Source: Spirochaetales bacterium (lineage in GTDB: Bacteria > Spirochaetota > Leptospiria > Leptospirales > Leptonemataceae). Taken from it: 64,000 bases of DNA. The translations under genes and the position numbers were made by a program. Each line of letters starts with the position of its first letter. Positions within the stretch are counted from its first letter, which is position 1. Positions 1 to 64,000 of this stretch are shown here, piece by piece. The notes under the pieces were generated by a model, which saw only the letters and a list, made by a program, of their open reading frames with translations, did no database searches and was not told where the DNA came from. The stretch covers positions 1,240,001 through 1,304,000 of the forward strand of contig JABTUL010000001.1 of assembly GCA_015075425.1 (NCBI GenBank). Reading direction: 5' to 3'.

Positions 1-1239
1 GTGCACATACCGGCCGGTGTAGCGGGCGGCAAGTTCTGGACTCGCCGAAGTTTCCTTGTAGTCAGCCGGATTTATGTCTGCATTGCTTGCCACGCGCATG
101 AACTTATAGACTTCGCGGGTGAAAGAAGAATACCAGGCACCAAAATAAGGATCCAGGTAAACGCGGGGGAGAAAGCGACGATTATTAGCCCGCTCCTCCT
201 TTTCTTTTTCCCGGTCTCCGCGATTGCGAAATTCAATTTCATCAATGAGGTTCGCCGTTGGTGAATTGGTCATCAAAATGAAACCCATCTGGTGCTGCGG
301 ATAGTACTGAAAGTATCCACCCGACCCTGGAGTCAGAGCAGCATGGTTGATGGCAAAGGGGCGTTCATCCACGGTGTAAACCCGGAATGCCAGGCCGCGG
401 TAACTCTGATTACGGGCCAGCGAAAGGCCGACTTGAACGGGCTGGTAAATCTCGCGCTCGAACCATTTTTCTTTTACGATTCGCTTGCCGTTGTATTTGC
501 CCCGACCGTGGATGAGCTTGAGCATGATGGCCATATCTTCCAGAGACCAGCGTAGAAAGGCTGCTCCCTTCATTTCCGTGGGATCGGCATAGGGCATTCC
601 CAGAGGATCAATAATGTTTTCTTTTACGTATTCTGCAATCGGCTTGCCGCTCACCTTTTCAATGAGCAGGGCCAGCAAGTTGTAACCTTCATTGGAGTAG
701 TGATAGCCATAGCCGGTACGGAAAGATTGTTTGGCTCCCCACATATAACCGGACGTGTGCGAGAGCATGTGGCGAATGGTTACGGGAGCCGAACCGATCT
801 CCGGGCGGGTAAGGTCTTCCTCCATATACTCACTCAGAGGTTTATCGATATCGATTTTCCCTCTGTCTGCGAGTTGCATGATGGACAGCAGAGTAAAAAG
901 TTTGGTGTGGGAGGCCGCATTAAAGACGTGGGTGCTTGTTGTCTTCACCGCCTGTTTTATGATGACCCGGTCCTTGTGTACCATGACCAGTACAGCATTG
1001 GGAGCATTGTAGCGCGGCCCCGTATGGCTTTCGAGCCAGGCAAGCAGTTCATCACGAGCCTGGCGCACAGCCGGATCATCAATGGGAGCTTCTTGGATCC
1101 GGTTCTTTTGCTCGCGGGCCAGCGCCGTTTCCCGTTCCTCTGCGGCAAGGCCGGGACTGTCCTGGCCCGGGGACTTCAGAGCAAAACTCACTGTATAAAC
1201 CAGGCAGATGACAGCAATGTTTCTGAAGGCTGACTTCAT
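1..1239 (-). CDS. Serine beta-lactamase-family hydrolase, 3' end cut off by window edge
   Basis: The minus strand is open from ATG at 1239 to base 1 without a stop (413 codons), so the C-terminus lies outside the window. The N-terminus is a hydrophobic export-signal type segment. Motifs of the class C beta-lactamase / serine esterase / D-Ala-D-Ala carboxypeptidase family are present: SHTK (S110 and K113, the SxxK nucleophile motif), HMLSHTSGY (about 158-165) and YSN (181-183, the Tyr-x-Asn motif). A PGSGG segment near 304 may correspond to the third motif. It is probably exported and acts on an ester or amide; family membership does not tell antibiotic resistance from peptidase or esterase activity. 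It is transcribed away from the acyl-CoA synthetase gene, with about 220 bp between them. Confidence 0.85.
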   Translation of the reverse strand, partial: MKSAFRNIAVICLVYTVSFALKSPGQDSPGLAAEERETALAREQKNRIQEAPIDDPAVRQARDELLAWLESHTGPRYNAPNAVLVMVHKDRVIIKQAVKTTSTHVFNAASHTKLFTLLSIMQLADRGKIDIDKPLSEYMEEDLTRPEIGSAPVTIRHMLSHTSGYMWGAKQSFRTGYGYHYSNEGYNLLALLIEKVSGKPIAEYVKENIIDPLGMPYADPTEMKGAAFLRWSLEDMAIMLKLIHGRGKYNGKRIVKEKWFEREIYQPVQVGLSLARNQSYRGLAFRVYTVDERPFAINHAALTPGSGGYFQYYPQHQMGFILMTNSPTANLIDEIEFRNRGDREKEKEERANNRRFLPRVYLDPYFGAWYSSFTREVYKFMRVASNADINPADYKETSASPELAARYTGRYVH

Positions 1240-1458
1240 CCGCAACGTTGTAGCGGATTTCTTTTCAGGAAGGTCTGTGTCCATCGTTTCAGTTTCGAAC
1301 CAACACCCGGTCTTTCTTGATGCGAACAGGTCATGTTGTGGCTCTTTCCGTGGGAAAGGCAAGTGATTTTCTGCCCGGGCGGGAATAGGGAAATAAAAAA
1401 AGCCCGCGGGAGGCCGGTTTTGCACTTTACCGGGCAACCCTGCTTTTGAAGCTTAAGC

Positions 1459-3396
1459 ATGGAAAAAGAGTCCCTCTACTATCTGGTCCGTGATACGGTG
1501 GCTACTTTTGCTGAAAGGCCCTGCTACTGGGTGAAACCGGACGGTCAGAACTTTGTCGGCATCAGTTACTTCAACTGGCGGGCCGACATGAAGCGCTGGT
1601 CCGCTTTTCTCATTCATAAACTGGGAGTCGCTCACGGGGACAGGGTGGGACTATTGTGCGACAATCGCTATGAATGGAATCTTTTATCCCTGGGCATTAC
1701 TACTATCGGCGCCATTGATGTTCCCCGGGGCTGTGATGCCACAACGGACGACATCCGCTACATCCTCAACCACACCCGCTGCCAGGTTCTGGTCATCGAG
1801 CATGAAAAAATGCTGCAGACTCTCATCGCGGTGCTGCCGGACCTGCCGGATCTCAAATCCATCGTTTGTATCAACAGTCCGGAAAAATTCAAAAAACTTG
1901 AGGCCCATCAGGGCAAACTCGGAAAGGTGAAGCTGCATTTCCTGGTCGATGCTCTGGCGGAGGGCGATGAACTTTTGACCAAACACGGGGAGGCCTCGCT
2001 TAAGAAACGCGGTGAAGCGATCAAGCCTTCCGATCTGGCCACGATCATCTATACGAGCGGCACGACCGGTCAGCCCAAGGGTGTGATGCTGGAACATCGT
2101 AGCTTCTGCTGGGAAGTGGCGCAGATCCAGCTCACCTATCCCATCAGTGAGTATGATCGCGTGGTGGTATTCCTCCCCCCCTGGCACATAGCCGAGAGGC
2201 TTCTTGAGACAACGCTCATTGCCTGCGGTGGCAGCATGGCACCTTCAGGAATTTTGACTCTCTCCCATGATCTGGAAACCATCAAACCGACTTTTCTGGT
2301 TTCCGTCCCCCGCGTCTGGGAGCAACTGCATAAAAGAATCTTTGATAATGTGCGCAAACAGCCGGAGAAAAAACAAAAAATCTTTAGTTTTGCCCAGAAT
2401 GCAGCCTCCATCTACACGGACGCGCTGGACAATTTGCTGGACCGCTTTGCGGAAACAGAAGTGGAAGCACAGGGCACGCGCCTGGCCCGCAAGGTCATCT
2501 CTTTTGGGGTGCTGATTCTCTATCTCCCGGTCAACCTGGTCGCCCAGGTTATCTTGAGCAAAGTGAAAAATATCTTTGGCGGTAAGCTGCGTTTTGCGAT
2601 TTCTGGAGCCGGCGCTCTGCCAGAACACGTGGCTCTGTTTTTCCGTTCTGTGGGCATTCCCATTCTTGATGCCTATGGCATGACGGAGACAACCGGTGTG
2701 TCGGCTGCGGCATCCCTGCCCATGCCCCGGCGTGGTTGCGTGGGCAAGCCGCTACAGGGAGTGCAGCTGCAAATTCGCGAAGAGGATGGGCGAATCATTA
2801 CCCGGCCCGGTGTAAAAGGTGTTCTCTGGCATAAAGGTCCGCACATCATGCGCGGTTACTATCTGGAGCCAGAAAAGACGGCCGCCGTACTGCGCGACGG
2901 GTGGCTCAACTCCGGGGATCTATTCATGTGGACTCTGACCGGTGAAGTGAAGTTCGCCGGACGAGCCAAGGATACTATCGTTCTGGCCTCCGGCGAAAAC
3001 ATTGAACCCGGACCCATTGAAATGAAGCTGGCAGAAAGTGAATACGTGGCTCAGGTGGTCGTTGTGGGTCAGGATCGCAAAACTCTGGGTGCTTTAATTG
3101 TTCCCAATGTGGAGCGTGTGAAACAACATTTTCAGGAGGCTGGCCAGAGCATTCCGGAAGATATGGCCAACTGGCCACAGGATCGCTCAGTGCATCAGTT
3201 CTTTGCGGAAATCGTGAAAGATAAAATATCCTCATCCAATGGTTTCAAGGCTTTTGAAAAGGTAACCGGATTTGCGTTACTGCCCCGGGAATTTGAGAAA
3301 GGTAAGGAAATGACGGAGACCATGAAAATCAAGCGCAACGTGGTTTTTGACCTGTACGCCCGGGAAATCGATGAAATCTATGCGCATGAAAAATAA
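1459..3396 (+). CDS. Long-chain acyl-CoA synthetase (AMP-forming)
   Basis: 645-residue member of the ANL adenylating superfamily. It should activate a fatty acid to an acyl-adenylate and then to acyl-CoA in the cytoplasm. The P-loop-like motif YTSGTTGQPKG lies near residues 198-208, YGMTETTG near 405-412 and the hinge-region motif LNSGD near 484-488. The length and the inserted region between the P-loop and the YGMTE motif fit the FadD/FAA1-type long-chain enzymes rather than short acetyl-CoA synthetases. The start is ATG at 1459 with a GAAG element about 10 bases upstream. The next gene begins 36 bases downstream on the same strand. Substrate chain length cannot be read from the sequence. 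Confidence 0.9.
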   Translation: MEKESLYYLVRDTVATFAERPCYWVKPDGQNFVGISYFNWRADMKRWSAFLIHKLGVAHGDRVGLLCDNRYEWNLLSLGITTIGAIDVPRGCDATTDDIRYILNHTRCQVLVIEHEKMLQTLIAVLPDLPDLKSIVCINSPEKFKKLEAHQGKLGKVKLHFLVDALAEGDELLTKHGEASLKKRGEAIKPSDLATIIYTSGTTGQPKGVMLEHRSFCWEVAQIQLTYPISEYDRVVVFLPPWHIAERLLETTLIACGGSMAPSGILTLSHDLETIKPTFLVSVPRVWEQLHKRIFDNVRKQPEKKQKIFSFAQNAASIYTDALDNLLDRFAETEVEAQGTRLARKVISFGVLILYLPVNLVAQVILSKVKNIFGGKLRFAISGAGALPEHVALFFRSVGIPILDAYGMTETTGVSAAASLPMPRRGCVGKPLQGVQLQIREEDGRIITRPGVKGVLWHKGPHIMRGYYLEPEKTAAVLRDGWLNSGDLFMWTLTGEVKFAGRAKDTIVLASGENIEPGPIEMKLAESEYVAQVVVVGQDRKTLGALIVPNVERVKQHFQEAGQSIPEDMANWPQDRSVHQFFAEIVKDKISSSNGFKAFEKVTGFALLPREFEKGKEMTETMKIKRNVVFDLYAREIDEIYAHEK

Positions 3397-3431
3397 TCTT
3401 GATCGGCGGGAAGGAGCCGGGAGAATCGTCT

Positions 3432-3803
3432 ATGCTCGGGAAGAAATCGCTTTTTTTGTCAACAATCCTCGTACTGGCTGTGTGTTCTGCGCCACAGAAG
3501 GAAGAGCGGAAAATTGAAGAAAAACCGCGGGAAGCACGGGCAAGTGTGAGCGGTTCGCCCGCCTGTGGCAACCCCAGTCAATATTCCTTCAGTGCTGCGC
3601 TCAAAGATGAAAACGGATCCCCTGTTCCTTATAAACGCGCTTACCTCTACGGCTTTCTCACCGGTGAACGCAGTGATGTTAAGGTTTGTGAAGCTTCGCA
3701 GGAGTGCAGTTTCACCATCTCCTCAGATCGCCCCTGCACCTCTGTAAAGACGCGTGCTGTGTTCTATCTTGAGGATGGAACGCGCAAAATTGCTGAAGAG
3801 TAA
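3432..3803 (+). CDS. Small lipoprotein, unknown function
   Basis: The 123-residue product starts with a hydrophobic segment ending in the lipobox-like LAVC/S, so lipidation of that Cys and attachment to a membrane are likely. The mature part is hydrophilic and Lys/Glu-rich at first, then has four further Cys residues (SPACGN, VCEASQEC, RPCTS) that could form disulfides in the periplasm. I chose ATG at 3432 (GGAG about 20 bases, GAGAA about 11 bases upstream) instead of the TTG at 3399. That choice puts the hydrophobic segment at the N-terminus. It sits between the acyl-CoA synthetase and the CDF transporter. No family recognised. Confidence 0.7.
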   Translation: MLGKKSLFLSTILVLAVCSAPQKEERKIEEKPREARASVSGSPACGNPSQYSFSAALKDENGSPVPYKRAYLYGFLTGERSDVKVCEASQECSFTISSDRPCTSVKTRAVFYLEDGTRKIAEE

Positions 3804-3821
3804 CTTCTGAATCGGCAGAAG

Positions 3822-4667
3822 GTGGGGGCCGCTCTGGCCTCACTCTTTCTCGCGACCTTACTTGCTATAATAAAACTGTATCAATCGTATCAGTCCAATT
3901 CCGTGGGGCTGCTCGCCTCCGGCGTGGATTCGCTGGTAGATATTGCCGCCGCTCTGGTTCTCTTGCTCGCAATCCTCGGGTCGGATCGTCCGGCGGATAA
4001 TGAACACCGCTATGGCCACGGTAAGTATGAGGCCCTGGGCAGCTTCTTGCGCAGCCTCTTTGTGATGCTTTCAGCTTTTTATATCTGCTACCGGGGTCTG
4101 TTGCGCATGGAAACAGGGGAGCCGCTCACCCTTGTTACGGAGAGCCTGGTTGTGATGATCGTCTCCCTCTCTCTGACACTGACAGTCTTTCTCTACCAGA
4201 GCCATGTTGTGAAGAAGACCGGTTCCCTGGCTATCGCTGCCGATCGTTTGAATTATTTAGGAGATCTGGGTTCTGGCCTTCTGGTCATTGTCGGCCTTTT
4301 GCTTGAGGGCTTCTTTTCTTTTAGAGGAGCCGATGTTCTGGGTGGTCTCCTTCTCGCGCTCTATCTGGGTTACGGAGCCCTGCATATTTTACGGGACTCT
4401 CTGGCTGTGCTGCTTGATCGCGATATTTCTGCGGATTTTGCGCCGGTCATTGCGCGCTTTGTTCAGGAAAATAAATCCGTTGTCTATGGGTTTCATGATG
4501 TACGTTCGCGCACAGCCGGGAACATGCATTTTCTGGAGTTCCACCTGGAACTGGAAGGATCTCTGGCCTTCCGCGAAAGCCACGCTCTGGTTGAGGCGCT
4601 GATGCAGCGCTTACAGGAAAGCTTCCCCGATCTACAGGTCATCATCCATGCCGAGCCTGGTGGCTGA
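3822..4667 (+). CDS. Cation diffusion facilitator (CDF) family metal transporter
   Basis: 281 residues with about six hydrophobic helices and a C-terminal cytoplasmic domain rich in beta/alpha pattern, as in YiiP/FieF. The TM2 metal site is intact (GVDSLVD, D36 and D40) and the HRYGHGKYE loop is typical. In TM5 the usual HxxxD or DxxxD pair reads N144-x3-D148 (DRLNYLGD), where Zn/Cd exporters of the YiiP type have His. Asn at this position has been linked to Mn-type CDFs, so the exported ion may be Mn(II), not Zn(II); this is an inference. The start is GTG 3822; an in-frame stop at 3801 limits the N-terminus, so few residues can be missing. Confidence 0.85.
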   Translation: MGAALASLFLATLLAIIKLYQSYQSNSVGLLASGVDSLVDIAAALVLLLAILGSDRPADNEHRYGHGKYEALGSFLRSLFVMLSAFYICYRGLLRMETGEPLTLVTESLVVMIVSLSLTLTVFLYQSHVVKKTGSLAIAADRLNYLGDLGSGLLVIVGLLLEGFFSFRGADVLGGLLLALYLGYGALHILRDSLAVLLDRDISADFAPVIARFVQENKSVVYGFHDVRSRTAGNMHFLEFHLELEGSLAFRESHALVEALMQRLQESFPDLQVIIHAEPGG

Positions 4668-4670
4668 ATT

Positions 4671-4955
4671 TCACTGACAGTAAAGTTCAATTCGGTAGGG
4701 GGCCCAGATTCCACCTACAAAAATATGGACGAGCACATCCACAAAGCGGCGGGTCAGAATAACGGTAGCCGGACTGCGGGCACAGGGCAGCTCGCGAGGT
4801 TTGCTAACTTCCAGGATGCCAAGACCCACGCTGCCGTAAACCTGGGTGAATTCCGGTTCTTTTGCCGGAATGCCCTGACTCTGCTCAAAATGAATGATGG
4901 TTGTCTGGCAGGAGTACAGCAAAAAAAACGGCAAAATTAAACTAAATATTTTCAT
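4671..4955 (-). CDS. Bor-like lipoprotein, second of a tandem pair
   Basis: 94 residues with a signal ending in the lipobox LLYSC. The C-terminal half (RRFVDVLVHIFVGGIWAPYR then IELYC) follows the pattern of the lambda Bor family: a short hydrophobic segment, a Y/W-x-P turn and a final Cys two to three residues from the end. It starts four bases after the stop of the upstream paralogue and is certainly cotranscribed with it. A longer reading frame upstream in the same frame overlaps the first paralogue and lacks a signal, so ATG 4955 is preferred. Similarity is weaker than for the upstream copy. Confidence 0.7.
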   Translation of the reverse strand: MKIFSLILPFFLLYSCQTTIIHFEQSQGIPAKEPEFTQVYGSVGLGILEVSKPRELPCARSPATVILTRRFVDVLVHIFVGGIWAPYRIELYCQ

Positions 4956-4959
4956 ATTT

Positions 4960-5268
4960 TTAGTTGCAGGTGATCCGCAGAGTGCGCGGCATATACATTC
5001 CCAGAGTAAGGTTTTCCAGAATTCCATCCACTGCTGAGGTGTACTGGTAGATCTCACTGATCCCTGAACCCGGACACAGATCGCGGGCATACAATTCCTG
5101 TTTGCCCACCAGGCCCCATACATAGAATTTATGGTGCAGCTCCGTTGTCTTGCTGGGATCACTGCCGCCCTTGCATTCGGCGCAGCCATCGAAGCGCAGC
5201 CGGGCATGCTGACAGCTCAGTGAGAACAAGAGAGCAAGCAGAGGAAGTAGCCAGAGTAGCCAGCGCAC
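4960..5268 (-). CDS. Bor-family outer-membrane lipoprotein, first of a tandem pair
   Basis: 102 residues starting with GTG at 5268. The lipobox is SLSC. The mature region matches the Bor/Iss pattern well: HHKFYVWGLVG, then a Cys (ARDLCPG), then LTLGMYMPRTLRI and a terminal Cys. Lambda Bor reads HHFFVSGIG, a Cys, FITLGIYTP and a terminal Cys. Bor and Iss are surface lipoproteins of lambdoid phages and E. coli plasmids linked to serum resistance; the role here is unknown. No phage genes are nearby. It lies 42 bases downstream of the secreted protein at 5311-6561, on the same strand. Confidence 0.75.
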   Translation of the reverse strand: MRWLLWLLPLLALLFSLSCQHARLRFDGCAECKGGSDPSKTTELHHKFYVWGLVGKQELYARDLCPGSGISEIYQYTSAVDGILENLTLGMYMPRTLRITCN

Positions 5269-5310
5269 GTTTCAGTGGACGAAAAAAACCAGAAGTTCCG
5301 GACAAAAAAA

Positions 5311-6561
5311 TCAGTCTACGGATGTGCCCAGTTTGATATAGGAAAAGTTGCTGTCTCTTGTGGCTCTAAGGGCGGTGAGTTCCCTCTTGCCCAGGGGGCG
5401 GCGCAACTGTTTGACCAGCATGCGGATGGAGTCGGGAAATTTTTCCGGATCGATGCCCCAGCCATCTGAATCGGCCGCAGCCACATAGTACAGTTCATTG
5501 AAAGAAATCAGATAGGTACGATCCCCGGAAAAATCGGCCTGAACAACAGGGCGGCGGTCCAGGCGGATTTGTCCGGCCGGGCAGTGTCCCCGGACGCAGC
5601 TCTGGAGTATGTCCCAACGGGTTTCACTGGCCGGTATGCTGTGTTCTCCAAGTTTGAAGGCAGGCCCCGCCCGAAATGCGCTGCGTCGCAGGAGAATTTT
5701 TCCCAGATCAATCTCATCTCCGAGTCCGCCGTCTGCCGCGCTACCGCGCAGCAAGAATTGCCAGCCTTCTGCATAGTATTTGGTTTGTGTGGGCAACTGC
5801 GGATCAATCAGGTGCAGTCGTTTTAAACCGTGTTTGAGCGGCAGGTAAAGGTCAGAGCCCCCGGCAATGTAGGCGATTTCTTCATTTTCTTTACCGATTG
5901 AGTGCAGGGTGTGCGCATGCCAGTTTTTCCAGCCCGTTCCCGACAGGTGGTACCACATGATAGCGTAGAGCATGCGCAGCAGAGGATAGGTTTCCTCACT
6001 TGCGGCGAGTTTCTCATGGCCGCCACGGGAAAAAGAATATTCAAAAAAGCGGTTGGCGACTGCGATGAGCGCGCAGCTTTCTACTTCTGGATCCAGCTCC
6101 GGCAGAAGATCTTCAATAAAGGACCGATACTTTTCTGTGATCTGCGAGGTCCCCCGGCTTTTCTCTTTCTGATTCAGCTCCGGGGTGAGAAATCCGCGCG
6201 ATTTAAGCCAGGCTACAAATCCCGGCGTATCTTTATCGATGAGCTGCCAGAGTTTGTTAATGTTACTCCGGGTAAGCGTGAGCGCTTTAGAATCGGCTAC
6301 TTCTCCCGCTGGCAGGCGACTGAGTTCCGCCAGCCCCAGAAAGCGAGTCTGTTCTTTTAGTTCCGGATTCCAGCGCTTTTCCAGAGATAAGAGCCTGTCT
6401 GTTGAGGGCAGCCCCAGTTTACTCAGGTCCATGTCCGGACACACTTTTTGCCAGGCGATCCATTTTTCGAAGACGACTTCGGCCTTTTTTTTCTCAGGAG
6501 CTGCGGGAAGGGCGGAAAAGGTGATAAGAAAGATGGCGGGAAGAAAGTACAATTCTTTCAT
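5311..6561 (-). CDS. Secreted protein, unknown function
   Basis: 416 residues with a clear signal peptide (hydrophobic core, then ALPAAP, a likely signal peptidase I site). The mature protein is soluble and mixed alpha/beta by composition, with Trp-rich stretches (EKWIAWQ, MWYHLSG, WKNWHAH). I do not recognise a family. Its ATG overlaps the stop of the GtrA gene by four bases, so the two are probably translated together, downstream of the lipid-kinase-like gene. It may act in the periplasm on a product of those membrane or lipid enzymes; that is inference from position only. Confidence 0.75.
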   Translation of the reverse strand: MKELYFLPAIFLITFSALPAAPEKKKAEVVFEKWIAWQKVCPDMDLSKLGLPSTDRLLSLEKRWNPELKEQTRFLGLAELSRLPAGEVADSKALTLTRSNINKLWQLIDKDTPGFVAWLKSRGFLTPELNQKEKSRGTSQITEKYRSFIEDLLPELDPEVESCALIAVANRFFEYSFSRGGHEKLAASEETYPLLRMLYAIMWYHLSGTGWKNWHAHTLHSIGKENEEIAYIAGGSDLYLPLKHGLKRLHLIDPQLPTQTKYYAEGWQFLLRGSAADGGLGDEIDLGKILLRRSAFRAGPAFKLGEHSIPASETRWDILQSCVRGHCPAGQIRLDRRPVVQADFSGDRTYLISFNELYYVAAADSDGWGIDPEKFPDSIRMLVKQLRRPLGKRELTALRATRDSNFSYIKLGTSVD

Positions 6562-6995
6562 GCGACTTCCTTCTTTTTGAAAACAAAAAAATTGTAGGTC
6601 ATGAAATTGATGAGAATGGCCACGATCAGAGGAAGTAGTTTGCTCAGCGTCCAGTGGATATCGGCTGCATTCATAAAATAGAAACCCACAAGACGCAGTA
6701 GGATCGTAAAACCGGTTACGGCGTGGAACTGCAAGATTTTCTGAAGATAGGTCTTTTCGTGCTCGTGTGCCCAGGTGAAAAAGTTATGCATGTGAAAGGT
6801 GAAGAGAATGGAGAGTTCCATGGATACGATGTGCCAGATGTTTTTCCATAGATCGTTCTGTTCCGGGGAAGCGTGGTGTAGCAAGAGATAAAAAGCGCCG
6901 AACTCCAGAAAAAATGCCAGGCCGCCGGTAATGCCAAAACGAATCACTCTGTACGAGAGGATTTGCCGCAATGTAGAAGGAATGAGCCGCCGCAT
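6558..6995 (-). CDS. GtrA-family membrane protein
   Basis: 145 residues with four hydrophobic segments (about 18-40, 50-72, 85-107 and 115-137) and the family pattern RFGITGG in the first helix, FTFHMHNFFTW in the middle and a C-terminal NFMTYNFFVFKKK. GtrA-like proteins are thought to carry or flip polyprenyl-phosphate-linked sugars for cell-surface glycosylation. The gene starts three bases after the diacylglycerol-kinase-like gene and overlaps the next gene by four, so the three form one minus-strand operon. Substrate unknown. Confidence 0.85.
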   Translation of the reverse strand: MRRLIPSTLRQILSYRVIRFGITGGLAFFLEFGAFYLLLHHASPEQNDLWKNIWHIVSMELSILFTFHMHNFFTWAHEHEKTYLQKILQFHAVTGFTILLRLVGFYFMNAADIHWTLSKLLPLIVAILINFMTYNFFVFKKKEVA

Positions 6996-6998
6996 CTT

Positions 6999-7919
6999 TT
7001 AGAGCACGAGTGGAAAGGTCGCCGGCAGGATTGTATAGTTGATTTCCTTTAATGATCCCGACTGTGCCCCGATTTCTCCGTCCAGTTCATAGGTGAGCGG
7101 CCCGGCGGGCCGCAGGGAGAGCTTACGAGCCTGGAATTGCTCGACACCACTGACATTGGCCACGCGACCCATATAGATTTTATAGCTTTCCAGAACCAGT
7201 TTGAGTTTGCTCACACCGCTGATGAGCACCAGATCAAAAAAGCCGTCTTCCAGGCTGCCCTGCGGTGTCCAGTGCATGCCACCGCCGCTGTAGGAAGCAT
7301 TGCAGATGAAGAAGTTGAGGATATCCCTTTCTATGGTTTTGCTGCCGCTTGCCAGTTCCATCTGGATCTGGCAGCGTACCGGACTGTAACCGGCCAGGCC
7401 TTTCAGTGTGTGGTAGAAGTAGGCTCCACTGCCGCGCTGGAAGGAAGAACTCTTCAGGCTTTTCAGCACGTTGCCGGCCATCCCGGCAGAGGTGACATTG
7501 ATAAAGTATCGCTCCGTCTGGTCGGTGGCCTGGACTTTGCCGCAATCGACAAGGCGAAAGGTGTTGCTGTAGATGGCCTGAGCATACAGAGGAGACATTT
7601 TTTTTACCGTCCGATAAAAGTCGCCTCCTGTCCCCAGGTTGAGAATGCCGAGTGGAATCTTCTGACTGATGATCTTCCCTTTGTCAAAGTAGCCATTCAT
7701 GGCTTCGTTGATGGATCCATCTCCCCCGGCCACCAGAATCTGGTCATGGGTTTGTCCGGAAAGCGCCTCGCGGACCCGGCGGGTAGCGTCCAGCGGCCCT
7801 TTTGTTTCGTAGAGTTCAAAGTCACCAAACTCCCGGACAAGGTTAGGGTGCATTTTATAGTATTTGTTTGCCGCCCGGCCGTGATTGCTTTTGGGATTGA
7901 GGAGAACGAGTCGCTTCAT
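6999..7919 (-). CDS. Diacylglycerol/sphingosine kinase-family lipid kinase (YegS/DagK type)
   Basis: About 306 residues. The N-terminal nucleotide-binding subdomain starts VLLNPKSNHGRA and carries the catalytic-domain signature VAGGDGSINEAMNG near residues 66-79, followed by LGTGGDFYR, which corresponds to the LGTxNDF motif with Asn replaced by Gly. The C-terminal beta-rich half ends with YELDGE, usual for this family. It should phosphorylate a lipid such as diacylglycerol at the inner membrane. I prefer ATG 7919, which has AGGAA seven bases upstream, over a start at 7952. It heads the operon with gtrA-like and secreted-protein genes and diverges from the DUF971 gene. Confidence 0.88.
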   Translation of the reverse strand: MKRLVLLNPKSNHGRAANKYYKMHPNLVREFGDFELYETKGPLDATRRVREALSGQTHDQILVAGGDGSINEAMNGYFDKGKIISQKIPLGILNLGTGGDFYRTVKKMSPLYAQAIYSNTFRLVDCGKVQATDQTERYFINVTSAGMAGNVLKSLKSSSFQRGSGAYFYHTLKGLAGYSPVRCQIQMELASGSKTIERDILNFFICNASYSGGGMHWTPQGSLEDGFFDLVLISGVSKLKLVLESYKIYMGRVANVSGVEQFQARKLSLRPAGPLTYELDGEIGAQSGSLKEINYTILPATFPLVL

Positions 7920-7971
7920 GCTTGATTCCTGTATGTCCTTGCCGGCTGTCAAGGCCGTTTGCTCATGGTTT

Positions 7972-8262
7972 ATGACCGATCAGATTCCCGACACCATCCG
8001 CTACGATGAGGAAAAACTGTACATCCGCTGGAGGGATGGCCGGGAGTGTTCCTACAATTTGCTGGAACTGCGCCGCAATTGCCCCTGCGCCATGTGCATG
8101 GGCGGGCATGGTGGTAGCATTGGCGCGGCCACCGGGCATATCAAGGAAATCAAACTGAATGCCTGGAAGAAGGTGGGCCGCTATGCATTGCAATTCACCT
8201 GGTCAGATAATCATGATACAGGCATCTATCGTCTGGATGAGTTAAGGAAGGCGTGTGAGTAG
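7972..8262 (+). CDS. DUF971 domain protein
   Basis: 96 residues matching the DUF971 pattern: PDTIRYDEEKLYIRWRDG, then LLELRRNCPCAMC, then WSDNHDTGIYRLDELRKAC. The domain is also found at the N-terminus of gamma-butyrobetaine hydroxylase, where it binds zinc; here Cys-x-Cys-x2-Cys could contribute. Stand-alone members occur near Fe-S or apbC-type genes elsewhere, but no such gene is visible here. The start ATG 7972 is the one nearest to the conserved block; ATG 7933 is possible. hsdM starts only seven bases after its stop, so the left edge of the R-M insertion lies immediately behind this gene. Confidence 0.8.
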   Translation: MTDQIPDTIRYDEEKLYIRWRDGRECSYNLLELRRNCPCAMCMGGHGGSIGAATGHIKEIKLNAWKKVGRYALQFTWSDNHDTGIYRLDELRKACE

Positions 8263-8268
8263 AGCAGG

Positions 8269-9834
<1,566 letters not shown>

Positions 9835-9847
9835 GCATGGCCGTTCT

Positions 9848-9877
9848 TATTTTACTTTCCGGGCTTAAAGTAAAATA
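9848..9877. repeat. Perfect 11-bp inverted repeat upstream of fic, with an extra half-site
   Basis: The arms TATTTTACTTT (9848-9858) and AAAGTAAAATA (9867-9877) are exact reverse complements around an 8-base spacer. The right arm recurs in direct orientation at 9907-9917, 40 bp downstream. There is no T-tract after the hairpin, so it is more like a protein-binding site than a terminator for hsdM, although an RNA hairpin after hsdM (stop at 9832-9834) remains possible. Confidence 0.75.
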
Positions 9878-9936
9878 TGGGAATCTGTGTTGTAGGTTGG
9901 GGCGGAAAAGTAAAATAAGGAGGCCGACCGCGCTCC

Positions 9937-9970
9937 ATATATATAGAAAAGTGCCGTTTTCTATATATAT
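9937..9970. promoter_or_regulatory. Perfect 14-bp inverted repeat, candidate operator of the fic gene
   Basis: ATATATATAGAAAA (9937-9950) is followed, after GTGCCG, by its exact reverse complement (9957-9970). A degenerate copy, GTATAGAAAAGG, follows at 9980-9991. The repeats end 40 bp before the fic ATG. Fic proteins of this architecture carry a C-terminal winged-helix domain that can bind their own promoter, so autoregulation is a reasonable guess. No consensus promoter was identified with certainty. Confidence 0.6.
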
Positions 9971-10030
9971 TGGCGGATTGTGTATAGAAAAGGCCCCCTT
10001 TCTTTGCACATTGCCCCTGGACCGGGCCCG

Positions 10031-11107
10031 ATGACGGGTTCCCTTGCAGATCTACTCCCCGGGCTCGAGCTTGAGACCGTTCCTGTGCTGCGCCAGGCAG
10101 CTTCCGCCCACCGCTACCTGGCGGAACTGAAGGGAGTCTCAAGGACCATCCCCAATCAGGGCATTCTGATCAATACCCTGGCCCTGCGTGAAGCCAAAGA
10201 CAGCTCGGCCATAGAAAATATCATTACCAGCCATGACGAACTCTTCAAAGAAGAACTTTTCCCGGAGCAAGCCACGAATCCCGCAGCTCGGGAAGTGCGC
10301 AACTATGCCACGGCCCTGAAAATCGGATTTGAGCTGATTCGCGGACAGCGCCTGTTAACCTGCAATCATATCGTGGCGATTCAAGCCGAACTGGAAAAAA
10401 ACCGGGCAGGTTTCCGCAAATTGCCTGGCACCGTCCTCAAGAACGAACAAACCGGCCAGACCGTCTTTACGCCTCCGCAGCATCCGGAAGAAATCGTGAA
10501 GCTCATGGCGGATCTGGAACGGTTCATCAACGATGACTCAGTCAGCGCCGTTGATCCCTTGGTAAAGATGGCCATCATCCACCACCAGTTCGAAAGCATC
10601 CATCCCTTCTACTATGGCAACGGCCGGACAGGGCGAATCATCAATGTTCTTTACCTCGTGCTCGAGGGGCTTCTGGATATTCCGGTCCTCTACTTGAGCC
10701 GCTACCTGGTGCAAAACAAGGCTATCTATTACCGCGAGCTTCAGGCCGTGCGGGAGACGCGCCTCTGGGAACCCTGGCTCCTGTATATGCTCAGGGGCGT
10801 TGAAGAAACCGCCCGCCAGACCATCCAGATGGTGGAGGAGACCACTCTTGCCATCGAAAGCTACAAAGAGCGTATCCGTGCCGCGCACAAATTCTACAGC
10901 CAGGACCTGATCGACCATCTCTTCTACCACCCCTATACCCGAATTGAATTTCTCCAGAGGGCTCTGGACGTTTCGCGTTTGACAGCAACGAAATATCTGG
11001 ACACGCTCTGCAAGGATGGGCTCTTGCAGAAGGAAAAAATTGGCCGGGCCAGTTACTATATCAACACCGCTTTATTTGGGATTCTGACTCAGGAGCACAA
11101 CGAATGA
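10031..11107 (+). CDS. Fic-family protein (AMP-transferase type) with N-terminal inhibitory helix and C-terminal wHTH
   Basis: 358 residues from ATG 10031. The Fic core motif is complete: HPFYYGNGRTGR at about 191-202, with the catalytic His. An inhibitory-helix motif SSAIEN (S/T-x3-E-G/N) lies near residues 58-63, which places it in class II, where the helix is N-terminal and the Glu blocks ATP binding. The last 70 residues (FLQRALDVSRLTATKYLDTL) look like a winged helix. Such enzymes usually transfer AMP to Ser/Thr/Tyr of a target protein or to themselves. Fic genes are known passengers of type I R-M loci. It sits between hsdM and a duplicated hsdM tail, preceded by perfect inverted repeats. 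Confidence 0.9.
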   Translation: MTGSLADLLPGLELETVPVLRQAASAHRYLAELKGVSRTIPNQGILINTLALREAKDSSAIENIITSHDELFKEELFPEQATNPAAREVRNYATALKIGFELIRGQRLLTCNHIVAIQAELEKNRAGFRKLPGTVLKNEQTGQTVFTPPQHPEEIVKLMADLERFINDDSVSAVDPLVKMAIIHHQFESIHPFYYGNGRTGRIINVLYLVLEGLLDIPVLYLSRYLVQNKAIYYRELQAVRETRLWEPWLLYMLRGVEETARQTIQMVEETTLAIESYKERIRAAHKFYSQDLIDHLFYHPYTRIEFLQRALDVSRLTATKYLDTLCKDGLLQKEKIGRASYYINTALFGILTQEHNE

Positions 11108-11144
11108 AGGACGATCTCGATTTTGCGGCCTTAAGCCCATCCCG

Positions 11145-11459
11145 CCCGGCCAGCCTCTGGTTCCTGCATCGGGGCAGAAACAAAGGCCATCGCAAAGACG
11201 AAATCCTGTTCATTGATGCCCGCAACATCGGCCACTTGATCAATCGGCGCACCCTGGAATTTTCCGATGAGGACATCCAGCACATCGCCACAACGTACCA
11301 CAACTGGCGGCTCCAGCCCAAAAAATACATAGACGAAGCTGGATTTTGTAATTCAGCCAGTTTGAAGCGAGTGTAGGAACTGGACTATGTACTTACTCCT
11401 GGTCGCTATGTGGGTTTGCCGGAAGACAAAGATGATTTTGATTTTGCGGAGCGATTTTC
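11145..11459 (+). pseudogene. Duplicated 3' segment of hsdM, broken
   Basis: This stretch aligns without gaps to hsdM 9417-9731 (constant offset of 1728 bp) and encodes the same ASLWFLHRG, EILF.DAR and HNWRLQPKKY segments. The duplicate has many silent and some coding changes, so it is not recent. The hsdM codon CGG (9646-9648) is TAG here (11374-11376), and similarity stops abruptly near 11459. It has no start of its own beyond an ATG at 11104 that overlaps the end of fic. It cannot make a methyltransferase. Confidence 0.9.
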
Positions 11460-11611
11460 CCGTCCAGAAAAATCTCAGCGGCGGAACAATCCGATGATTT
11501 CTCCGCCTGCTCTCCGCCTCTGTGGTGTGAATTTGGACAAATGGGTGGTCGTGCTGGCTCAGGAAATTCAACCGATCTTCCGCGCACTCAGAATCCTGGG
11601 AAGCATGACTT

Positions 11612-12307
11612 ATGAATGATCTCCAAACCTTAGTGCGCTATATCATTCCGGCCGCGCTGAGCATCCTTGAGCTTGCGCTGTTACTTACTCCCCTCGAGAG
11701 CGGACGTTGCCTCCTTGCCCAAATCCCGGATCTTTCCGGCACTCTGTGGGGAGCCGCAATCATTACAATCTTGCTCGTTGGATATGGTTATTTTCTGCAA
11801 ATGATTTATCGCACAAATCCCTGGATGCGGGTCGATCACCGAGACCTCGTTGAGCATTTGATAAAGAAGGATTATCTTGCAGGGGATCAAAGATTTGATT
11901 TCAAGAATCCACTGTATTACGCAAAGAGGCCTGTGATCGAACCCCGAGCCGCGTGGGTTATAGTCAATGCTGAATGGCATATGCGCTCAGAATCCAACCC
12001 AGCGATCAAGGGCGCAACAAAGCGGAGTGAATCGCTATCCGATATGATGCACGGAGCCGGTGCGTCATTGATAGGTTTTCTAATGACGACGTTTTTTGCC
12101 GCCATATTCATTCTCTGCGCAACCGTATGGAGAGCCGCCCCTGAATTTTACGGGTTGCTCATTACGGTCCTGATCGGTTGCGTCCTGCTTGGTTTGCACT
12201 TTGTAGCCTTCCGCAACACGCAGCTCACTTTGACCCGATTTGTCGAAATAGTTCTTATCGAGGCGTTGAAGCAGGAAAAATCTAAATTGAAAAGCAAGGG
12301 GAATTGA
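11612..12307 (+). CDS. Predicted membrane protein inside the R-M locus, unknown function
   Basis: 231 residues with four hydrophobic segments in two pairs (about 8-26 and 45-64, then 151-174 and 178-198). Between the pairs is a soluble stretch of about 80 residues (VDHRDLVEHL, KNPLYYAKRP, RAAWVIVNAEWH). The C-terminus is charged (KQEKSKLKSK). I recognise no family. Its place between hsdM and hsdS suggests a cargo gene of the locus; membrane proteins in such places are often effectors of defence systems, but nothing in this sequence proves it. No good Shine-Dalgarno is visible before ATG 11612. Confidence 0.65.
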   Translation: MNDLQTLVRYIIPAALSILELALLLTPLESGRCLLAQIPDLSGTLWGAAIITILLVGYGYFLQMIYRTNPWMRVDHRDLVEHLIKKDYLAGDQRFDFKNPLYYAKRPVIEPRAAWVIVNAEWHMRSESNPAIKGATKRSESLSDMMHGAGASLIGFLMTTFFAAIFILCATVWRAAPEFYGLLITVLIGCVLLGLHFVAFRNTQLTLTRFVEIVLIEALKQEKSKLKSKGN

Positions 12308-12422
12308 TGGGCCCTGCTAACCTTATGGTACAAATGTTGGCAAGAATCCGCTATAGGAGCTGGGCTTGCCACGGTGCGGCAGAAGCTCCAGGCGTTGTCA
12401 TGAGCCGCGAAGGCATCCATAA

Positions 12423-12461
12423 ATGAAAAGCTGGCGCGAAATCTCTCTTGGGGAGGCCGTC
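12423..12461 (+). pseudogene. 5' remnant of an hsdS gene
   Basis: ATG at 12423 opens with MKSWREISLGEAV, the typical first residues of a type I specificity subunit (W-R/K-E-x2-LGE). After about 13 codons the resemblance is lost, and the frame stops at 12579. The genuine hsdS follows at 12800. This fragment is therefore probably the start of an earlier hsdS that was cut by the insertion now represented by the transposase remnant. Confidence 0.5.
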
Positions 12462-12483
12462 ACAGCGCCGCTCTGGTGCGGAC

Positions 12484-12638
12484 CTCTTGATTCTCAAGAA
12501 ACGAAAGGAAACATATCTGAAAGCCCGCGAGAAACATCCAGAACGGTGGTCGAGAGGAATCCGGAGATGGGATCGACCTGAAAAGTGACACTGAATCCAC
12601 GAAATAAAAAAAGTGCTGGACAGGGAAGGTCGGCATGA
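12484..12638 (+). pseudogene. Decayed C-terminal end of an insertion-sequence transposase
   Basis: The frame reads RKETYLKAREKHPERW, then RRWDRPEK and a stop. One base further on, the other frame continues VTLNPRNKK to a TGA at 12636. The pattern HPERW..R.W....V.LNP is typical of the C-termini of rve/DDE transposases of IS3-like elements. Loss of one A in the run after GAA explains the shift (EKV restored if an A is added). No terminal inverted repeats or other transposase parts are visible. Confidence 0.55.
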
Positions 12639-12781
12639 TAAAAAATATCATTAAAAATAATTCTGAGGCGACAGAATCCCATGACACATGGGAGCTGCAT
12701 CATTTTACAGCTCATAACCCTTTTGTACTCATTGGCGATTTTCGGCCAAAGCCGATTAGCCAACCGGAGCTTTTTGGATGA
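12635..12781 (+). CDS. Possible 48-residue protein upstream of hsdS
   Basis: ATG 12635 is preceded by GGAAGG at a spacing of about seven bases. The product has an N-terminal basic/Asn-rich stretch, then WELHHFTAHNPF and FRPKPISQPELF. It overlaps the reading frame used for the end of the transposase remnant by a few bases. The composition is A/T-rich. I do not recognise it. It could be a real small protein cotranscribed with hsdS or a chance frame. Confidence 0.3.
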   Translation: MIKNIIKNNSEATESHDTWELHHFTAHNPFVLIGDFRPKPISQPELFG

Positions 12782-12799
12782 AGGTTTCAAAAGTCATCA

Positions 12800-14071
12800 A
12801 TGAGCACGAAAGCAAAATGGAAGGTCTCAGACTCGGTGACCGGTGGACAAGAGACATCTGAAACGGATCAGTCTTACATGAGATCCTATCTGGAAAGAAC
12901 TTTGGGCGATCTCTTGCAGGAAGGGACAGCAGATTTGCAGACCGGACCCTTCGGAACTATGCTGAAGGCCGCAGAATATACACACACTGGGGTGCCTGTT
13001 ATTGCAGTTCAAGACATAGGGCACAATAGGTTTCACCGGGAGAAACTGAACTACATTAGCCATGAGACCGCTCAGAGACTGAACCGCTACCGTGTTGTTG
13101 TCGGAGATATTGTCTTTGGTCGTAAGGGCGCAGTGGACCGCCGTGCAATTGTTTCAGCCCATGAGGCTGGATGGATACAGGGAAGTGATTGTATCAGATT
13201 GCGCCTAAGTTCAGAAGTGAACTCGTCCTTCGTTGCCCACCAGCTCGGAACCTTGAAGGAGTGGTTAATCCAGCATGCACACGGTGCGACGATGCCCTCC
13301 CTGAACCAGGATATCTTGGCGCTGCTCCCAATCCTCCTCCCACCCCTCCCCGAACAAAAAGCCATCGCCGCAGTCCTCTCCAGCCTTGATGACAAAATCG
13401 ACCTGCTGCACCGTCAGAACAAAACCCTGGAAGCCATGGCCGAAACTCTTTTTCGCCAGTGGTTTGTGGAGGAAGCTGATGATAGCTGGGAGGAAGGGAA
13501 GCTTTCCTCCCTCTTTGAATTGCAATCTGGCTTTGCATTCAAATCTGATTCTTTTGTTGATTCGGGGCCCTTCAGACTAATTACAATTAAAGCTGTTAAA
13601 GATGCCGCCTTAGACCTAAATAATGCGAGCTACATAGAAGAGTTGCCGGCAAGAATGCCAGAACATTGTCGTCTCAAATTGGGTGATATCCTATTGTCCT
13701 TGACCGGCAATGTTGGCCGCTGCTGCTTTGTTGACAAAGAACAACTATTATTAAACCAGCGTGTTGCAAAAATTCATCCAAGACATCCAGCCGATCGTGC
13801 GTTTGCTTACATTTTCTTCCGTCTTGAATCAACAAAGCAGATTCTGATTGATCTCGCAAAAGGCACTGCGCAAGCAAATTTGAGCCCAATTGAAACTGGG
13901 GATTTGAACATACCTATTCCACCTGAAAATATCAGGAAACGATTTTCTGAATCTGCAACGCCCATTTGGAATCGCCTGTTGCTTAATAAGCTTCAGATCA
14001 ATACTCTCGAAAAACTGCGCGACACTCTCTTGCCCAAACTCATGTCCGGCGAAGTCCGAGTAGCCCTGTGA
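12800..14071 (+). CDS. hsdS: Type I restriction-modification system, specificity subunit HsdS
   Basis: 423 residues with the usual two target-recognition domains. TRD1 starts TLGDLLQEGTADLQTGPFG; the central conserved helix is LPPLPEQKAIAAVLSSLDDKI (about 175-196) followed by LEAMAETLFRQWF; TRD2 follows, and the protein ends with LEKLRDTLLPKLMSGEVRV, the distal conserved helix. It sets the DNA sequence recognised by the HsdM and HsdR subunits. The start is uncertain: ATG 12800 has only a distant GAAGG, and ATG 12878 (MRSYLERTLGDLL) gives a more usual N-terminus. The TRD2 DNA (about 13520-13990) is more A/T-rich than the conserved parts, a sign of domain exchange. Its stop overlaps the next start (GTGA). 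Confidence 0.92.
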   Translation: MSTKAKWKVSDSVTGGQETSETDQSYMRSYLERTLGDLLQEGTADLQTGPFGTMLKAAEYTHTGVPVIAVQDIGHNRFHREKLNYISHETAQRLNRYRVVVGDIVFGRKGAVDRRAIVSAHEAGWIQGSDCIRLRLSSEVNSSFVAHQLGTLKEWLIQHAHGATMPSLNQDILALLPILLPPLPEQKAIAAVLSSLDDKIDLLHRQNKTLEAMAETLFRQWFVEEADDSWEEGKLSSLFELQSGFAFKSDSFVDSGPFRLITIKAVKDAALDLNNASYIEELPARMPEHCRLKLGDILLSLTGNVGRCCFVDKEQLLLNQRVAKIHPRHPADRAFAYIFFRLESTKQILIDLAKGTAQANLSPIETGDLNIPIPPENIRKRFSESATPIWNRLLLNKLQINTLEKLRDTLLPKLMSGEVRVAL

Positions 14072-14414
14072 GTGTCGTCAATCGTTCTGCCATGCTTGTC
14101 TATCCGCGCGCGCCTTTCTTTGCCTGGGTCAATCAGGCCCTGCAGGAAAGCGAGGACTATCCGCCCGTCGATCCTTTTGCGCATGAAAGCGGCTCCCTCT
14201 TTTTAATCGAAGAAGTCGATGGCCAGGAAGATTTTGAAGTTTGGCTGGCCGCAAACTATGAATATTTCTTTGCCCGCCTGCTGGAAGAATGGGTCGTCGA
14301 TGAATCCCTCTGGCCTGCAGATGTAAATTATCCCATGTTCAAGGACTGGTTCTTTGTCGTTTATCACAGCCTGATTATTGATGTTGAGGAAGCGCCTCTG
14401 CTGCGCGAAGCTGA

Positions 14415-14418
<4 letters not shown>
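14068..14418 (+). CDS. Small acidic protein coupled between hsdS and hsdR, unknown function
   Basis: 116 residues, strongly acidic and aromatic-rich, with no membrane segment and no Cys. Recognisable short patterns are FFAWVNQ, LFLIEEVDG, a central FEVWLAANYEYFFARLLEEW and a C-terminal W..MFKDWF..VYHSLIIDVEE. The GTG start overlaps the hsdS stop (GTGA) and its stop overlaps the hsdR start (ATGA), so it is translated as part of the R-M operon. That position suggests a modulator or chaperone of the restriction complex, such as a control of HsdR activity; the acidic character would also allow DNA mimicry. I do not know a characterised homologue. Confidence 0.8.
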
Positions 14419-17660
<3,242 letters not shown>

Positions 17661-17673
17661 GATTGGCAAAACG

Positions 17674-17747
17674 TGCGCCCAGGAGGATTCGAACCTCCGA
17701 CCTTTTGATTCGTAGTCAAACACTCTATCCAGCTGAGCTATGGGCGC
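17674..17747 (-). tRNA. tRNA-Arg, anticodon ACG
   Basis: The minus strand folds into a complete cloverleaf: acceptor stem GCGCCCA/TGGGCGC, D arm AGCTCAGCTGGATAGAG, anticodon stem TTTGA/TCAAA enclosing CTACGAA with anticodon ACG at 17711-17713, and T arm with GTTCGAATC. The discriminator base is A (17674). CCA is not encoded. ACG is read as ICG after deamination and decodes CGU/CGC/CGA. The 3' end faces the R-M locus. Confidence 0.95.
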
Positions 17748-17831
17748 TGCCTCTCCAGAGTTTGCAATCCGACTTCAGTGTCAAGAATAGATTGCATTGA
17801 CACAGGAGGCGTGAGTAAAATCAGCTCTTGT

Positions 17832-20327
17832 ATGAACGCAATTGGAGCGCTGGTGCTGGTACTCTCCGGTGCAGTCCTTCTTTCCGGGCTGCTGCTCAAT
17901 TTGATGGGCCTCTCCTATCGGCAGTACCGCGCCGTCTTTCGCAGCCTGGTTCTTGCCCGATTTTTTCCCGCCCTTGAGCGGCAGATGTTTCGTCCGCTTT
18001 ACCATGGCACAGGAATTCTTGCCCAGAGCCTGTTTCGCTCTTCAAGAATTCCGTTCCGGCCACTTGCTCTCGTGCTCAGTCGCCAGGCTCTCTATTCCAA
18101 TGCCATTTTGACGGCGCTGGCTTTCCTGGTTCTGTGCATACAAATGATAAGAATGGATTTATCAAATGTGTATGTGGTCAATAATTCCGCCATTGACCTG
18201 CCGCTCTTTTTTCGCATCACCGGCACATGGGCTGGTTCCGCTGGCAGTTTACTCTTCTGGTATGCGCTACTTGCCTTTTTCTCAGCCGTCTGTTTGCTCT
18301 GGTCCGGGCGTAAGCTGGGCAGTCGGCAACCGCATCTGATTTTCATGCTGATCGTGATGCAACTTCTGTTTGTGCTTTTAAATATCTTTTTTGAAGATGC
18401 GCAATCCTTTCGCGAGTATCCTGTCTCCGTTAAGTCAGGGCGTGGTATCAATCCACTTCTATTGCACTGGGGGATGATTATCCATCCTCCGGTTCTTTAC
18501 CTGGGATATGTCGGCTTTGCCATACCATTTGCCATTGTAATGGCTGTCCTCCTGTCCGGGAATACAGCTGAGGACTATTTACCCGTCCTGCGGCGCTGGA
18601 CCATCTTTGCCTGGTTTTTCCTGGGAACAGGGATCCTTCTGGGCAGCAAATGGGCTTACGAGGAGCTGGGCTGGGGTGGCTACTGGGCCTGGGATCCGGT
18701 GGAGAATGCCAGCCTGATGCCTTTTCTTTTTGGAACGGCATTCCTGCACTCCCTGATCGTTCAGGAGCGCCGTGGAATGCTGCGTTTCTGGAATGTCTTC
18801 TTGATTGTTATGGCTTACCACTTCTGCCTTCTGGGCACATGGATTACTCGCAGCGGCATTCTGGAGGGGCCCCATTCTTTTGCGGAATCCAGCATCGGGC
18901 CCCCCTTTATTCTGTATCTATTGTTATCTTTAGTTTTTTGTTTACGTTTTTTGTATTTCCGCCGGGCTGCACTCCGCCCGCGTGGCCAGATTGAATCTCT
19001 GACCTCAAAAGAGGGCAGCATGCTCTTCAACAATCTGATCATGACCGTCAGCGTCCTGATTGTGCTCTTTGGAGTCTTTTCGCAGCGGCTGCCCTTTGAC
19101 TGTCGTTTTGATCAGGGTTTTGCCTGCTTTGCAACGGAATGGAAGCCATCGGCTTACAACCGTATCATGATTCCGATTGGACTTTTCACTCTTTTTCTGA
19201 TGGGTGCATCCCCGCTCCTTACCTGGCGTAAAGGAGCATCCGGTCACTTTGTCCGTACCCTGCTTCTACCGCTCGTCTCCGGAACGGTGGCATTTCTCTG
19301 CTTCTTTTTCACTGCGGATTATTTCTTTCCACCGGATCCATTTGGCAGCGGAACCTATGCTGCCGGCTCTCCCGGGCTTGATCGCTTTTTTGCCGCGGTC
19401 ACAGCAGGGCTCTGTGTTTTTACGGTGATCGGTCTGATCAAAGAATACATTCCCGCCGTGCGTTTGCGCAGGAATCGTTATGCGGAAAGCTATCCTGTGG
19501 CCTTTGTGCGCGTGGTCCTGCGCAATAAGCGCCGTTACGGTGGCTACCTGGTTCATCTGTCCATCGTTTTCTTATTTATCGGCTATAGCGGTTCGGCATT
19601 CAAAACCACAGAACAGTTAAAGTTTCAGTACTACTTACAGGTGCATGAGGGGGAGAAGGACTACGTGCACTACCGCAGCCAGGACCGGGCCTATGTCAAA
19701 GGCTATGAGCTCACAGCACGTGATCTGTTTTTCAAACCAGAGCATAAGAAGAATGCCCGTGCCGATGATCCTGTTCATTTTACGATTTCACAGTCTGCTC
19801 ACATCTATGCGCAGGATACAGGAAGCCCGCGTCGTCAGACGCCGGCCGCTGCGGGTGATCCGCTCACTCTTGCGGAGAGCCCGGCAGAGCCCTGGAAAAA
19901 CTGGCTAAAATTTACCACCGGTTTTATCCTGGACGGGCGCATGAAAACCGAACGTCACTTTCATCCGCGTATCAATCCGCTGGCCGGAGCGGTGGAACGC
20001 CGTCCGGATGGCTCTGCCCTGCACATACCAACTTCCAAACCGGACATCCGCAGCACCTGGAGTGAAGACCTTTACATTCAACTGGGATCGCTGATGGATG
20101 CGGCGACAAATCGCAACCCGGAATGGAATCATTTATATGAATACTATTACTTTTTCACTGACCGATCTGCGGGAGCGCGGCAGGCGCTTTTTCCGCCGAC
20201 TCTGCTGGCAACCATCGAAATCTGGATCAATCCGCTGGTGAAATTCATCTGGCTGGGATCGGTTCTCTTTTTTCTGGGCGGCCTTATCCTCTGGTTGCCT
20301 GTCGGGGAGAAAAGTATTAAAGAATGA
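17832..20327 (+). CDS. ccmF: Cytochrome c heme lyase subunit CcmF
   Basis: Large polytopic membrane protein of about 830 residues. The heme-handling signature WGGYWAWDPVENASLMP is intact, as are HPPVLYLGYVGF and THSGIL-like TRSGILEGPHSFAESS. CcmF ligates heme to apocytochrome c on the periplasmic side. The first two helices are separated by about 60 extra, Arg-rich residues, which is longer than I expect for the family. The start is unclear: AGGAGG (17804-17809) lies only two bases from GTG 17811 and 22 from ATG 17832. ATG 17832 gives the usual beginning just before helix 1. The stop overlaps the ccmH-like gene (ATGA). Confidence 0.9.
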   Translation: MNAIGALVLVLSGAVLLSGLLLNLMGLSYRQYRAVFRSLVLARFFPALERQMFRPLYHGTGILAQSLFRSSRIPFRPLALVLSRQALYSNAILTALAFLVLCIQMIRMDLSNVYVVNNSAIDLPLFFRITGTWAGSAGSLLFWYALLAFFSAVCLLWSGRKLGSRQPHLIFMLIVMQLLFVLLNIFFEDAQSFREYPVSVKSGRGINPLLLHWGMIIHPPVLYLGYVGFAIPFAIVMAVLLSGNTAEDYLPVLRRWTIFAWFFLGTGILLGSKWAYEELGWGGYWAWDPVENASLMPFLFGTAFLHSLIVQERRGMLRFWNVFLIVMAYHFCLLGTWITRSGILEGPHSFAESSIGPPFILYLLLSLVFCLRFLYFRRAALRPRGQIESLTSKEGSMLFNNLIMTVSVLIVLFGVFSQRLPFDCRFDQGFACFATEWKPSAYNRIMIPIGLFTLFLMGASPLLTWRKGASGHFVRTLLLPLVSGTVAFLCFFFTADYFFPPDPFGSGTYAAGSPGLDRFFAAVTAGLCVFTVIGLIKEYIPAVRLRRNRYAESYPVAFVRVVLRNKRRYGGYLVHLSIVFLFIGYSGSAFKTTEQLKFQYYLQVHEGEKDYVHYRSQDRAYVKGYELTARDLFFKPEHKKNARADDPVHFTISQSAHIYAQDTGSPRRQTPAAAGDPLTLAESPAEPWKNWLKFTTGFILDGRMKTERHFHPRINPLAGAVERRPDGSALHIPTSKPDIRSTWSEDLYIQLGSLMDAATNRNPEWNHLYEYYYFFTDRSAGARQALFPPTLLATIEIWINPLVKFIWLGSVLFFLGGLILWLPVGEKSIKE

Positions 20328-20866
20328 GATACGGCCTTTTCCTCCTCTGCGTCACTATGACCTTTCCATTAGTGGCCCAGAAAGTCTATACTGATTTAAC
20401 CCGGCCACAGGAGGTCCGCGCCTTCACAGAAGTTTCGGATAACCTGATCTGCCAGTGTGGGTGTAACTTTGTCCTTTCTTCCTGCCCGCATACGGAGTGT
20501 CCCTGGGGAATACCGGCCCGTCGGCTGATTGAAAGTCGCATCCAGTCCGGTGATACGGCAGCCCAGGTCATTGCCGATTTTGAACAGGGCTTTAAGGATA
20601 AGCTCACGACAGATCCTGTGGCGCGCTCTTTGCTCATGCAGGGCAGGGCAGATCTTTACGCGCAGTTCCGCGATGGGTACGGACCGTCTATACGGGCCAG
20701 AACGCCTCCTTACTTCCTCATAGCGCTGTCCGTGGCGGCACTGGTCCTTGCTTTCTTCACGCTGCGCCTTTTCTGGCAAAAAAATCGCAGACCAAAAAAT
20801 TTACCGCAAGAGAGCGGCCTGGCAAAGGGCGCGCAGATCGATGACTGGACAGAGCTGGACCGGTAA
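20324..20866 (+). CDS. CcmH-family cytochrome c maturation protein
   Basis: 180 residues: signal peptide ending near VAQ, the redox region LICQCGCNFVLSSCPHTEC, a helical stretch, and one membrane helix near 128-148. The canonical CcmH motif LRCxxC is here ICQCGC plus two further Cys, the variant seen in delta-proteobacterial and Leptospira-type Ccm systems. It should reduce the CxxCH cysteines of apocytochrome c and hand it to CcmF. Coupled to ccmF by a four-base overlap and followed after three bases by the next gene. Confidence 0.85.
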   Translation: MRYGLFLLCVTMTFPLVAQKVYTDLTRPQEVRAFTEVSDNLICQCGCNFVLSSCPHTECPWGIPARRLIESRIQSGDTAAQVIADFEQGFKDKLTTDPVARSLLMQGRADLYAQFRDGYGPSIRARTPPYFLIALSVAALVLAFFTLRLFWQKNRRPKNLPQESGLAKGAQIDDWTELDR

Positions 20867-20869
20867 TTC

Positions 20870-21196
20870 ATGGAAACACTCATTATTATTGTAATCACGT
20901 TGCTCATCGTTCTGGCCCTGGCGGTGTATGCCCTGCCGCTTCTTTCCTGGCAGGGTGCTGCGGACTTTTTTCTATCCACAGGCAACTATGAAAGGGAGCG
21001 TTCGCTTATGGCGCTCCGGGATCTTCATCTGGATCATGAGCAGGGAAAAATCAGCAAAGAGGAGCTGGAATTGTTCGCTAAAGATCTGGTGGCCAGGTCA
21101 CTTCCGGAGAAAAACTCTGGCAGAGAATGCTGTCCGGCCTGTGGCTATGCCCTGAAAGAGGAGAAGGCCTGTTTGCGTTGCGGCCAGTTGCTATGA
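20870..21196 (+). CDS. Membrane-anchored zinc-ribbon protein in ccm cluster
   Basis: 108 residues. An N-terminal helix (about 3-27) anchors a helical cytoplasmic segment (ALRDLHLDHEQGKISKEEL, as in the start of CcmI proteins) and a C-terminal zinc ribbon CPACGY...CLRCGQ. Its place suggests a role in apocytochrome handling, analogous to the short N-terminal part of CcmI. That part of the call is inference. The stop overlaps the following ATG by four bases. Confidence 0.75.
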   Translation: METLIIIVITLLIVLALAVYALPLLSWQGAADFFLSTGNYERERSLMALRDLHLDHEQGKISKEELELFAKDLVARSLPEKNSGRECCPACGYALKEEKACLRCGQLL

Positions 21197-22143
21197 AATT
21201 TACTTATTATATTGTTTTTTTTGTAAGTCTTTCAGGTCTACAACTGGGCGCGCGGGAAATCGACCTGAGCATCCGCAACGGAACCGTGCAAAGGCCGGCC
21301 CGGGTTGAAAAGCTTGAAGTGCTGCGTCTGGCAGAAGGAATGGAAATTGTGCAAACCATTGACCGCCCGGAGTCAAGTTTGAAACTAACACTGAAGACGC
21401 AGGAGCCGCATCTATTGCGGGCCACATTTGAAGGGGCCACATACAACAAAATGATTCCGCCACCTGCCGGGGAAGAAAAGGAAGCGCTCCAGGCAACCCT
21501 TGAAGTGTATGAGCGCGGCGCTCCTCTTGAGAAAATTCAGTCCACTGCCATTCTGCAACTGGTTAAGGAAGCGGGACAGATACGTATCGTTAAATTATAT
21601 GCTTTGCAGAATGACTCACGACAGGCTTTTGATCTGGAAGAGGGACCAGAGATCTACCTGCCTGAAAATGCCCGGGAAATTAGAGCATCGCTCAAGCATG
21701 GGGCGGAAGGCATGCCCGTGCCCATTTCTCTGGAAAAGAAAGGTTCGCACCAGGTTGTTCGTCGCACACTGCGTCCGGGTCGTTCAGAACTGGAGGTAGA
21801 GTATGTGGTTGCCGGGGATCGGTTTCTGGATGCCAGTCCGCCTTTTCAGGCCGCCCACAATTTTGTCCTGATCCTCTGGAAGCCCGCCGATGCCAGGCCC
21901 CGCCTGGAAAATGCAGCGCTTGAGGAACTCAGTATTCCAGGACTCGGTCCGGCTTTGCGCGCTTCCTATGGCAGCGCGCCGGTCTGGATTGTTATGGATC
22001 AGGGCGGCATCTTTCTGTCCACATTGTCCGGCATGGATCGCAATGCATTGTTTCCAGGCCGATGGGAAAGTGCCGTGGCCCTGATCGCCTTCAGTGCAGC
22101 CCTTCTGCTCCTGCTCTCCCTATTTGCCCTCCTGCGTAAATGA
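21193..22143 (+). CDS. Exported, C-terminally anchored protein in ccm cluster, unknown function
   Basis: About 316 residues from ATG 21193: signal peptide (YYIVFFVSLSG), a periplasmic beta-rich region of about 260 residues and a C-terminal membrane helix (about 292-312) followed by LRK. No Cys in the mature part. No family recognised. It overlaps both neighbours by four bases, so it is tied to the cytochrome c maturation genes by translation. A role in presenting apocytochrome or heme at the outer face of the inner membrane is possible but unproven. Confidence 0.75.
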   Translation: MKFTYYIVFFVSLSGLQLGAREIDLSIRNGTVQRPARVEKLEVLRLAEGMEIVQTIDRPESSLKLTLKTQEPHLLRATFEGATYNKMIPPPAGEEKEALQATLEVYERGAPLEKIQSTAILQLVKEAGQIRIVKLYALQNDSRQAFDLEEGPEIYLPENAREIRASLKHGAEGMPVPISLEKKGSHQVVRRTLRPGRSELEVEYVVAGDRFLDASPPFQAAHNFVLILWKPADARPRLENAALEELSIPGLGPALRASYGSAPVWIVMDQGGIFLSTLSGMDRNALFPGRWESAVALIAFSAALLLLLSLFALLRK

Positions 22144-22835
22144 TCTCCATACGCCACCTGAGCTATTCTCTGGGCGGGCGTTTCCTTCTTTATGATATAG
22201 ATCTCACCCTTTCTCTGGGAAGTATCAGTCTGCTACAGGGCGCAAACGGTGCCGGCAAATCGACCCTGCTCAAAGCTATGCTTCTGCCTGATCTATTTCC
22301 CGACGTTTTTCTACTGGGCGGTCGACCGCTGCGCCACTATAGCGATTGCCAGGCGATGCGCTCCCGCTGCGGGTATCTGGGCCACGAGCCTGGACTCTAT
22401 CTGGATCTAACCGCTGTACAGAATCTAAATTTTTTCCTGGGTCTTTGCGGGCAGAAGATTTCACGCAAGGCTCTGCTGGTGCACCTGGAAGAGGCTGGCC
22501 TTGAAGGGACCTGGAATCGGCCGGTACGTTACTTCTCCAGGGGAATGCAGCAACGGCTGGGTTTTTTACGACTTTTTCTTTGCGAACCGGATTTCCTTTT
22601 TATTGATGAACCCCTCAATTCACTGGACCGCAGCGGGGTTAGCTTCTTTCTGAATTGCTTGCAGCGCTGGAAGCGCGAGGACAGGCTGGCTCTGCTGGTT
22701 TCTCACAGCGACGAGGAACTGCTACCCGTTGTGGATCGGTTCCTCTTCATGCGTAACGGTCAGCTGGTTGCAGATCTAAAAAAGGAGCAATATACAGCCG
22801 CTGTGCGGGAAAAGGCTTTTGCCCTGATTTCATAA
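22140..22835 (+). CDS. ccmA: ABC transporter ATP-binding protein, CcmA-like
   Basis: 231 residues with Walker A GANGAGKST (about 35-43), signature YFSRGMQQRLGF (about 132-143), Walker B FLFIDEP (about 153-159) and a switch His (VSHSD). CcmA works with CcmB/CcmC to release holo-CcmE for heme delivery. The assignment rests on context, because small ABC ATPases look alike. No ccmB, ccmC or ccmE lies in this window; the next gene is a DUF218 protein. Confidence 0.8.
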   Translation: MISIRHLSYSLGGRFLLYDIDLTLSLGSISLLQGANGAGKSTLLKAMLLPDLFPDVFLLGGRPLRHYSDCQAMRSRCGYLGHEPGLYLDLTAVQNLNFFLGLCGQKISRKALLVHLEEAGLEGTWNRPVRYFSRGMQQRLGFLRLFLCEPDFLFIDEPLNSLDRSGVSFFLNCLQRWKREDRLALLVSHSDEELLPVVDRFLFMRNGQLVADLKKEQYTAAVREKAFALIS

Positions 22836-22838
22836 AAA

Positions 22839-23588
22839 ATGTTCTTTTACCTGTCTAAAATATTTGCGGCCTTCTTTTTTCCCTATCCGATTTTCCTTGT
22901 GCTGGCCTTCCTTGCTGCCTGGACGTTGCGCTACCGCTGGATCGGCAAAGCATTGATGATCTTTGCTGTGAGCTTGACTTTCCTTTCCACGGGCATTGTT
23001 TCCGGTTTTCTGATTGGCCGGCTGGAATCGGTCTATAGCAGGCCGCCCACAGTCGAGGCCGATGTGGCCGTTGTCCTTTCTGGAATGATCAATCCCCTGG
23101 CGGTTTCCGGGGATATGGAATTCATGGGGGCAGTGGACCGTATTCTTCTGGGAGAAAAGCTGCTGCGCCAGGGCAAAGTAGCCAACCTGATCCTGAGTGG
23201 TGGTTCGGGCCTGATGCTTTCCGGACAGAGCGAGGCGGAGTTGCTCAGGAACTGGCTCATCGACAGAGGCGTTCCAGCAGAGCAACTGATTCTGGATGCG
23301 TATTCGCGTAACACCGCAGAAAACGCCGCTGAAAGCGCGCGCATCATTCGCGAAAAAAAATTTCGCCGCGTTCTGCTCATTACGTCGGCATTTCATATGC
23401 TGCGCTCGGATCTCTCTTTTCAATCTCAAGGATTGACGGTTGTTCCCCTCCCTGTCGATTACTACGGCCTGTCCAGCTACCCATTCCCCGAAGCGTACGG
23501 ACCATCTCCTCAGAGCCTTTCTGTCAGTATGATTGCCTTTAAAGAGTTCGCCGGGCTTCTGGCCTACTATCTGGCCGGTTACATTTGA
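22839..23588 (+). CDS. YdcF/ElyC/SanA-family (DUF218) membrane protein
   Basis: 249 residues: two N-terminal helices (about 8-28 and 36-58) and a DUF218 domain with VVLSGM, ILSGGSGLM, SEAELLRNWLIDRGVP, SRNTAENA and ITSAFHMLRS, the usual order of conserved blocks. Family members such as ElyC are involved in envelope integrity and lipid-carrier metabolism. It follows ccmA after three bases but is not a known Ccm component. Confidence 0.85.
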   Translation: MFFYLSKIFAAFFFPYPIFLVLAFLAAWTLRYRWIGKALMIFAVSLTFLSTGIVSGFLIGRLESVYSRPPTVEADVAVVLSGMINPLAVSGDMEFMGAVDRILLGEKLLRQGKVANLILSGGSGLMLSGQSEAELLRNWLIDRGVPAEQLILDAYSRNTAENAAESARIIREKKFRRVLLITSAFHMLRSDLSFQSQGLTVVPLPVDYYGLSSYPFPEAYGPSPQSLSVSMIAFKEFAGLLAYYLAGYI

Positions 23589-23636
23589 TTTCGACTTTTG
23601 CTAACAAGAATTGACTTCTGTGTCCTCTTCCGTTAG

Positions 23637-24722
23637 ATGCTGCTGATGGAATTGCCCGATTCCCTGACAGCTCGATTGCGTGCCTTTCTCGAGGCCACGC
23701 CGGATATGCTGGTCCGCATCAACCGGGATGGTCTTTACCTGGATTACCAGACGGGCAGGGCAGTGGACCGGTTCATCCCCGAATCCGCCATAGGAACGTC
23801 GGTGAAGGATCATCTGCCCCCTGACGTGGCCAGGCTGGAACTTCTGCACATTGAAGAAACTCTGCGCACCGGCAGGGGGCAGACCTATGAGTATCAGCTG
23901 CCTGTCCAGGGCCAAACTCGTTACTATGAGGCCCGGACGGAAGTCAGTGGTCCGGATGAAGTTCTGATTGTGGTTCGGGACATTACAGATCGTAAGGAAA
24001 TGCAGGCTCAACTGGCCCGCACTTCCAAGATGATCACCATGGGAGAAATGGCTTCCGGTGTGGCTCATGAACTCAATCAACCTCTGCACATCATTCGTAT
24101 GGCAGCACAACTCATTGAAGACGCGGTACGCGAGGGCGATTGTACCACGGAATTTTTGCTCGAACGCACGGAGAGGATCATTGGTCAGGTGGATCGGGCC
24201 AGCGCTGTGATTAACAACTTACGCGTATTTGCTCATCGCACAAGCGACACCAGGCGATTTTTTGATCTCAATGAACCACTCAAAGAAGCCCTGAGCATGC
24301 TTTCGCGTCAGTTGCAAATTCATGAGATCTATCTGGATCTGCATCTGGCCGCCGAATTGCCTCCGGTAGCCGGAAGTCAATCTGGACTGGAGCAGGTTTT
24401 TATCAATGTCATACTCAATGCCCGGGATGCCCTGGAAAACCGGACAGCGGCCGATGCCCGTTTGAAGGTAACGACTCTATACGACCAGCCATCTGATGAA
24501 GTCATTGCTTGTTTTGAAAACAACGGCCCGCAGATCCCCGCCGATCAACTGGATCGTATCTTTGAGCCCTTCTACACCACGAAGGAAGTGGGGCAGGGAA
24601 CAGGCCTTGGACTCTCCCTTTCTTATGGCATTGTGCGCGATCATCAGGGTCATATAGACGTAAAAAGCGATGCAGAACGCACCGAGTTCCGGATTTGTCT
24701 GCCCGTGAAGAGGGAATCGTGA
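23637..24722 (+). CDS. Cytoplasmic sensor histidine kinase with PAS domain
   Basis: 361 residues without a membrane segment. PAS domain about 14-118, then HisKA with the phospho-acceptor in AHELNQPL (H144) and HATPase_c with NVILNARDAL (N box), TGLGLSLSYGI (G2) and a final beta strand. The ELNQPL form of the H box is typical of NtrB/DctB-like kinases. The stop overlaps the GTG start of the receiver protein, its likely partner. The PAS domain probably senses a cytoplasmic signal; ligand unknown. Confidence 0.9.
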   Translation: MLLMELPDSLTARLRAFLEATPDMLVRINRDGLYLDYQTGRAVDRFIPESAIGTSVKDHLPPDVARLELLHIEETLRTGRGQTYEYQLPVQGQTRYYEARTEVSGPDEVLIVVRDITDRKEMQAQLARTSKMITMGEMASGVAHELNQPLHIIRMAAQLIEDAVREGDCTTEFLLERTERIIGQVDRASAVINNLRVFAHRTSDTRRFFDLNEPLKEALSMLSRQLQIHEIYLDLHLAAELPPVAGSQSGLEQVFINVILNARDALENRTAADARLKVTTLYDQPSDEVIACFENNGPQIPADQLDRIFEPFYTTKEVGQGTGLGLSLSYGIVRDHQGHIDVKSDAERTEFRICLPVKRES

Positions 24723-25126
24723 AAGGGCGCATACTGATCATCGATGACGATGTCCATATCCTGGACGAGCTGTCCCTTTTTTTACGGCGTCATGGTTTTG
24801 AAGTGCTCACGGCAGCTCTGCCTGCCGTGGGTCTTGAAATCTTTTTGCAAAAGGAGGTCGATCTGGTGCTTCTTGACATGCGTATGCCAGGAATGGATGG
24901 CCGCGCTGTTATGGATGCCATAAGACAGACCGACCCCTACACGCAAATCATTCTGATCAGTGGCACCATCCACAACCGTGATGCGCTGGAATTGCTTTCC
25001 GCTGGCGCCTTTACTTTTTTCTCCAAGCCCCTGGATCTTTTTTTTCTGAAGCATACCATTGAAAGAGGTCTTGAGTTTACCCGTCTAAAAAAGGAGCTGG
25101 CTCAGTTGAAAGGAGAAACTATTTGA
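24719..25126 (+). CDS. Single-domain response regulator
   Basis: 135 residues: one receiver domain with the acidic pair IIDDD, phospho-acceptor D53 (LLDMRMPGMDG), ISG and the conserved Lys in FSKP (K103), then a short Lys-rich helix. No output domain. GTG 24719 is preferred (GAGG five bases upstream, GTGA overlap with the kinase stop) over an upstream TTG at 24695. It may act as phosphorelay intermediate or through protein contact, perhaps with the receiver-STAS protein encoded next. Confidence 0.88.
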   Translation: MKGRILIIDDDVHILDELSLFLRRHGFEVLTAALPAVGLEIFLQKEVDLVLLDMRMPGMDGRAVMDAIRQTDPYTQIILISGTIHNRDALELLSAGAFTFFSKPLDLFFLKHTIERGLEFTRLKKELAQLKGETI

Positions 25127-25157
25127 CACAGAGAGGAACTGTCAGCGCACTGGGGAC

Positions 25158-25919
25158 GTGTCCCACGATCTTCTGGTTGTCGATGATGAGCTGGAAATTT
25201 GTGGCGAGCTTTCCGTTTACTTCAATCGCAAAGGCTACCGCGTCCTTGCAACCTCTGATGCTACAGAAGCGCTCAAGCTCTACCGTCAGGAAAAGCCTGT
25301 AGTTGTTATTACCGATTACAGTATGCCGGAAATCAACGGCATAGAACTCTTAAAAAAAATCAAAGCGATCAACCGGATGGCTCAGGTCATCTTCGTCAGC
25401 GGTCGGGCCAGCATCCGTGTGGCTGTCGATGCCCTGAAGGCTGATGCCTTTGACTTTCTGGAAAAACCGGTGGACCTGACTTTGCTTGAGCGCAAGGTCA
25501 AAGAAGCCATGGAGCGGGTTCGCAGCGCGGCCGTGGAGCCTGTTCGCCGTGGCATTGCCATGGAGCATGAAACGACAACCGGTTTGAATCGCAGGATTTC
25601 TATTTTGACTCTACATGTGGATCTGGATGATTTTCAATCACCCAGAATCCAGGAAGCGTTTCGGGATATATTGCGGCAGAATGTTCTGGAAAAGGATATT
25701 GTTCTATCCTTACAAAATGTTAAATATATAAATAATGTGGGTCTGAACTTTCTGGTGGAGATGGTGAATCGGTTGAAAGATCGCAGTTTCCGTGTGGTGC
25801 TGACCGATCTGGGCAGCAACCTGGATCAGTATTTGCGGACCCTGGGTTACCACACCTTTTTCTGGATTGAATCGGGCTTGAAAACAGCGGTGGAAGCCCT
25901 GGATCAGGATCAGCGGTGA
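25158..25919 (+). CDS. Receiver-STAS fusion protein (response regulator with anti-sigma-antagonist-like output)
   Basis: 253 residues. Receiver domain about 4-120 with VVDDE, D53 (ITDYSMPEINGIE) and K103 (LEKPVD). After a linker, a STAS domain (about 145-250) has the strand-turn-helix VKYINNVGLNFLVEM. In SpoIIAA-type STAS domains the turn carries a phosphorylatable Ser (DSSG); here it reads N-N-V-G, so Ser/Thr phosphorylation at this place is impossible. The start is GTG 25158. A paralogue with the same two domains lies at 52807-53580. It follows the kinase and single receiver, so it probably belongs to that phospho-signalling pathway. Confidence 0.88.
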   Translation: MSHDLLVVDDELEICGELSVYFNRKGYRVLATSDATEALKLYRQEKPVVVITDYSMPEINGIELLKKIKAINRMAQVIFVSGRASIRVAVDALKADAFDFLEKPVDLTLLERKVKEAMERVRSAAVEPVRRGIAMEHETTTGLNRRISILTLHVDLDDFQSPRIQEAFRDILRQNVLEKDIVLSLQNVKYINNVGLNFLVEMVNRLKDRSFRVVLTDLGSNLDQYLRTLGYHTFFWIESGLKTAVEALDQDQR

Positions 25920-27070
25920 AAAAAATCGTTCTTTTATCCTTCTTTCTTATCTTTTCCTGCAAACCTGCGGGGCCGGCAAAAGTAAAGGAAAAGCCCCGTT
26001 CTGTTGACCCGGAGCTTACCGGACTTTCCCGCTACCTGGCCGGCAGAATGGACGCGACGCAGACAGGCTGGCCTGTGCAGGAGCCCGGCTACGCCTACCA
26101 CCGGCAGAATATGGAAAACCTCTGGAATCGAATGCAGGCCAATCATGTCAGCCACATTCGCCCCTGGCGCGATGAACACCTGGCAGACCGGACGGAAACG
26201 GTACTGTATTTTTTCAGTGGAGTGGATTGGCTCAATCTGTCTTTGTTCTTTCCTGACGCTCGCCGATATGTGATGATTTCCCTTGAGGAGCCAGGAGAGA
26301 TTCCGGACATCCGCGCCATGACGCCGCTTGCGCGCAACCAGGCGTTGCTGCGACTGTATGCGTCCATTGCCACTCTGGCCAATTACAATTATCTAATGAC
26401 ACAGAATATGCGCAGGCAACTGGCGACTAATTCGCTGCGCGGAGTCAAGGGCGTTTTGCTCATGCAGATGGGCCTGAAAGATCAGGAGCTTCTGGCTCTC
26501 GAGCGGGTAAAACTGAAGGGCGATGGCACGTTTGCGGTTTCCACGGAGACAAGCAACTACCTGGCCCCTTACACGCTCATGTCTTTGCAAAAAAATGTGG
26601 AGCACGAACCGGAAGGACTGCGCTTTTCCTTTCGCAATTCTGGTGAGACAGAGGAACGGGAGCTTATCTTTCTACGTCTCTGGATTTCCGATGATCTCTT
26701 AGCGGCCGGGACAGCCACAGAGGCATTTCTGACCCGGGTACCTTCCTTTTGCTATATGCTCAAATCAGCATCGTACTTTTTACACCGACCCCAGAGTGAA
26801 AAGCTGGCCCGATTTCTGGCTGGCCGGGCCACCTGCGGAATTCAGGATGATTCCGGTATTCCTTTCCGTTACTTTGATCCGCATACGACGGACCTGAAGC
26901 TATACGGCCTTTACTTCGCAGCAACACCGCTGGCTGACCAGCCTTTTCATCCCTCGCAGCCGGATTTGCGCCTGGCCTATAGCAAAGGGCCTGCCGGCCC
27001 GCTGCCCTTCCTCTATGGTTACGGTGGTTTACACGGCCGCTCCAATGTTCAAATTCTAAAAAAACGTTAG
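25916..27070 (+). CDS. Lipoprotein, unknown function
   Basis: 384 residues with a lipobox LIFSC about 15 residues in. The mature protein starts with a Lys-rich linker and then has Trp- and Tyr-rich mixed structure (DWLNLSLFFPDARRYVMISLEEPG). Two Cys later in the chain (SFCYML, RATCGIQ) could pair. The GTG start overlaps the stop of the receiver-STAS gene, so production is coupled to the signalling genes. No family recognised with confidence. Confidence 0.78.
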   Translation: MKKIVLLSFFLIFSCKPAGPAKVKEKPRSVDPELTGLSRYLAGRMDATQTGWPVQEPGYAYHRQNMENLWNRMQANHVSHIRPWRDEHLADRTETVLYFFSGVDWLNLSLFFPDARRYVMISLEEPGEIPDIRAMTPLARNQALLRLYASIATLANYNYLMTQNMRRQLATNSLRGVKGVLLMQMGLKDQELLALERVKLKGDGTFAVSTETSNYLAPYTLMSLQKNVEHEPEGLRFSFRNSGETEERELIFLRLWISDDLLAAGTATEAFLTRVPSFCYMLKSASYFLHRPQSEKLARFLAGRATCGIQDDSGIPFRYFDPHTTDLKLYGLYFAATPLADQPFHPSQPDLRLAYSKGPAGPLPFLYGYGGLHGRSNVQILKKR

Positions 27071-27077
27071 AGGTTAT

Positions 27078-27782
27078 ATGAGAAGAATTCTATTGCTTTG
27101 CCTTCTGAGCGTATCATGGAATGCAGTTGCAGCAGCCCGATCGGCTGGACTGGTAGTGCAGGTAAGTGGCAAGGTTTTCTTTATGCGTGGGGAGAAGCAG
27201 GTTGCTGTAAAAAATAAAGATATCATCGAAGAAAGCGATGTTTTACGGACAGAGAAAAATGGCCGGCTGACGCTACAATTCACCTCCGGTTTGATCTGTC
27301 AGGCGGCGGGCGATACAACTCTTGAGATCAAGCGGCTGCTGCAATTGACTCGCGGTAAATCCGTTCGCTTGAGTGTACGCGGCAATCTGGCCCTGCATGC
27401 GGAGGGGGACTATGCCGATCTGACCATAGATACGCCCACAGCGGTGGCTTCTGTGCGCGGAACGGAATTGATTGTTGAAGCGACAGATGAGCAGGCCGCA
27501 GTGCTTGTCAATTCCGGAACCGTGGATGTAAGCAATGCAAAAGGCAAATTCCGCACGGCAGTCAAAGCGGGAAACAAGGCCATCTGCACGGATGATGCAG
27601 TGCGTACGGAGATTCTGGACCGCTACGAAAAGCAAAAGTTTGCTATAATAGAACGTTTTATGAAATTCCGTGAGGCTCAGCTTGAGCGAGTCATAGAGGA
27701 ACGCCTGAAGCTCAAAGAAAAAGTGGAGCAACAAAAGACACAGGATCGTGAAAGGCTGGAGAAGGTAAAGAATCTGGAATGA
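27078..27782 (+). CDS. Exported FecR-domain protein with C-terminal coiled coil
   Basis: 234 residues: signal peptide (LLLCLLSVSWNAVAAA), then a FecR-type beta domain (VVQVSGKVFFMRG, the VLRTEKNGRLTLQF repeat, TPTAVASVRGTELIVE, VNSGTVDV) and a C-terminal highly charged helix of about 60 residues that should form a coiled coil. Leptospiral LipL45-type proteins have a FecR domain like this but with a lipobox, which is absent here. Its stop overlaps the aldo/keto reductase start (ATGA). Confidence 0.85.
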   Translation: MRRILLLCLLSVSWNAVAAARSAGLVVQVSGKVFFMRGEKQVAVKNKDIIEESDVLRTEKNGRLTLQFTSGLICQAAGDTTLEIKRLLQLTRGKSVRLSVRGNLALHAEGDYADLTIDTPTAVASVRGTELIVEATDEQAAVLVNSGTVDVSNAKGKFRTAVKAGNKAICTDDAVRTEILDRYEKQKFAIIERFMKFREAQLERVIEERLKLKEKVEQQKTQDRERLEKVKNLE

Positions 27783-28804
27783 ATGGTGTTTCTGTAACAG
27801 ACGATCCACGATTCAGTAAACTCATTTTTGGTGCCTGGGTTACCGGGGGATGGTACTGGGGCGGAGTCGATGATGCCCGGAGCCACAGAGCGCTGAAGCG
27901 GGCAAGAGAGCTGGGTATAACGGCCATCGATACAGCACCGATGTACGGTATGGGCCACAGCGAAGAAGTGATTGGTCGCTATTTCCAGAGTGAAGGCCCG
28001 GCAGAAAGAGAGAAATGGTTTGTGGCTACCAAATGCGGTCTTGTCTGGGATGGCGATGGAGGCAGTTCTTTTTTTGAAATACCCGCGGAACGCTCTCCTT
28101 CCGGCCGGCCGGTTACCGTTTACCGCAACCTGAGTAAACAGAGTATCCTCAGGGAATGTGAACAAAGTCTGGGACGACTGGGTGTGGAAGTCATTGACCT
28201 GTATCAGATTCACTGGCCGGATCCGTCTACCGGCCTTGACGAGGCCCTGGAAGCCTTGCAGATTCTCAAGCAAACGGGGAAAATCAGGCACGCCGGGGTC
28301 TGCAATTTCAGTGTGGAACAAATCCTGGCCTGGAAAAAATTGGCCGGGGATCTGCCACTGGCCAGCGACCAGGAAAAGTACAATCTTCTGGAGCGCAAAA
28401 TAGAGCAGGGCAACTTGCCGTATTCCCGGAAGAACAACCTGCCTCTTTTGGCCTACGGGCCGCTGGCCCAGGGGTTGCTGGCCGGCGGCTTTCTGAGACC
28501 CCGTGACCTGAGTGCTACGGATTATCGTCGTGACGCGCCGCTTTTTGAATCGACTTATGTAACGGGCGTCCATGAAAGACTCCGGCGATTGCAGGGTCTC
28601 ACAGAAAAGTATGAAGCTTCACTCTCTTGCATCTGCCTTGCCTGGGTTCTTTGCGCGCCCGGGGTATGCGCTGCTCTGGTGGGGCTACGTACGGAGGAGC
28701 AGGTAGAGGAGAATGCCGGGGCATTGTCTGTTAAGCTGACACAGGAGGACCGGAACTTCATGACCACGCTTTTTGCCGATGTGCCTTTTAAGGGAAGGTG
28801 GTGA
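27779..28804 (+). CDS. Aldo/keto reductase
   Basis: 341 residues with the AKR order: FGAWVTGGWYWGG near the N-terminus, GITAIDTAPMYGMGHSEEVI (catalytic Asp and Tyr), VATKCGLVW (catalytic Lys), YQIHWPDPST (catalytic His), GVCNFSVEQ and a C-terminal SCICLAWVL...VGLRTEEQVEEN. It reduces a carbonyl with NADPH in the cytoplasm; the substrate cannot be told. It is the last gene of the run that begins with the histidine kinase and ends at the terminator at 28832. Confidence 0.9.
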   Translation: MNGVSVTDDPRFSKLIFGAWVTGGWYWGGVDDARSHRALKRARELGITAIDTAPMYGMGHSEEVIGRYFQSEGPAEREKWFVATKCGLVWDGDGGSSFFEIPAERSPSGRPVTVYRNLSKQSILRECEQSLGRLGVEVIDLYQIHWPDPSTGLDEALEALQILKQTGKIRHAGVCNFSVEQILAWKKLAGDLPLASDQEKYNLLERKIEQGNLPYSRKNNLPLLAYGPLAQGLLAGGFLRPRDLSATDYRRDAPLFESTYVTGVHERLRRLQGLTEKYEASLSCICLAWVLCAPGVCAALVGLRTEEQVEENAGALSVKLTQEDRNFMTTLFADVPFKGRW

Positions 28805-28831
28805 CCGGAAGGCGGAAGGCCCGTGAAAAAT

Positions 28832-28870
28832 AAAAAGACCCCTGCCGGGAGCAGAGGTCTTTTTATTTTT
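28832..28870. terminator. Bidirectional rho-independent terminator
   Basis: AAAAAGACCCCTGC (28832-28845) pairs with GCAGAGGTCTTTTT (28851-28864), with one mismatch and a 5-base loop. It is followed by T-rich DNA on the plus strand and by T-rich DNA on the minus strand when read the other way. It separates the convergent aldo/keto reductase and flaB genes. Confidence 0.88.
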
Positions 28871-28892
28871 TATCTACTGTGGAGTTTTTTAT

Positions 28893-29741
28893 TTATCGGA
28901 GCAGCTGAAGAACAGTCTGCGACTTCATATTTGCCTGGGCAACCATCGCCGTTGCTGCTTGCAGCAGGATCTGGTAGCGAGTGAAGCTGGTCATCTGCTC
29001 TGCCATATCTGTATCGCGGATACGAGATTCAGCAGCCTGAATGTTTTCATAGGCATTCATCAGTCCCTTGGCAGCATGTTCCAGACGATTCTGGTAAGCA
29101 CCAAGGTCGGCTCTTTGCTTGGAGACGCGACGCAATGCTTCATCTGCCAGTCCAATCACACTGTTGGCTTTATCCGGAGTGCTGATGGATATAAAAGTCA
29201 ACACTGTCGGATTGCGTAATCCCAGCGCAGAAGTTGTCATGGTGTTGATGAAAACCCGCTCACGCTGGTGCATGTTGGGACCAATATGGAACCACATCGA
29301 GGCAGAAGGGTTGAGTCGGGCAAAAGCACCGGTCAGCATCTTCATTTTGTTGAATTCGGCCTGCGATGCAATCCGGTCAATCTCGTCAATAAGCTGAGAG
29401 ACTTCTACCTGGATTTGCTGGCGGTCCTCATCGGTATAGATACCGTTGGCAGCCTGCACGCCCAGAACACGAATTCTCTGCAGTATATCCTGTGTTTCCT
29501 GCAGGTAGCCTTCCGTGGTCTGGATGAAAGAAATTCCATCCTCCGCGTTACGCGTGGCCTGCCGCAAACCCTTTACCTGAGTCCGCATTTTCTCGGAAAC
29601 GGCCAGTCCGGCTGCATCGTCACCAGCGCGGTTGATCCGCATTCCCGAGGACAGCTTCTCAATGTCTTTCGACATATCAACTTCGTTGAACTTTAAAGCT
29701 CTATGCGCGTTGATAGCGCTGATGTTGTGGTTGATAATCAT
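28893..29741 (-). CDS. flaB: Flagellin core protein FlaB
   Basis: 282 residues. The N-terminal D0/D1 segment ([42 protein letters not shown]) and the C-terminal one ([32 protein letters not shown]) are typical flagellin, and the short middle with [13 protein letters not shown] is specific for spirochaetal FlaB. It forms the core of the periplasmic flagellar filament and has no signal peptide because it is exported by the flagellar secretion apparatus. A strong GGGAGGA lies six bases before ATG 29741. The leader has two hairpins with GGA loops. A terminator lies downstream. Confidence 0.95.
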
Positions 29742-29743
29742 CT

Positions 29744-29796
29744 AGGGTCCTCCCTGAACCTGTTCTATCGTCTTGCGACCTGGACAATCCTTGTCC
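29744..29796 (-). promoter_or_regulatory. flaB leader with two GGA-loop hairpins, candidate CsrA sites
   Basis: In the flaB mRNA, GGACAA-GGA-UUGUCC (29796-29782) forms a perfect 6-bp stem with the loop GGA, and the sequence ACAAGGAUUGU is close to the CsrA consensus ACARGGAUGU. A second hairpin AGGG-AGGA-CCCU (29755-29744) has GGA in the loop and covers the Shine-Dalgarno. Two such sites, one over the ribosome-binding site, are how CsrA represses flagellin translation in Bacillus hag and Borrelia flaB. No csrA gene is in this window. Confidence 0.6.
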
Positions 29797-29851
29797 CGGT
29801 AACAGGATCGGGAGAGTGGGAAAATTTCCCTTTACATTTTTTCTCGAGCAT

Positions 29852-30082
29852 TCAAGGTTTTTTTTCATCCAGCCAGTGGATGCATTCGCCGGGGCAATCT
29901 TTGATTTCCCGGTTGATGCGCGTCTCGTCCTCTATTTCTACAGGAGCTTCATTGATATACTGCCCGCCACGATGGGTTTCCGCAACATCGCTTTCATCCA
30001 TCTGGAAGTAATCCGGTGATCGGTCGCTGCATTGATTGCAGGAAGTGCAGTCCTCCTTGTTTACTGTAACCCTTCGCAACAT
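29852..30082 (-). CDS. Small ferredoxin, single cluster
   Basis: 76 residues with the cluster motif CTSCNQC (C-x2-C-x2-C) near the N-terminus and a distal Cys in DCPGECI, the pattern of single-cluster [4Fe-4S]/[3Fe-4S] ferredoxins. It is an acidic, soluble electron carrier. The start is ATG 30082; a TTG directly upstream is possible, and no strong Shine-Dalgarno is seen. It lies upstream of flaB on the same strand and diverges from the DNA methyltransferase gene. Partner enzyme unknown. Confidence 0.82.
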   Translation of the reverse strand: MLRRVTVNKEDCTSCNQCSDRSPDYFQMDESDVAETHRGGQYINEAPVEIEDETRINREIKDCPGECIHWLDEKKP

Positions 30083-30183
30083 CAAGTCTTAGAAAGAAAA
30101 TTGGACGGGCAGGGCAAGCAAAAGACCGATACCGATGTCTATAAAGAGAGAACAATGCCTGCCACTGAATGTCCTGACAGAGA

Positions 30184-31341
30184 TTGAATAACCGTGCGCT
30201 GGCCATCCGGCGCGGAGAACTATGGACAGCGCGGCAGCGCCAGATGCATCCGGCACACTACGCCGTGAGCTACCGGGCCAGTTTCAAACCGGAACTTCCT
30301 GCCTTTTTTATGAACCGCTACCTCAAAGTTCGGGGATCTACTGTCCTTGATCCCTTTGGCGGTAGAGGGACCACCGCTTTTCAAGCTAATCTTATGGGCC
30401 ACCGGGCCATCCACAACGACATCAATCCGGTGGCCGTATTTTTAGGACAGGCCAGGCAGAAAATTGCGCCCCTGGACCGACTGGTCAGGCGAGTGGAGTC
30501 CCTGGACCTTTCCGGGGAATGCGACCTGGACCCCTGCGAAGCGGATCGCCTCCTGCCATTTTTCCACCCGCAAACCTTACGCGAAATTCTGGCTTTGCGC
30601 ACCATCCTGCTGGAATCGAGATTTGAGGACCCGGAACTCAATTACATCGGTCTTACGGCCCTTTCCCGCCTCTATGGCCATTCGGATGGGTTTTTCTCCG
30701 TGTATACTTTTCCGCAGATTTCCATTTTGCCGCAGCGTCAGCGTCTGAACAATGAACGCAAGGGAGTGGCCCCGCAGTACAGGAACGTAAAAGAGCGCAT
30801 CATTCGGAAGCTGGAAAGAGACGTTAAGGATGACCTACCGGAGACGTACCACGCGGCTTCCGCCCACAATCACTATCTGGACTGCGATGCTCGCCAGATC
30901 CGTTGGCCGGATCAGAGCATCGATTTGATCGTCACCTCACCGCCTTTTCTGGATAAGGTGAATTATGTTCAGGATAACTGGATGCGTGCCTGGTTTTTGA
31001 ATCTGGAAGAGGTTTTGAGTTCCCGTGAACTCTCTATCCTTGAGCATCCCGCAGACTGGCTGAAGTTCATGGAGGCAGTTATGTATGAGATGTTGCGGCT
31101 CCTGCGTCCGGGTGGGCGAGCGATCATTGAAGTCGGGGATGTGGAATACCGCAAGAAACCTCTCAATCTCGAGGAGCTGCTGGTGTCCTTGCTGCCGCTG
31201 CAGTCGTCATGGGGGAAGCTCCAGGGTAAAGAGGTCTGGATCAATGAGCAGAGTTTCACCAAACTGGCCAACTGCTGGAAAGTCTCTAACAATGCCCGCG
31301 GGACCAACACCAATCGCTGTCTGGTGCTGCAGAAGCTCTGA
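30184..31341 (+). CDS. Orphan DNA amino-methyltransferase (N4-cytosine/N6-adenine type)
   Basis: 385 residues. The AdoMet-binding motif LDPFGGRGTTAFQA lies near 57-70, followed by NDINPVA. The catalytic motif TSPPF lies near 258-262, more typical of N4-cytosine than N6-adenine enzymes. The region between them, about 180 residues, would hold the target-recognition part. No restriction endonuclease gene is adjacent, so it may be an orphan or regulatory methylase. The start TTG 30184 is the only one giving the full N-terminus; ATG 30244 is an alternative. Its stop is four bases from the stop of the convergent secreted-protein gene. Confidence 0.85.
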   Translation: MNNRALAIRRGELWTARQRQMHPAHYAVSYRASFKPELPAFFMNRYLKVRGSTVLDPFGGRGTTAFQANLMGHRAIHNDINPVAVFLGQARQKIAPLDRLVRRVESLDLSGECDLDPCEADRLLPFFHPQTLREILALRTILLESRFEDPELNYIGLTALSRLYGHSDGFFSVYTFPQISILPQRQRLNNERKGVAPQYRNVKERIIRKLERDVKDDLPETYHAASAHNHYLDCDARQIRWPDQSIDLIVTSPPFLDKVNYVQDNWMRAWFLNLEEVLSSRELSILEHPADWLKFMEAVMYEMLRLLRPGGRAIIEVGDVEYRKKPLNLEELLVSLLPLQSSWGKLQGKEVWINEQSFTKLANCWKVSNNARGTNTNRCLVLQKL

Positions 31342-31345
31342 GTTT

Positions 31346-32533
31346 TCAGGGAGGCGTATCGGCCGAGCGGAAGGTGATTGCACTTAGATTGTCAATGGTC
31401 GTTTTCTGCGTATCGTCATAGCCTCCGGCGCCGCCATCACCCGCTGCCCCTGTTTTGCTGAAATTGTTCGTGATCAGGGCCGCGCTCTGCGGATAGGTAG
31501 CGGGAATGGAAGCGGCAGTTACGCCATCCTGAACAAATCCGCCGGCATTAAATATGCCGTGTCTGAGAGTATGAGCACTTCCGCAAACATTGCCTTCGTT
31601 AGTCGTGTTACTATCAATGGCATTGAACGTAAAACTGAAAAGAGCAGTTGCTTCCAGGCCAGCGTCCGTTCTTTGACCGTAACCCATGGCATAGTAATAG
31701 CTGCCGGCGTTGGTGCAATTCGCAGAAATGCTGGTGGGAGCGGCGGCAAAAGTCATACGCGTAACGATGCGCACGCAGATGGCGTTGTTGGTGACACTGC
31801 CTGATGCCAGGGTAATCGGCATTTCATTGACGAAAACGCGTCCGCGATCCGTGGAAAAGGTATTATCACTTTTGAGTTGTGCGCCCCAGGAGTAGGTTTG
31901 TCGGCGACTGCCGGCAGATCCTGAGATGTAGCTTTCTACAATCACATTGGAATTATCGCAGATGGACGGGTCAAGGGAGCACATGCGATAGTTCATGAGC
32001 ACTCCGTCGCCGGAGGAAGAGGAAATATCGTCAAAAAGGAGCTCAAATACTTTAGTATCGCTGGCGTTCCAGATGACCAGACGATTGGAAAAGGTTTTGG
32101 TTCCGGTGTAAGCGCTCGAGCTAACGGCGATATCGTTTCCAGTGATGAGCTTTAGCTTGTGGGAAGTCCCGTTGATGTTTAATCCTGAAAAAGAAATAGT
32201 TCCTGAATTTTTAAGCAGTCCGGAGTTTTTCAAAGAAACAATGATGTTATCAGCGAAGATGGAATTGTTATTGGCCCACTGTGCCGAACCACGCACGAAT
32301 CCCCAGGCATTTTCCGCAGCCATGAGCTTTTCGAGAGAACCGATCACCAGTGTAAAGTCCCCGGGATTCGTGCGAATGAAAAGCTGTCCGCCGGCCGCTG
32401 CCAGTAGACGAGCCATCTGATCGGAAAAAACCGGCAGCGGCAAACCCTTTCCTGAGCTATCGTCCTTTACCAGGCGGATGGAAAAACTAAAGAAAAGGGC
32501 TACGCCGAGGACAGAAAGCACCAAACGCTTCAT
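31346..32533 (-). CDS. Exported protein, Ser/Thr/Asn-rich, unknown function
   Basis: About 395 residues from ATG 32533. A signal-like hydrophobic start (LVLSVLGVALFFSFS) is followed by a mature part rich in Ser, Thr, Asn and Gly with alternating hydrophobic residues, which suggests an extended beta structure of surface-protein type. Cys residues occur in likely pairs (MCSLDPSICDN, ICVR...NCTN, VCGS). The ATG overlaps the stop of the upstream small lipoprotein gene (ATGA). No domain recognised. Confidence 0.75.
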   Translation of the reverse strand: MKRLVLSVLGVALFFSFSIRLVKDDSSGKGLPLPVFSDQMARLLAAAGGQLFIRTNPGDFTLVIGSLEKLMAAENAWGFVRGSAQWANNNSIFADNIIVSLKNSGLLKNSGTISFSGLNINGTSHKLKLITGNDIAVSSSAYTGTKTFSNRLVIWNASDTKVFELLFDDISSSSGDGVLMNYRMCSLDPSICDNSNVIVESYISGSAGSRRQTYSWGAQLKSDNTFSTDRGRVFVNEMPITLASGSVTNNAICVRIVTRMTFAAAPTSISANCTNAGSYYYAMGYGQRTDAGLEATALFSFTFNAIDSNTTNEGNVCGSAHTLRHGIFNAGGFVQDGVTAASIPATYPQSAALITNNFSKTGAAGDGGAGGYDDTQKTTIDNLSAITFRSADTPP

Positions 32534-32766
32534 TTGCGGACTCCGGCAGGAATGCAGATCACAAGGCCCGATTGGTTCTGGCAACTCGAGCTGGAACTCG
32601 AGGACCCACCGGAAAGCAGAGCCCAGAGTAATAGCAGCCGCTGCTCCTCATCCTTGCGTTCCTTTTTGGCGCGGTCACGGTCCAGGAATTGTAGTTCTGC
32701 TGGTAAATAACCACAGGTCAGAGTTAAAGTAAAAGCAAGCAGGCAGGCGGATTTCATGAGTTTCAT
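32530..32766 (-). CDS. Small lipoprotein with poly-Ser tract
   Basis: 78 residues from ATG 32766, which has GGAG five bases upstream. The lipobox is LTLTC. After a charged stretch (RDRAKKERKDEEQR) come a hydrophobic patch (LLLLWALLSGG), seven Ser residues and a Cys-x8-Cys pair near the end. It is coupled to the larger exported protein by overlap, and the two probably work together at the envelope. Function unknown. Confidence 0.7.
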   Translation of the reverse strand: MKLMKSACLLAFTLTLTCGYLPAELQFLDRDRAKKERKDEEQRLLLLWALLSGGSSSSSSSCQNQSGLVICIPAGVRK

Positions 32767-32948
32767 AAGCACTCCAGGGGATGATTGAAAATGCGAAACG
32801 CTTTCCCATTCCTACACAGCAATGCCGCGGCAAAAAATCAAGCGGGAAAACAGATGATCGTCTGACCGATGGCTGACCTGCTGAAAGCTTTTGCTCCTTG
32901 ACAGTCCCGTTGGCCAGCGCCTATACGGGTATCCATGAAGGCGTCTTT

Positions 32949-33938
32949 ATGAAAGCCATTGTTCTGCACCACTACGGCCCGCCGAATATCCTGACCGTCC
33001 GCGAAATTCCTCGCCCTGAGCCCGTTGGTGATGAAGTCCTGGTCAAAGTTCAGGCAACAGCTATCAACGATTGGGACTGGGCGTATGTGCGCGGTAAGCC
33101 ATACATATACCGACTGATTTTTGGACTCCTCCGGCCCAGGGTGTCTGTGCTGGGTGCGGAGGTCGCCGGTACCGTCGAGGCCACAGGACCGCAGGCTAAA
33201 AAATTCCGGAGGGGAGACCGGGTCTATGGCGATATCTCTGAGGCTGGGTTTGGAGGCTTCGCCGAGTATGTATCTGTGCGAGAGGATGCTTTGACGCACA
33301 TGCCGCGCAGCATGACATTTGAACAGGCTGCCGCTCTGCCGCATGCTGCCCTCCTGGCCTATCAGGGGCTGGTTGGCGCGGGCAAGATCCAGCGCGGCGA
33401 TCGTGTGCTCATCAACGGAGCCGGTGGGGGAGTAGGAACCATCGGTCTGCAAATTGCTAAACAATATGACTGCGAAGTGACGGGAGTGGATCGGGAAAGT
33501 AAACTGGATGCGCTACGATCGCTGGGCTTTGATCAAGTTATTGATTATAAACAAGTTGATTTCACCAGGAACAGAGAAGGTTACGACCTGATTCTGGATG
33601 CCAAATCTTCTCGCTCGATCTTCCGTTATCCCGGTGCGCTAAAACCTGGAGGGCGTTACGTGAGCGTGGGCGGGTCCGTGCCGCGGCTTCTCGAGCTACT
33701 TTTTCTTGGCCCGGTGATCGGAAAAATGACCGGGAAACGCCTGAAGATATTGGCGCTGAAACCCAATCAGGGACTCGAAGAAATCCATCGTCTTTTTGAA
33801 TCCACTTCCATCAAATTGCTAATCGACGGGCCTTTTGGCCTGGAGGATGTTCCCGCAGCACTCGAGCGATTTGGCCGGTCCGATCACATCGGGAAAATCG
33901 TTATTGTTACGAATGCTTCTGGGGAGGGCCGGCAATAA
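32949..33938 (+). CDS. Zinc-free medium-chain dehydrogenase/quinone oxidoreductase
   Basis: 329 residues of the MDR superfamily. The GroES-like N-terminal domain (EVLVKVQATAINDWDW, LGAEVAGTVEATG) is followed by a Rossmann domain with the dinucleotide motif GAGGGVGTIGLQIAK. The catalytic zinc ligands of alcohol dehydrogenases are missing, as in quinone reductases of the zeta-crystallin type. ATG 32949 has GAAGGCG six bases upstream, so the longer in-frame start at 32898 is unlikely. It reduces an enone or quinone with NADPH; substrate unknown. Confidence 0.88.
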   Translation: MKAIVLHHYGPPNILTVREIPRPEPVGDEVLVKVQATAINDWDWAYVRGKPYIYRLIFGLLRPRVSVLGAEVAGTVEATGPQAKKFRRGDRVYGDISEAGFGGFAEYVSVREDALTHMPRSMTFEQAAALPHAALLAYQGLVGAGKIQRGDRVLINGAGGGVGTIGLQIAKQYDCEVTGVDRESKLDALRSLGFDQVIDYKQVDFTRNREGYDLILDAKSSRSIFRYPGALKPGGRYVSVGGSVPRLLELLFLGPVIGKMTGKRLKILALKPNQGLEEIHRLFESTSIKLLIDGPFGLEDVPAALERFGRSDHIGKIVIVTNASGEGRQ

Positions 33939-34097
33939 ATCCGGCAATAGCCCGGGAAAATTCGTCAAGTTAGAAGGCAATGTCCACGTCAGAAACGGGG
34001 CGGGCTGCCTGACGGGCCCATGAGCCAAACAGCACAGCGAACCGGGTTTTCCTTTAGCACAGGCAAGAGGAGGGAATTTGTTCACCACTCCGCGCCG

Positions 34098-34496
34098 CTA
34101 ATCGGCTGCCATCATCCCCATTTTTTTCATAAAGGCCGGATCGTACTCCACAAAGAGTTCTTCCCCGGCCCGGATGAAACGTGCCGCTTCAAAACGGGCT
34201 TTTTTCCAGCGGTAGGAGTAGACCATCCAGAGATTGGGTGTTGGCGAATGGTTGATGAACCGCAGTCTGGTATTTCCCAGAATATGGAAATTACGGCCGA
34301 TGGGCACCAGATACTTCTGGTCTTTCCGGGGCAGGCGTCTGGCCTGCGCATCGTTTAGCTGAAGGCCGGTGTAGTAGCCCAGATGGGCCAGCGGCGGAAT
34401 GTCCACTCCCGCAAAAAGGCCCTGGCCGGCTCCGCGTATGGTTGATGGTTTTACCTTGAGGTCCTCCATAGCGATAGAACAGGGGAATCGGGGCAT
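34098..34496 (-). CDS. SET-domain protein (putative lysine methyltransferase)
   Basis: About 132 residues, so essentially a bare SET domain. The family blocks are in order: GAGQGLFAG (AdoMet-binding start), the central RFINHSPTPN (NHS.PN core) and the end block IRAGEELFVEYD (GEEL..DY). The last Asp-Pro-Ala-Phe extension replaces the usual post-SET. The enzyme should transfer a methyl group to a protein Lys. The start is unsure between ATG 34496 and ATG 34469, as neither has a good Shine-Dalgarno. It lies upstream of, and divergent from, the flagellar cluster. Confidence 0.8.
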   Translation of the reverse strand: MPRFPCSIAMEDLKVKPSTIRGAGQGLFAGVDIPPLAHLGYYTGLQLNDAQARRLPRKDQKYLVPIGRNFHILGNTRLRFINHSPTPNLWMVYSYRWKKARFEAARFIRAGEELFVEYDPAFMKKMGMMAAD

Positions 34497-34576
34497 GCGG
34501 AGATACGGCTGCAAAAGGGGCCACCGACAAGCCTTTTACTTATGTCTCTGCCTCTCCTGCCGATAGGCATACTGAT

Positions 34577-35374
34577 ATGCTACGCTCTTTATGGACAGCC
34601 GCAACAGGGATGATCGCCCAGCAATACCAGATCGATACCATCTCCAATAATCTTTCCAACGTGAACACCTTTGGATTCAAAAAGAATCGGGTCGATTTTG
34701 AAGATTTGATCTACCAGCAGCAGGTGCTTGCCGGAACTCCGGCAACCGCAGTATCAGAAATTCCCACCGGTGTGTATGTCGGTGCCGGAACGCGGGTTGC
34801 TGCCACGCAGAAGTTATTTGAAATGGGAAGTTTACAAAATACCGGGAACAAATTTGACATGGCAGTCAACTCCGAAGTAGGTTTTTTCAAGATTCTCATG
34901 CCCGACGGAAGTTTTGCCTACACTCGCGACGGTAGCTTCAAGATCGACGCCCGCCAGCAGATTGTAACGTCCAACGGGTATTTGCTGGAACCACCCATTA
35001 CTCTGCCGCCCAATGCCATCAACAACAGCTTTTCCGTGACAGAAAACGGAGAGGTTACGGTGAAGATCGGTGACGATATCCGGCCCACTCGCATTGGACA
35101 GATTGACCTGTACCGATTTGTGAACCCGGCCGGCCTGCAGGCCATTGGTAAAAATCTATTCAAAGAGACGGTAGCCTCGGGTCCGGAAATCCAGGGGACG
35201 CCGGGGCTGGAAGGCATGGGTGGAATTCTCCAGAGCTTTCTGGAAATGTCCAATGTAAAGCTCGTGGAAGAGATGGTGAATATGATCGTAGCCCAGAGAG
35301 CCTATGAATCCAATTCCAAGTCGATTGTGACCAGCGATTCCATGCTCAATACTGCCATCTCCATGAAGCGTTGA
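34577..35374 (+). CDS. flgG: Flagellar distal rod protein FlgG
   Basis: 265 residues. The N-terminus (LWTAATGMIAQQYQIDTISN, NNLSNVNTFGFKK) and the C-terminus (NVKLVEEMVNMIVAQRAYES, NSKSIVTSDSMLNTA) are the conserved rod/hook helices, and the middle beta domain has the FlgG-type insertion. It forms the distal rod between basal body and hook. A sigma-28-like -10 element GCCGATAG lies at 34559-34566 but with a poor -35, only 11 bp from the ATG. First gene of the operon flgG-flgA-flgH-flgI-flgJ. Confidence 0.95.
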   Translation: MLRSLWTAATGMIAQQYQIDTISNNLSNVNTFGFKKNRVDFEDLIYQQQVLAGTPATAVSEIPTGVYVGAGTRVAATQKLFEMGSLQNTGNKFDMAVNSEVGFFKILMPDGSFAYTRDGSFKIDARQQIVTSNGYLLEPPITLPPNAINNSFSVTENGEVTVKIGDDIRPTRIGQIDLYRFVNPAGLQAIGKNLFKETVASGPEIQGTPGLEGMGGILQSFLEMSNVKLVEEMVNMIVAQRAYESNSKSIVTSDSMLNTAISMKR

Positions 35375-36342
35375 TGAAAAATAAAACTTGCACCGTCTTT
35401 CTTCTGGGTCTTTTTGCTTTAGATCCGATCCTCTCCTATTCTTTATATTTACGAAACAAAGTGCTGGTGCAGACCTTCCCCGTCCGCATCCAGGATCTGG
35501 CGCGAGTGGAACACGCACGCCAGGACGCGGAGACACTTTCCCAGAAGGTTGTGATCGCTTCCCTTGAGGAGCCCCTGTATTTGACTGCGGATCGTTTTAA
35601 GGAAGCCCTGAAGGACACGCCTCTGGAAAGAGTTTTTGGAGCAGGGGTCTGGGTGGTGCCGTTGACCGGAACGCTGGAAGGAACAGGATTAAAGGACAGG
35701 CTGGAAGCGGAGATTCGCACTCGCGAGGGCGGGAACGTGTATCTGCAAAGCCACGTGGTAAGACTCGATTCCACAGCCAGGCTCAGTTTGCCCGTCTCTG
35801 CCAGAAGCCTGATCTTTCAGTTCCCGGCCAGCTTGCGCAGTTTTTCTGCGGGGAGGCGCGTGCTGGCCGTGGATATTATGGGACAGGAAAAGCCGGGAAA
35901 AAACCCCCGGGTGCTGCACCGCCAGCAAATCGGTTTATGGATTTATAAGAAAAAGCAAGTGGCCGTAGCAAAGCATGACCTGGCTATGGGCCACAGGCTC
36001 AAAAGCGACGATTTTGAGCTGGTGGAAAAGGAAATTGATGGTGATGACGCGCGCTACGCCAGCGGAAATCTGGTGGGCCTGCGCGTTATGCAGAACGTAA
36101 AGACCGGCGACGTGCTTCTGCGGTCCGTGGTCCAGGCAATGCCTTTGATCCGGCGTGGCCAGCAATTGACTCTGGTTGTGCAAAAACCCGGGATCGTTCT
36201 CAAGTCGCGTTCTGTCGCCCTTTCCGACGCAGAAAGCGGTGGCACATTGCGTGTCCGTCCCCTTTTGCCAGGGGGGCAGAATCGTTCCGGTGTGACCGCC
36301 CGGGTCATTGATGAAGATCATGCGGTGCTGGAGGGTCCGTGA
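35374..36342 (+). CDS. flgA: Flagellar basal-body P-ring formation protein FlgA
   Basis: About 322 residues with a signal peptide, a less conserved N-terminal region and a C-terminal SAF/FlgA domain (KKQVAVAKHDLAMGHRLKSD, VGLRVMQNVKTGDVLLRSVV, RRGQQLTLVVQKPGIVLKS). The N-terminal part is larger than in enteric FlgA (about 220 residues). It is the periplasmic chaperone of FlgI. Its ATG shares one base with the flgG stop (TGATG), and its stop overlaps flgH. Confidence 0.9.
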   Translation: MKNKTCTVFLLGLFALDPILSYSLYLRNKVLVQTFPVRIQDLARVEHARQDAETLSQKVVIASLEEPLYLTADRFKEALKDTPLERVFGAGVWVVPLTGTLEGTGLKDRLEAEIRTREGGNVYLQSHVVRLDSTARLSLPVSARSLIFQFPASLRSFSAGRRVLAVDIMGQEKPGKNPRVLHRQQIGLWIYKKKQVAVAKHDLAMGHRLKSDDFELVEKEIDGDDARYASGNLVGLRVMQNVKTGDVLLRSVVQAMPLIRRGQQLTLVVQKPGIVLKSRSVALSDAESGGTLRVRPLLPGGQNRSGVTARVIDEDHAVLEGP

Positions 36343-36965
36343 GCGGCAAACTTCTTTTGTTGCTGGCCGTTCCTGCCTTCCTTCTGGCAGAAGACTTATG
36401 GAAAGACCACAATCCTTATGCCGGTCAAACGGGTTTACTTCCGGGAGCGGTGCTGCGACTGGTTGTGCATGAGCCCGTCCTTGTCGAGTACGAATACGAG
36501 GAGACGGCTGACTCAAAAGCCACGATCAAAATCGTCCCGGATAAAAAAGTTGCTGATTTTTTGAGCGATGCATCCAGCGATCAAAGCCAGGTGGGTTCGC
36601 GCAAAGCAAAGGTGCGGGCCAAAACTGCATTACGCCTGGAACTTGCCGTGATCGTGCGCAGCGTGGACGGCGAACTGGCCACAATCAGCGGTCAGAAAAG
36701 TCTGATCTATGAAAACGGGCGGGCTCAGCAACTGTTCTCGGTCAGCGGAAAAGTGCATCGGCGCGATGTATCCGGTGATCGCACAATTCGTTCCGCACAG
36801 GTTGCAGACCTGGAGCTTTTAGTGAGCGGAGCGCCGCTGCCTTTTCAGGCCGGGCTTACCATGAAACAGGGCGATGACGGACAGCCCCGTGCCGAACTTT
36901 CTCGCGAGGAGAAGGAGCGCATTTTACTCGAACACCTGAACCGTATTCTGGGCGGTTTGAAATGA
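36339..36965 (+). CDS. flgH: Flagellar L-ring protein FlgH, without a lipobox cysteine
   Basis: 208 residues. The conserved order LWKDHNPYAG, GAVLRLVVHEP, KVRAKTALRLELAVIVRSVD, ATISGQKSLIYENG and SGKVHRRDVSGD identifies FlgH. Enteric FlgH is a lipoprotein; here the signal ends PAFLLAEDLW with no Cys, so the protein is probably cleaved by signal peptidase I and not lipidated. That fits flagella that stay in the periplasm and never cross the outer membrane. GTG start overlapping flgA. Confidence 0.9.
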   Translation: MSGKLLLLLAVPAFLLAEDLWKDHNPYAGQTGLLPGAVLRLVVHEPVLVEYEYEETADSKATIKIVPDKKVADFLSDASSDQSQVGSRKAKVRAKTALRLELAVIVRSVDGELATISGQKSLIYENGRAQQLFSVSGKVHRRDVSGDRTIRSAQVADLELLVSGAPLPFQAGLTMKQGDDGQPRAELSREEKERILLEHLNRILGGLK

Positions 36966-38068
36966 GGCAGACCCTGTTCTTTCTTTTGCTGGCAACCACT
37001 CTGGCCGCCCAGACGGCTCCGCCTCCGGATGGAAGCGGACCGGTGGGGCCAGCTGGACAGCCTGAGACGATTGCCGGAGGAACCCCTGTAGCTAAAAAGA
37101 TCTCCGGTGTTCTTTTGAAAAATATTGCAACCATTTCCGGAGTGCGCACCAATCAATTGCTCGGCTACGGCCTGGTGGTTGGTCTACCGGGAAGTGGAGA
37201 TACACGCAGCGGTCTTGCCCGCGAATCGATTAAGAATTTGCTCGGCTCTCTGGAGCAGAATATGACCCATTTCAATCTGGACGCGCGTAACATTGCTGCA
37301 GTGCTTGTAACAGCAGAGATTCCGGCTTTTGCACGCAAAGGGGATCGCTTTGCGGTGACCGTTAGTTCCATTGGTGATGCCCGTTCTTTATCCGGCGGAG
37401 TCTTGATTCAAACGCCGCTGTACGGAGCCAATCGGACTATTTATGCGGCGGCCCAGGGTGTGGTTACAACGGCGGAGGCCAATCAGCCCGATGACCGGGC
37501 AGGAGCTCCAGGTAAAACGGTGGGTGCGGTGATGGGCGGAGCGCTCATGGAGCGCGATGTTTCCGCCAACCTGACCGAGAACAGTGTGATTCGTATCAGC
37601 CTGAAGAAGTTTGATTTCACTACCCTGGAAGAACTGCGCAAGCGGTTGCGGGAGTCGCTGGGACAGGATAAGCTGGAACTTAAGAATGGGGCCCTTGAAC
37701 TGGCTGTGCCGGAAGGACAGGACCCGGTCTCTTTTATTGCAAAAATTGAAAATTTACGAATCGAACCTTCCAGCGCCTCACGTGTTGTCATCAATGAACG
37801 CAGCGGAACGATTGTGATGGGCGGGGATCTGTATGTTTCACCGGTTTCTGTCACTCGCGGCGGTCTGCAGATCATCGTCACCGGGAATGCCGGGCAGGGA
37901 CATCCTGATGCAGCGGTGCGCGGAGAAACCCACCTTGTGTCCGGCAGCAGTGTGAACGACATTCTGCAGATTCTTAATTCTATCGGTGCCTCCGTTAAGG
38001 ATGTGATCGCCATTTTAGAAGCACTCAAGGAAGCGGGAGCCCTGCACGCTGAGATTGTGGTAATGTAG
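36962..38068 (+). CDS. flgI: Flagellar P-ring protein FlgI
   Basis: 368 residues with a signal peptide (FFLLLATTLAAQ), a Pro/Gly-rich linker and the family block KNIATISGVRTNQLLGYGLV, VGLPGSGD. The C-terminal half (ERSGTIVMGGDLYVSPVSVT, LNSIGASVKDVIAILEALKE) is also typical. It forms the ring around the rod in the peptidoglycan layer. The ATG overlaps the flgH stop by four bases. Confidence 0.94.
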   Translation: MRQTLFFLLLATTLAAQTAPPPDGSGPVGPAGQPETIAGGTPVAKKISGVLLKNIATISGVRTNQLLGYGLVVGLPGSGDTRSGLARESIKNLLGSLEQNMTHFNLDARNIAAVLVTAEIPAFARKGDRFAVTVSSIGDARSLSGGVLIQTPLYGANRTIYAAAQGVVTTAEANQPDDRAGAPGKTVGAVMGGALMERDVSANLTENSVIRISLKKFDFTTLEELRKRLRESLGQDKLELKNGALELAVPEGQDPVSFIAKIENLRIEPSSASRVVINERSGTIVMGGDLYVSPVSVTRGGLQIIVTGNAGQGHPDAAVRGETHLVSGSSVNDILQILNSIGASVKDVIAILEALKEAGALHAEIVVM

Positions 38069-38077
38069 GAGAGTGGT

Positions 38078-38449
38078 ATGGAGATGAGAAAGTATTTCCC
38101 CGGATTGTACGATGGGCGCGTGTCCAGTGCACAAATCCATCAGCGAGAACTGAGCCCGGACAGTAAGGCTCGCACACCTGACGAAAAAATGCAGGAAACA
38201 GCGCAGGAATTTCAGTCTCTTTTCATTAAGATGATGCTATCGAGCATGCGTGCCACTCTGAAACCGGAAAACGATATGCTGGGCGGCGGCCGGGGACAGG
38301 AAATCTTTAAAGATATGTTATTTGATCAGTATGCTCTGCAGCTTTCCCGGGATCCACTCTTCACGCTTGATGAGCAGATGATCGAGCAGCTGACTGGCTC
38401 AAAAGCACAGCAGAACGCCGCCGCCAGAGGATACGCCCGGAACGAGTGA
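38078..38449 (+). CDS. flgJ: Rod-binding protein, FlgJ N-terminal domain only
   Basis: 123 residues. The rod-binding block (MQETAQEFQSLFIKMMLSSM, ENDMLGGGRGQEIFKDMLFD) is clear. The peptidoglycan hydrolase domain found at the C-terminus of enteric FlgJ is absent, as is common in spirochaetes, so a separate hydrolase must open the cell wall. It ends the flagellar operon; the gene after it is convergent. Confidence 0.9.
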   Translation: MEMRKYFPGLYDGRVSSAQIHQRELSPDSKARTPDEKMQETAQEFQSLFIKMMLSSMRATLKPENDMLGGGRGQEIFKDMLFDQYALQLSRDPLFTLDEQMIEQLTGSKAQQNAAARGYARNE

Positions 38450-38468
38450 TTTCCGGCTTTTCCCGCTT

Positions 38469-38750
38469 TCAAGCTTTCTTGATGGTATAGATCTCGTCTT
38501 TTATGGGCAGTTCCCGCTTGAGGTTCTTAATAAAGGGAAGCGGGTCCCCCATTTCTTCATAGAATTCACAGTTGGGCTGCATCCGGCGGGCCACAGTGAA
38601 ATATTTATAAAATTTTTCTTCCCCAGAACGCTTGGACCATTGCTTTTTTTCGCAACGGACTCTCAGCACGTATTTATCTTTCTCTGCTTCAAACTGGCGC
38701 ACCACAATGCAATGAGCGCAATTGGCACAATAGACTTTGTCAGCGGACAT
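38469..38750 (-). CDS. Small Cys-rich (zinc-type) cytoplasmic protein
   Basis: 93 residues from ATG 38750, which has AGGAAAAAAA directly upstream. It opens with CANCAHCIV, has a Cys in RVRCEKKQW and one in QPNCEFYEE, and a basic middle (KKQWSKRSGEEKFYKYFTVARR). Four Cys suggest one bound zinc ion. I believe similar short proteins exist in other spirochaetes, but I know no function; nucleic-acid binding would fit the charge. Convergent with flgJ. Confidence 0.75.
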   Translation of the reverse strand: MSADKVYCANCAHCIVVRQFEAEKDKYVLRVRCEKKQWSKRSGEEKFYKYFTVARRMQPNCEFYEEMGDPLPFIKNLKRELPIKDEIYTIKKA

Positions 38751-38833
38751 TTTTTTTCCTGATTCTGGAGTTGACAGCCAGCGTTTCCATTGCCATATTT
38801 CTGGCAAGTCAATATAGCTGCCAGGAGGGCAGG

Positions 38834-39298
38834 TTGAAGACGGAGCAGGACATTTGCGTGGACCGGCAGGATCGGTGGTGGGCTGCCGGTCAGATCATCA
38901 GCAATGAAGCGATTCTGGCCTATTTCAAAGCTCATCTGCATTTTGATGGCCAGCGTTACTTCATCGCAAATCGGCACGGAAACTTGAAGGAGGAGGCTTA
39001 CCTGAAGGCTGTTGAGGGCTTTCCCCTGCATCTACTTCTTGCCCATCCTCTGGATCAAGGGTGTGAAGTCTCCCTGGATGGTGGACAACGCGGTATGGTG
39101 GCCTGGAGCGAATTTTTTATGAGTGATGATACTACTCTGGGTGCCTTCTTTCAAGGTATCCCGGTTCGGCTCAGTCCGCTGGCCATGGCCGCTCTTTCCA
39201 CATATCTGGAAGAAGAAAATGATTCTTTTATTTTACATGGAAATCCTCTCCCGGTGCATTCGCGCGGGAAGCTTTTCCCTGAGGTAGAAATGTTATGA
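38834..39298 (+). CDS. Conserved protein resembling DUF1285, unknown function
   Basis: About 154 residues. TTG 38834 is preceded by AGGAGGG with a spacing of six, so it is a better start than TTG 38771. Blocks: [50 protein letters not shown]. They resemble the DUF1285 layout (small beta protein with an aromatic N-terminal block), but I am not certain. Soluble, no signal. Its stop overlaps the msrAB start (ATGA). Confidence 0.65.
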
Positions 39299-40329
39299 AG
39301 TGGTTTGTGGTGCTGGTTTTTGTCCTGGGTTGTGGCCGCCTGGCCTCCCAGGAGGAAAGGGGCAAGAGTCTTGCCACTTTTGCCGGAGGATGCTTCTGGT
39401 GTATGGAGCCTCCGTTTGAAAAACTACCCGGTGTTCATTCTGTAAAGAGTGGCTATACAGGTGGTAAGGACCCGGATCCGGATTATAAGCAGGTATCCTC
39501 GGGCCAGTCCACCCACCGCGAGGCCGTGCAGATTCAGTACGATCCGGCAAAGATCAGCTATGAAGAGCTGCTGCGAGTTTTCTGGCAACAAATCGATCCC
39601 ACGGACGGCGGTGGTCAGTTTGTGGATCGGGGCCGGCAATACACCACGGCCATATACTTTCATACGGCAGAACAGAAGGCGGCAGCCAGCAAATCTCTGG
39701 GTGAGCTTTCGCGTAGCGGTCGCTTTTCCAGGCCGATTGTTACAGAAATTCTACCGGCAGTTCGGTTTTACCCCGCGGAGGACTACCATCAGGATTACTA
39801 CAAGAAAAGTCCGGATAACTACTACCGCTACCGGAACGGTTCTGGACGCGATGCTTTCCTCAAAAAGCACTGGGGTTCTAAAACCACCTGGAAAGAATTC
39901 CTGCGCCCCGCCGACAAAGAGCTGCGAAGCAGGTTGAATCCTCTGCAGTTCCGCGTCACCAGGCAGGACGGGACAGAGCCGCCCTTTCGCAACGAGTACT
40001 GGAATCAAAAAGAACCGGGCATCTATGTGGATATTGTTTCGGGCGAGCCGCTTTTTAGTTCACGCGACAAATATGATAGCGGCACGGGCTGGCCCAGTTT
40101 CCGCCGGCCCCTCCTTGCGCAACTGATCAAGGAAATTCCGGACAACTCTCAGGGGATGAAGCGGGTGGAAGTGCGCAGCAAACTTGCCGATTCCCACCTG
40201 GGGCACGTGTTTGACGATGGCCCACCGCCGGAAGGTTTGCGCTACTGTATCAATTCCGCCGCTATGCGATTCATCCCCCGCTCACAGATGGCGGAGGAAG
40301 GCTACGGAGAGTTTCTATCCGCCCTATGA
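39295..40329 (+). CDS. Fused methionine sulfoxide reductase MsrA-MsrB lipoprotein
   Basis: 344 residues. The N-terminus is a lipoprotein signal (VFVLGCG), the MsrA domain starts with the catalytic [11 protein letters not shown] (about 30-40) and runs to about 190, and the MsrB domain follows (about 205-340) with [24 protein letters not shown] and catalytic Cys in [11 protein letters not shown]. The zinc-binding CxxC pairs of many MsrB proteins are absent. Together the domains reduce both S- and R-methionine sulfoxide. The signal places the enzyme outside the cytoplasm, where it would repair envelope proteins. Its stop overlaps the convergent gene by six bases. Confidence 0.92.
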
Positions 40330-40548
40330 GACCTTCCTGTATTGCAGGAGACTGATCAGCAGGTAAAGCAATGCAGCTGTTAAAGGGAGGCCATGCAGGG
40401 CCAGATCGAACCAGTCCATGAAGCCGTACAGATGCCCGGTCCGGAGTAGCTTCAATTTTCCCAACAGATGGGGTTCCTCCCCCAGGGGCAGTGCGGCCAT
40501 CAGGCCGCCCAGAACAAGGTAGAGCAGGGGTCTTTTAAACGCTTCCAC
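40324..40548 (-). CDS. Small two-helix membrane protein
   Basis: 74 residues if GTG 40548 is the start, which overlaps the end of the upstream 556-residue protein by 14 bases. Two hydrophobic stretches ([15 protein letters not shown] and [15 protein letters not shown]) flank a conserved-looking loop [20 protein letters not shown]. Cotranslated with the larger membrane protein. Function unknown. Confidence 0.6.
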
Positions 40549-42205
40549 CAGGTCCACCAGGTTGATCCGGCGGTCGCAAGCGGTGCCAGCTGCTGACCAG
40601 GCGAGACACGAGAACCCTCTTGCGCTCATGTTTCAAAAAATTCAGAAAGTAGAGAATGAGGGCGGCCGCCGTCAGGAAAGCCGTAGTTCCAAAGAGGAGC
40701 CCGAGGATAAGATTTGCACTCAAGAGGAGCCACCCCGTGGCAAGAGCCAGGCCCGTGCCGCCCACAAGCAGGAGGGTGCGGGTCGTCGGGTCGGCACGGA
40801 AGCGGAGGTTTCCGGCATCCCCTGAGGAGAGCCCCTCGTAGTCAAAGAAGCGAATACTTTTACCATTTTCATTGTAGATCTGGATGACGTCACCGTGATG
40901 GTTGCGCTGTACGAAGATGCTTTCACCGGGTTTGAGATCATCCAGAATACAGACAAATTCTTCAATCAATAACCTCAGAACCGTGTCGGATGCGGCCTGC
41001 ATTTCTACAAAGCCATCGTTTGCCGAGCGCGACTTGAATGCCAGGAAAGAACGAATCAAACGCTTCTTCAAGCTACGACCCTTTTCTACCAGGCTATAGA
41101 TTTCAAAAAGGGAGCGGACCGTTATCGCCGCAGTAGCGATGATGGCCAGAGACGCCAGCGGCGGCAAAATTTCCTTCCAGATATTTTCTACCAGCAGTCC
41201 GCTGGCCACGCTGCCCAGAATGGCAAAGAGGATGGCCGCTCCCGGGCGTGTCATGCTGACATGATCCAGAGATCGCAGGTCCATGCGTTTCAGATCAAAC
41301 CAGCGATACCCTCTTTCCTGGATGGCACCGTTTTCATTGAAAATCGTCTGAATCCTGTCTGCGGATTTGAGTAGATAGGTCCGGCTCCCCCGTTCCAGGT
41401 CGCTGGCGATAAGGATCCCTTCTTCTTCCAGAGCGGCAATGCGTCCCCGGCTGTCTGCCGTGCAGGCGGCCAGGGTAAGACCGGAATTGCCAAGGGAGTA
41501 TTCTTCCGGCAGATCGACAATTTTTCCAAACATTTGCTTTTCATCATGAATAAAAGCAAGAAAGCGGCTGACTCGTTCCTCCGTCCAGTCTTCACCAAAG
41601 ATGCGGTTGACGGTATTCTGGGTGATATCGGTTTCTTGAGAGAGCAGGCGAGCCACTTCTGAGGCTTTACGCTTGCGCTGGAAGCGCCGCCACAGATCCA
41701 TAGAAAGGCCGGCCAGAATCGTTCCGCCCACCATCAAAGCAACTTGAATCTTTCGATTGCGGTACCAGGGTTCCCGAGTTTCGACCTCGACTGGAGACTT
41801 TCCGGCTTCCTGTACGGCGGGGGCCGTTTCTCCGGGAAGTTCAATCACGCCTGGACTTTCCCGGCGTTCAATGACCAGGTCATAGTGCTCTCCACTGCGA
41901 CTTGCCTCTACCTTCCAGTTTGCCAGGGCTGTTTCACCCGATTTTTCCTGCATATATTCTCCTATGACCCGCAGTTCCCGCCGGACCCGTTTGTACCCTT
42001 CCAGCCCGCTGGCATTTTGAAAGTAATTGCGGCAAATGATGGCATCTTTATGATCGGGATTAAAGGCTGCGTGTTTGAGCGCATAATCGAAGCGCGCCTG
42101 AATGCGCTGTTCTTCCTCCGGGGAGAGAGCCGGCCAATCCCCATCCAGGTCCAGTCGGATGACCCGCCCGCCGGCGTCCCGGCCTTCTTCAGGGAGATCC
42201 TGCAT
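40535..42205 (-). CDS. Large membrane protein, unknown function
   Basis: 556 residues. An acidic soluble N-terminal region of about 145 residues is followed by one helix (about 153-171), a soluble part of about 140 residues, a helix pair (about 315-365), another soluble region with a receptor-like beta pattern (DDLKPGESIFVQRNHHGDVI, YNENGKSIRFFDYEG) and a last helix pair (about 477-528). Its ATG is directly behind a perfect inverted repeat GGGTTC-ATC-GAACCC (42206-42220), and no Shine-Dalgarno is visible. I recognise no family. The pair with the 74-residue membrane protein is translationally linked. Confidence 0.7.
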   Translation of the reverse strand: MQDLPEEGRDAGGRVIRLDLDGDWPALSPEEEQRIQARFDYALKHAAFNPDHKDAIICRNYFQNASGLEGYKRVRRELRVIGEYMQEKSGETALANWKVEASRSGEHYDLVIERRESPGVIELPGETAPAVQEAGKSPVEVETREPWYRNRKIQVALMVGGTILAGLSMDLWRRFQRKRKASEVARLLSQETDITQNTVNRIFGEDWTEERVSRFLAFIHDEKQMFGKIVDLPEEYSLGNSGLTLAACTADSRGRIAALEEEGILIASDLERGSRTYLLKSADRIQTIFNENGAIQERGYRWFDLKRMDLRSLDHVSMTRPGAAILFAILGSVASGLLVENIWKEILPPLASLAIIATAAITVRSLFEIYSLVEKGRSLKKRLIRSFLAFKSRSANDGFVEMQAASDTVLRLLIEEFVCILDDLKPGESIFVQRNHHGDVIQIYNENGKSIRFFDYEGLSSGDAGNLRFRADPTTRTLLLVGGTGLALATGWLLLSANLILGLLFGTTAFLTAAALILYFLNFLKHERKRVLVSRLVSSWHRLRPPDQPGGPGGSV

Positions 42206-42248
42206 GGGTTCATCGAACCCTGGACTCAGGCTCTGTCAACCAAAAGCG

Positions 42249-42713
42249 TCAGGGCAGGCGAAAGACCATCATGGCAGCAACAAGTAACAGGATCAGCACC
42301 TGGAGGTAGCGCAAAAGGAGCAGGCGTCGTTCGGCGGCAATGGAATCTGCGGGGACACTGCCCCCGCCGGCAAAACCCAGGGCAATGCGGGACAAAGAAA
42401 GCTGCCTTTGCCAGAGACGGAGGAAGAGAAGGAAAAGGATAGCGGTGCCGGCGTAACCCGCCTTCAGCCACAGAGACTCGTAATCCACGAATTTGAAGTT
42501 ACCAAATGAAAGCCCGCTGCCCACAAGGAGGGCCAGGCCGGGCAGCCACAGATAAAAATCCAGGCGAAACGACAGGCTGCGCGCAAAAGCGATAGTCCGG
42601 GCATCCTGGCTACGCAGGGCTCGCCGCATGGAGACAATGGCTCCCAGGGAACCGGCCAGGAGCAGGCCCATACCCAGAAGATGCATGAGGCGCAGAGTTG
42701 AATAGCTCTCCAC
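42249..42713 (-). CDS. Integral membrane protein of DUF2269 type
   Basis: 154 residues from GTG 42713, which has AAGG just upstream. Four hydrophobic helices: LMHLLGMGLLLAGSLGAIVS, DFYLWLPGLALLVGSGL, LKAGYAGTAILFLLFLRLW and LQVLILLLVAAMMVF. His in the first helix and the general layout resemble DUF2269 / CopD-like membrane proteins. Longer starts upstream would overlap the divergent rpsU start. Function unknown. Confidence 0.65.
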   Translation of the reverse strand: MESYSTLRLMHLLGMGLLLAGSLGAIVSMRRALRSQDARTIAFARSLSFRLDFYLWLPGLALLVGSGLSFGNFKFVDYESLWLKAGYAGTAILFLLFLRLWQRQLSLSRIALGFAGGGSVPADSIAAERRLLLLRYLQVLILLLVAAMMVFRLP

Positions 42714-42787
42714 CGCCTTTTTATCGGCCTCCTGGCAGGAAAAAATGATTGGCGCAGAGGGGGCCCTCCAGAGCCTGTCCCGCATCC

Positions 42788-43000
42788 ATGATAGGTGTAA
42801 TTTTGAAAGATGGAGAGCCCATCGAATCGGCTCTCAAGCGCTTCAAGCGCGAATGTGTGAATGCAGGAATCCAGTCGGAAATCAAACGACGCGAATTTTA
42901 TGAAAAGCCATCCATGCAGAAGAAACGTAAGATCGAAGCTGCGGTTCGCAAGCGGGAAAAGAAACGCATTCTGCTCTTAAAAAAAGACAAAGCTCATTAA
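42788..43000 (+). CDS. rpsU: Ribosomal protein bS21
   Basis: 70 residues. The sequence begins IGVILKDGEPIESALKRFKR and is very basic at the C-terminus, typical bS21 of the small ribosomal subunit. ATG 42788 gives the standard N-terminus. It heads the macromolecular synthesis operon rpsU-yqeY-dnaG-rpoD, which links translation initiation, DNA replication priming and transcription. Confidence 0.93.
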   Translation: MIGVILKDGEPIESALKRFKRECVNAGIQSEIKRREFYEKPSMQKKRKIEAAVRKREKKRILLLKKDKAH

Positions 43001-43014
43001 TACGGAGCAGGGCG

Positions 43015-43464
43015 ATGGGTGCACTGCTGGAAAAAATTCAGTCTGACCTGCAAAGCGCAATGAAGGCCCGGCGTACCGCCGAGCTTGAGGCGCTGCGTCT
43101 GCTCAAAAGTGATCTGCAATACGAGATGAACAAGACCGGAGTTCGGGATCTGGACGATGAAAAGGTCCTTGCGGTCATCAAAACGGCCTGCAAGAAACGC
43201 AAAGATAGCATAGCGGAATTCGAGCGCGCCAATCGTCCAGAACTTTTACAAAAAGAAAAGGACGAATACGAAATTCTCAGTAAATACTTACCGGCTGCTA
43301 TCTCTGAAGCGGAAGTAAAAGCGGTGCTTGATGAAGTCTGGCTTGAGGTAAAGCCGGCGACGGCAGCAGAGTCGGGCAAGGTCATTGGTAAGGTAATGGC
43401 CAGACTTAAAGGTCAGAATGTAGACGGGGCCCTGGTTAAGAAACTGGTTCAGGAAAGATTTTGA
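43015..43464 (+). CDS. yqeY: GatB/YqeY-domain protein
   Basis: 149 residues of the YqeY family: LLEKIQSDLQSAMKARRTAE, LRLLKSDLQYEMNKTG, EYEILSKYLPAAISEAEVKA, GKVIGKVMARLKGQNVDGAL. The domain also forms the tail of GatB, where it binds tRNA. The usual place between rpsU and dnaG supports the call. Role not defined in the family. Confidence 0.92.
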   Translation: MGALLEKIQSDLQSAMKARRTAELEALRLLKSDLQYEMNKTGVRDLDDEKVLAVIKTACKKRKDSIAEFERANRPELLQKEKDEYEILSKYLPAAISEAEVKAVLDEVWLEVKPATAAESGKVIGKVMARLKGQNVDGALVKKLVQERF

Positions 43465-43467
43465 TCC

Positions 43468-45270
43468 TTGGACTCATCCGAGATTAGAGATGAGATCGTT
43501 CGTGCTGTCCCTGTTGAATCCTACATTGGTAAATACGTAAAACTTAAGAAAACCGGCAAATCCTACAGCGGTCTGTGTCCCTTTCATCAGGAGAAGTCGC
43601 CGTCTTTTACTGTCACTCCAGAGAAGGGTCTGTACCATTGCTTTGGCTGCGGCAAGGGCGGAGATCTGTTTCGATTTGTCATGGACTACGAACACGTATC
43701 CTTTCCCGAGGCCCTGGCCATTCTGGCGGCGTACGCTGGCATTGAACTGAAAAGCCAGGGCAGTGATTCGCATAAAAGACTGTATGATTTAAACGGCCGC
43801 GTTGCCCTGTATTACGCTTCCCTTCTGCAGGGGAAGCCGCGCGACTATCTCAAAGGTAGGGGCCTCACGGAAGAGGCCATTGAGCATTTTCAAATCGGTT
43901 ACAGCAGTCCGGAAAAGAACGCCTTACAAAAGCAGTTTCCCGCAGAGGAAGGGCTCGCGTCTCTGCGGCTTATCAACAACGGCTATGATTTTTTTCGAGG
44001 ACGGATCATGTTTCCCATCCGGACCTATTCGGGCCGGGTAGCTGGCTTTGGCGGCCGCAAAATTGCCGACGAAGACTTTGGCCCCAAATACTTAAACTCG
44101 GCGGAATCGGCGATTTTCCGCAAGAATGACCTCTTCTACGGATTGTCGGACGCATTGCCGGCGATTCGCCGCTCCGGGCGTGTCTACGTTGTGGAAGGTT
44201 ACCTGGATGTAATGGGACTGTGGCAGTCGGCGGCGCAGGGCGCGGTGGCCCCGCTGGGCACGGCCTTCAATGCCCGTCATTTACAAATTCTCAAACGTTA
44301 CGCTCGCGAAATCGTGGCGATCTATGACGGAGACGCAGCCGGCCGCAAAGCAGCCTTAAAATTTGCCCGGCTGGCCGTCGATCATGGAGAGGAGGCCAGT
44401 CTGGTGCTCTTGCCGCGGGGCCTGGATCCTTTTGATCTATGTCAGGCTCTTTCTCCGCCGGAAGTTCACAATCTGCTGGAAAGGACGGTTCCCACGGACT
44501 ATTTTCTAATCATGGAGACTATGTTTCCGGATATCGTTCCTGCAGCATCGGGCGGAATTGAGGAACAGGCCCGGGAGTTGCAGGACTACTACCTGGGTAA
44601 GAATCTGCTGGCTTTACCTGGAGATCTGGGCGGTCGTAAAAAAGCTCGGGATCTTTTCTTTGAACTGTACCGCAACATCCAGCGGCCTTCCAACAAAGAG
44701 CTTTACCTGGAGCACGCAGCCTTGCTTTTACGGATGTCCAGAGGGGCCCTGAAGGAGGAATTGGGCGGGGAAACCCGGAATGCTCCCGTGGCAAAGGCAG
44801 CAGTGCGTAAATCGGCTTTGCCGGCCTCCGGTCCGTTTGCCGCCATTGAACGGCGACTGATGGTCCTCTGCCTTTTGGAGCCGGAGGCATTCCGTGAGGA
44901 ATATGAAACTCTATCTCGCATCGAGTGGCGGGATGATCCGGCTCTGCTACTATTTCAGTTACTTGAATATCGGGCGGGTGGAGGCCGTAGCTGGCTTGCC
45001 CAGGAAATCACTGAGTCAGGTGACCTGCCGCCGGAAATTGCCGCTCTTTTCCGGGGATTCCTCCTGTCCGCCGCCGGCACAGAAGACGGTTCTGTGGAGA
45101 CGGCTGTTGCAGAGGTACGGGAACTCTGTCTCAAGCATGAACTGGCAATACTCAATGAGGAGCTGGGCAGACTGAAAAAGGATGCACTGGAAGAGAGATT
45201 TGATTTAATTAAGAGAGTCAAGGCGCTTGAGGAAGAGCTGCGCCTGCCGGCGTACAAACGGGAGAATTGA
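43468..45270 (+). CDS. dnaG: DNA primase
   Basis: 600 residues from TTG 43468, three bases after yqeY. The zinc-binding domain (CPFHQEKSPSFTVTPEKG then YHCFGCGKGGD, about 37-66) is followed by the RNA polymerase core with TOPRIM motifs VVEGYLDVMGL (about 241-251) and AIYDGDAAGRKAA, and a helicase-binding C-terminal domain. It makes RNA primers for the replication fork. All metal-binding acids of the TOPRIM fold are present. Confidence 0.95.
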   Translation: MDSSEIRDEIVRAVPVESYIGKYVKLKKTGKSYSGLCPFHQEKSPSFTVTPEKGLYHCFGCGKGGDLFRFVMDYEHVSFPEALAILAAYAGIELKSQGSDSHKRLYDLNGRVALYYASLLQGKPRDYLKGRGLTEEAIEHFQIGYSSPEKNALQKQFPAEEGLASLRLINNGYDFFRGRIMFPIRTYSGRVAGFGGRKIADEDFGPKYLNSAESAIFRKNDLFYGLSDALPAIRRSGRVYVVEGYLDVMGLWQSAAQGAVAPLGTAFNARHLQILKRYAREIVAIYDGDAAGRKAALKFARLAVDHGEEASLVLLPRGLDPFDLCQALSPPEVHNLLERTVPTDYFLIMETMFPDIVPAASGGIEEQARELQDYYLGKNLLALPGDLGGRKKARDLFFELYRNIQRPSNKELYLEHAALLLRMSRGALKEELGGETRNAPVAKAAVRKSALPASGPFAAIERRLMVLCLLEPEAFREEYETLSRIEWRDDPALLLFQLLEYRAGGGRSWLAQEITESGDLPPEIAALFRGFLLSAAGTEDGSVETAVAEVRELCLKHELAILNEELGRLKKDALEERFDLIKRVKALEEELRLPAYKREN

Positions 45271-45273
45271 AAG

Positions 45274-47016
45274 ATGGCCATTGAGGATTTACCGGGAATT
45301 CAGAAAATCATATCGATTGGTAAAGCGAACGGTGAAATCACTTACGATGAAATCAACGACAACCTGCCGGAGAAAATTGTCAACAGTGAGCGCATAGAAG
45401 ACGTCTTTACCCTGCTAAATCAGATGGGTATTGAGGTGGTGGAGGAATACTCCCGCAAATTCATGGAGGAAGCCCCGCCTAAAAAGGAAGGTCCCCGCAA
45501 AGTTCGCCGGAAAGAATCAACCTCCGCCTCCGCGAGTGATGATCCCATCCGTCTCTACCTCAAAGAGATTGGCCGGGTTTCTCTTATATCCGGTGATAAA
45601 GAGGTGTTTCTGGCCCGGCGCATCGAGCACGGAGAGAAAATCATTGAAGAGACGATTCTCAATTCCTCCCTTTTGCGTTCCAATTTCTTCAAGCTGATGC
45701 CCAAGATTCGGGCCCGCAAACTCAGGGTGACGGAAGTGGTCCGGGCCAATAAGGCCTACTACATGAATAGCGAGGAACTGGAGAAACTTGAGAAAACATT
45801 CTTTCAGTCCATGGAATCCATTTCAGACGATGAAAAGAAACTGGTCGAAGCCAGCTCAAAACTCAAGAAGTACGTTGAAGGCTCCAAGAAGTGGCGTGAA
45901 TATAAACTGAAAGCCGATGAGGCCTACAGCGCGATCAATAAATCGGTCCGGCGGGTGGGCGTTTCGCAGAAAGAAATTCAGAGGATTTCTCAGAAAATCA
46001 AATCCATGGTTTTCCGGATCAAAGAAATTCATCGCCATTTCAACACCCTGAAAGCGCGCTACGGACTTGATATTAAAGATATCAAAGGATACAACCGGTT
46101 CATTGAGAAGAATGAGAATCTCAAGCAAATTGAAGAAGAGATGGGCGTGGATATAGATGAGGTCCGTGAGGTCATCAAGGATATTCGCAACAACGAACGC
46201 AAGCTGCGCCGAATGGAACAGGAAGCGGGCTCGGCTGTTTCAGAGATTCTACAATGGGGAGAGTCCATCACCCGGGGTGAAAGGGAAATTGCTCAAGCTA
46301 AACGCGAACTGATCAAAGCGAATTTGCGGCTGGTGGTCAGTATCGCCAAACGCTACGCCAATCGTGGGATGCATTTTTTTGACCTGATTCAGGAAGGAAA
46401 CATTGGGCTGATCAAAGCCGTGGATAAATTCGAATACAAGAAGGGCTATAAATTTTCTACCTATGCCACCTGGTGGATCCGCCAGGCGATCACCCGGGCC
46501 ATTTCCGACCAGGCGCGCACCATTCGGGTTCCGGTACACATGATTGAGCAGATCAACAAAGTGGTTCGGGAAACCAGGGTCTTCCTTCAGGAGGTAGGGC
46601 GTGAGCCCACAAATGAAGAAATTGCCGAGCGTCTGGGCTGGCCCGTGGCCCGCATCAAAGCCGTAAAAAACGTTGCCCGCGAACCCATTTCCCTGGAAGT
46701 GCCTGTCGGCTCAGAAGAGGATAGCGAGCTGGGTGATTTTATTCCGGATGCGGAGGTGGAATCCCCGCTGAACAGTACGGCCAACAAGCTTCTGGCAGAG
46801 CAAATCAAATCGGTGCTCAATACCCTGCCGGCTCGTGAGCAGAAAGTGTTGCGCATGCGCTTTGGTCTGGACGATGGCTATTCTCATACTCTCGAAGAGG
46901 TGGGCTACGTATTCAAGGTAACCCGCGAGCGTATCCGGCAGATTGAGGCCAAGGCCCTGCGCCGACTGCGCCATCCGTCCCGCTCCAAAAAGCTTAAAGA
47001 TTACATTGATGCCTGA
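45274..47016 (+). CDS. rpoD: Housekeeping RNA polymerase sigma factor RpoD (sigma-70)
   Basis: 580 residues. Region 1.1 is about 1-70, region 1.2 starts [20 protein letters not shown], then a non-conserved helical insertion of about 210 residues (to about 340). Region 2 ([56 protein letters not shown]) recognises the -10 element and region 4 ([20 protein letters not shown]) the -35. ATG 45274 follows dnaG by three bases. Confidence 0.96.
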
Positions 47017-47052
47017 AGCTCGCGCGCATCAGCCTGAGCTGTCTTTTTTTCA
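47016..47052 (+). terminator. Possible terminator after rpoD
   Basis: AGCTC (47018-47022) can pair with GAGCT over a 14-base loop, directly before a run of eight T (47043-47050). The stem is short for a strong rho-independent terminator, so the call is tentative. It would close the rpsU operon. Confidence 0.4.
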
Positions 47053-47104
47053 ATAAATCTTGACGATCCCGGGCCGACCCCGAACCATCAGGTGCTGCCT
47101 TCCT

Positions 47105-48977
47105 ATGGGGAAACGAATTTTAGACTTTTTGCTATATATCCGGCCGGAGCCGGATCGGATTGAGTTTCTCGAGCGCCTCCGGCTGATGGTTCTCTACGCC
47201 CTCATAGTGCCGGCTATTGTGAGTACGGTCTATAATGTGATGCTTGTAATTCGTGCTGGCCGGTATGCGGTTGCCCTTCTGCTCTGCTTGAGCCTGATTG
47301 TGGGAAGTCTGGCGCTGGTGTCCTTTTTTCGCACCCGCCGACTCAGTGGTGCTCGCCGCTTCATGGGCCTTGGATTCTTTCTGGGCAGCACTCTGACCAT
47401 TCTTGATGCCGGCGGACTGTACGGGCTGGGAAGTTTGTATTTTCTCGTGGCCTTTGCTTTTGGTTATCTACTTTTTGATTATTTTATGGCTCTGGCCCTG
47501 CCGGTCTATTTCTTTGCCGGCTTTGCCCTGCGGCTTCAGTGGGGCGATTTTCATCCACAGTCCATTTATAACGATCCAGACATTGCGACTCGAGTCTTGA
47601 TTCCCTTTGCTTTATCGAGCTTTCTGGGTGTGGTGGGAAATTTCAGCATGCGCCAGCTTGAGGAGCGTTTGAGCAGTCTTGCCTATCGTGATCAGGCAAC
47701 GGGTCTCCCCAATCGGGCCAAGTTTGAGGAACTGTTGCGCGATGAAGTAGTTCGTTCAAAGGAAAGTGGCCGCGGGTTTACCCTTTACGCTTTCAAGTTG
47801 CATCACCTCTCCCGGATCAGTGGCAACCGGGGAGTAGATTATCTGAATGAAGTTCTGCAGAGCTTTGTCGACAGAATGCACGATCTGTGTTTTCCGCATG
47901 GCATCGTCGGGCGGATCAGTGAATCGATATTTGGTCTGGTGTTACCGGAAGAACCGGCAGCCGACGGGCGAGCCCGCGAGATGATTGAGACGTTGTATGA
48001 TCCATTGCGCGGTCGCGATTCTATAGAATATTTGCAGCTTTCCTGCGGGATACTACGCTATCCAGAAGATAATATTGCTCCGGCAGAACTTAATTCGACT
48101 CAGCATTGCGCTTTGTGAGCGATCGGATTCGGCGCCGGGAAAAGTTTTACTGTACGATCCGCACCGAACCCGCAGCGAAAGCGAACACTTTGAAATCATG
48201 ACCCGATTGAATCGACTGGTGCCGGAGAATGAACTCTACCTTGTGTTTCAACCCAAGGTAGATCTGGAAACCGGTGTTTGTTCGGGAGCGGAGGTGCTGG
48301 TCCGCTGGAACACGTCTAAAGGGGAGATCAGTCCGGCCCTTTTTATTCCTCTTGCAGAAGAAAATGGTAGTATCTCCAAAATAACTCGCTGGGTGATCCA
48401 CCGCACACTTTCTACTGTGGGAGGTAGATCGCTTCTGGAGCTGGGCGGCCGTCCCCTTGTTTATGCGATCAATATTTCTGTAGTGGATATGCGGGCGCCG
48501 GACTTCGTCGAATTTCTGGAAAGTCTTCTGGAATTGTATGCTGTGCCGCCTTCGCAGATTGAGCTTGAGCTAACAGAACGCATGCTCATTGACGATGATA
48601 CACATGTTCGCGGAAATTTTGCTGCGTTGCAGAAGCTGGGTGTGCGGCTGGCTATCGATGACTTTGGCACCGGCTATTCAGGACTGAATTATTTGAATAA
48701 ATTTTTTGTTAATACAATTAAAATAGATAAGAGCTTTGTGGATGCCATTGAGCCGGGTGCCCAGCCGGGATCCCTGGCCGTGATGGAGGCGGTCATTTCT
48801 CTGGGCATTGCCCTCGGGCTCGAGCTTACCGCAGAGGGAATAGAGCATGCTTATCAGGCCACCTACCTTGCAGAACGTCGCTGTCATCTGGGGCAGGGCT
48901 GGTTGTTCAGTCGCCCTCTGTCCTTTGAAGCATTTGTCGATTTCGCGGAACGGTGCAATCTGCGTGAATCAGCTTGA
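47105..48977 (+). pseudogene. Membrane GGDEF-EAL protein split by a one-base frameshift
   Basis: The first frame from ATG 47105 encodes five to six membrane helices and a GGDEF domain that breaks at PAELNSTQHCAL. One base later the other frame gives PAEL-IRLSIALCERSDSAPG, exactly the end of a GGDEF domain, and continues as a complete EAL domain to 48977. An extra base in CTTAATTCG (48089-48096) explains the break. The GGDEF signature is RISESIF, so no cyclase activity is expected. The EAL part keeps its catalytic set (EVL, INIS, ELTE, DDFGTG, KIDKSF, TAEGIE), so the parent would be a c-di-GMP phosphodiesterase. EAL translation could restart at an internal start. Confidence 0.85.
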
Positions 48978-49874
48978 AATTGCTTCCTCCGTGGATCTGC
49001 GGAATTTTCTAATGATGGGCAGGCTTGCCTGTAGAATCTCTGCTGAAAGCCGGCGCACATCCGGACCGGGATGGCGATGCACAAAAAAAATATCGCGCTG
49101 GATCCATACTTCCTGCACGGGAAGCCTGATGAGATCCTTTGTAAGCGAAAGCTCGGAAACAAAGCCAAAGCCCGCTCCAGCCGATACACTTTCTACGACA
49201 GCCTGCATGCTGCGCAGTTCCATCACAACATTCAATCGGCGTCCTTGCAGGGTTTTCTCGACGGCCTGGCGAATGGCGGAATCCGGATGAAGCATAACAA
49301 AGTCCTGGTCAAAGAATACCCGTGCCGCTTCCGGTCTGCGTCTGGAAAGTGAATGATTGCGACCCATGACCGGAACAATGCGATCGGTAAAGAAGTAAGT
49401 GGATGCCAGGCTTCCCTCCCGGCGCAGCGGCCCGGCCACAATTCCCAGTTGAACACTACCGTTTTTTAACGCTCCGAGGACTTCCCGGGCGTCTCCTTCA
49501 ATGATTCGGAAGCTGGCGCGCGGATAACGCTCGCGTACTTTGCGCAGTGCGGCCGGAAGGACGCGCGTGGCCACAACGCCCCCGGCCGATATGGCATGGT
49601 CACCGATAAGCTCATCGGTGCTGTCCAGCATCATGCGCCTGGTGGCCTGCCAGATATCATGGAGCTGACGGGCTTGACCGTAAAGCAATTCACCGGCCGT
49701 GGTGAGTTTGATGCGACGCGGCTGGCGGTCAAAGAGCTGGCAATGGAGCTCCTTCTCAAGCAACTGGATCTGCCGGCTGAGTGCGGGCTGGGTCAGACGC
49801 AGGGCGCGGGCGGCCCCGGAAAAGGAGCCGTGCTGACTGATGGCCAGGAAATATTCGATTTGCTTCCATTCCAC
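48969..49874 (-). CDS. LysR-type transcriptional regulator
   Basis: 301 residues from GTG 49874. N-terminal winged helix-turn-helix: FLAISQHGSFSGAARALRLT, QPALSRQIQLLEKELHCQLF, DRQPRRIKLTTAGE. The C-terminal ligand-binding domain has the usual two-lobe pattern. Divergent to leuC with alternating half-sites between them, so it most likely controls leuC-leuD-folD and itself in response to a pathway intermediate. Its stop overlaps the EAL frame by nine bases. Confidence 0.93.
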   Translation of the reverse strand: MEWKQIEYFLAISQHGSFSGAARALRLTQPALSRQIQLLEKELHCQLFDRQPRRIKLTTAGELLYGQARQLHDIWQATRRMMLDSTDELIGDHAISAGGVVATRVLPAALRKVRERYPRASFRIIEGDAREVLGALKNGSVQLGIVAGPLRREGSLASTYFFTDRIVPVMGRNHSLSRRRPEAARVFFDQDFVMLHPDSAIRQAVEKTLQGRRLNVVMELRSMQAVVESVSAGAGFGFVSELSLTKDLIRLPVQEVWIQRDIFFVHRHPGPDVRRLSAEILQASLPIIRKFRRSTEEAISS

Positions 49875-49877
49875 AAG

Positions 49878-49928
49878 CCATAAGGATCCGTTATGGCATC
49901 CATAACAACAAATTATTTGCATTTATGG
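49878..49928. promoter_or_regulatory. Operator region between lysR and leuC with four alternating half-sites
   Basis: CCATAA (49878-49883), TTATGG (49891-49896), CCATAA (49900-49905) and TTATGG (49923-49928) form perfect inverted pairs: 7-, 3- and 17-base gaps. The inner pair reads TTATGGCATCCATAA. Several sites of T-N11-A type separated by about two helical turns are how LysR tetramers bind. The region starts four bases before the lysR start and ends 25 bases before leuC. Confidence 0.7.
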
Positions 49929-49952
49929 GCCGGATGTGCTACCTTTTTCTTC

Positions 49953-51347
49953 ATGAAAAGAACCATGTATGACAAGATCCGCGAGGCCCACCTGGTGCAT
50001 GAGGATGAGGAGCTTTCTTTGCTTTATATTGATCGGCACCTGGTCCATGAGGTGACATCTCCACAAGCATTTGAGAATTTGCGGCTCACGGGTCGCCGGG
50101 TAAGACGTCCGGATCTGACCTTCGCCACCATGGATCATAATGTCTCCACCCGCTCTCGCGATTGGGGCGCGGCCGGTGAAATCTCTCGCAAGCAAATGGA
50201 AACACTCGCTGCCAATGCGCGGGAGAACGGTATCCGCCTTTTCGATTTGAATCATCCCGATCAGGGCATTGTGCATGTCATCGGGCCGGAGATGGGGCTG
50301 ACTTTGCCGGGAATGACCATTGTTTGCGGTGACAGTCATACCAGCACGCATGGTGCTTTTGGCGCGCTGGCATTTGGCATCGGCACAAGTGAGGTGGAAC
50401 ATGTGCTGGCAACACAGACCCTGCAGCAACCGCGCGCCAAAAATATGCGCATTCGTATCAGTGGCCGGACGGGGCGCGGGGTCACTGCTAAAGATATCAT
50501 TTTGAATATAATAGGGAATATCGGCACGCGCGGAGGCAGTGGCTATGTGATCGAATATGCAGGTGAAGCGATTCAGAGTCTTTCTATGGAAGAACGCATG
50601 ACAATCTGCAATATGAGTATTGAAGCCGGAGCCCGTGCCGGGCTCATTGCGCCGGATGAAACCACCTTCGCCTACCTCAAGGGGCGTGACTTTGCCCCCT
50701 CCGGAGAGAACTGGAAAGTGGCTCTGGACTACTGGCAGACACTGCCGTCTGACAGGGATGCCGTTTTTGATAAGGATATCGAAATTCCAGCAGCGAGCAT
50801 TGTTCCCATGGTAACGTGGGGTACGAATCCTGCACAGGTTGTGCCCGTGCATGGTCAGGTGCCGGATTTTTCAGAGGAAAAAGATCCGGTGGCCCGCGAG
50901 GCAGCGCGGCTGGCTCTGGAATATATGGGACTCACGGCGGGGACCCGGTTGACAGATATAAAAATAGATAAAGTTTTCATCGGTTCCTGTACCAATGGCC
51001 GGATTGAGGATTTGCGCGCTGCCGCATCTATCGTGAAAGGCAAAAAAGTAGCCAGGGGAGTCAAGGCCATGGTAGTCCCGGGGTCCGGTCGAGTGCGCCG
51101 TCAGGCTGAAGCGGAAGGTCTTGGAGAAATCTTTGAGCAGGCCGGATTTGAATGGCGCCTGGCCGGTTGCTCCATGTGTCTGGCGATGAACGATGATGTC
51201 CTGTCTGCCGGCGAGCGATGCGCCTCCACATCCAATCGCAATTTTGAAGGCCGCCAGGGTAAGGGGGGGCGCACCCATCTGGTCAGTCCCGCTATGGCCG
51301 CAGCTGCCGCTCTGGCCGGTCATTTTGTTGATGTTCGTGAGATTTGA
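49953..51347 (+). CDS. leuC: 3-isopropylmalate dehydratase large subunit LeuC
   Basis: 464 residues from ATG 49953 ([15 protein letters not shown], the usual start). Aconitase-family motifs: [34 protein letters not shown] and [10 protein letters not shown], with the three [4Fe-4S] ligands (Cys in GSCTNG, Cys-x2-Cys in GCSMC). With LeuD it isomerises 2- to 3-isopropylmalate in leucine synthesis; in leptospires the same complex also handles citramalate for isoleucine. Operon leuC-leuD-folD, probably under the divergent LysR regulator. Confidence 0.96.
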
Positions 51348-51365
51348 GCATAAGGAAAGGATAAC

Positions 51366-51986
51366 ATGGAAAAATTTATTGAAATTACCAGCAAAGCAGT
51401 TCCCCTGGACAGATCCGATGTTGATACCGATCAGATTATTCCCAAACAATTTTTGAAGAAAATCGAGCGCACAGGTTTTGGTGTGCATCTCTTCCATGAC
51501 TGGCGGTACCTGGACGACGATGGAAGTAAGCCTGATCCTTCTTTTGTGATGAATCAGCCGCAGTATGCCGGATCCCGGATTCTTCTGGCTCGCGATAACT
51601 TTGGCTGCGGATCGTCTCGCGAGCACGCTCCCTGGGCTTTGCTGGACTATGGTTTTGTGGTCATCATCGCTCCTTCTTTTGCGGATATTTTTTATAACAA
51701 CTGTTTCAAAAATGGAATGCTCCCCGTTGTTCTAAGTCGCGAGTCAGTGGAAGAGTTGTTTTCTTTTGCGCGCTCCGGGCAGGAAATCACTGTGGATCTG
51801 CGATCCGAGGAGGTTGTGTGTGCTGGAAAACGTTACAGCTTTTCTGTGGATGCCTTCCGAAAAGAATGCCTGCTGAATGGTTGGGACGACATCGGCCTTA
51901 CGGAGCGTCATGCTGCGAAAATCGATGCTTTTGAGCAGCGCTATGCACAGGAGTTTGCTTTTCAGAACAGTGGAGTAAATGTTTGA
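51366..51986 (+). CDS. leuD: 3-isopropylmalate dehydratase small subunit LeuD
   Basis: 206 residues: [20 protein letters not shown] near the N-terminus and the substrate-binding [15 protein letters not shown] block. Completes the LeuCD enzyme. GGAAAGG lies about five bases before ATG 51366. Its stop overlaps the folD start. Confidence 0.96.
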
Positions 51987-52825
51987 GCGCCAGAATTCTG
52001 GACGGCAAACTTCTGGCCGGCAAGCTACAGGCAGAAATCAAGGAGCAGGTGGAAGCGGATTTCTCGCGCGGATTTGCTCGACCGCTTCTGGCGACCATTC
52101 TTGTGGGCGATGATGCCGCTTCGGCAACTTATGTAGAGATGAAGGGCCGGGCCTGCGCCCGGGCCGGGATGGGCAGCCGCAAAATCGTTCTTCCGGCCAG
52201 CACCAGTCAAAAGGAGCTGATAGAGGTCATTGATGGGCTCAATGAGGACGCACAAGTCAACGGTATACTGCTGCAGCATCCCATCCCCGGCCACCTGGAC
52301 GAGAGAGCCGCTTTTGATCGCATAGCGCCGGGCAAGGATGTGGATGGCGTGGGCGCGCTGAATTTTGGCCTGATTGCTCTGGGTGAGCCGGCATTTGCCT
52401 GTTGCACTCCGGCCGGCATCATGACTTTGCTTGCGCACTATGAGCTGGATCTATCCGGTCTGGACGCACTGGTGATTGGTCGCTCGCCCATCCTTGGTAA
52501 ACCTATGGCCATGATGCTCCTGAATCAAAACTGTACGGTGACGATCGCTCATTCGCGGACGAGGAGTCTGCCTGATCTTGTTTCCCGATCTGATCTGGTG
52601 GTAGCTGCAGTGGGGCGTCCTCGTTTTGTCCAGGGTTCCTGGATTAAGGAAGGTGCCATTGTGATTGATGCCGGTTACAACGCCGGGAATGTAGGGGATT
52701 GCGATACCGGGGCCTGCGCCGAAAGAGCAGGCTGGATCACGCCTGTTCCTGGCGGAGTCGGTCCGATGACGATTGCCACCCTGCTTGGCAATACCCTGCG
52801 AGCGGCTCAGAATTCGCGCAAATGA
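51983..52825 (+). CDS. folD: Methylenetetrahydrofolate dehydrogenase/cyclohydrolase FolD
   Basis: 280 residues from TTG 51983, which overlaps the leuD stop (TTGA). Motifs: [14 protein letters not shown] with the catalytic Lys (YxxxK), [33 protein letters not shown] (NADP site) and [15 protein letters not shown]. It supplies 10-formyl-THF for purine and fMet-tRNA synthesis. The 3' end overlaps the convergent receiver-STAS gene by 19 bases. Confidence 0.95.
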
Positions 52826-53580
52826 GCCCGGGCTTCCTCCAGGGTGGGTCTGTAGGGAAGGTAGTCCAGGTATCCAAGAGGCTTGAAGTAACGGTACACA
52901 GGTTCTGAAAGCTCCGTAAGCACAACCTTGAAGCCCCGGGTTTTCCAGGATTGCAGTAAATCCAGGAGATAGTTCAAACCCGTGCTATTGATGTAGGGAA
53001 CATTGTGCAAAGAAACAATGAGCTTCCGGCCCAGATGCCCTTCTGCCTCCAGTTGCCGCAGGGCATTGTCAATGGTTCCGCGCTGGTGCTGGTCCAGAGC
53101 CCGATTTATATGCAGGATGTACTGGTCGGTCTGAGCTGGATCAATGTGCATCAGAACAGGTCCAAAACCCCGGTCTACCGTTTCCGGGGCTGTAGCCGGA
53201 TGCTGGCGGTTGTGTTCCAGAGCCAGGCGGATGGTGTTCAAAAGCTCGCTGGAGTCCACCGGCTTGGTCAGAAAATCGAAAGCATGGCTTTTGATAGCTT
53301 TGAGTGCCGTATGCATATCGGCAACACCGCTCATCATGATGACAGGAAGGTGGGCATCCATATTGCGAATTTCTTCCAGCAGTTCCAGACCATTGACTTC
53401 TGGCATATGGTAATCTGTCAACACCAGGTCCACTGCTCTGGACTTCAGCTTCCGAATGGCCTCCAGGGCCTGCGATGCCGTTTGCACCTCAAAGCCATGG
53501 CGATTGAGGAATTTGGCAAACATATCCCGAGCTTCCTGTTCATCATCCACAATCAAGATTGTTGCTTTGCTATCCGACAT
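52807..53580 (-). CDS. Receiver-STAS fusion protein, second paralogue
   Basis: 257 residues. Receiver domain about 5-122 with LIVDDE, phospho-acceptor D56 (LTDYHMPEVNGLELL) and K107 (LTKPVD). STAS domain about 150-250 with NVPYINSTGLNYLLDL. Here the turn keeps Ser-Thr-Gly, comparable to the DSSG of SpoIIAA, so phosphorylation by a Ser/Thr kinase of the RsbW/SpoIIAB type is possible. That is different from the paralogue at 25158-25919, where the place is N-N-V. No kinase is adjacent. A 220-bp region upstream separates it from the cytochrome remnant and must hold its promoter. Confidence 0.88.
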   Translation of the reverse strand: MSDSKATILIVDDEQEARDMFAKFLNRHGFEVQTASQALEAIRKLKSRAVDLVLTDYHMPEVNGLELLEEIRNMDAHLPVIMMSGVADMHTALKAIKSHAFDFLTKPVDSSELLNTIRLALEHNRQHPATAPETVDRGFGPVLMHIDPAQTDQYILHINRALDQHQRGTIDNALRQLEAEGHLGRKLIVSLHNVPYINSTGLNYLLDLLQSWKTRGFKVVLTELSEPVYRYFKPLGYLDYLPYRPTLEEARAHLREF

Positions 53581-53800
53581 ACCTGCCTCTTATTTTTCAG
53601 AAAGTAAAAAGCTCACGGTTTATGTATACTTCTTTTTTACTGAGCAACCTGAGGCCTGCTTGCTTGAAGAAACAAGCAACTGGCTCCAGACCAAATGGGA
53701 AGTCGGATCCCAGGGCCTCCCTCTGCAATCCGTGATATGCTGGGCTAATTTTCCGATTGCTCTTTGCCTGACCGGTAGCACCCTGGCGTAAAAACGGGGA

Positions 53801-54430
53801 GTGTCAGGCGAAAAAAACTATTAAGATTGTAATTTCTGTAATCGCGATTTTCCTGCTGGGTGCGGTTTCCTTTTATGGCTGGGCTCACTGGAAGACGAAC
53901 TCTGCCCTGAAGCACAGATTCGACGTGCCTGGGAAGGAAATGGATGAACTGGTCGCCAGGGCAGACATAGCTCTCGGTGAACGCATCGTGAGGGTTCGCA
54001 ATGGTTGCGTGGACTGTCACGGGTCAGATCTGGGTATTGGTCCCATGGCCCGAATTCTATTTGCGACCGGGCAGATGCCTGCCTTATTCTCCAGTTTCTT
54101 TATAGATACCCGTAAGGGATTCGCTGATAAGCCCGCAGAAGCTAAGCCGAATTTGGCAGGTATCTGGCCGTATCTGCCTGCACTGGCTGTCATGGTCCGG
54201 ATTTTGCCGGAGGCCCGATTCCCGGTGCTCCCCCGGAATGGATTGCGGCTGCCGGGATTCGTCTGGGTGCCACCGGCTGGACGGAGGAAATGTTTCTCAA
54301 AGTCATGCAGACCGGTATCACTCCGACAACCGGTGAAAAAATGCGCTTTCCCATGCCCACAGATATTTTAAAAAATATGAATGAAACCGAGCTTCGCGCT
54401 CTTTATGCCTACCTTGTCACCCTGAAGTGA
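53801..54430 (+). pseudogene. Broken c-type cytochrome gene
   Basis: A membrane anchor (IVISVIAIFLLGAVSFYG) and a heme site NGCVDCHGSDLG are in one frame, but that frame has no ATG, GTG or TTG before the anchor; a GTG at 53801 is one base out, separated by a run of seven A (53811-53817). A second heme site, ACTGCHGPDFAGGPIPGAPP, and the cytochrome C-terminus (GWTEEMFLKVMQTG, MNETELRALYAYL) are in another frame from about 54146 to the TGA at 54428. At least two lesions separate the parts, and the region between the heme sites is shorter than usual. Probably inactive. Confidence 0.75.
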
Positions 54431-54443
54431 GTCTCCTGGCTTT

Positions 54444-55148
54444 TCAGGAGGCCATGAGCTGGTGGATCAAAATGCCCGCCGCTACTCCGGCATTCAGGCT
54501 TTCTGTGTGGCCGCGCATGGGAATGGAGAGGACTATGTCCGTTTCGCGTTCTACCCCGGATTTGATGCCGTGGTATTCGCTGCCAATGACAAGGGCCCTC
54601 TGTTTCAAGGGCGGGAGGGTGGCCGGGGCACTTTGCTCGCCGGCTTTTGAGAGAAAGATGGTGTAATTATGATTCCTTAATGTTTCCAGAATGTATTTTA
54701 GACTGCCATGAAAAAAATGGTCCAGAAAAAAAGCCGCACCTGCGGAAATTCTGTAGGCTGTTTCATCCATTCTGGCTCCGCTACCGGTAACAATCAGACT
54801 TTTGGCTCCCAATGCTTCTGCGGAACGGACAATAGAAGAAAGGTTTTGCACATCCTGGATTCGATCGGTTACCACGATCAGACCCTGACCTTCCGCTGTG
54901 GCCTGGGCCAGTGTGCGCTTCCCGGCTGGCCGGGAGAGAAGTTCCAGAGCCAGCCCCCTACCATCCGGGAAACGCTTGCGGAAATCGGCACCGGGAAGCT
55001 GTACCAGTTTCCCGCGGGCGGCAAGAAGAGCTGCATCCTGAATTTCCGGCAGAGTTTTCTCTGTGCAGTACAGGGTTTTAATATGTTCCGGCGGGACACA
55101 GAGCAATGCGGCGAGTACAGGTCGCCGCCCCTGGATCAAAAAACTCAA
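54444..55148 (-). CDS. TrmH/SpoU-family RNA 2'-O-methyltransferase (RlmB-like)
   Basis: 234 residues. An N-terminal substrate-binding domain (QGRRPVLAALLCVPPEHIKT) is followed by a SPOUT domain with motif 1 NLSSIVRSAEALGAKSLIV, motif 2 ALVIGSEYHGI and motif 3 LSIPMRGHTESLNAGVAAGI, which builds the knot and binds AdoMet. The two-domain form is that of RlmB (23S rRNA G2251). Coupled to cysS by a four-base overlap, an arrangement known from other bacteria. Confidence 0.9.
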   Translation of the reverse strand: MSFLIQGRRPVLAALLCVPPEHIKTLYCTEKTLPEIQDAALLAARGKLVQLPGADFRKRFPDGRGLALELLSRPAGKRTLAQATAEGQGLIVVTDRIQDVQNLSSIVRSAEALGAKSLIVTGSGARMDETAYRISAGAAFFLDHFFHGSLKYILETLRNHNYTIFLSKAGEQSAPATLPPLKQRALVIGSEYHGIKSGVERETDIVLSIPMRGHTESLNAGVAAGILIHQLMAS

Positions 55149-56650
55149 AGGTTTTTCCAGGTAGTGCCCTGGGGCGTATCAATCAGCGCTATGCCCATGG
55201 CCTGCAATTCATCACGAATGGCATCGGAGCGGGCAAAATCCCGGGCCCGTCGAGCAGCTTCGCGTTCTGCAATCAATTTTTCAACGGTTTGGGACAGTGC
55301 CTGTTTTTGTTCCGGTGCCTTGAGAACACCGGTGAGCTCCTGAAAAAATCCCATAAAAATAGTAAATTCGCGCGCCGCCTCCAGGGATAGCTGCCCCTGG
55401 TGGAGTTCGCGACTCAAGCGACCCAGACATTCAAAAACGATGGCCAGGGCACGTGGAGTGCCCAGATCATCGTCCAGGGAATCCAGAAAATCCGCCCAAT
55501 CTTTTTTCAAAACTACCGGGGAGAATTGCCGGGCGCTTACATCGTTCTGGAAGACAGGATCCAGAGTAAGCCCGAAATGTTCTTTTAGCTCAAGGAGAAA
55601 CGCTTCTATTCTCTCACAGGATGCATTGGCCGCTTTGAGGTTATCGAAAGTAAAATTCAATTTGGTGCGGTAGTGAAAACTCGAATAAAGGTAGCGCAGG
55701 GAACGCGCCAGCTTGCCACTCTGGATCAGTTCCAGCAGGAAGCCGGGTGCCGCTTTCTTTTCAACCAGTTCCCGGGCCCTATCTTCCTCACGCAAATCAC
55801 GCAGTGTGTAGAAATTGCCGGCTGATTTAGACATTTTCTTACCGGCGACCAGCAGGTGTTCATTGTGCAGCCAGAAACGCACAAAGTGGTCTTCGGGATA
55901 GGCGCAACAGCTCTGGGCCAGTTCATTTTCGTGATGGGGAAAGAGCAGATCAATGCCCCCGGCGTGGATATCCACTCCCTGTTCACCAAAGATGCTGCGA
56001 ATCATGGCAGAACATTCTATGTGCCAGCCAGGCCGTCCAGGTCCCCACGGTGAATCCCAGCTGTGCTCTCCTCCTGCTCCAGGTTTCTTCCAGAGGGCAA
56101 AATCGCGCACATCCTCTTTTTCGTATTCATCGGCTTCAAAGCGACCATCTGCCGCCTGGCGTAGTTTTTCCGGTTCGATATGGTTGAGTCCGCCATAGCC
56201 GGGAAAGGTTTTCAAGCTGAAATAAACGCTGCCGTCCATGGTGTAGGTATGCCCGCGAGCTTCCAGTTCACGGATCATTGTTATCATGGATTCTATATAT
56301 TCTGTTGCCCGCGGCCGGTATTCCACCGGTTCAATTTCCAGAAAATCCAGATCTTCCAGGAAAGCCCGAATGTAAGTGGCAGTAAATTGCTGTATAGATA
56401 ATTTTTTTTCTATTGAATTTTTTATTATTTTATCATCAACATCAGTTATGTTTGTGGCCTGTTCCACCCGGAAGCCGCGCAGTTTTAAGTATCGCCGCAA
56501 GAGATCTGCAAACATGTAGGCCCGGAAATTACCAATATGATTGTAGTTGTAAACGGTGGGACCGCAGTTGTAGATGCGAACCACGCCCGGTTCGATTGTT
56601 TCAAAGGCTTCTTTCTGGCCCGTTTTCGAGTTGATAAAGCGAATCGGCAT
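55145..56650 (-). CDS. cysS: Cysteinyl-tRNA synthetase
   Basis: 501 residues from ATG 56650, which has GGAGGAAAG directly upstream. Class I motifs: zinc ligand Cys in IYNCGPTVYNYNHIGN (HIGN is the HIGH motif, near 34-37) and KKMSKSAGN (KMSKS). The second zinc site (HIECSAMIRSIFGEQGVDIH, HHENELAQSCC) is complete. Charges tRNA-Cys. Confidence 0.95.
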   Translation of the reverse strand: MPIRFINSKTGQKEAFETIEPGVVRIYNCGPTVYNYNHIGNFRAYMFADLLRRYLKLRGFRVEQATNITDVDDKIIKNSIEKKLSIQQFTATYIRAFLEDLDFLEIEPVEYRPRATEYIESMITMIRELEARGHTYTMDGSVYFSLKTFPGYGGLNHIEPEKLRQAADGRFEADEYEKEDVRDFALWKKPGAGGEHSWDSPWGPGRPGWHIECSAMIRSIFGEQGVDIHAGGIDLLFPHHENELAQSCCAYPEDHFVRFWLHNEHLLVAGKKMSKSAGNFYTLRDLREEDRARELVEKKAAPGFLLELIQSGKLARSLRYLYSSFHYRTKLNFTFDNLKAANASCERIEAFLLELKEHFGLTLDPVFQNDVSARQFSPVVLKKDWADFLDSLDDDLGTPRALAIVFECLGRLSRELHQGQLSLEAAREFTIFMGFFQELTGVLKAPEQKQALSQTVEKLIAEREAARRARDFARSDAIRDELQAMGIALIDTPQGTTWKNL

Positions 56651-56697
56651 CTTTCCTCCGCCGGTCAAGCTTCTCCGGGGTCAGGTCCTGTCAATTG

Positions 56698-58872
56698 CTA
56701 CGGTGAGAGAAGGGATGCTACCCGGTAGTGCATGTAGTTCTGGTAGGTGATCCGGCAGTAATTGCGCGGTTCAGCTACGGGAATGCGTTCCAGGAACAGG
56801 TTGAAGTCGTTGTCGTAGTGCTGTCGTTTCCATTTGCGCAGGTTTCCCGGTCCACCATTGTAGGCCAGCGCAGACCAGCGAAAGTCATTGTCATACTGAC
56901 GCAGCAAATCGGCAAAGAATTTGGTTCCAATCCGGATGGAGTGTTCCGGGTGCAGAAGATCGTAGTTTTCCATTTTCAGGCCACCGGCTACCCATTTGCC
57001 CGTGGCCGGCATGACCTGCATGAGTCCACGGGCCCCCGATCGACTGATCGCTGTTTCCCGGAACAGGCTTTCCTGATGCATGATGGCATAGACCATTTCT
57101 GGCTGGATGCCATATTCCCGGGTATAGCGATCCACAAGGTTGCGGTACGGCGCTGGATACAGAATTCGCAGCAGTTCCGGTGGCAAAGAAAAAGGGTCTT
57201 CCGGGATCATTTCCTGGCGCAGAAGCTGCCGTGTGTAGTAAACCGACATGTTAAGACGATTGATCCGGCGGCCGATTGCTGCCCGATTCTTATGGTGCAT
57301 GGCCGGGGAAACCCTGCCATTGAAATAGTGCAGGTAGGTTCTCTCCGCAAGAGTCAATTCACCAATGATATACAGATTCAATAGATCAGCAGGCAAGGGG
57401 GGCGCCTGTTTGATTCGACCCAGAAGAGCTGCGGCAGCAGGGTCGCGGTAACGATTCAGATTGCGAGAGCGAATATGCAAAAGGGCACGGGCGTTGCCGC
57501 CGTGTCTGGATATCCACTCCAGGTAACGATCCCGCTGGATTACGCGCTGCCAGTCGCGCGCATAGTCGACCTCTTTTGATTTATCCCAGAAGCTGCGCGC
57601 ATAGTAGGATCCTGGCGCCAGGCGCCAGAAATCCAGCTGTAGTGCGCTGGCCGCTTGATTCTGGCCGGTATGCAGAAGATAGCGGTGCAACCAGTAGATC
57701 AACCGACCGTTGCTGGTTGCCGGTTTGATATTTTCCTGGACGATTTTCCAGATGTGTGGACCGGCCCAGCGGATGGAAGCAGAATCTCCGATGAGTTCGC
57801 TGACCAGTTCATCGCTCCATTCAAAGTTCCAGCCAAAGGTATTCAAGAAGCGCACCTTTTCTGCAAAATACGCATTCTCTCCCCGGGTGGCTTTAATCCA
57901 GGAAAGTTTAAAGCGCCATAATTCTGAACTGTAGTGCAGGCTGGAAGCAAAGCGATCGAGCAAAATGCCGATCAAAGTATCTTCTTTCTTTTCGCGGGCA
58001 AGCTTCACCCAGGGGAGAAGTATCTCTGGATTGTTCTCGATCACGGTGCGGAATTTTTCGGCCAGCGCGGGGAGGGCATGGCTTTGCCCTGTTTCGATGA
58101 GAAAACGGCCATCCGTGCCAAGAGAATCGGCAGAAGCCGTCGTATGCAGCGATCGGACACTGATGGCTTTTTTCAGGGCCTCCCGTGCCTGGGGCGGCAG
58201 TTCATCGTATAACGGCAGGATCATGCGATTGCGACGGATGGGCCGCATCAGCTCCGCGTCTGTCAGGTACGCAGGAAAATGCTTCTCCAGTCTTTCCCGG
58301 ACCGATTTGCGTACAGCGCTTCCCAGTAGAGCTGCCTCCAGGTAAGCCCGCAGCGCCTGTTCCTTCTGCACGCCGAGCAACAGGTCGCCCTTGCGCAGCA
58401 GGAAGCGCATTTCGCGCACGGGGAAAAGAGCGCTTTCCTCCGCAAGTTTACGATCCTTCCCGGACAGGAGAGCAAGTCCAGCGTCCACGGCAACCGGACT
58501 CGAATCGGTGAGCATAAGGGTGCCGAGCAATGCCGATTGCATTTCCGGCTCCAGTTGCTCCGCTGCGCGCAGCACAGCCAGAACAGGGAGGGTTCCTTTG
58601 ACCGTTTTTTTGTATCGGGAAAAGCAGCCGGCATCCGTGGCCGCACAACCGAGGCCCGCAGCCCGCAAGTAGGCGGCCACGCTCTGGGAGATCTGACCGG
58701 TTTCCTTCAGGGCCCGGGCCTGCATGTGGAACTCAAGGCTACTTGCGGGGCTGCGCCTTTCAAAGTGGGAAATGACGTTTGCATGCTGCCCGAGGCGGAT
58801 CCATTCGGCCGGTGAGGCCACAACTGCCAGTGGAAAAAAAAGGACTGAGGGGATAAGTTTACAGCGTTCCAT
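56698..58872 (-). CDS. Soluble lytic transglycosylase (Slt type)
   Basis: 724 residues with a signal peptide (PSVLFFPLAVVASPA), a long helical superhelical domain of about 540 residues and a C-terminal SLT domain: YAIMHQESLFRETAISRSGA with the catalytic Glu, RGLMQVMPATGKWVA and SALAYNGGPGNLRKW. It cleaves peptidoglycan glycan strands in the periplasm with formation of anhydromuramic acid. ATG 58872 is preferred to the TTG two codons upstream; no clear Shine-Dalgarno. Confidence 0.92.
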   Translation of the reverse strand: MERCKLIPSVLFFPLAVVASPAEWIRLGQHANVISHFERRSPASSLEFHMQARALKETGQISQSVAAYLRAAGLGCAATDAGCFSRYKKTVKGTLPVLAVLRAAEQLEPEMQSALLGTLMLTDSSPVAVDAGLALLSGKDRKLAEESALFPVREMRFLLRKGDLLLGVQKEQALRAYLEAALLGSAVRKSVRERLEKHFPAYLTDAELMRPIRRNRMILPLYDELPPQAREALKKAISVRSLHTTASADSLGTDGRFLIETGQSHALPALAEKFRTVIENNPEILLPWVKLAREKKEDTLIGILLDRFASSLHYSSELWRFKLSWIKATRGENAYFAEKVRFLNTFGWNFEWSDELVSELIGDSASIRWAGPHIWKIVQENIKPATSNGRLIYWLHRYLLHTGQNQAASALQLDFWRLAPGSYYARSFWDKSKEVDYARDWQRVIQRDRYLEWISRHGGNARALLHIRSRNLNRYRDPAAAALLGRIKQAPPLPADLLNLYIIGELTLAERTYLHYFNGRVSPAMHHKNRAAIGRRINRLNMSVYYTRQLLRQEMIPEDPFSLPPELLRILYPAPYRNLVDRYTREYGIQPEMVYAIMHQESLFRETAISRSGARGLMQVMPATGKWVAGGLKMENYDLLHPEHSIRIGTKFFADLLRQYDNDFRWSALAYNGGPGNLRKWKRQHYDNDFNLFLERIPVAEPRNYCRITYQNYMHYRVASLLSP

Positions 58873-58934
58873 GGTCAAAGGAGGGCTCGGAAACCGATAC
58901 TAAGAGCGTTAGGGCAAAATTTTCTATCCTGATT

Positions 58935-60875
58935 ATGTCGCAAATCATTTTACAGTATCCGCTCCCCGCAGTTCTTTTTGCCCTGGGTCTTTTGCTCGTG
59001 CTCTTTGCCCTGGTTTATGCCGGACGCACCCGGTCCGGGAGGCCGGGCGTCCCGGACGTAGCTTCTTTGATCCCGCCAGTCAGCCCGCCCGCCGAACCGG
59101 CTGATTTAACCGGAGAACCGGCAGAAACGGGCCCGATTTCGCCACAGACTGAGGATGTTGCTCAGGAAGTCACTGAGGCAGTGCCTGAAGAAGTGGTTCT
59201 CGACGTGCCCGAGGCCTTTGTGCCCGTTGATCCTCCTTTGGCGGAATCGGCTGCCCTGGGCACAGAGGTTCTGCCTGAGATCGAAGGACCGCAGATCGAA
59301 GAGTTCAACTTCTTCTATGATCCCGCGCAGCACCGCGAGCGCTATGAATACTATTGTAAAATGTTCAAAGAGCGACTTGATGGTGTTACCCACCGGGACT
59401 ATCGCCGGGAATACTATTTCTGTCCGCGCCTGGGTGAAGGGCTGATCGTGGGCGGGACCCCGGCAGCATTTTTTCAGGGCGGTGATGTTTCCCCCGATCT
59501 GATCGATTTGGCCGGCGATGTCATGCCCGGGCTTGTCTATCATTTGTTGCGTCTGGATCATTGGAAGGGCACGGCAGAGAATCAACGTATCCTTTGCGCT
59601 GTGGTGAACTATGCCATGGCTTACAATAAGAAGGACTGGCTGGCCAACCTGACCGGGCGAGTGATTACGGGATTCTTGAATGCTCCGGAAATTGCCGGAC
59701 TTCAGGCCCTGGTCTGGATTGTCTCCGGCGAAAAAGAGCGGGGTATGCGGCTGCTTGCGTCGAGTCCGGAACTATCAGGGTCTTTACGCGCCGTTGTTCC
59801 CTATTTGCGGCGGGATGAAGCGGAGCTCAAGAGACTGTGCAAAGAAGAGAGCGGCCGGGAAGGATTGCCTTTGATCTATTTTTACGTCTCCTTGCACAGC
59901 GATCGTTCCGGACTGCGAAAGCTGCTCCGGGCCGTGCTGAACACCGGCGATGTTTTCTATCAGCGTTTGTTTGTCCATTATCTCACCCGAGCCGGGCACC
60001 TCTATGCCGGTCTTCGCTTTTTAATGAAAAGTGTTCTTCCCGGTGAAGAAAAGGAGCGAATGTTCAGTAGCCTTCTTTTTGAAAATGGTCGCTACATACG
60101 CTATCTGAATCGGCTGCTGTCCGCGAAAGGTGTGCTCTTCTCCGGCGATTGGTATCGTCTGCTTTTCGCCGCCTTTGCGTCCGGCCACCTCGATGACCTT
60201 TCTGCCATGGAAGGAACGATTGAACCGTCACGCCGGCGCAATCGTCCGGCTGATCTGGATACTTTCAGTGGAAAATTGCTCCGTTCTGCACAACGTTTCA
60301 AGCCGGCCCCCGGCCAGAAGAGAGCCAATGTTCATTTACGCCGACTTTTTGTGGAACAAAAATTGCGAGAGGATCTACCGGTCGGTCTGCAATTGCTGGA
60401 AGAAATGCTCGATCAGGGCGGGGAAGAGGCGATGGTAGCCTTAAGCGATGCGCTCGTGTTCATCAGTCCGCTGGAGGATGCACTCTCGATGCTCGGGCGG
60501 TGGATAGGTCCGATGCGCGACCTGGCCGGCTATCAATTGTCCCTGCGCCTTGCCTGCGGCTTTTACGATTTTTCCCGGGGAGATTACTTTCGATCGCAGC
60601 TGTACCTGGAAAAATGCCTGACGCGCCATCCTTTTTACTTTCATGCACTGGCAGAGATCTATACCGAGGAAGGGCGCTTCTCCCTTGCAGAAAGGATTTA
60701 CAGAAAAGCGATACAGAATTACCCCGTTACCGGTATTTACTATTACAACTACGGCATCTTCCTTGAGTCGCGGGGACGCAAAGAAGAAGCGTTTCAGTTG
60801 TATCGAAAAGCCCTGGAGCTGGATGAAGAGGCAGCCAGGCCAAGGCTGGAAAATTTGTATGTCTTGCAAGCATAG
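58935..60875 (+). CDS. Membrane-anchored protein with TPR-like repeats, unknown function
   Basis: 646 residues: one N-terminal membrane helix (about 9-29), a Pro/Glu-rich linker of about 85 residues (PPVSPPAEPADLTGEPAETG and similar) and a helical domain that ends in recognisable tetratricopeptide repeats (YFHALAEIYTEEGRFSLAER, YNYGIFLESRGRKEEAFQLY). The linker resembles a flexible spacer in the periplasm or cytoplasm. It is followed after 24 bases by the next gene, probably in one operon with the bactofilin gene. Function unknown. Confidence 0.8.
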   Translation: MSQIILQYPLPAVLFALGLLLVLFALVYAGRTRSGRPGVPDVASLIPPVSPPAEPADLTGEPAETGPISPQTEDVAQEVTEAVPEEVVLDVPEAFVPVDPPLAESAALGTEVLPEIEGPQIEEFNFFYDPAQHRERYEYYCKMFKERLDGVTHRDYRREYYFCPRLGEGLIVGGTPAAFFQGGDVSPDLIDLAGDVMPGLVYHLLRLDHWKGTAENQRILCAVVNYAMAYNKKDWLANLTGRVITGFLNAPEIAGLQALVWIVSGEKERGMRLLASSPELSGSLRAVVPYLRRDEAELKRLCKEESGREGLPLIYFYVSLHSDRSGLRKLLRAVLNTGDVFYQRLFVHYLTRAGHLYAGLRFLMKSVLPGEEKERMFSSLLFENGRYIRYLNRLLSAKGVLFSGDWYRLLFAAFASGHLDDLSAMEGTIEPSRRRNRPADLDTFSGKLLRSAQRFKPAPGQKRANVHLRRLFVEQKLREDLPVGLQLLEEMLDQGGEEAMVALSDALVFISPLEDALSMLGRWIGPMRDLAGYQLSLRLACGFYDFSRGDYFRSQLYLEKCLTRHPFYFHALAEIYTEEGRFSLAERIYRKAIQNYPVTGIYYYNYGIFLESRGRKEEAFQLYRKALELDEEAARPRLENLYVLQA

Positions 60876-60899
60876 AGAAAAGCTAAAGTAGAGGGAACG

Positions 60900-61706
60900 G
60901 TGAACGCAGATCCGCAGGAAATCCAGAAGCTCGTTAAATACATTCGGCAGATGGAAGGAATCATCAAGACCAGCCCTTCACGGGAACAGCGCGAACGGGT
61001 GAGCAAGGAACTGCAAAAGTACCGCGAAAAGCTCAGTAGCCTGATTCCGGGCTCGAATCCGGCCCGATTGAATCTGGATGAAATCGAGCGCGGTACTGGA
61101 GGTGCGCCTGCAGCTGCCGAAACGCCAAAGGCGGGGACGGAAAGTAGCCCGGGATTTGCGGCCGGACACAGTATACTCGATCGCTTTCCCGTAGAGAAGG
61201 CCTCCGCGCACAGTACGGATGCCGATATCAATTTTCTTTCAACAATGCTCGGAGTGCTGCAGCGTGAGTACTGGCCGGTCCTGACCGATCAACAATGCAA
61301 ACTGGATTTTTCCTGCGCCTCCGATCGCGATAGCATTCGTTACAAGCTGGATGGGTGTTTGCGCAGCCAGACAATCCTCATCGAAACCATTGAGGAATAT
61401 GCGGGCGCTGAGAAGCAGGATTTCCGGGAACAGCTGCTGAAAATGAAAAACAAGCAAACCAGGCTTTTTTTGCTGGAAACCAATGATACACTCAAAGAGC
61501 TCCGCGGCCTGCTGCGTAAGATCAATGAGGACCTGCGCGGTGGCGGTGGTATGGTCCTGAATAGCGAATCCACCATTCGTTTCAATGCCCGCTTTGACCA
61601 GGGAACGGTTCTCGAAGGACGCCGCCTCCCCGATGCTTTGCTGGAATTTGAGCAGTTTGTGAATGAAGTGATAACCCGTCTGAATTTGCCCGATTTGAAG
61701 TCGTGA
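60900..61706 (+). CDS. Conserved hypothetical protein, coiled-coil start
   Basis: 268 residues from GTG 60900 with GAGGGAAC directly upstream. The first 50 residues are a charged helix (KLVKYIRQMEGIIKTSPS, QRERVSKELQKYREKL), then an Ala/Gly/Pro linker and a helical C-terminal domain (LSTMLGVLQREYWPVLTDQQ, FLLETNDTLKELRGLLRKIN). Cytoplasmic. No domain recognised. Its place just upstream of a bactofilin gene suggests a cell-shape or cytoskeleton link, by inference only. Confidence 0.75.
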   Translation: MNADPQEIQKLVKYIRQMEGIIKTSPSREQRERVSKELQKYREKLSSLIPGSNPARLNLDEIERGTGGAPAAAETPKAGTESSPGFAAGHSILDRFPVEKASAHSTDADINFLSTMLGVLQREYWPVLTDQQCKLDFSCASDRDSIRYKLDGCLRSQTILIETIEEYAGAEKQDFREQLLKMKNKQTRLFLLETNDTLKELRGLLRKINEDLRGGGGMVLNSESTIRFNARFDQGTVLEGRRLPDALLEFEQFVNEVITRLNLPDLKS

Positions 61707-61757
61707 TCGGGGCGGAAAAAGCATTGCCATCCATATCTCTGCTGGTGGGCTGGTCTT

Positions 61758-62195
61758 ATGGCACTGGTCCGTTCGGCAACAGAAGTAACCAATTCCACCA
61801 TCGGGGAGAACTCCTATTTTAACGGTCGGTTTTTTATCAATGGATCGCTTAAGATTGATGGAAAGTTTGAGGGTAAGAGCCTTCAGGCTGAGCAGCTTTA
61901 CATTGGTGCTACCGGTCGGATCAAAACTAACGTTACGGCCTCTTCCGTAATCGTGGAGGGTATCATCGTTGGCAATATCACTGCCCGCAATCGCGTGATG
62001 CTACTGCCCACCGCCAGGATCCTGGGTGATATCAGTACGCCGGAACTCATCATTCAAAATGGTGTGATTCTGGAAGGCCGCTGCATGATTTCCAACGATC
62101 TCAAACATTCAGCCAAAGATTACATTGAAGCCGAGTACGGCCGCGACAATCTGTCCCTTGAGCGACTCTTTGGGGCACGCCAGAAAACAGCCTGA
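61758..62195 (+). CDS. Bactofilin
   Basis: 145 residues with the DUF583 beta-helix pattern: NSYFNGRFFINGSLKIDGKF, EGKSLQAEQLYIGATGRIKT, VEGIIVGNITARNRVMLLPT, GDISTPELIIQNGVILEG, flanked by short tails. Bactofilins polymerise without nucleotide into filaments at the membrane and organise cell-wall enzymes; in leptospires one affects the helical shape. The stop overlaps the start of pdxA by 26 bases. Confidence 0.93.
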   Translation: MALVRSATEVTNSTIGENSYFNGRFFINGSLKIDGKFEGKSLQAEQLYIGATGRIKTNVTASSVIVEGIIVGNITARNRVMLLPTARILGDISTPELIIQNGVILEGRCMISNDLKHSAKDYIEAEYGRDNLSLERLFGARQKTA

Positions 62196-63156
62196 GATCC
62201 TGATTACCGGTGGCGACCCGGCCGGAATCGGTCCCGAATGTTTGCAGTCGATCTTTCCGGAAGTTTTACGCTCTGCGTATCCGGTGCGCTACTTCTGCAC
62301 CGGGCCGGATGATCATATAGAAGTATTGCAGACAACAGCAAAAAAGAAAGGTGTTAGCGCAGAAGTTCTGCGCGGCGGACAACAAATGGGAAGCGCTTCT
62401 CTTTCCATTGTTCGGCTGGGTGGTCGGCGTCTGAGGCCCGGGAAATTATCCGGCCAACTGTCCATCCAGGCGCTCGCTCTTGCCTGTGCTTACAGCCGGA
62501 CTACACCGGTGCGTGGTCTTTTAACCCTACCGCTTTCCAAGGAGCTGGTGCTACGGAGCGGGCAGCGGCAATTCAGCGGACATACAGGATTTCTCAGGGA
62601 GTTTTTTGCCGTGCCCGAAGTCCTGATGCTCATGCACGGACGTCGCTTCAGTGTCATCCCACTTACCGAACACATTGCTCTGTGTAGAGTTTCTGAGCTG
62701 CTCATGCGCCGGTTGCGCAGCCGGGCCCTCCGTGATCTCTTGCTTGCGCTTTCACAGAAAAGAATTTTTGCCGGGAAACCGATCGTTCTGTGCGGTCTCA
62801 ACCCGCATGCGGGGGAAAACGGTAAGATTGGTTCGGAAGAAGCTGTGATGAAAAGGATTCTTCAGGGCTGGCGTCGGGTGGGTTTGCATGTGGATGGTCC
62901 CGTGAGTGCTGATGCGCTTTTTGCCTGGAAGGCGCCCGCCCGCCTGGTTCTGGCCTGCTACCATGATCAGGGCCTGATCCCGTTTAAAGCTCTGGAAGGG
63001 GAGCGGGGGGTCAATGCGACCATCGGTCTGCCTTTTTTGCGCACAAGTCCGGATCACGGGCCGGCCTTCGATATTGCTGGAAGTGGTCGGGCCAGCGCCT
63101 TATCGACCAGGGCAGCCTGGGAGCTGCTTGTGGGAGGAGGTGCCATCTGGAACTGA
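62170..63156 (+). CDS. pdxA: 4-hydroxythreonine-4-phosphate dehydrogenase PdxA
   Basis: 328 residues from TTG 62170, inside the bactofilin gene; the conserved ILITGGDPAGIGPE follows about nine codons later, and no other start lies between. Metal ligands are present in SGHTGFLREFF, LTEHIALC and CYHDQGLIPFK, and the NAD site in the GVNATIGLPFLRTSPDHG block. It oxidises 4-phosphohydroxy-threonine in the DXP-dependent pyridoxal phosphate pathway. Confidence 0.92.
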   Translation: MGHARKQPEILITGGDPAGIGPECLQSIFPEVLRSAYPVRYFCTGPDDHIEVLQTTAKKKGVSAEVLRGGQQMGSASLSIVRLGGRRLRPGKLSGQLSIQALALACAYSRTTPVRGLLTLPLSKELVLRSGQRQFSGHTGFLREFFAVPEVLMLMHGRRFSVIPLTEHIALCRVSELLMRRLRSRALRDLLLALSQKRIFAGKPIVLCGLNPHAGENGKIGSEEAVMKRILQGWRRVGLHVDGPVSADALFAWKAPARLVLACYHDQGLIPFKALEGERGVNATIGLPFLRTSPDHGPAFDIAGSGRASALSTRAAWELLVGGGAIWN

Positions 63157-63596
63157 AACTCTATTATTTTCCTGTTTTTGCGCTGTGGTGGTTGGGCCTT
63201 CTGACTTTTCTTTTGCGCCGACAGGTTTCTTTGACCCATCGTTTCCTGGCCTTTACTTTCAGCGCTTTTTACGCTCTGTGGTACTATGAAGAATGGATGG
63301 GTTCCCTGAAGTATTTGCAGACCACTCCCCTCTTCACGATCGTCAGCGCTGCTTTCCAGAGCCTGTTGCCCTTTTTCTCCCTTCTTTTATTTATTGCCTG
63401 GCCTGCCGTTCTCCTTTCGGGGTGGTTTCGTTCCGCAGCCGATCAGGCAGGAAGTCTGGCCCGGCTGGTGGCTTTCACCGCCTGCTTCTGGATCGTCTGG
63501 CTTCTGTTTTTCTTTTATCAACCCGAACCGGCCGGTTTTGTTCGCCTGCTGGAAAAGGTCATCCAGTTGCCGCCTCCGCCCACAACGCCTCAGTGA
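63147..63596 (+). CDS. Small membrane protein, start uncertain (possible CTG)
   Basis: The frame is open across the end of pdxA. TTG 63192 would cut the first hydrophobic helix (LKLYYFPVFALWWLGLLTFL), while CTG 63147 lies six bases behind GGAGGAGG (63133-63140) and gives 149 residues with four helices. There is no ATG, GTG or TTG between the Shine-Dalgarno and 63192, so CTG or the later TTG must be used. The end overlaps the convergent gene by seven bases. No family recognised. Confidence 0.55.
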   Translation: MELKLYYFPVFALWWLGLLTFLLRRQVSLTHRFLAFTFSAFYALWYYEEWMGSLKYLQTTPLFTIVSAAFQSLLPFFSLLLFIAWPAVLLSGWFRSAADQAGSLARLVAFTACFWIVWLLFFFYQPEPAGFVRLLEKVIQLPPPPTTPQ

Positions 63597-64000
63597 AGGC
63601 TTCTTGTTCTTCGCGGAACAAAAGGCAGGACTTTGCTCGAGAGGGCCATTTCCAGAGAGCGACCCAGAATAAAATACAACGATGATGCCAGTGTCAAAAA
63701 GAAGATCAAAAGACCCAGAGTGATCCGGCTTTCTACCCGGATCACGCTTGTCCATAGCGGGAGGAGCAGGACTCCATTGATGCAGGCCAGAAAGAACAGG
63801 ATTTCCATGGGACTGCGGCCGCTGCGGTGTAAGAGCTGGAAGAAATGATTGCGATGGGCCTGAAAAATATTGTGACCGCCCAGCAGTCGCTTGAACAGAG
63901 TAAGGCCAGCATCGAGGAGTATGGGGAAAAATAGAATCAGAAAGCTGATCCAGCCGGCCGCTGCGGGTGGGTGGGCATTCCAGTTAAAGATAAACTTACT
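63590..64000 (-). CDS. Polyprenyl-phosphate sugar-1-phosphate transferase (MraY/WecA family), 5' part outside window
   Basis: The minus strand is open from base 64000 to a TGA at 63590-63592; 136 residues of the C-terminal half are visible. FNWNAHPPAAAGWISFLILF, FPILLDAGLTLFKRLLGGHN and AHRNHFFQLLHRSG match the family: the HxxxxQ end motif AHRxHxxQ follows a membrane helix with Asp, as in WecA/TagO-type enzymes. Two to three further helices follow. It would load a sugar phosphate on undecaprenyl phosphate for a cell-surface glycan. Confidence 0.85.
   Translation of the reverse strand, partial: SKFIFNWNAHPPAAAGWISFLILFFPILLDAGLTLFKRLLGGHNIFQAHRNHFFQLLHRSGRSPMEILFFLACINGVLLLPLWTSVIRVESRITLGLLIFFLTLASSLYFILGRSLEMALSSKVLPFVPRRTRSLH

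Follow-up and report, generated by a model that had tools for sequence, protein, structure and literature searches.

The closest described systems are flagellin mRNAs under CsrA and FliW. In Campylobacter jejuni, flaA has a short leader with two GGA-loop stem-loops, the second over the ribosome-binding site; binding to the ANGGA loops is proven and footprinted, relatives carry compensatory changes, and FliW is the antagonist (PMC4894983, available portion). In Bacillus subtilis, hag carries the CsrA sites BS1 and BS2, one over the Shine-Dalgarno (SD) sequence, with established binding and partner switching among CsrA, FliW and flagellin (PMC8523840, PMC7652899, available portions).

Spirochaete flagellin genes have been brought into the same picture. 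The flaB leader of Borrelia burgdorferi was reportedly the subject of a 2011 study by Sze. CsrA represses translation of this flaB from a site over the SD (as cited in the available portions of PMC8668096 and PMC3757020), and CsrA sites near the SD are described for flaB1 and flaB2 of T. denticola (PMC9481697, available portion). In Leptospira, CsrA shifts L. biflexa flaB3, through the SD-site loop, and L. interrogans flaB4 in gels, and flaB mRNA changes on deletion and overexpression of csrA, the direction in one species being the reverse of that in the other (PMC8668096, available portion).

Here we analyse a flagellin leader within a stretch of 64,000 nucleotides of a Spirochaetales genome, which we call the window. 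That CsrA acts on this leader as a translational switch is, on the sequence evidence, a likely reading, and we are more confident still of CsrA-FliW action on the flagellin mRNAs of this organism. Like C. jejuni flaA, the presumed leader has two GGA stem-loops, the second at the ribosome-binding site; unlike flaA, its sites are predicted, its upstream loop has three or seven nucleotides and its SD loop five or four, and it belongs to one of four flagellin paralogues. With hag, from a different phylum, it shares two sites, here predicted, one of them over the SD, and with Borrelia flaB a predicted CsrA site overlapping the SD. Leptospira has in common with it membership of the Leptospirales, fliW-csrA after flgL, a GGA loop over the SD and four flaB genes; the available portion of PMC8668096 describes the SD site alone, to which the window leader adds an upstream hairpin and an SD hairpin that is not a hexaloop. 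A sequence-only reading of this DNA had proposed the CsrA switch and likened its two-site layout to hag and Borrelia flaB. The likeness to hag stands (PMC8523840, PMC7652899) and extends to Campylobacter flaA (PMC4894983), whereas the cited accounts of Borrelia give, second-hand, the SD site alone.

The flagellin locus

The flagellin frame matches the Pfam families Flagellin_N (E 2.3e-44) and Flagellin_C (E 2.1e-25), and 19 of the 21 other genomes of the family have an orthologue at 74-91% identity. Read on the minus strand, its leader is ACCGGGACAAGGAUUGUCCAGGUCGCAAGACGAUAGAACAGGUUCAGGGAGGACCCUAG-AUG. The locus comprises:

28893-29741, minus strand: flagellin gene of the FlaB type, 282 aa (open reading frame, ATG at 29741)
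29744-29755, minus strand: alternative SD hairpin AGGG-AGGA-CCCU, proposed by the sequence-only reading; excludes the 29746-29760 hairpin
29746-29760, minus strand: SD hairpin GGUUC-AGGGA-GGACC (hairpin 2), common to relatives; probable CsrA site 2
29748-29754, minus strand: SD sequence GGGAGGA
29782-29796, minus strand: upstream hairpin GGACAA-GGA-UUGUCC (hairpin 1), core ACAAGGAUUGU; probable CsrA site 1
29808-29811, minus strand: CCGA of the -10-like element TCCCGATCC, conserved in orthologues
29852-30085, minus strand: small ferredoxin gene directly upstream of the flagellin gene, stop at 29852

Ferredoxin is the upstream neighbour at 12 of the 20 flagellin orthologues of the family and was not found at the more distant spirochaete flagellin loci searched. 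The genome has four flagellin genes, the window gene and three paralogues.

CsrA and FliW in the genome

A search for csrA and fliW had been suggested as a check, and both genes are present, adjoining and in single copy: csrA at 880422-880577 of contig C2 (genome G000; E 4.2e-22) and fliW immediately upstream (E 1.5e-33). Together with a FlgL-like gene they form a cluster at 880.4-882.3 kb, in the order flgL, fliW, csrA; the name FlgL is our reading, by position, of a distant Flagellin_N match. The GTG start of csrA comes directly after a TGA, just past the fliW frame. Across the family, csrA occurs in 19 of 22 genomes and fliW in the same 19, including all 13 of the most complete; the three genomes with neither gene (G009, G020, G021) are 77-81% complete, which fits a missing contig.

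The CsrA protein can be aligned over residues 1-58 with solved CsrAs (1y00), no gaps being needed, and keeps L4, V42 and R44, and its residues 2-71 align with the CsrA of entry 5dmb, which we take to be a FliW-CsrA complex. By alignment it has both the RNA-contacting residues, with roles as given in the available portion of PMC6692469, and the C-terminal extension for FliW described in that of PMC7652899.

The upstream hairpin

The perfect 6-bp stem with a GGA loop that had been claimed upstream of the SD is present on the minus strand at 29782-29796. The sequence around its GGA was said to be near the CsrA consensus, and this holds as well: the hairpin contains the exact core ACAAGGAU, which is also found in the SELEX consensus RUACARGGAUGU (PMC7652899, available portion). 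The pattern ACARGGAUNGU, picked after the site had been seen, has a single occurrence on both strands of the 64 kb, at 29784-29794 (0.18 expected). When the 62-nt leader is dinucleotide-shuffled, 2.5% of the shuffles contain a GGA-loop hairpin of at least 6 bp (P 0.025) and 0.4% contain two GGA hairpins matching the quality of the observed pair (P 0.004). Over both strands of the 64 kb there are 63 GGA hairpins of 6 bp, about 0.03 per 62 nt.

In the canonical register, hairpin 1 reads GGAC-[AAGGAUU]-GUCC, with one extra U and a shift of one nucleotide from the canonical hexaloop. An in-register test did not find the closing geometry C-[ANGGAN]-G at this hairpin.

Two accounts leave CsrA out of hairpin 1. 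An intrinsic terminator of the ferredoxin gene could sit at its position, past the ferredoxin stop (29852) and ahead of the flagellin start; however, the hairpin is followed by AGGUCGCAAG, with no U run, and we give this account next to no credence. Alternatively, the 15-bp palindrome GGACAAnnnTTGTCC would be a DNA operator at the transcription start and not an RNA element, in keeping with its perfect 6-3-6 symmetry and its position a short way downstream of the -10-like box. The palindrome occurs at only one place in the 4.13-Mb genome, it is absent from the orthologue leaders compared, and its loop is exactly GGA, all of which makes an operator very improbable.

The Shine-Dalgarno hairpin

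The second hairpin had been drawn as AGGG-AGGA-CCCU. This structure can form and places the GGA in a loop, but the form seen in relatives is GGUUC-ANGGA-GGACC, shared by 6 of the 20 family orthologues (L088, L089, L090, L091, L094 and L095). In both alternatives the SD GGA is looped out. Their energies are -3.7 kcal/mol for AGGG-AGGA-CCCU and -4.1 kcal/mol for GGUUC-AGGGA-GGACC, with pair probabilities about equal. A 74-nt fold from near the presumed start consists of exactly hairpin 1 and AGGG-AGGA-CCCU; with a longer 3' end GGUUC-AGGGA-GGACC wins, and the ensemble is divided roughly half and half.

Taken alone, the SD hairpin is no stabler than shuffles (30-nt fold, z = -0.05), so its support is comparative. 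The mean SD stem score over the 79 family leaders is 4.60, against 3.26 when flanks are swapped between leaders (sd 0.12, maximum 3.75). An SD hairpin is general among the flagellin leaders, most commonly as GUUUC-AnGGAG-GAAAC with outer pairs A-U or C-G, and a second class has the form GCA-AAGGAG-UGC.

A covarying two-hairpin leader in Spirochaetota

The comparison draws on 22 genomes of the family, which yielded 79 flagellin leaders, and on 80 loci from named records, by most titles Leptospirales and other Spirochaetota and nearly all metagenome assemblies; the sets overlap and give 142 distinct leaders. We dropped L167, in which no in-frame start was found, L168 and L169 as duplicates, and flagellin or FlgL-like matches that were partial. 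The upstream hairpin of relatives follows the pattern C-[A N GGA N]-G. In-register stems of 4 bp or more are present in 72 leaders; 60 of these close with a C-G pair and 71 have an A two positions before the GGA, while the stem pairs run through many types. From shuffles, such a canonical hairpin of at least 4 bp would be expected in 2.0 of the 58 family paralogues, 1.8 of the 64 other loci and 0.47 of the 20 family orthologues of the window gene; the observed counts are 24, 47 and 1.

Alignment A1 holds 43 of 50 non-redundant leaders, the seven longer than 62 nt being omitted. All 10 pairs of its two helices have changed on both sides, and covariation is 0.734 as against 0.224 in shuffled alignments and 0.09-0.18 when slid; RNAalifold recovers both helices unaided. 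The rows of helix 1, though not those of helix 2, were chosen for pairing, so the 98.6% pairing of helix 1 is partly by construction.

At E up to 0.01, the covariance model R1 matches 137 of 198 Spirochaetota genomes, some of which also supplied leaders for the model. Alignment identifies a flagellin start at 29 of its 30 best loci; the remaining locus, truncated where its contig ends, begins with one by our own reading. A further 39 places picked by hand include one repeat, and 37 of the other 38 precede a flagellin, bringing the count to 67 of 68 inspected places. The sole exception, L210 (G059:C182:1850-2180), lies before a frame that starts MSTKEKIREIDTEIARLEDELSNV. In the whole window, Rfam matches at gathering score amount to one tRNA, with none in the flagellin leader, and no title on a phylum-wide flagellin-leader motif was found in the literature on spirochaete CsrA/FliW, the hag leader or Leptonema. 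R1 models a leader that no Rfam family matches in this window.

Post-transcriptional control of flagellin had been claimed for "this lineage too". The pairing of csrA with fliW and the covarying layout support that claim, which was if anything understated: the layout is phylum-wide and CsrA binding in Leptospira was already known (PMC8668096, available portion). CsrA-FliW control of flagellin, so far a matter of a few spirochaetes in culture, is hereby extended with covariation evidence to the majority of genomes sampled in the phylum, and the switch looks old in Spirochaetota.

The window leader departs from the canonical form

R1 does not report the window leader at E up to 10 in a search of the window with filters off. 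A search of the whole genome reports the leaders of two paralogues, C3:298955 (E 0.026) and C1:224378 (E 1.7), leaves out both the window leader and that of the fourth flagellin, C1:223394, and also returns four places not known as flagellin leaders. Three of the four (C2:421069, C2:369974 and C1:2343896), at which no flagellin-like start was seen, are not claimed as CsrA targets. Neither is the best R1 match in the window, at 43858 (E 0.041). It lies inside the frame 43468-45270, primase-like by our own reading of its sequence; the plus-strand segment 43858-43918 can form GGCCUC-ACGGAA-GAGGCC, a CsrA-like geometry that is probably due to chance.

Each of the two window loops deviates by one nucleotide from the canonical hexaloop C-[ANGGAN]-G. 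In a tree of 95 flagellins, the 20 family orthologues form one clade (support 96), whose sister comprises 29 other spirochaete sequences. The canonical upstream hairpin is found in 27 of the 29 sister-clade leaders versus 1 of the 20 orthologues, so the orthologue group has probably lost or remodelled this site. The off-register hairpin of the window gene carries the same CAAGGAU core. With any register allowed, GGA hairpins of at least 5 bp number 4 among the 20 orthologues against 1.1 expected; on these counts the upstream GGA hairpin is not conserved within the group. Within this region, GGA-loop hairpins with stems of 5 bp or more are found in three orthologues with longer leaders: L088 (the window gene), L091 and L096.

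These counts bear on a narrower reading, in which CsrA uses the SD site only, the ancestral upstream site has been lost, and the 6-bp GGA hairpin is a product of chance or a stabiliser of the 5' end. Retention of the canonical site by the sister clade, its chance-level frequency in the orthologues and the 2.5% of leader shuffles that yield a comparable hairpin all favour it; the exact core ACAAGGAU in hairpin 1, within the only ACARGGAUNGU of the 64 kb, and the regional hairpins of L088, L091 and L096 speak against it. We regard use of the SD site alone as unlikely, and prefer the two-site reading: the window gene is most likely a CsrA-FliW switch of a known kind with a slightly remodelled leader, a modest message for the gene itself.

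Promoter, transcript start and read-through

The CCGA at -70 is the only one in the 150 nt before the window flagellin ATG, and all 20 family orthologues have a CCGA between -130 and -20 (7.0 expected). If it is a -10 element, we infer a transcript start at about 29796-29802 (near 29799, or -58), which would keep both hairpins. For hairpin 1 to be transcribed with the gene, RNA synthesis must begin upstream of 29796, and the predicted start would include it by a margin of only about 3 nt, the weakest link in the proposal. In several orthologues the CCGA is merely 27-38 nt from the ATG, too near for an upstream site, so those leaders would hold the SD site only.

Sigma-28 promoters follow a consensus from which we took the spacing [TC]AA[AT]-N14-16-nCCGA. 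This spacing was found in none of the 20 family orthologues as against 15 of 58 family paralogues (1.7 expected), and a sigma-28 promoter for the window gene was dropped on that comparison.

Longer RNAs behave differently. A 131-nt fold pairs the SD (z = -3.27) in a manner that depends on sequence upstream of the presumed start: for a transcript from 29830, P(unpaired) is at most 0.01 for five of the seven SD bases, compared with 0.45-1.0 from 29802, and in short transcripts the SD stays in a loop. In the read-through RNA (29744-29830, minus strand), CUCUCCCGAUCC would be paired to the SD. Against 60 shuffles of its upstream part, the long form hides the SD more than 57 or more of them do in five of 19 orthologues (L096, L101, L102, L103 and L107) and in 0 of 15 paralogues; L097 was excluded from this test, its CCGA being at -123.

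Pairing of CUCUCCCGAUCC with the SD in RNA read through from ferredoxin could be a device independent of CsrA, silencing flagellin on ferredoxin transcripts. The 131-nt fold, the drop in SD accessibility from a 29830 start, the five orthologues beyond shuffles and the 12 of 20 with ferredoxin upstream are on its side. The window leader, however, is not one of the five and is unremarkable in the shuffle test (23 of 60 as low), and the four g12 genomes keep the SD half unchanged but vary in the upstream half, uncompensated beyond CUCCG, a pattern to be expected from a shared promoter box. With such dependence on upstream sequence and weak conservation, SD sequestration was rejected as the main reading, and even as a device of its own we hold it to be quite improbable, retaining it as a lead.

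The proposed switch and the four flagellin leaders

In the CsrA-FliW reading, one CsrA dimer would bridge the GGAs of the two hairpins, so that the SD would be covered and ribosomes kept from entering. FliW, encoded in the flgL-fliW-csrA cluster, would remove CsrA when not itself bound to flagellin; export of flagellin would free FliW, and translation would resume. For this leader the transcript start, CsrA binding, bridging, control by FliW and the direction of repression are inferred steps of the model. Since CsrA overexpression raised flaB mRNA in L. interrogans (PMC8668096, available portion), the direction may vary.

Because both loops are one nucleotide off, the window leader may differ from those of the three paralogues in its affinity for CsrA. 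Of the four leaders, two form a hexaloop in each hairpin, and in one of these two the upstream stem is short; a third combines a 12-bp upstream hairpin with a weak SD hairpin, and in the window leader both loops are shifted and the sigma-28 spacing is absent. In the C3 paralogue the upstream hairpin is short, at 3 bp. That one flagellin orthologue group in one family departs from the canonical leader form opens the question whether filament composition in spirochaetes is set through affinity for CsrA. A fuller scheme can be imagined, in which the four flagellins carry CsrA switches of differing strength, a single CsrA-FliW pool sets the order and ratio of subunits, and the orthologues have been rewired behind ferredoxin, with read-through silenced by SD pairing; as a whole we find it unlikely.

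The fourth flagellin (L164, G000:C1:223355-223644, minus strand) sits on a long branch (0.47) in the flagellin tree, and its 12-bp upstream hairpin reads GGGGAGAAUGCA-AGGA-UGCAUUCUCUCC.
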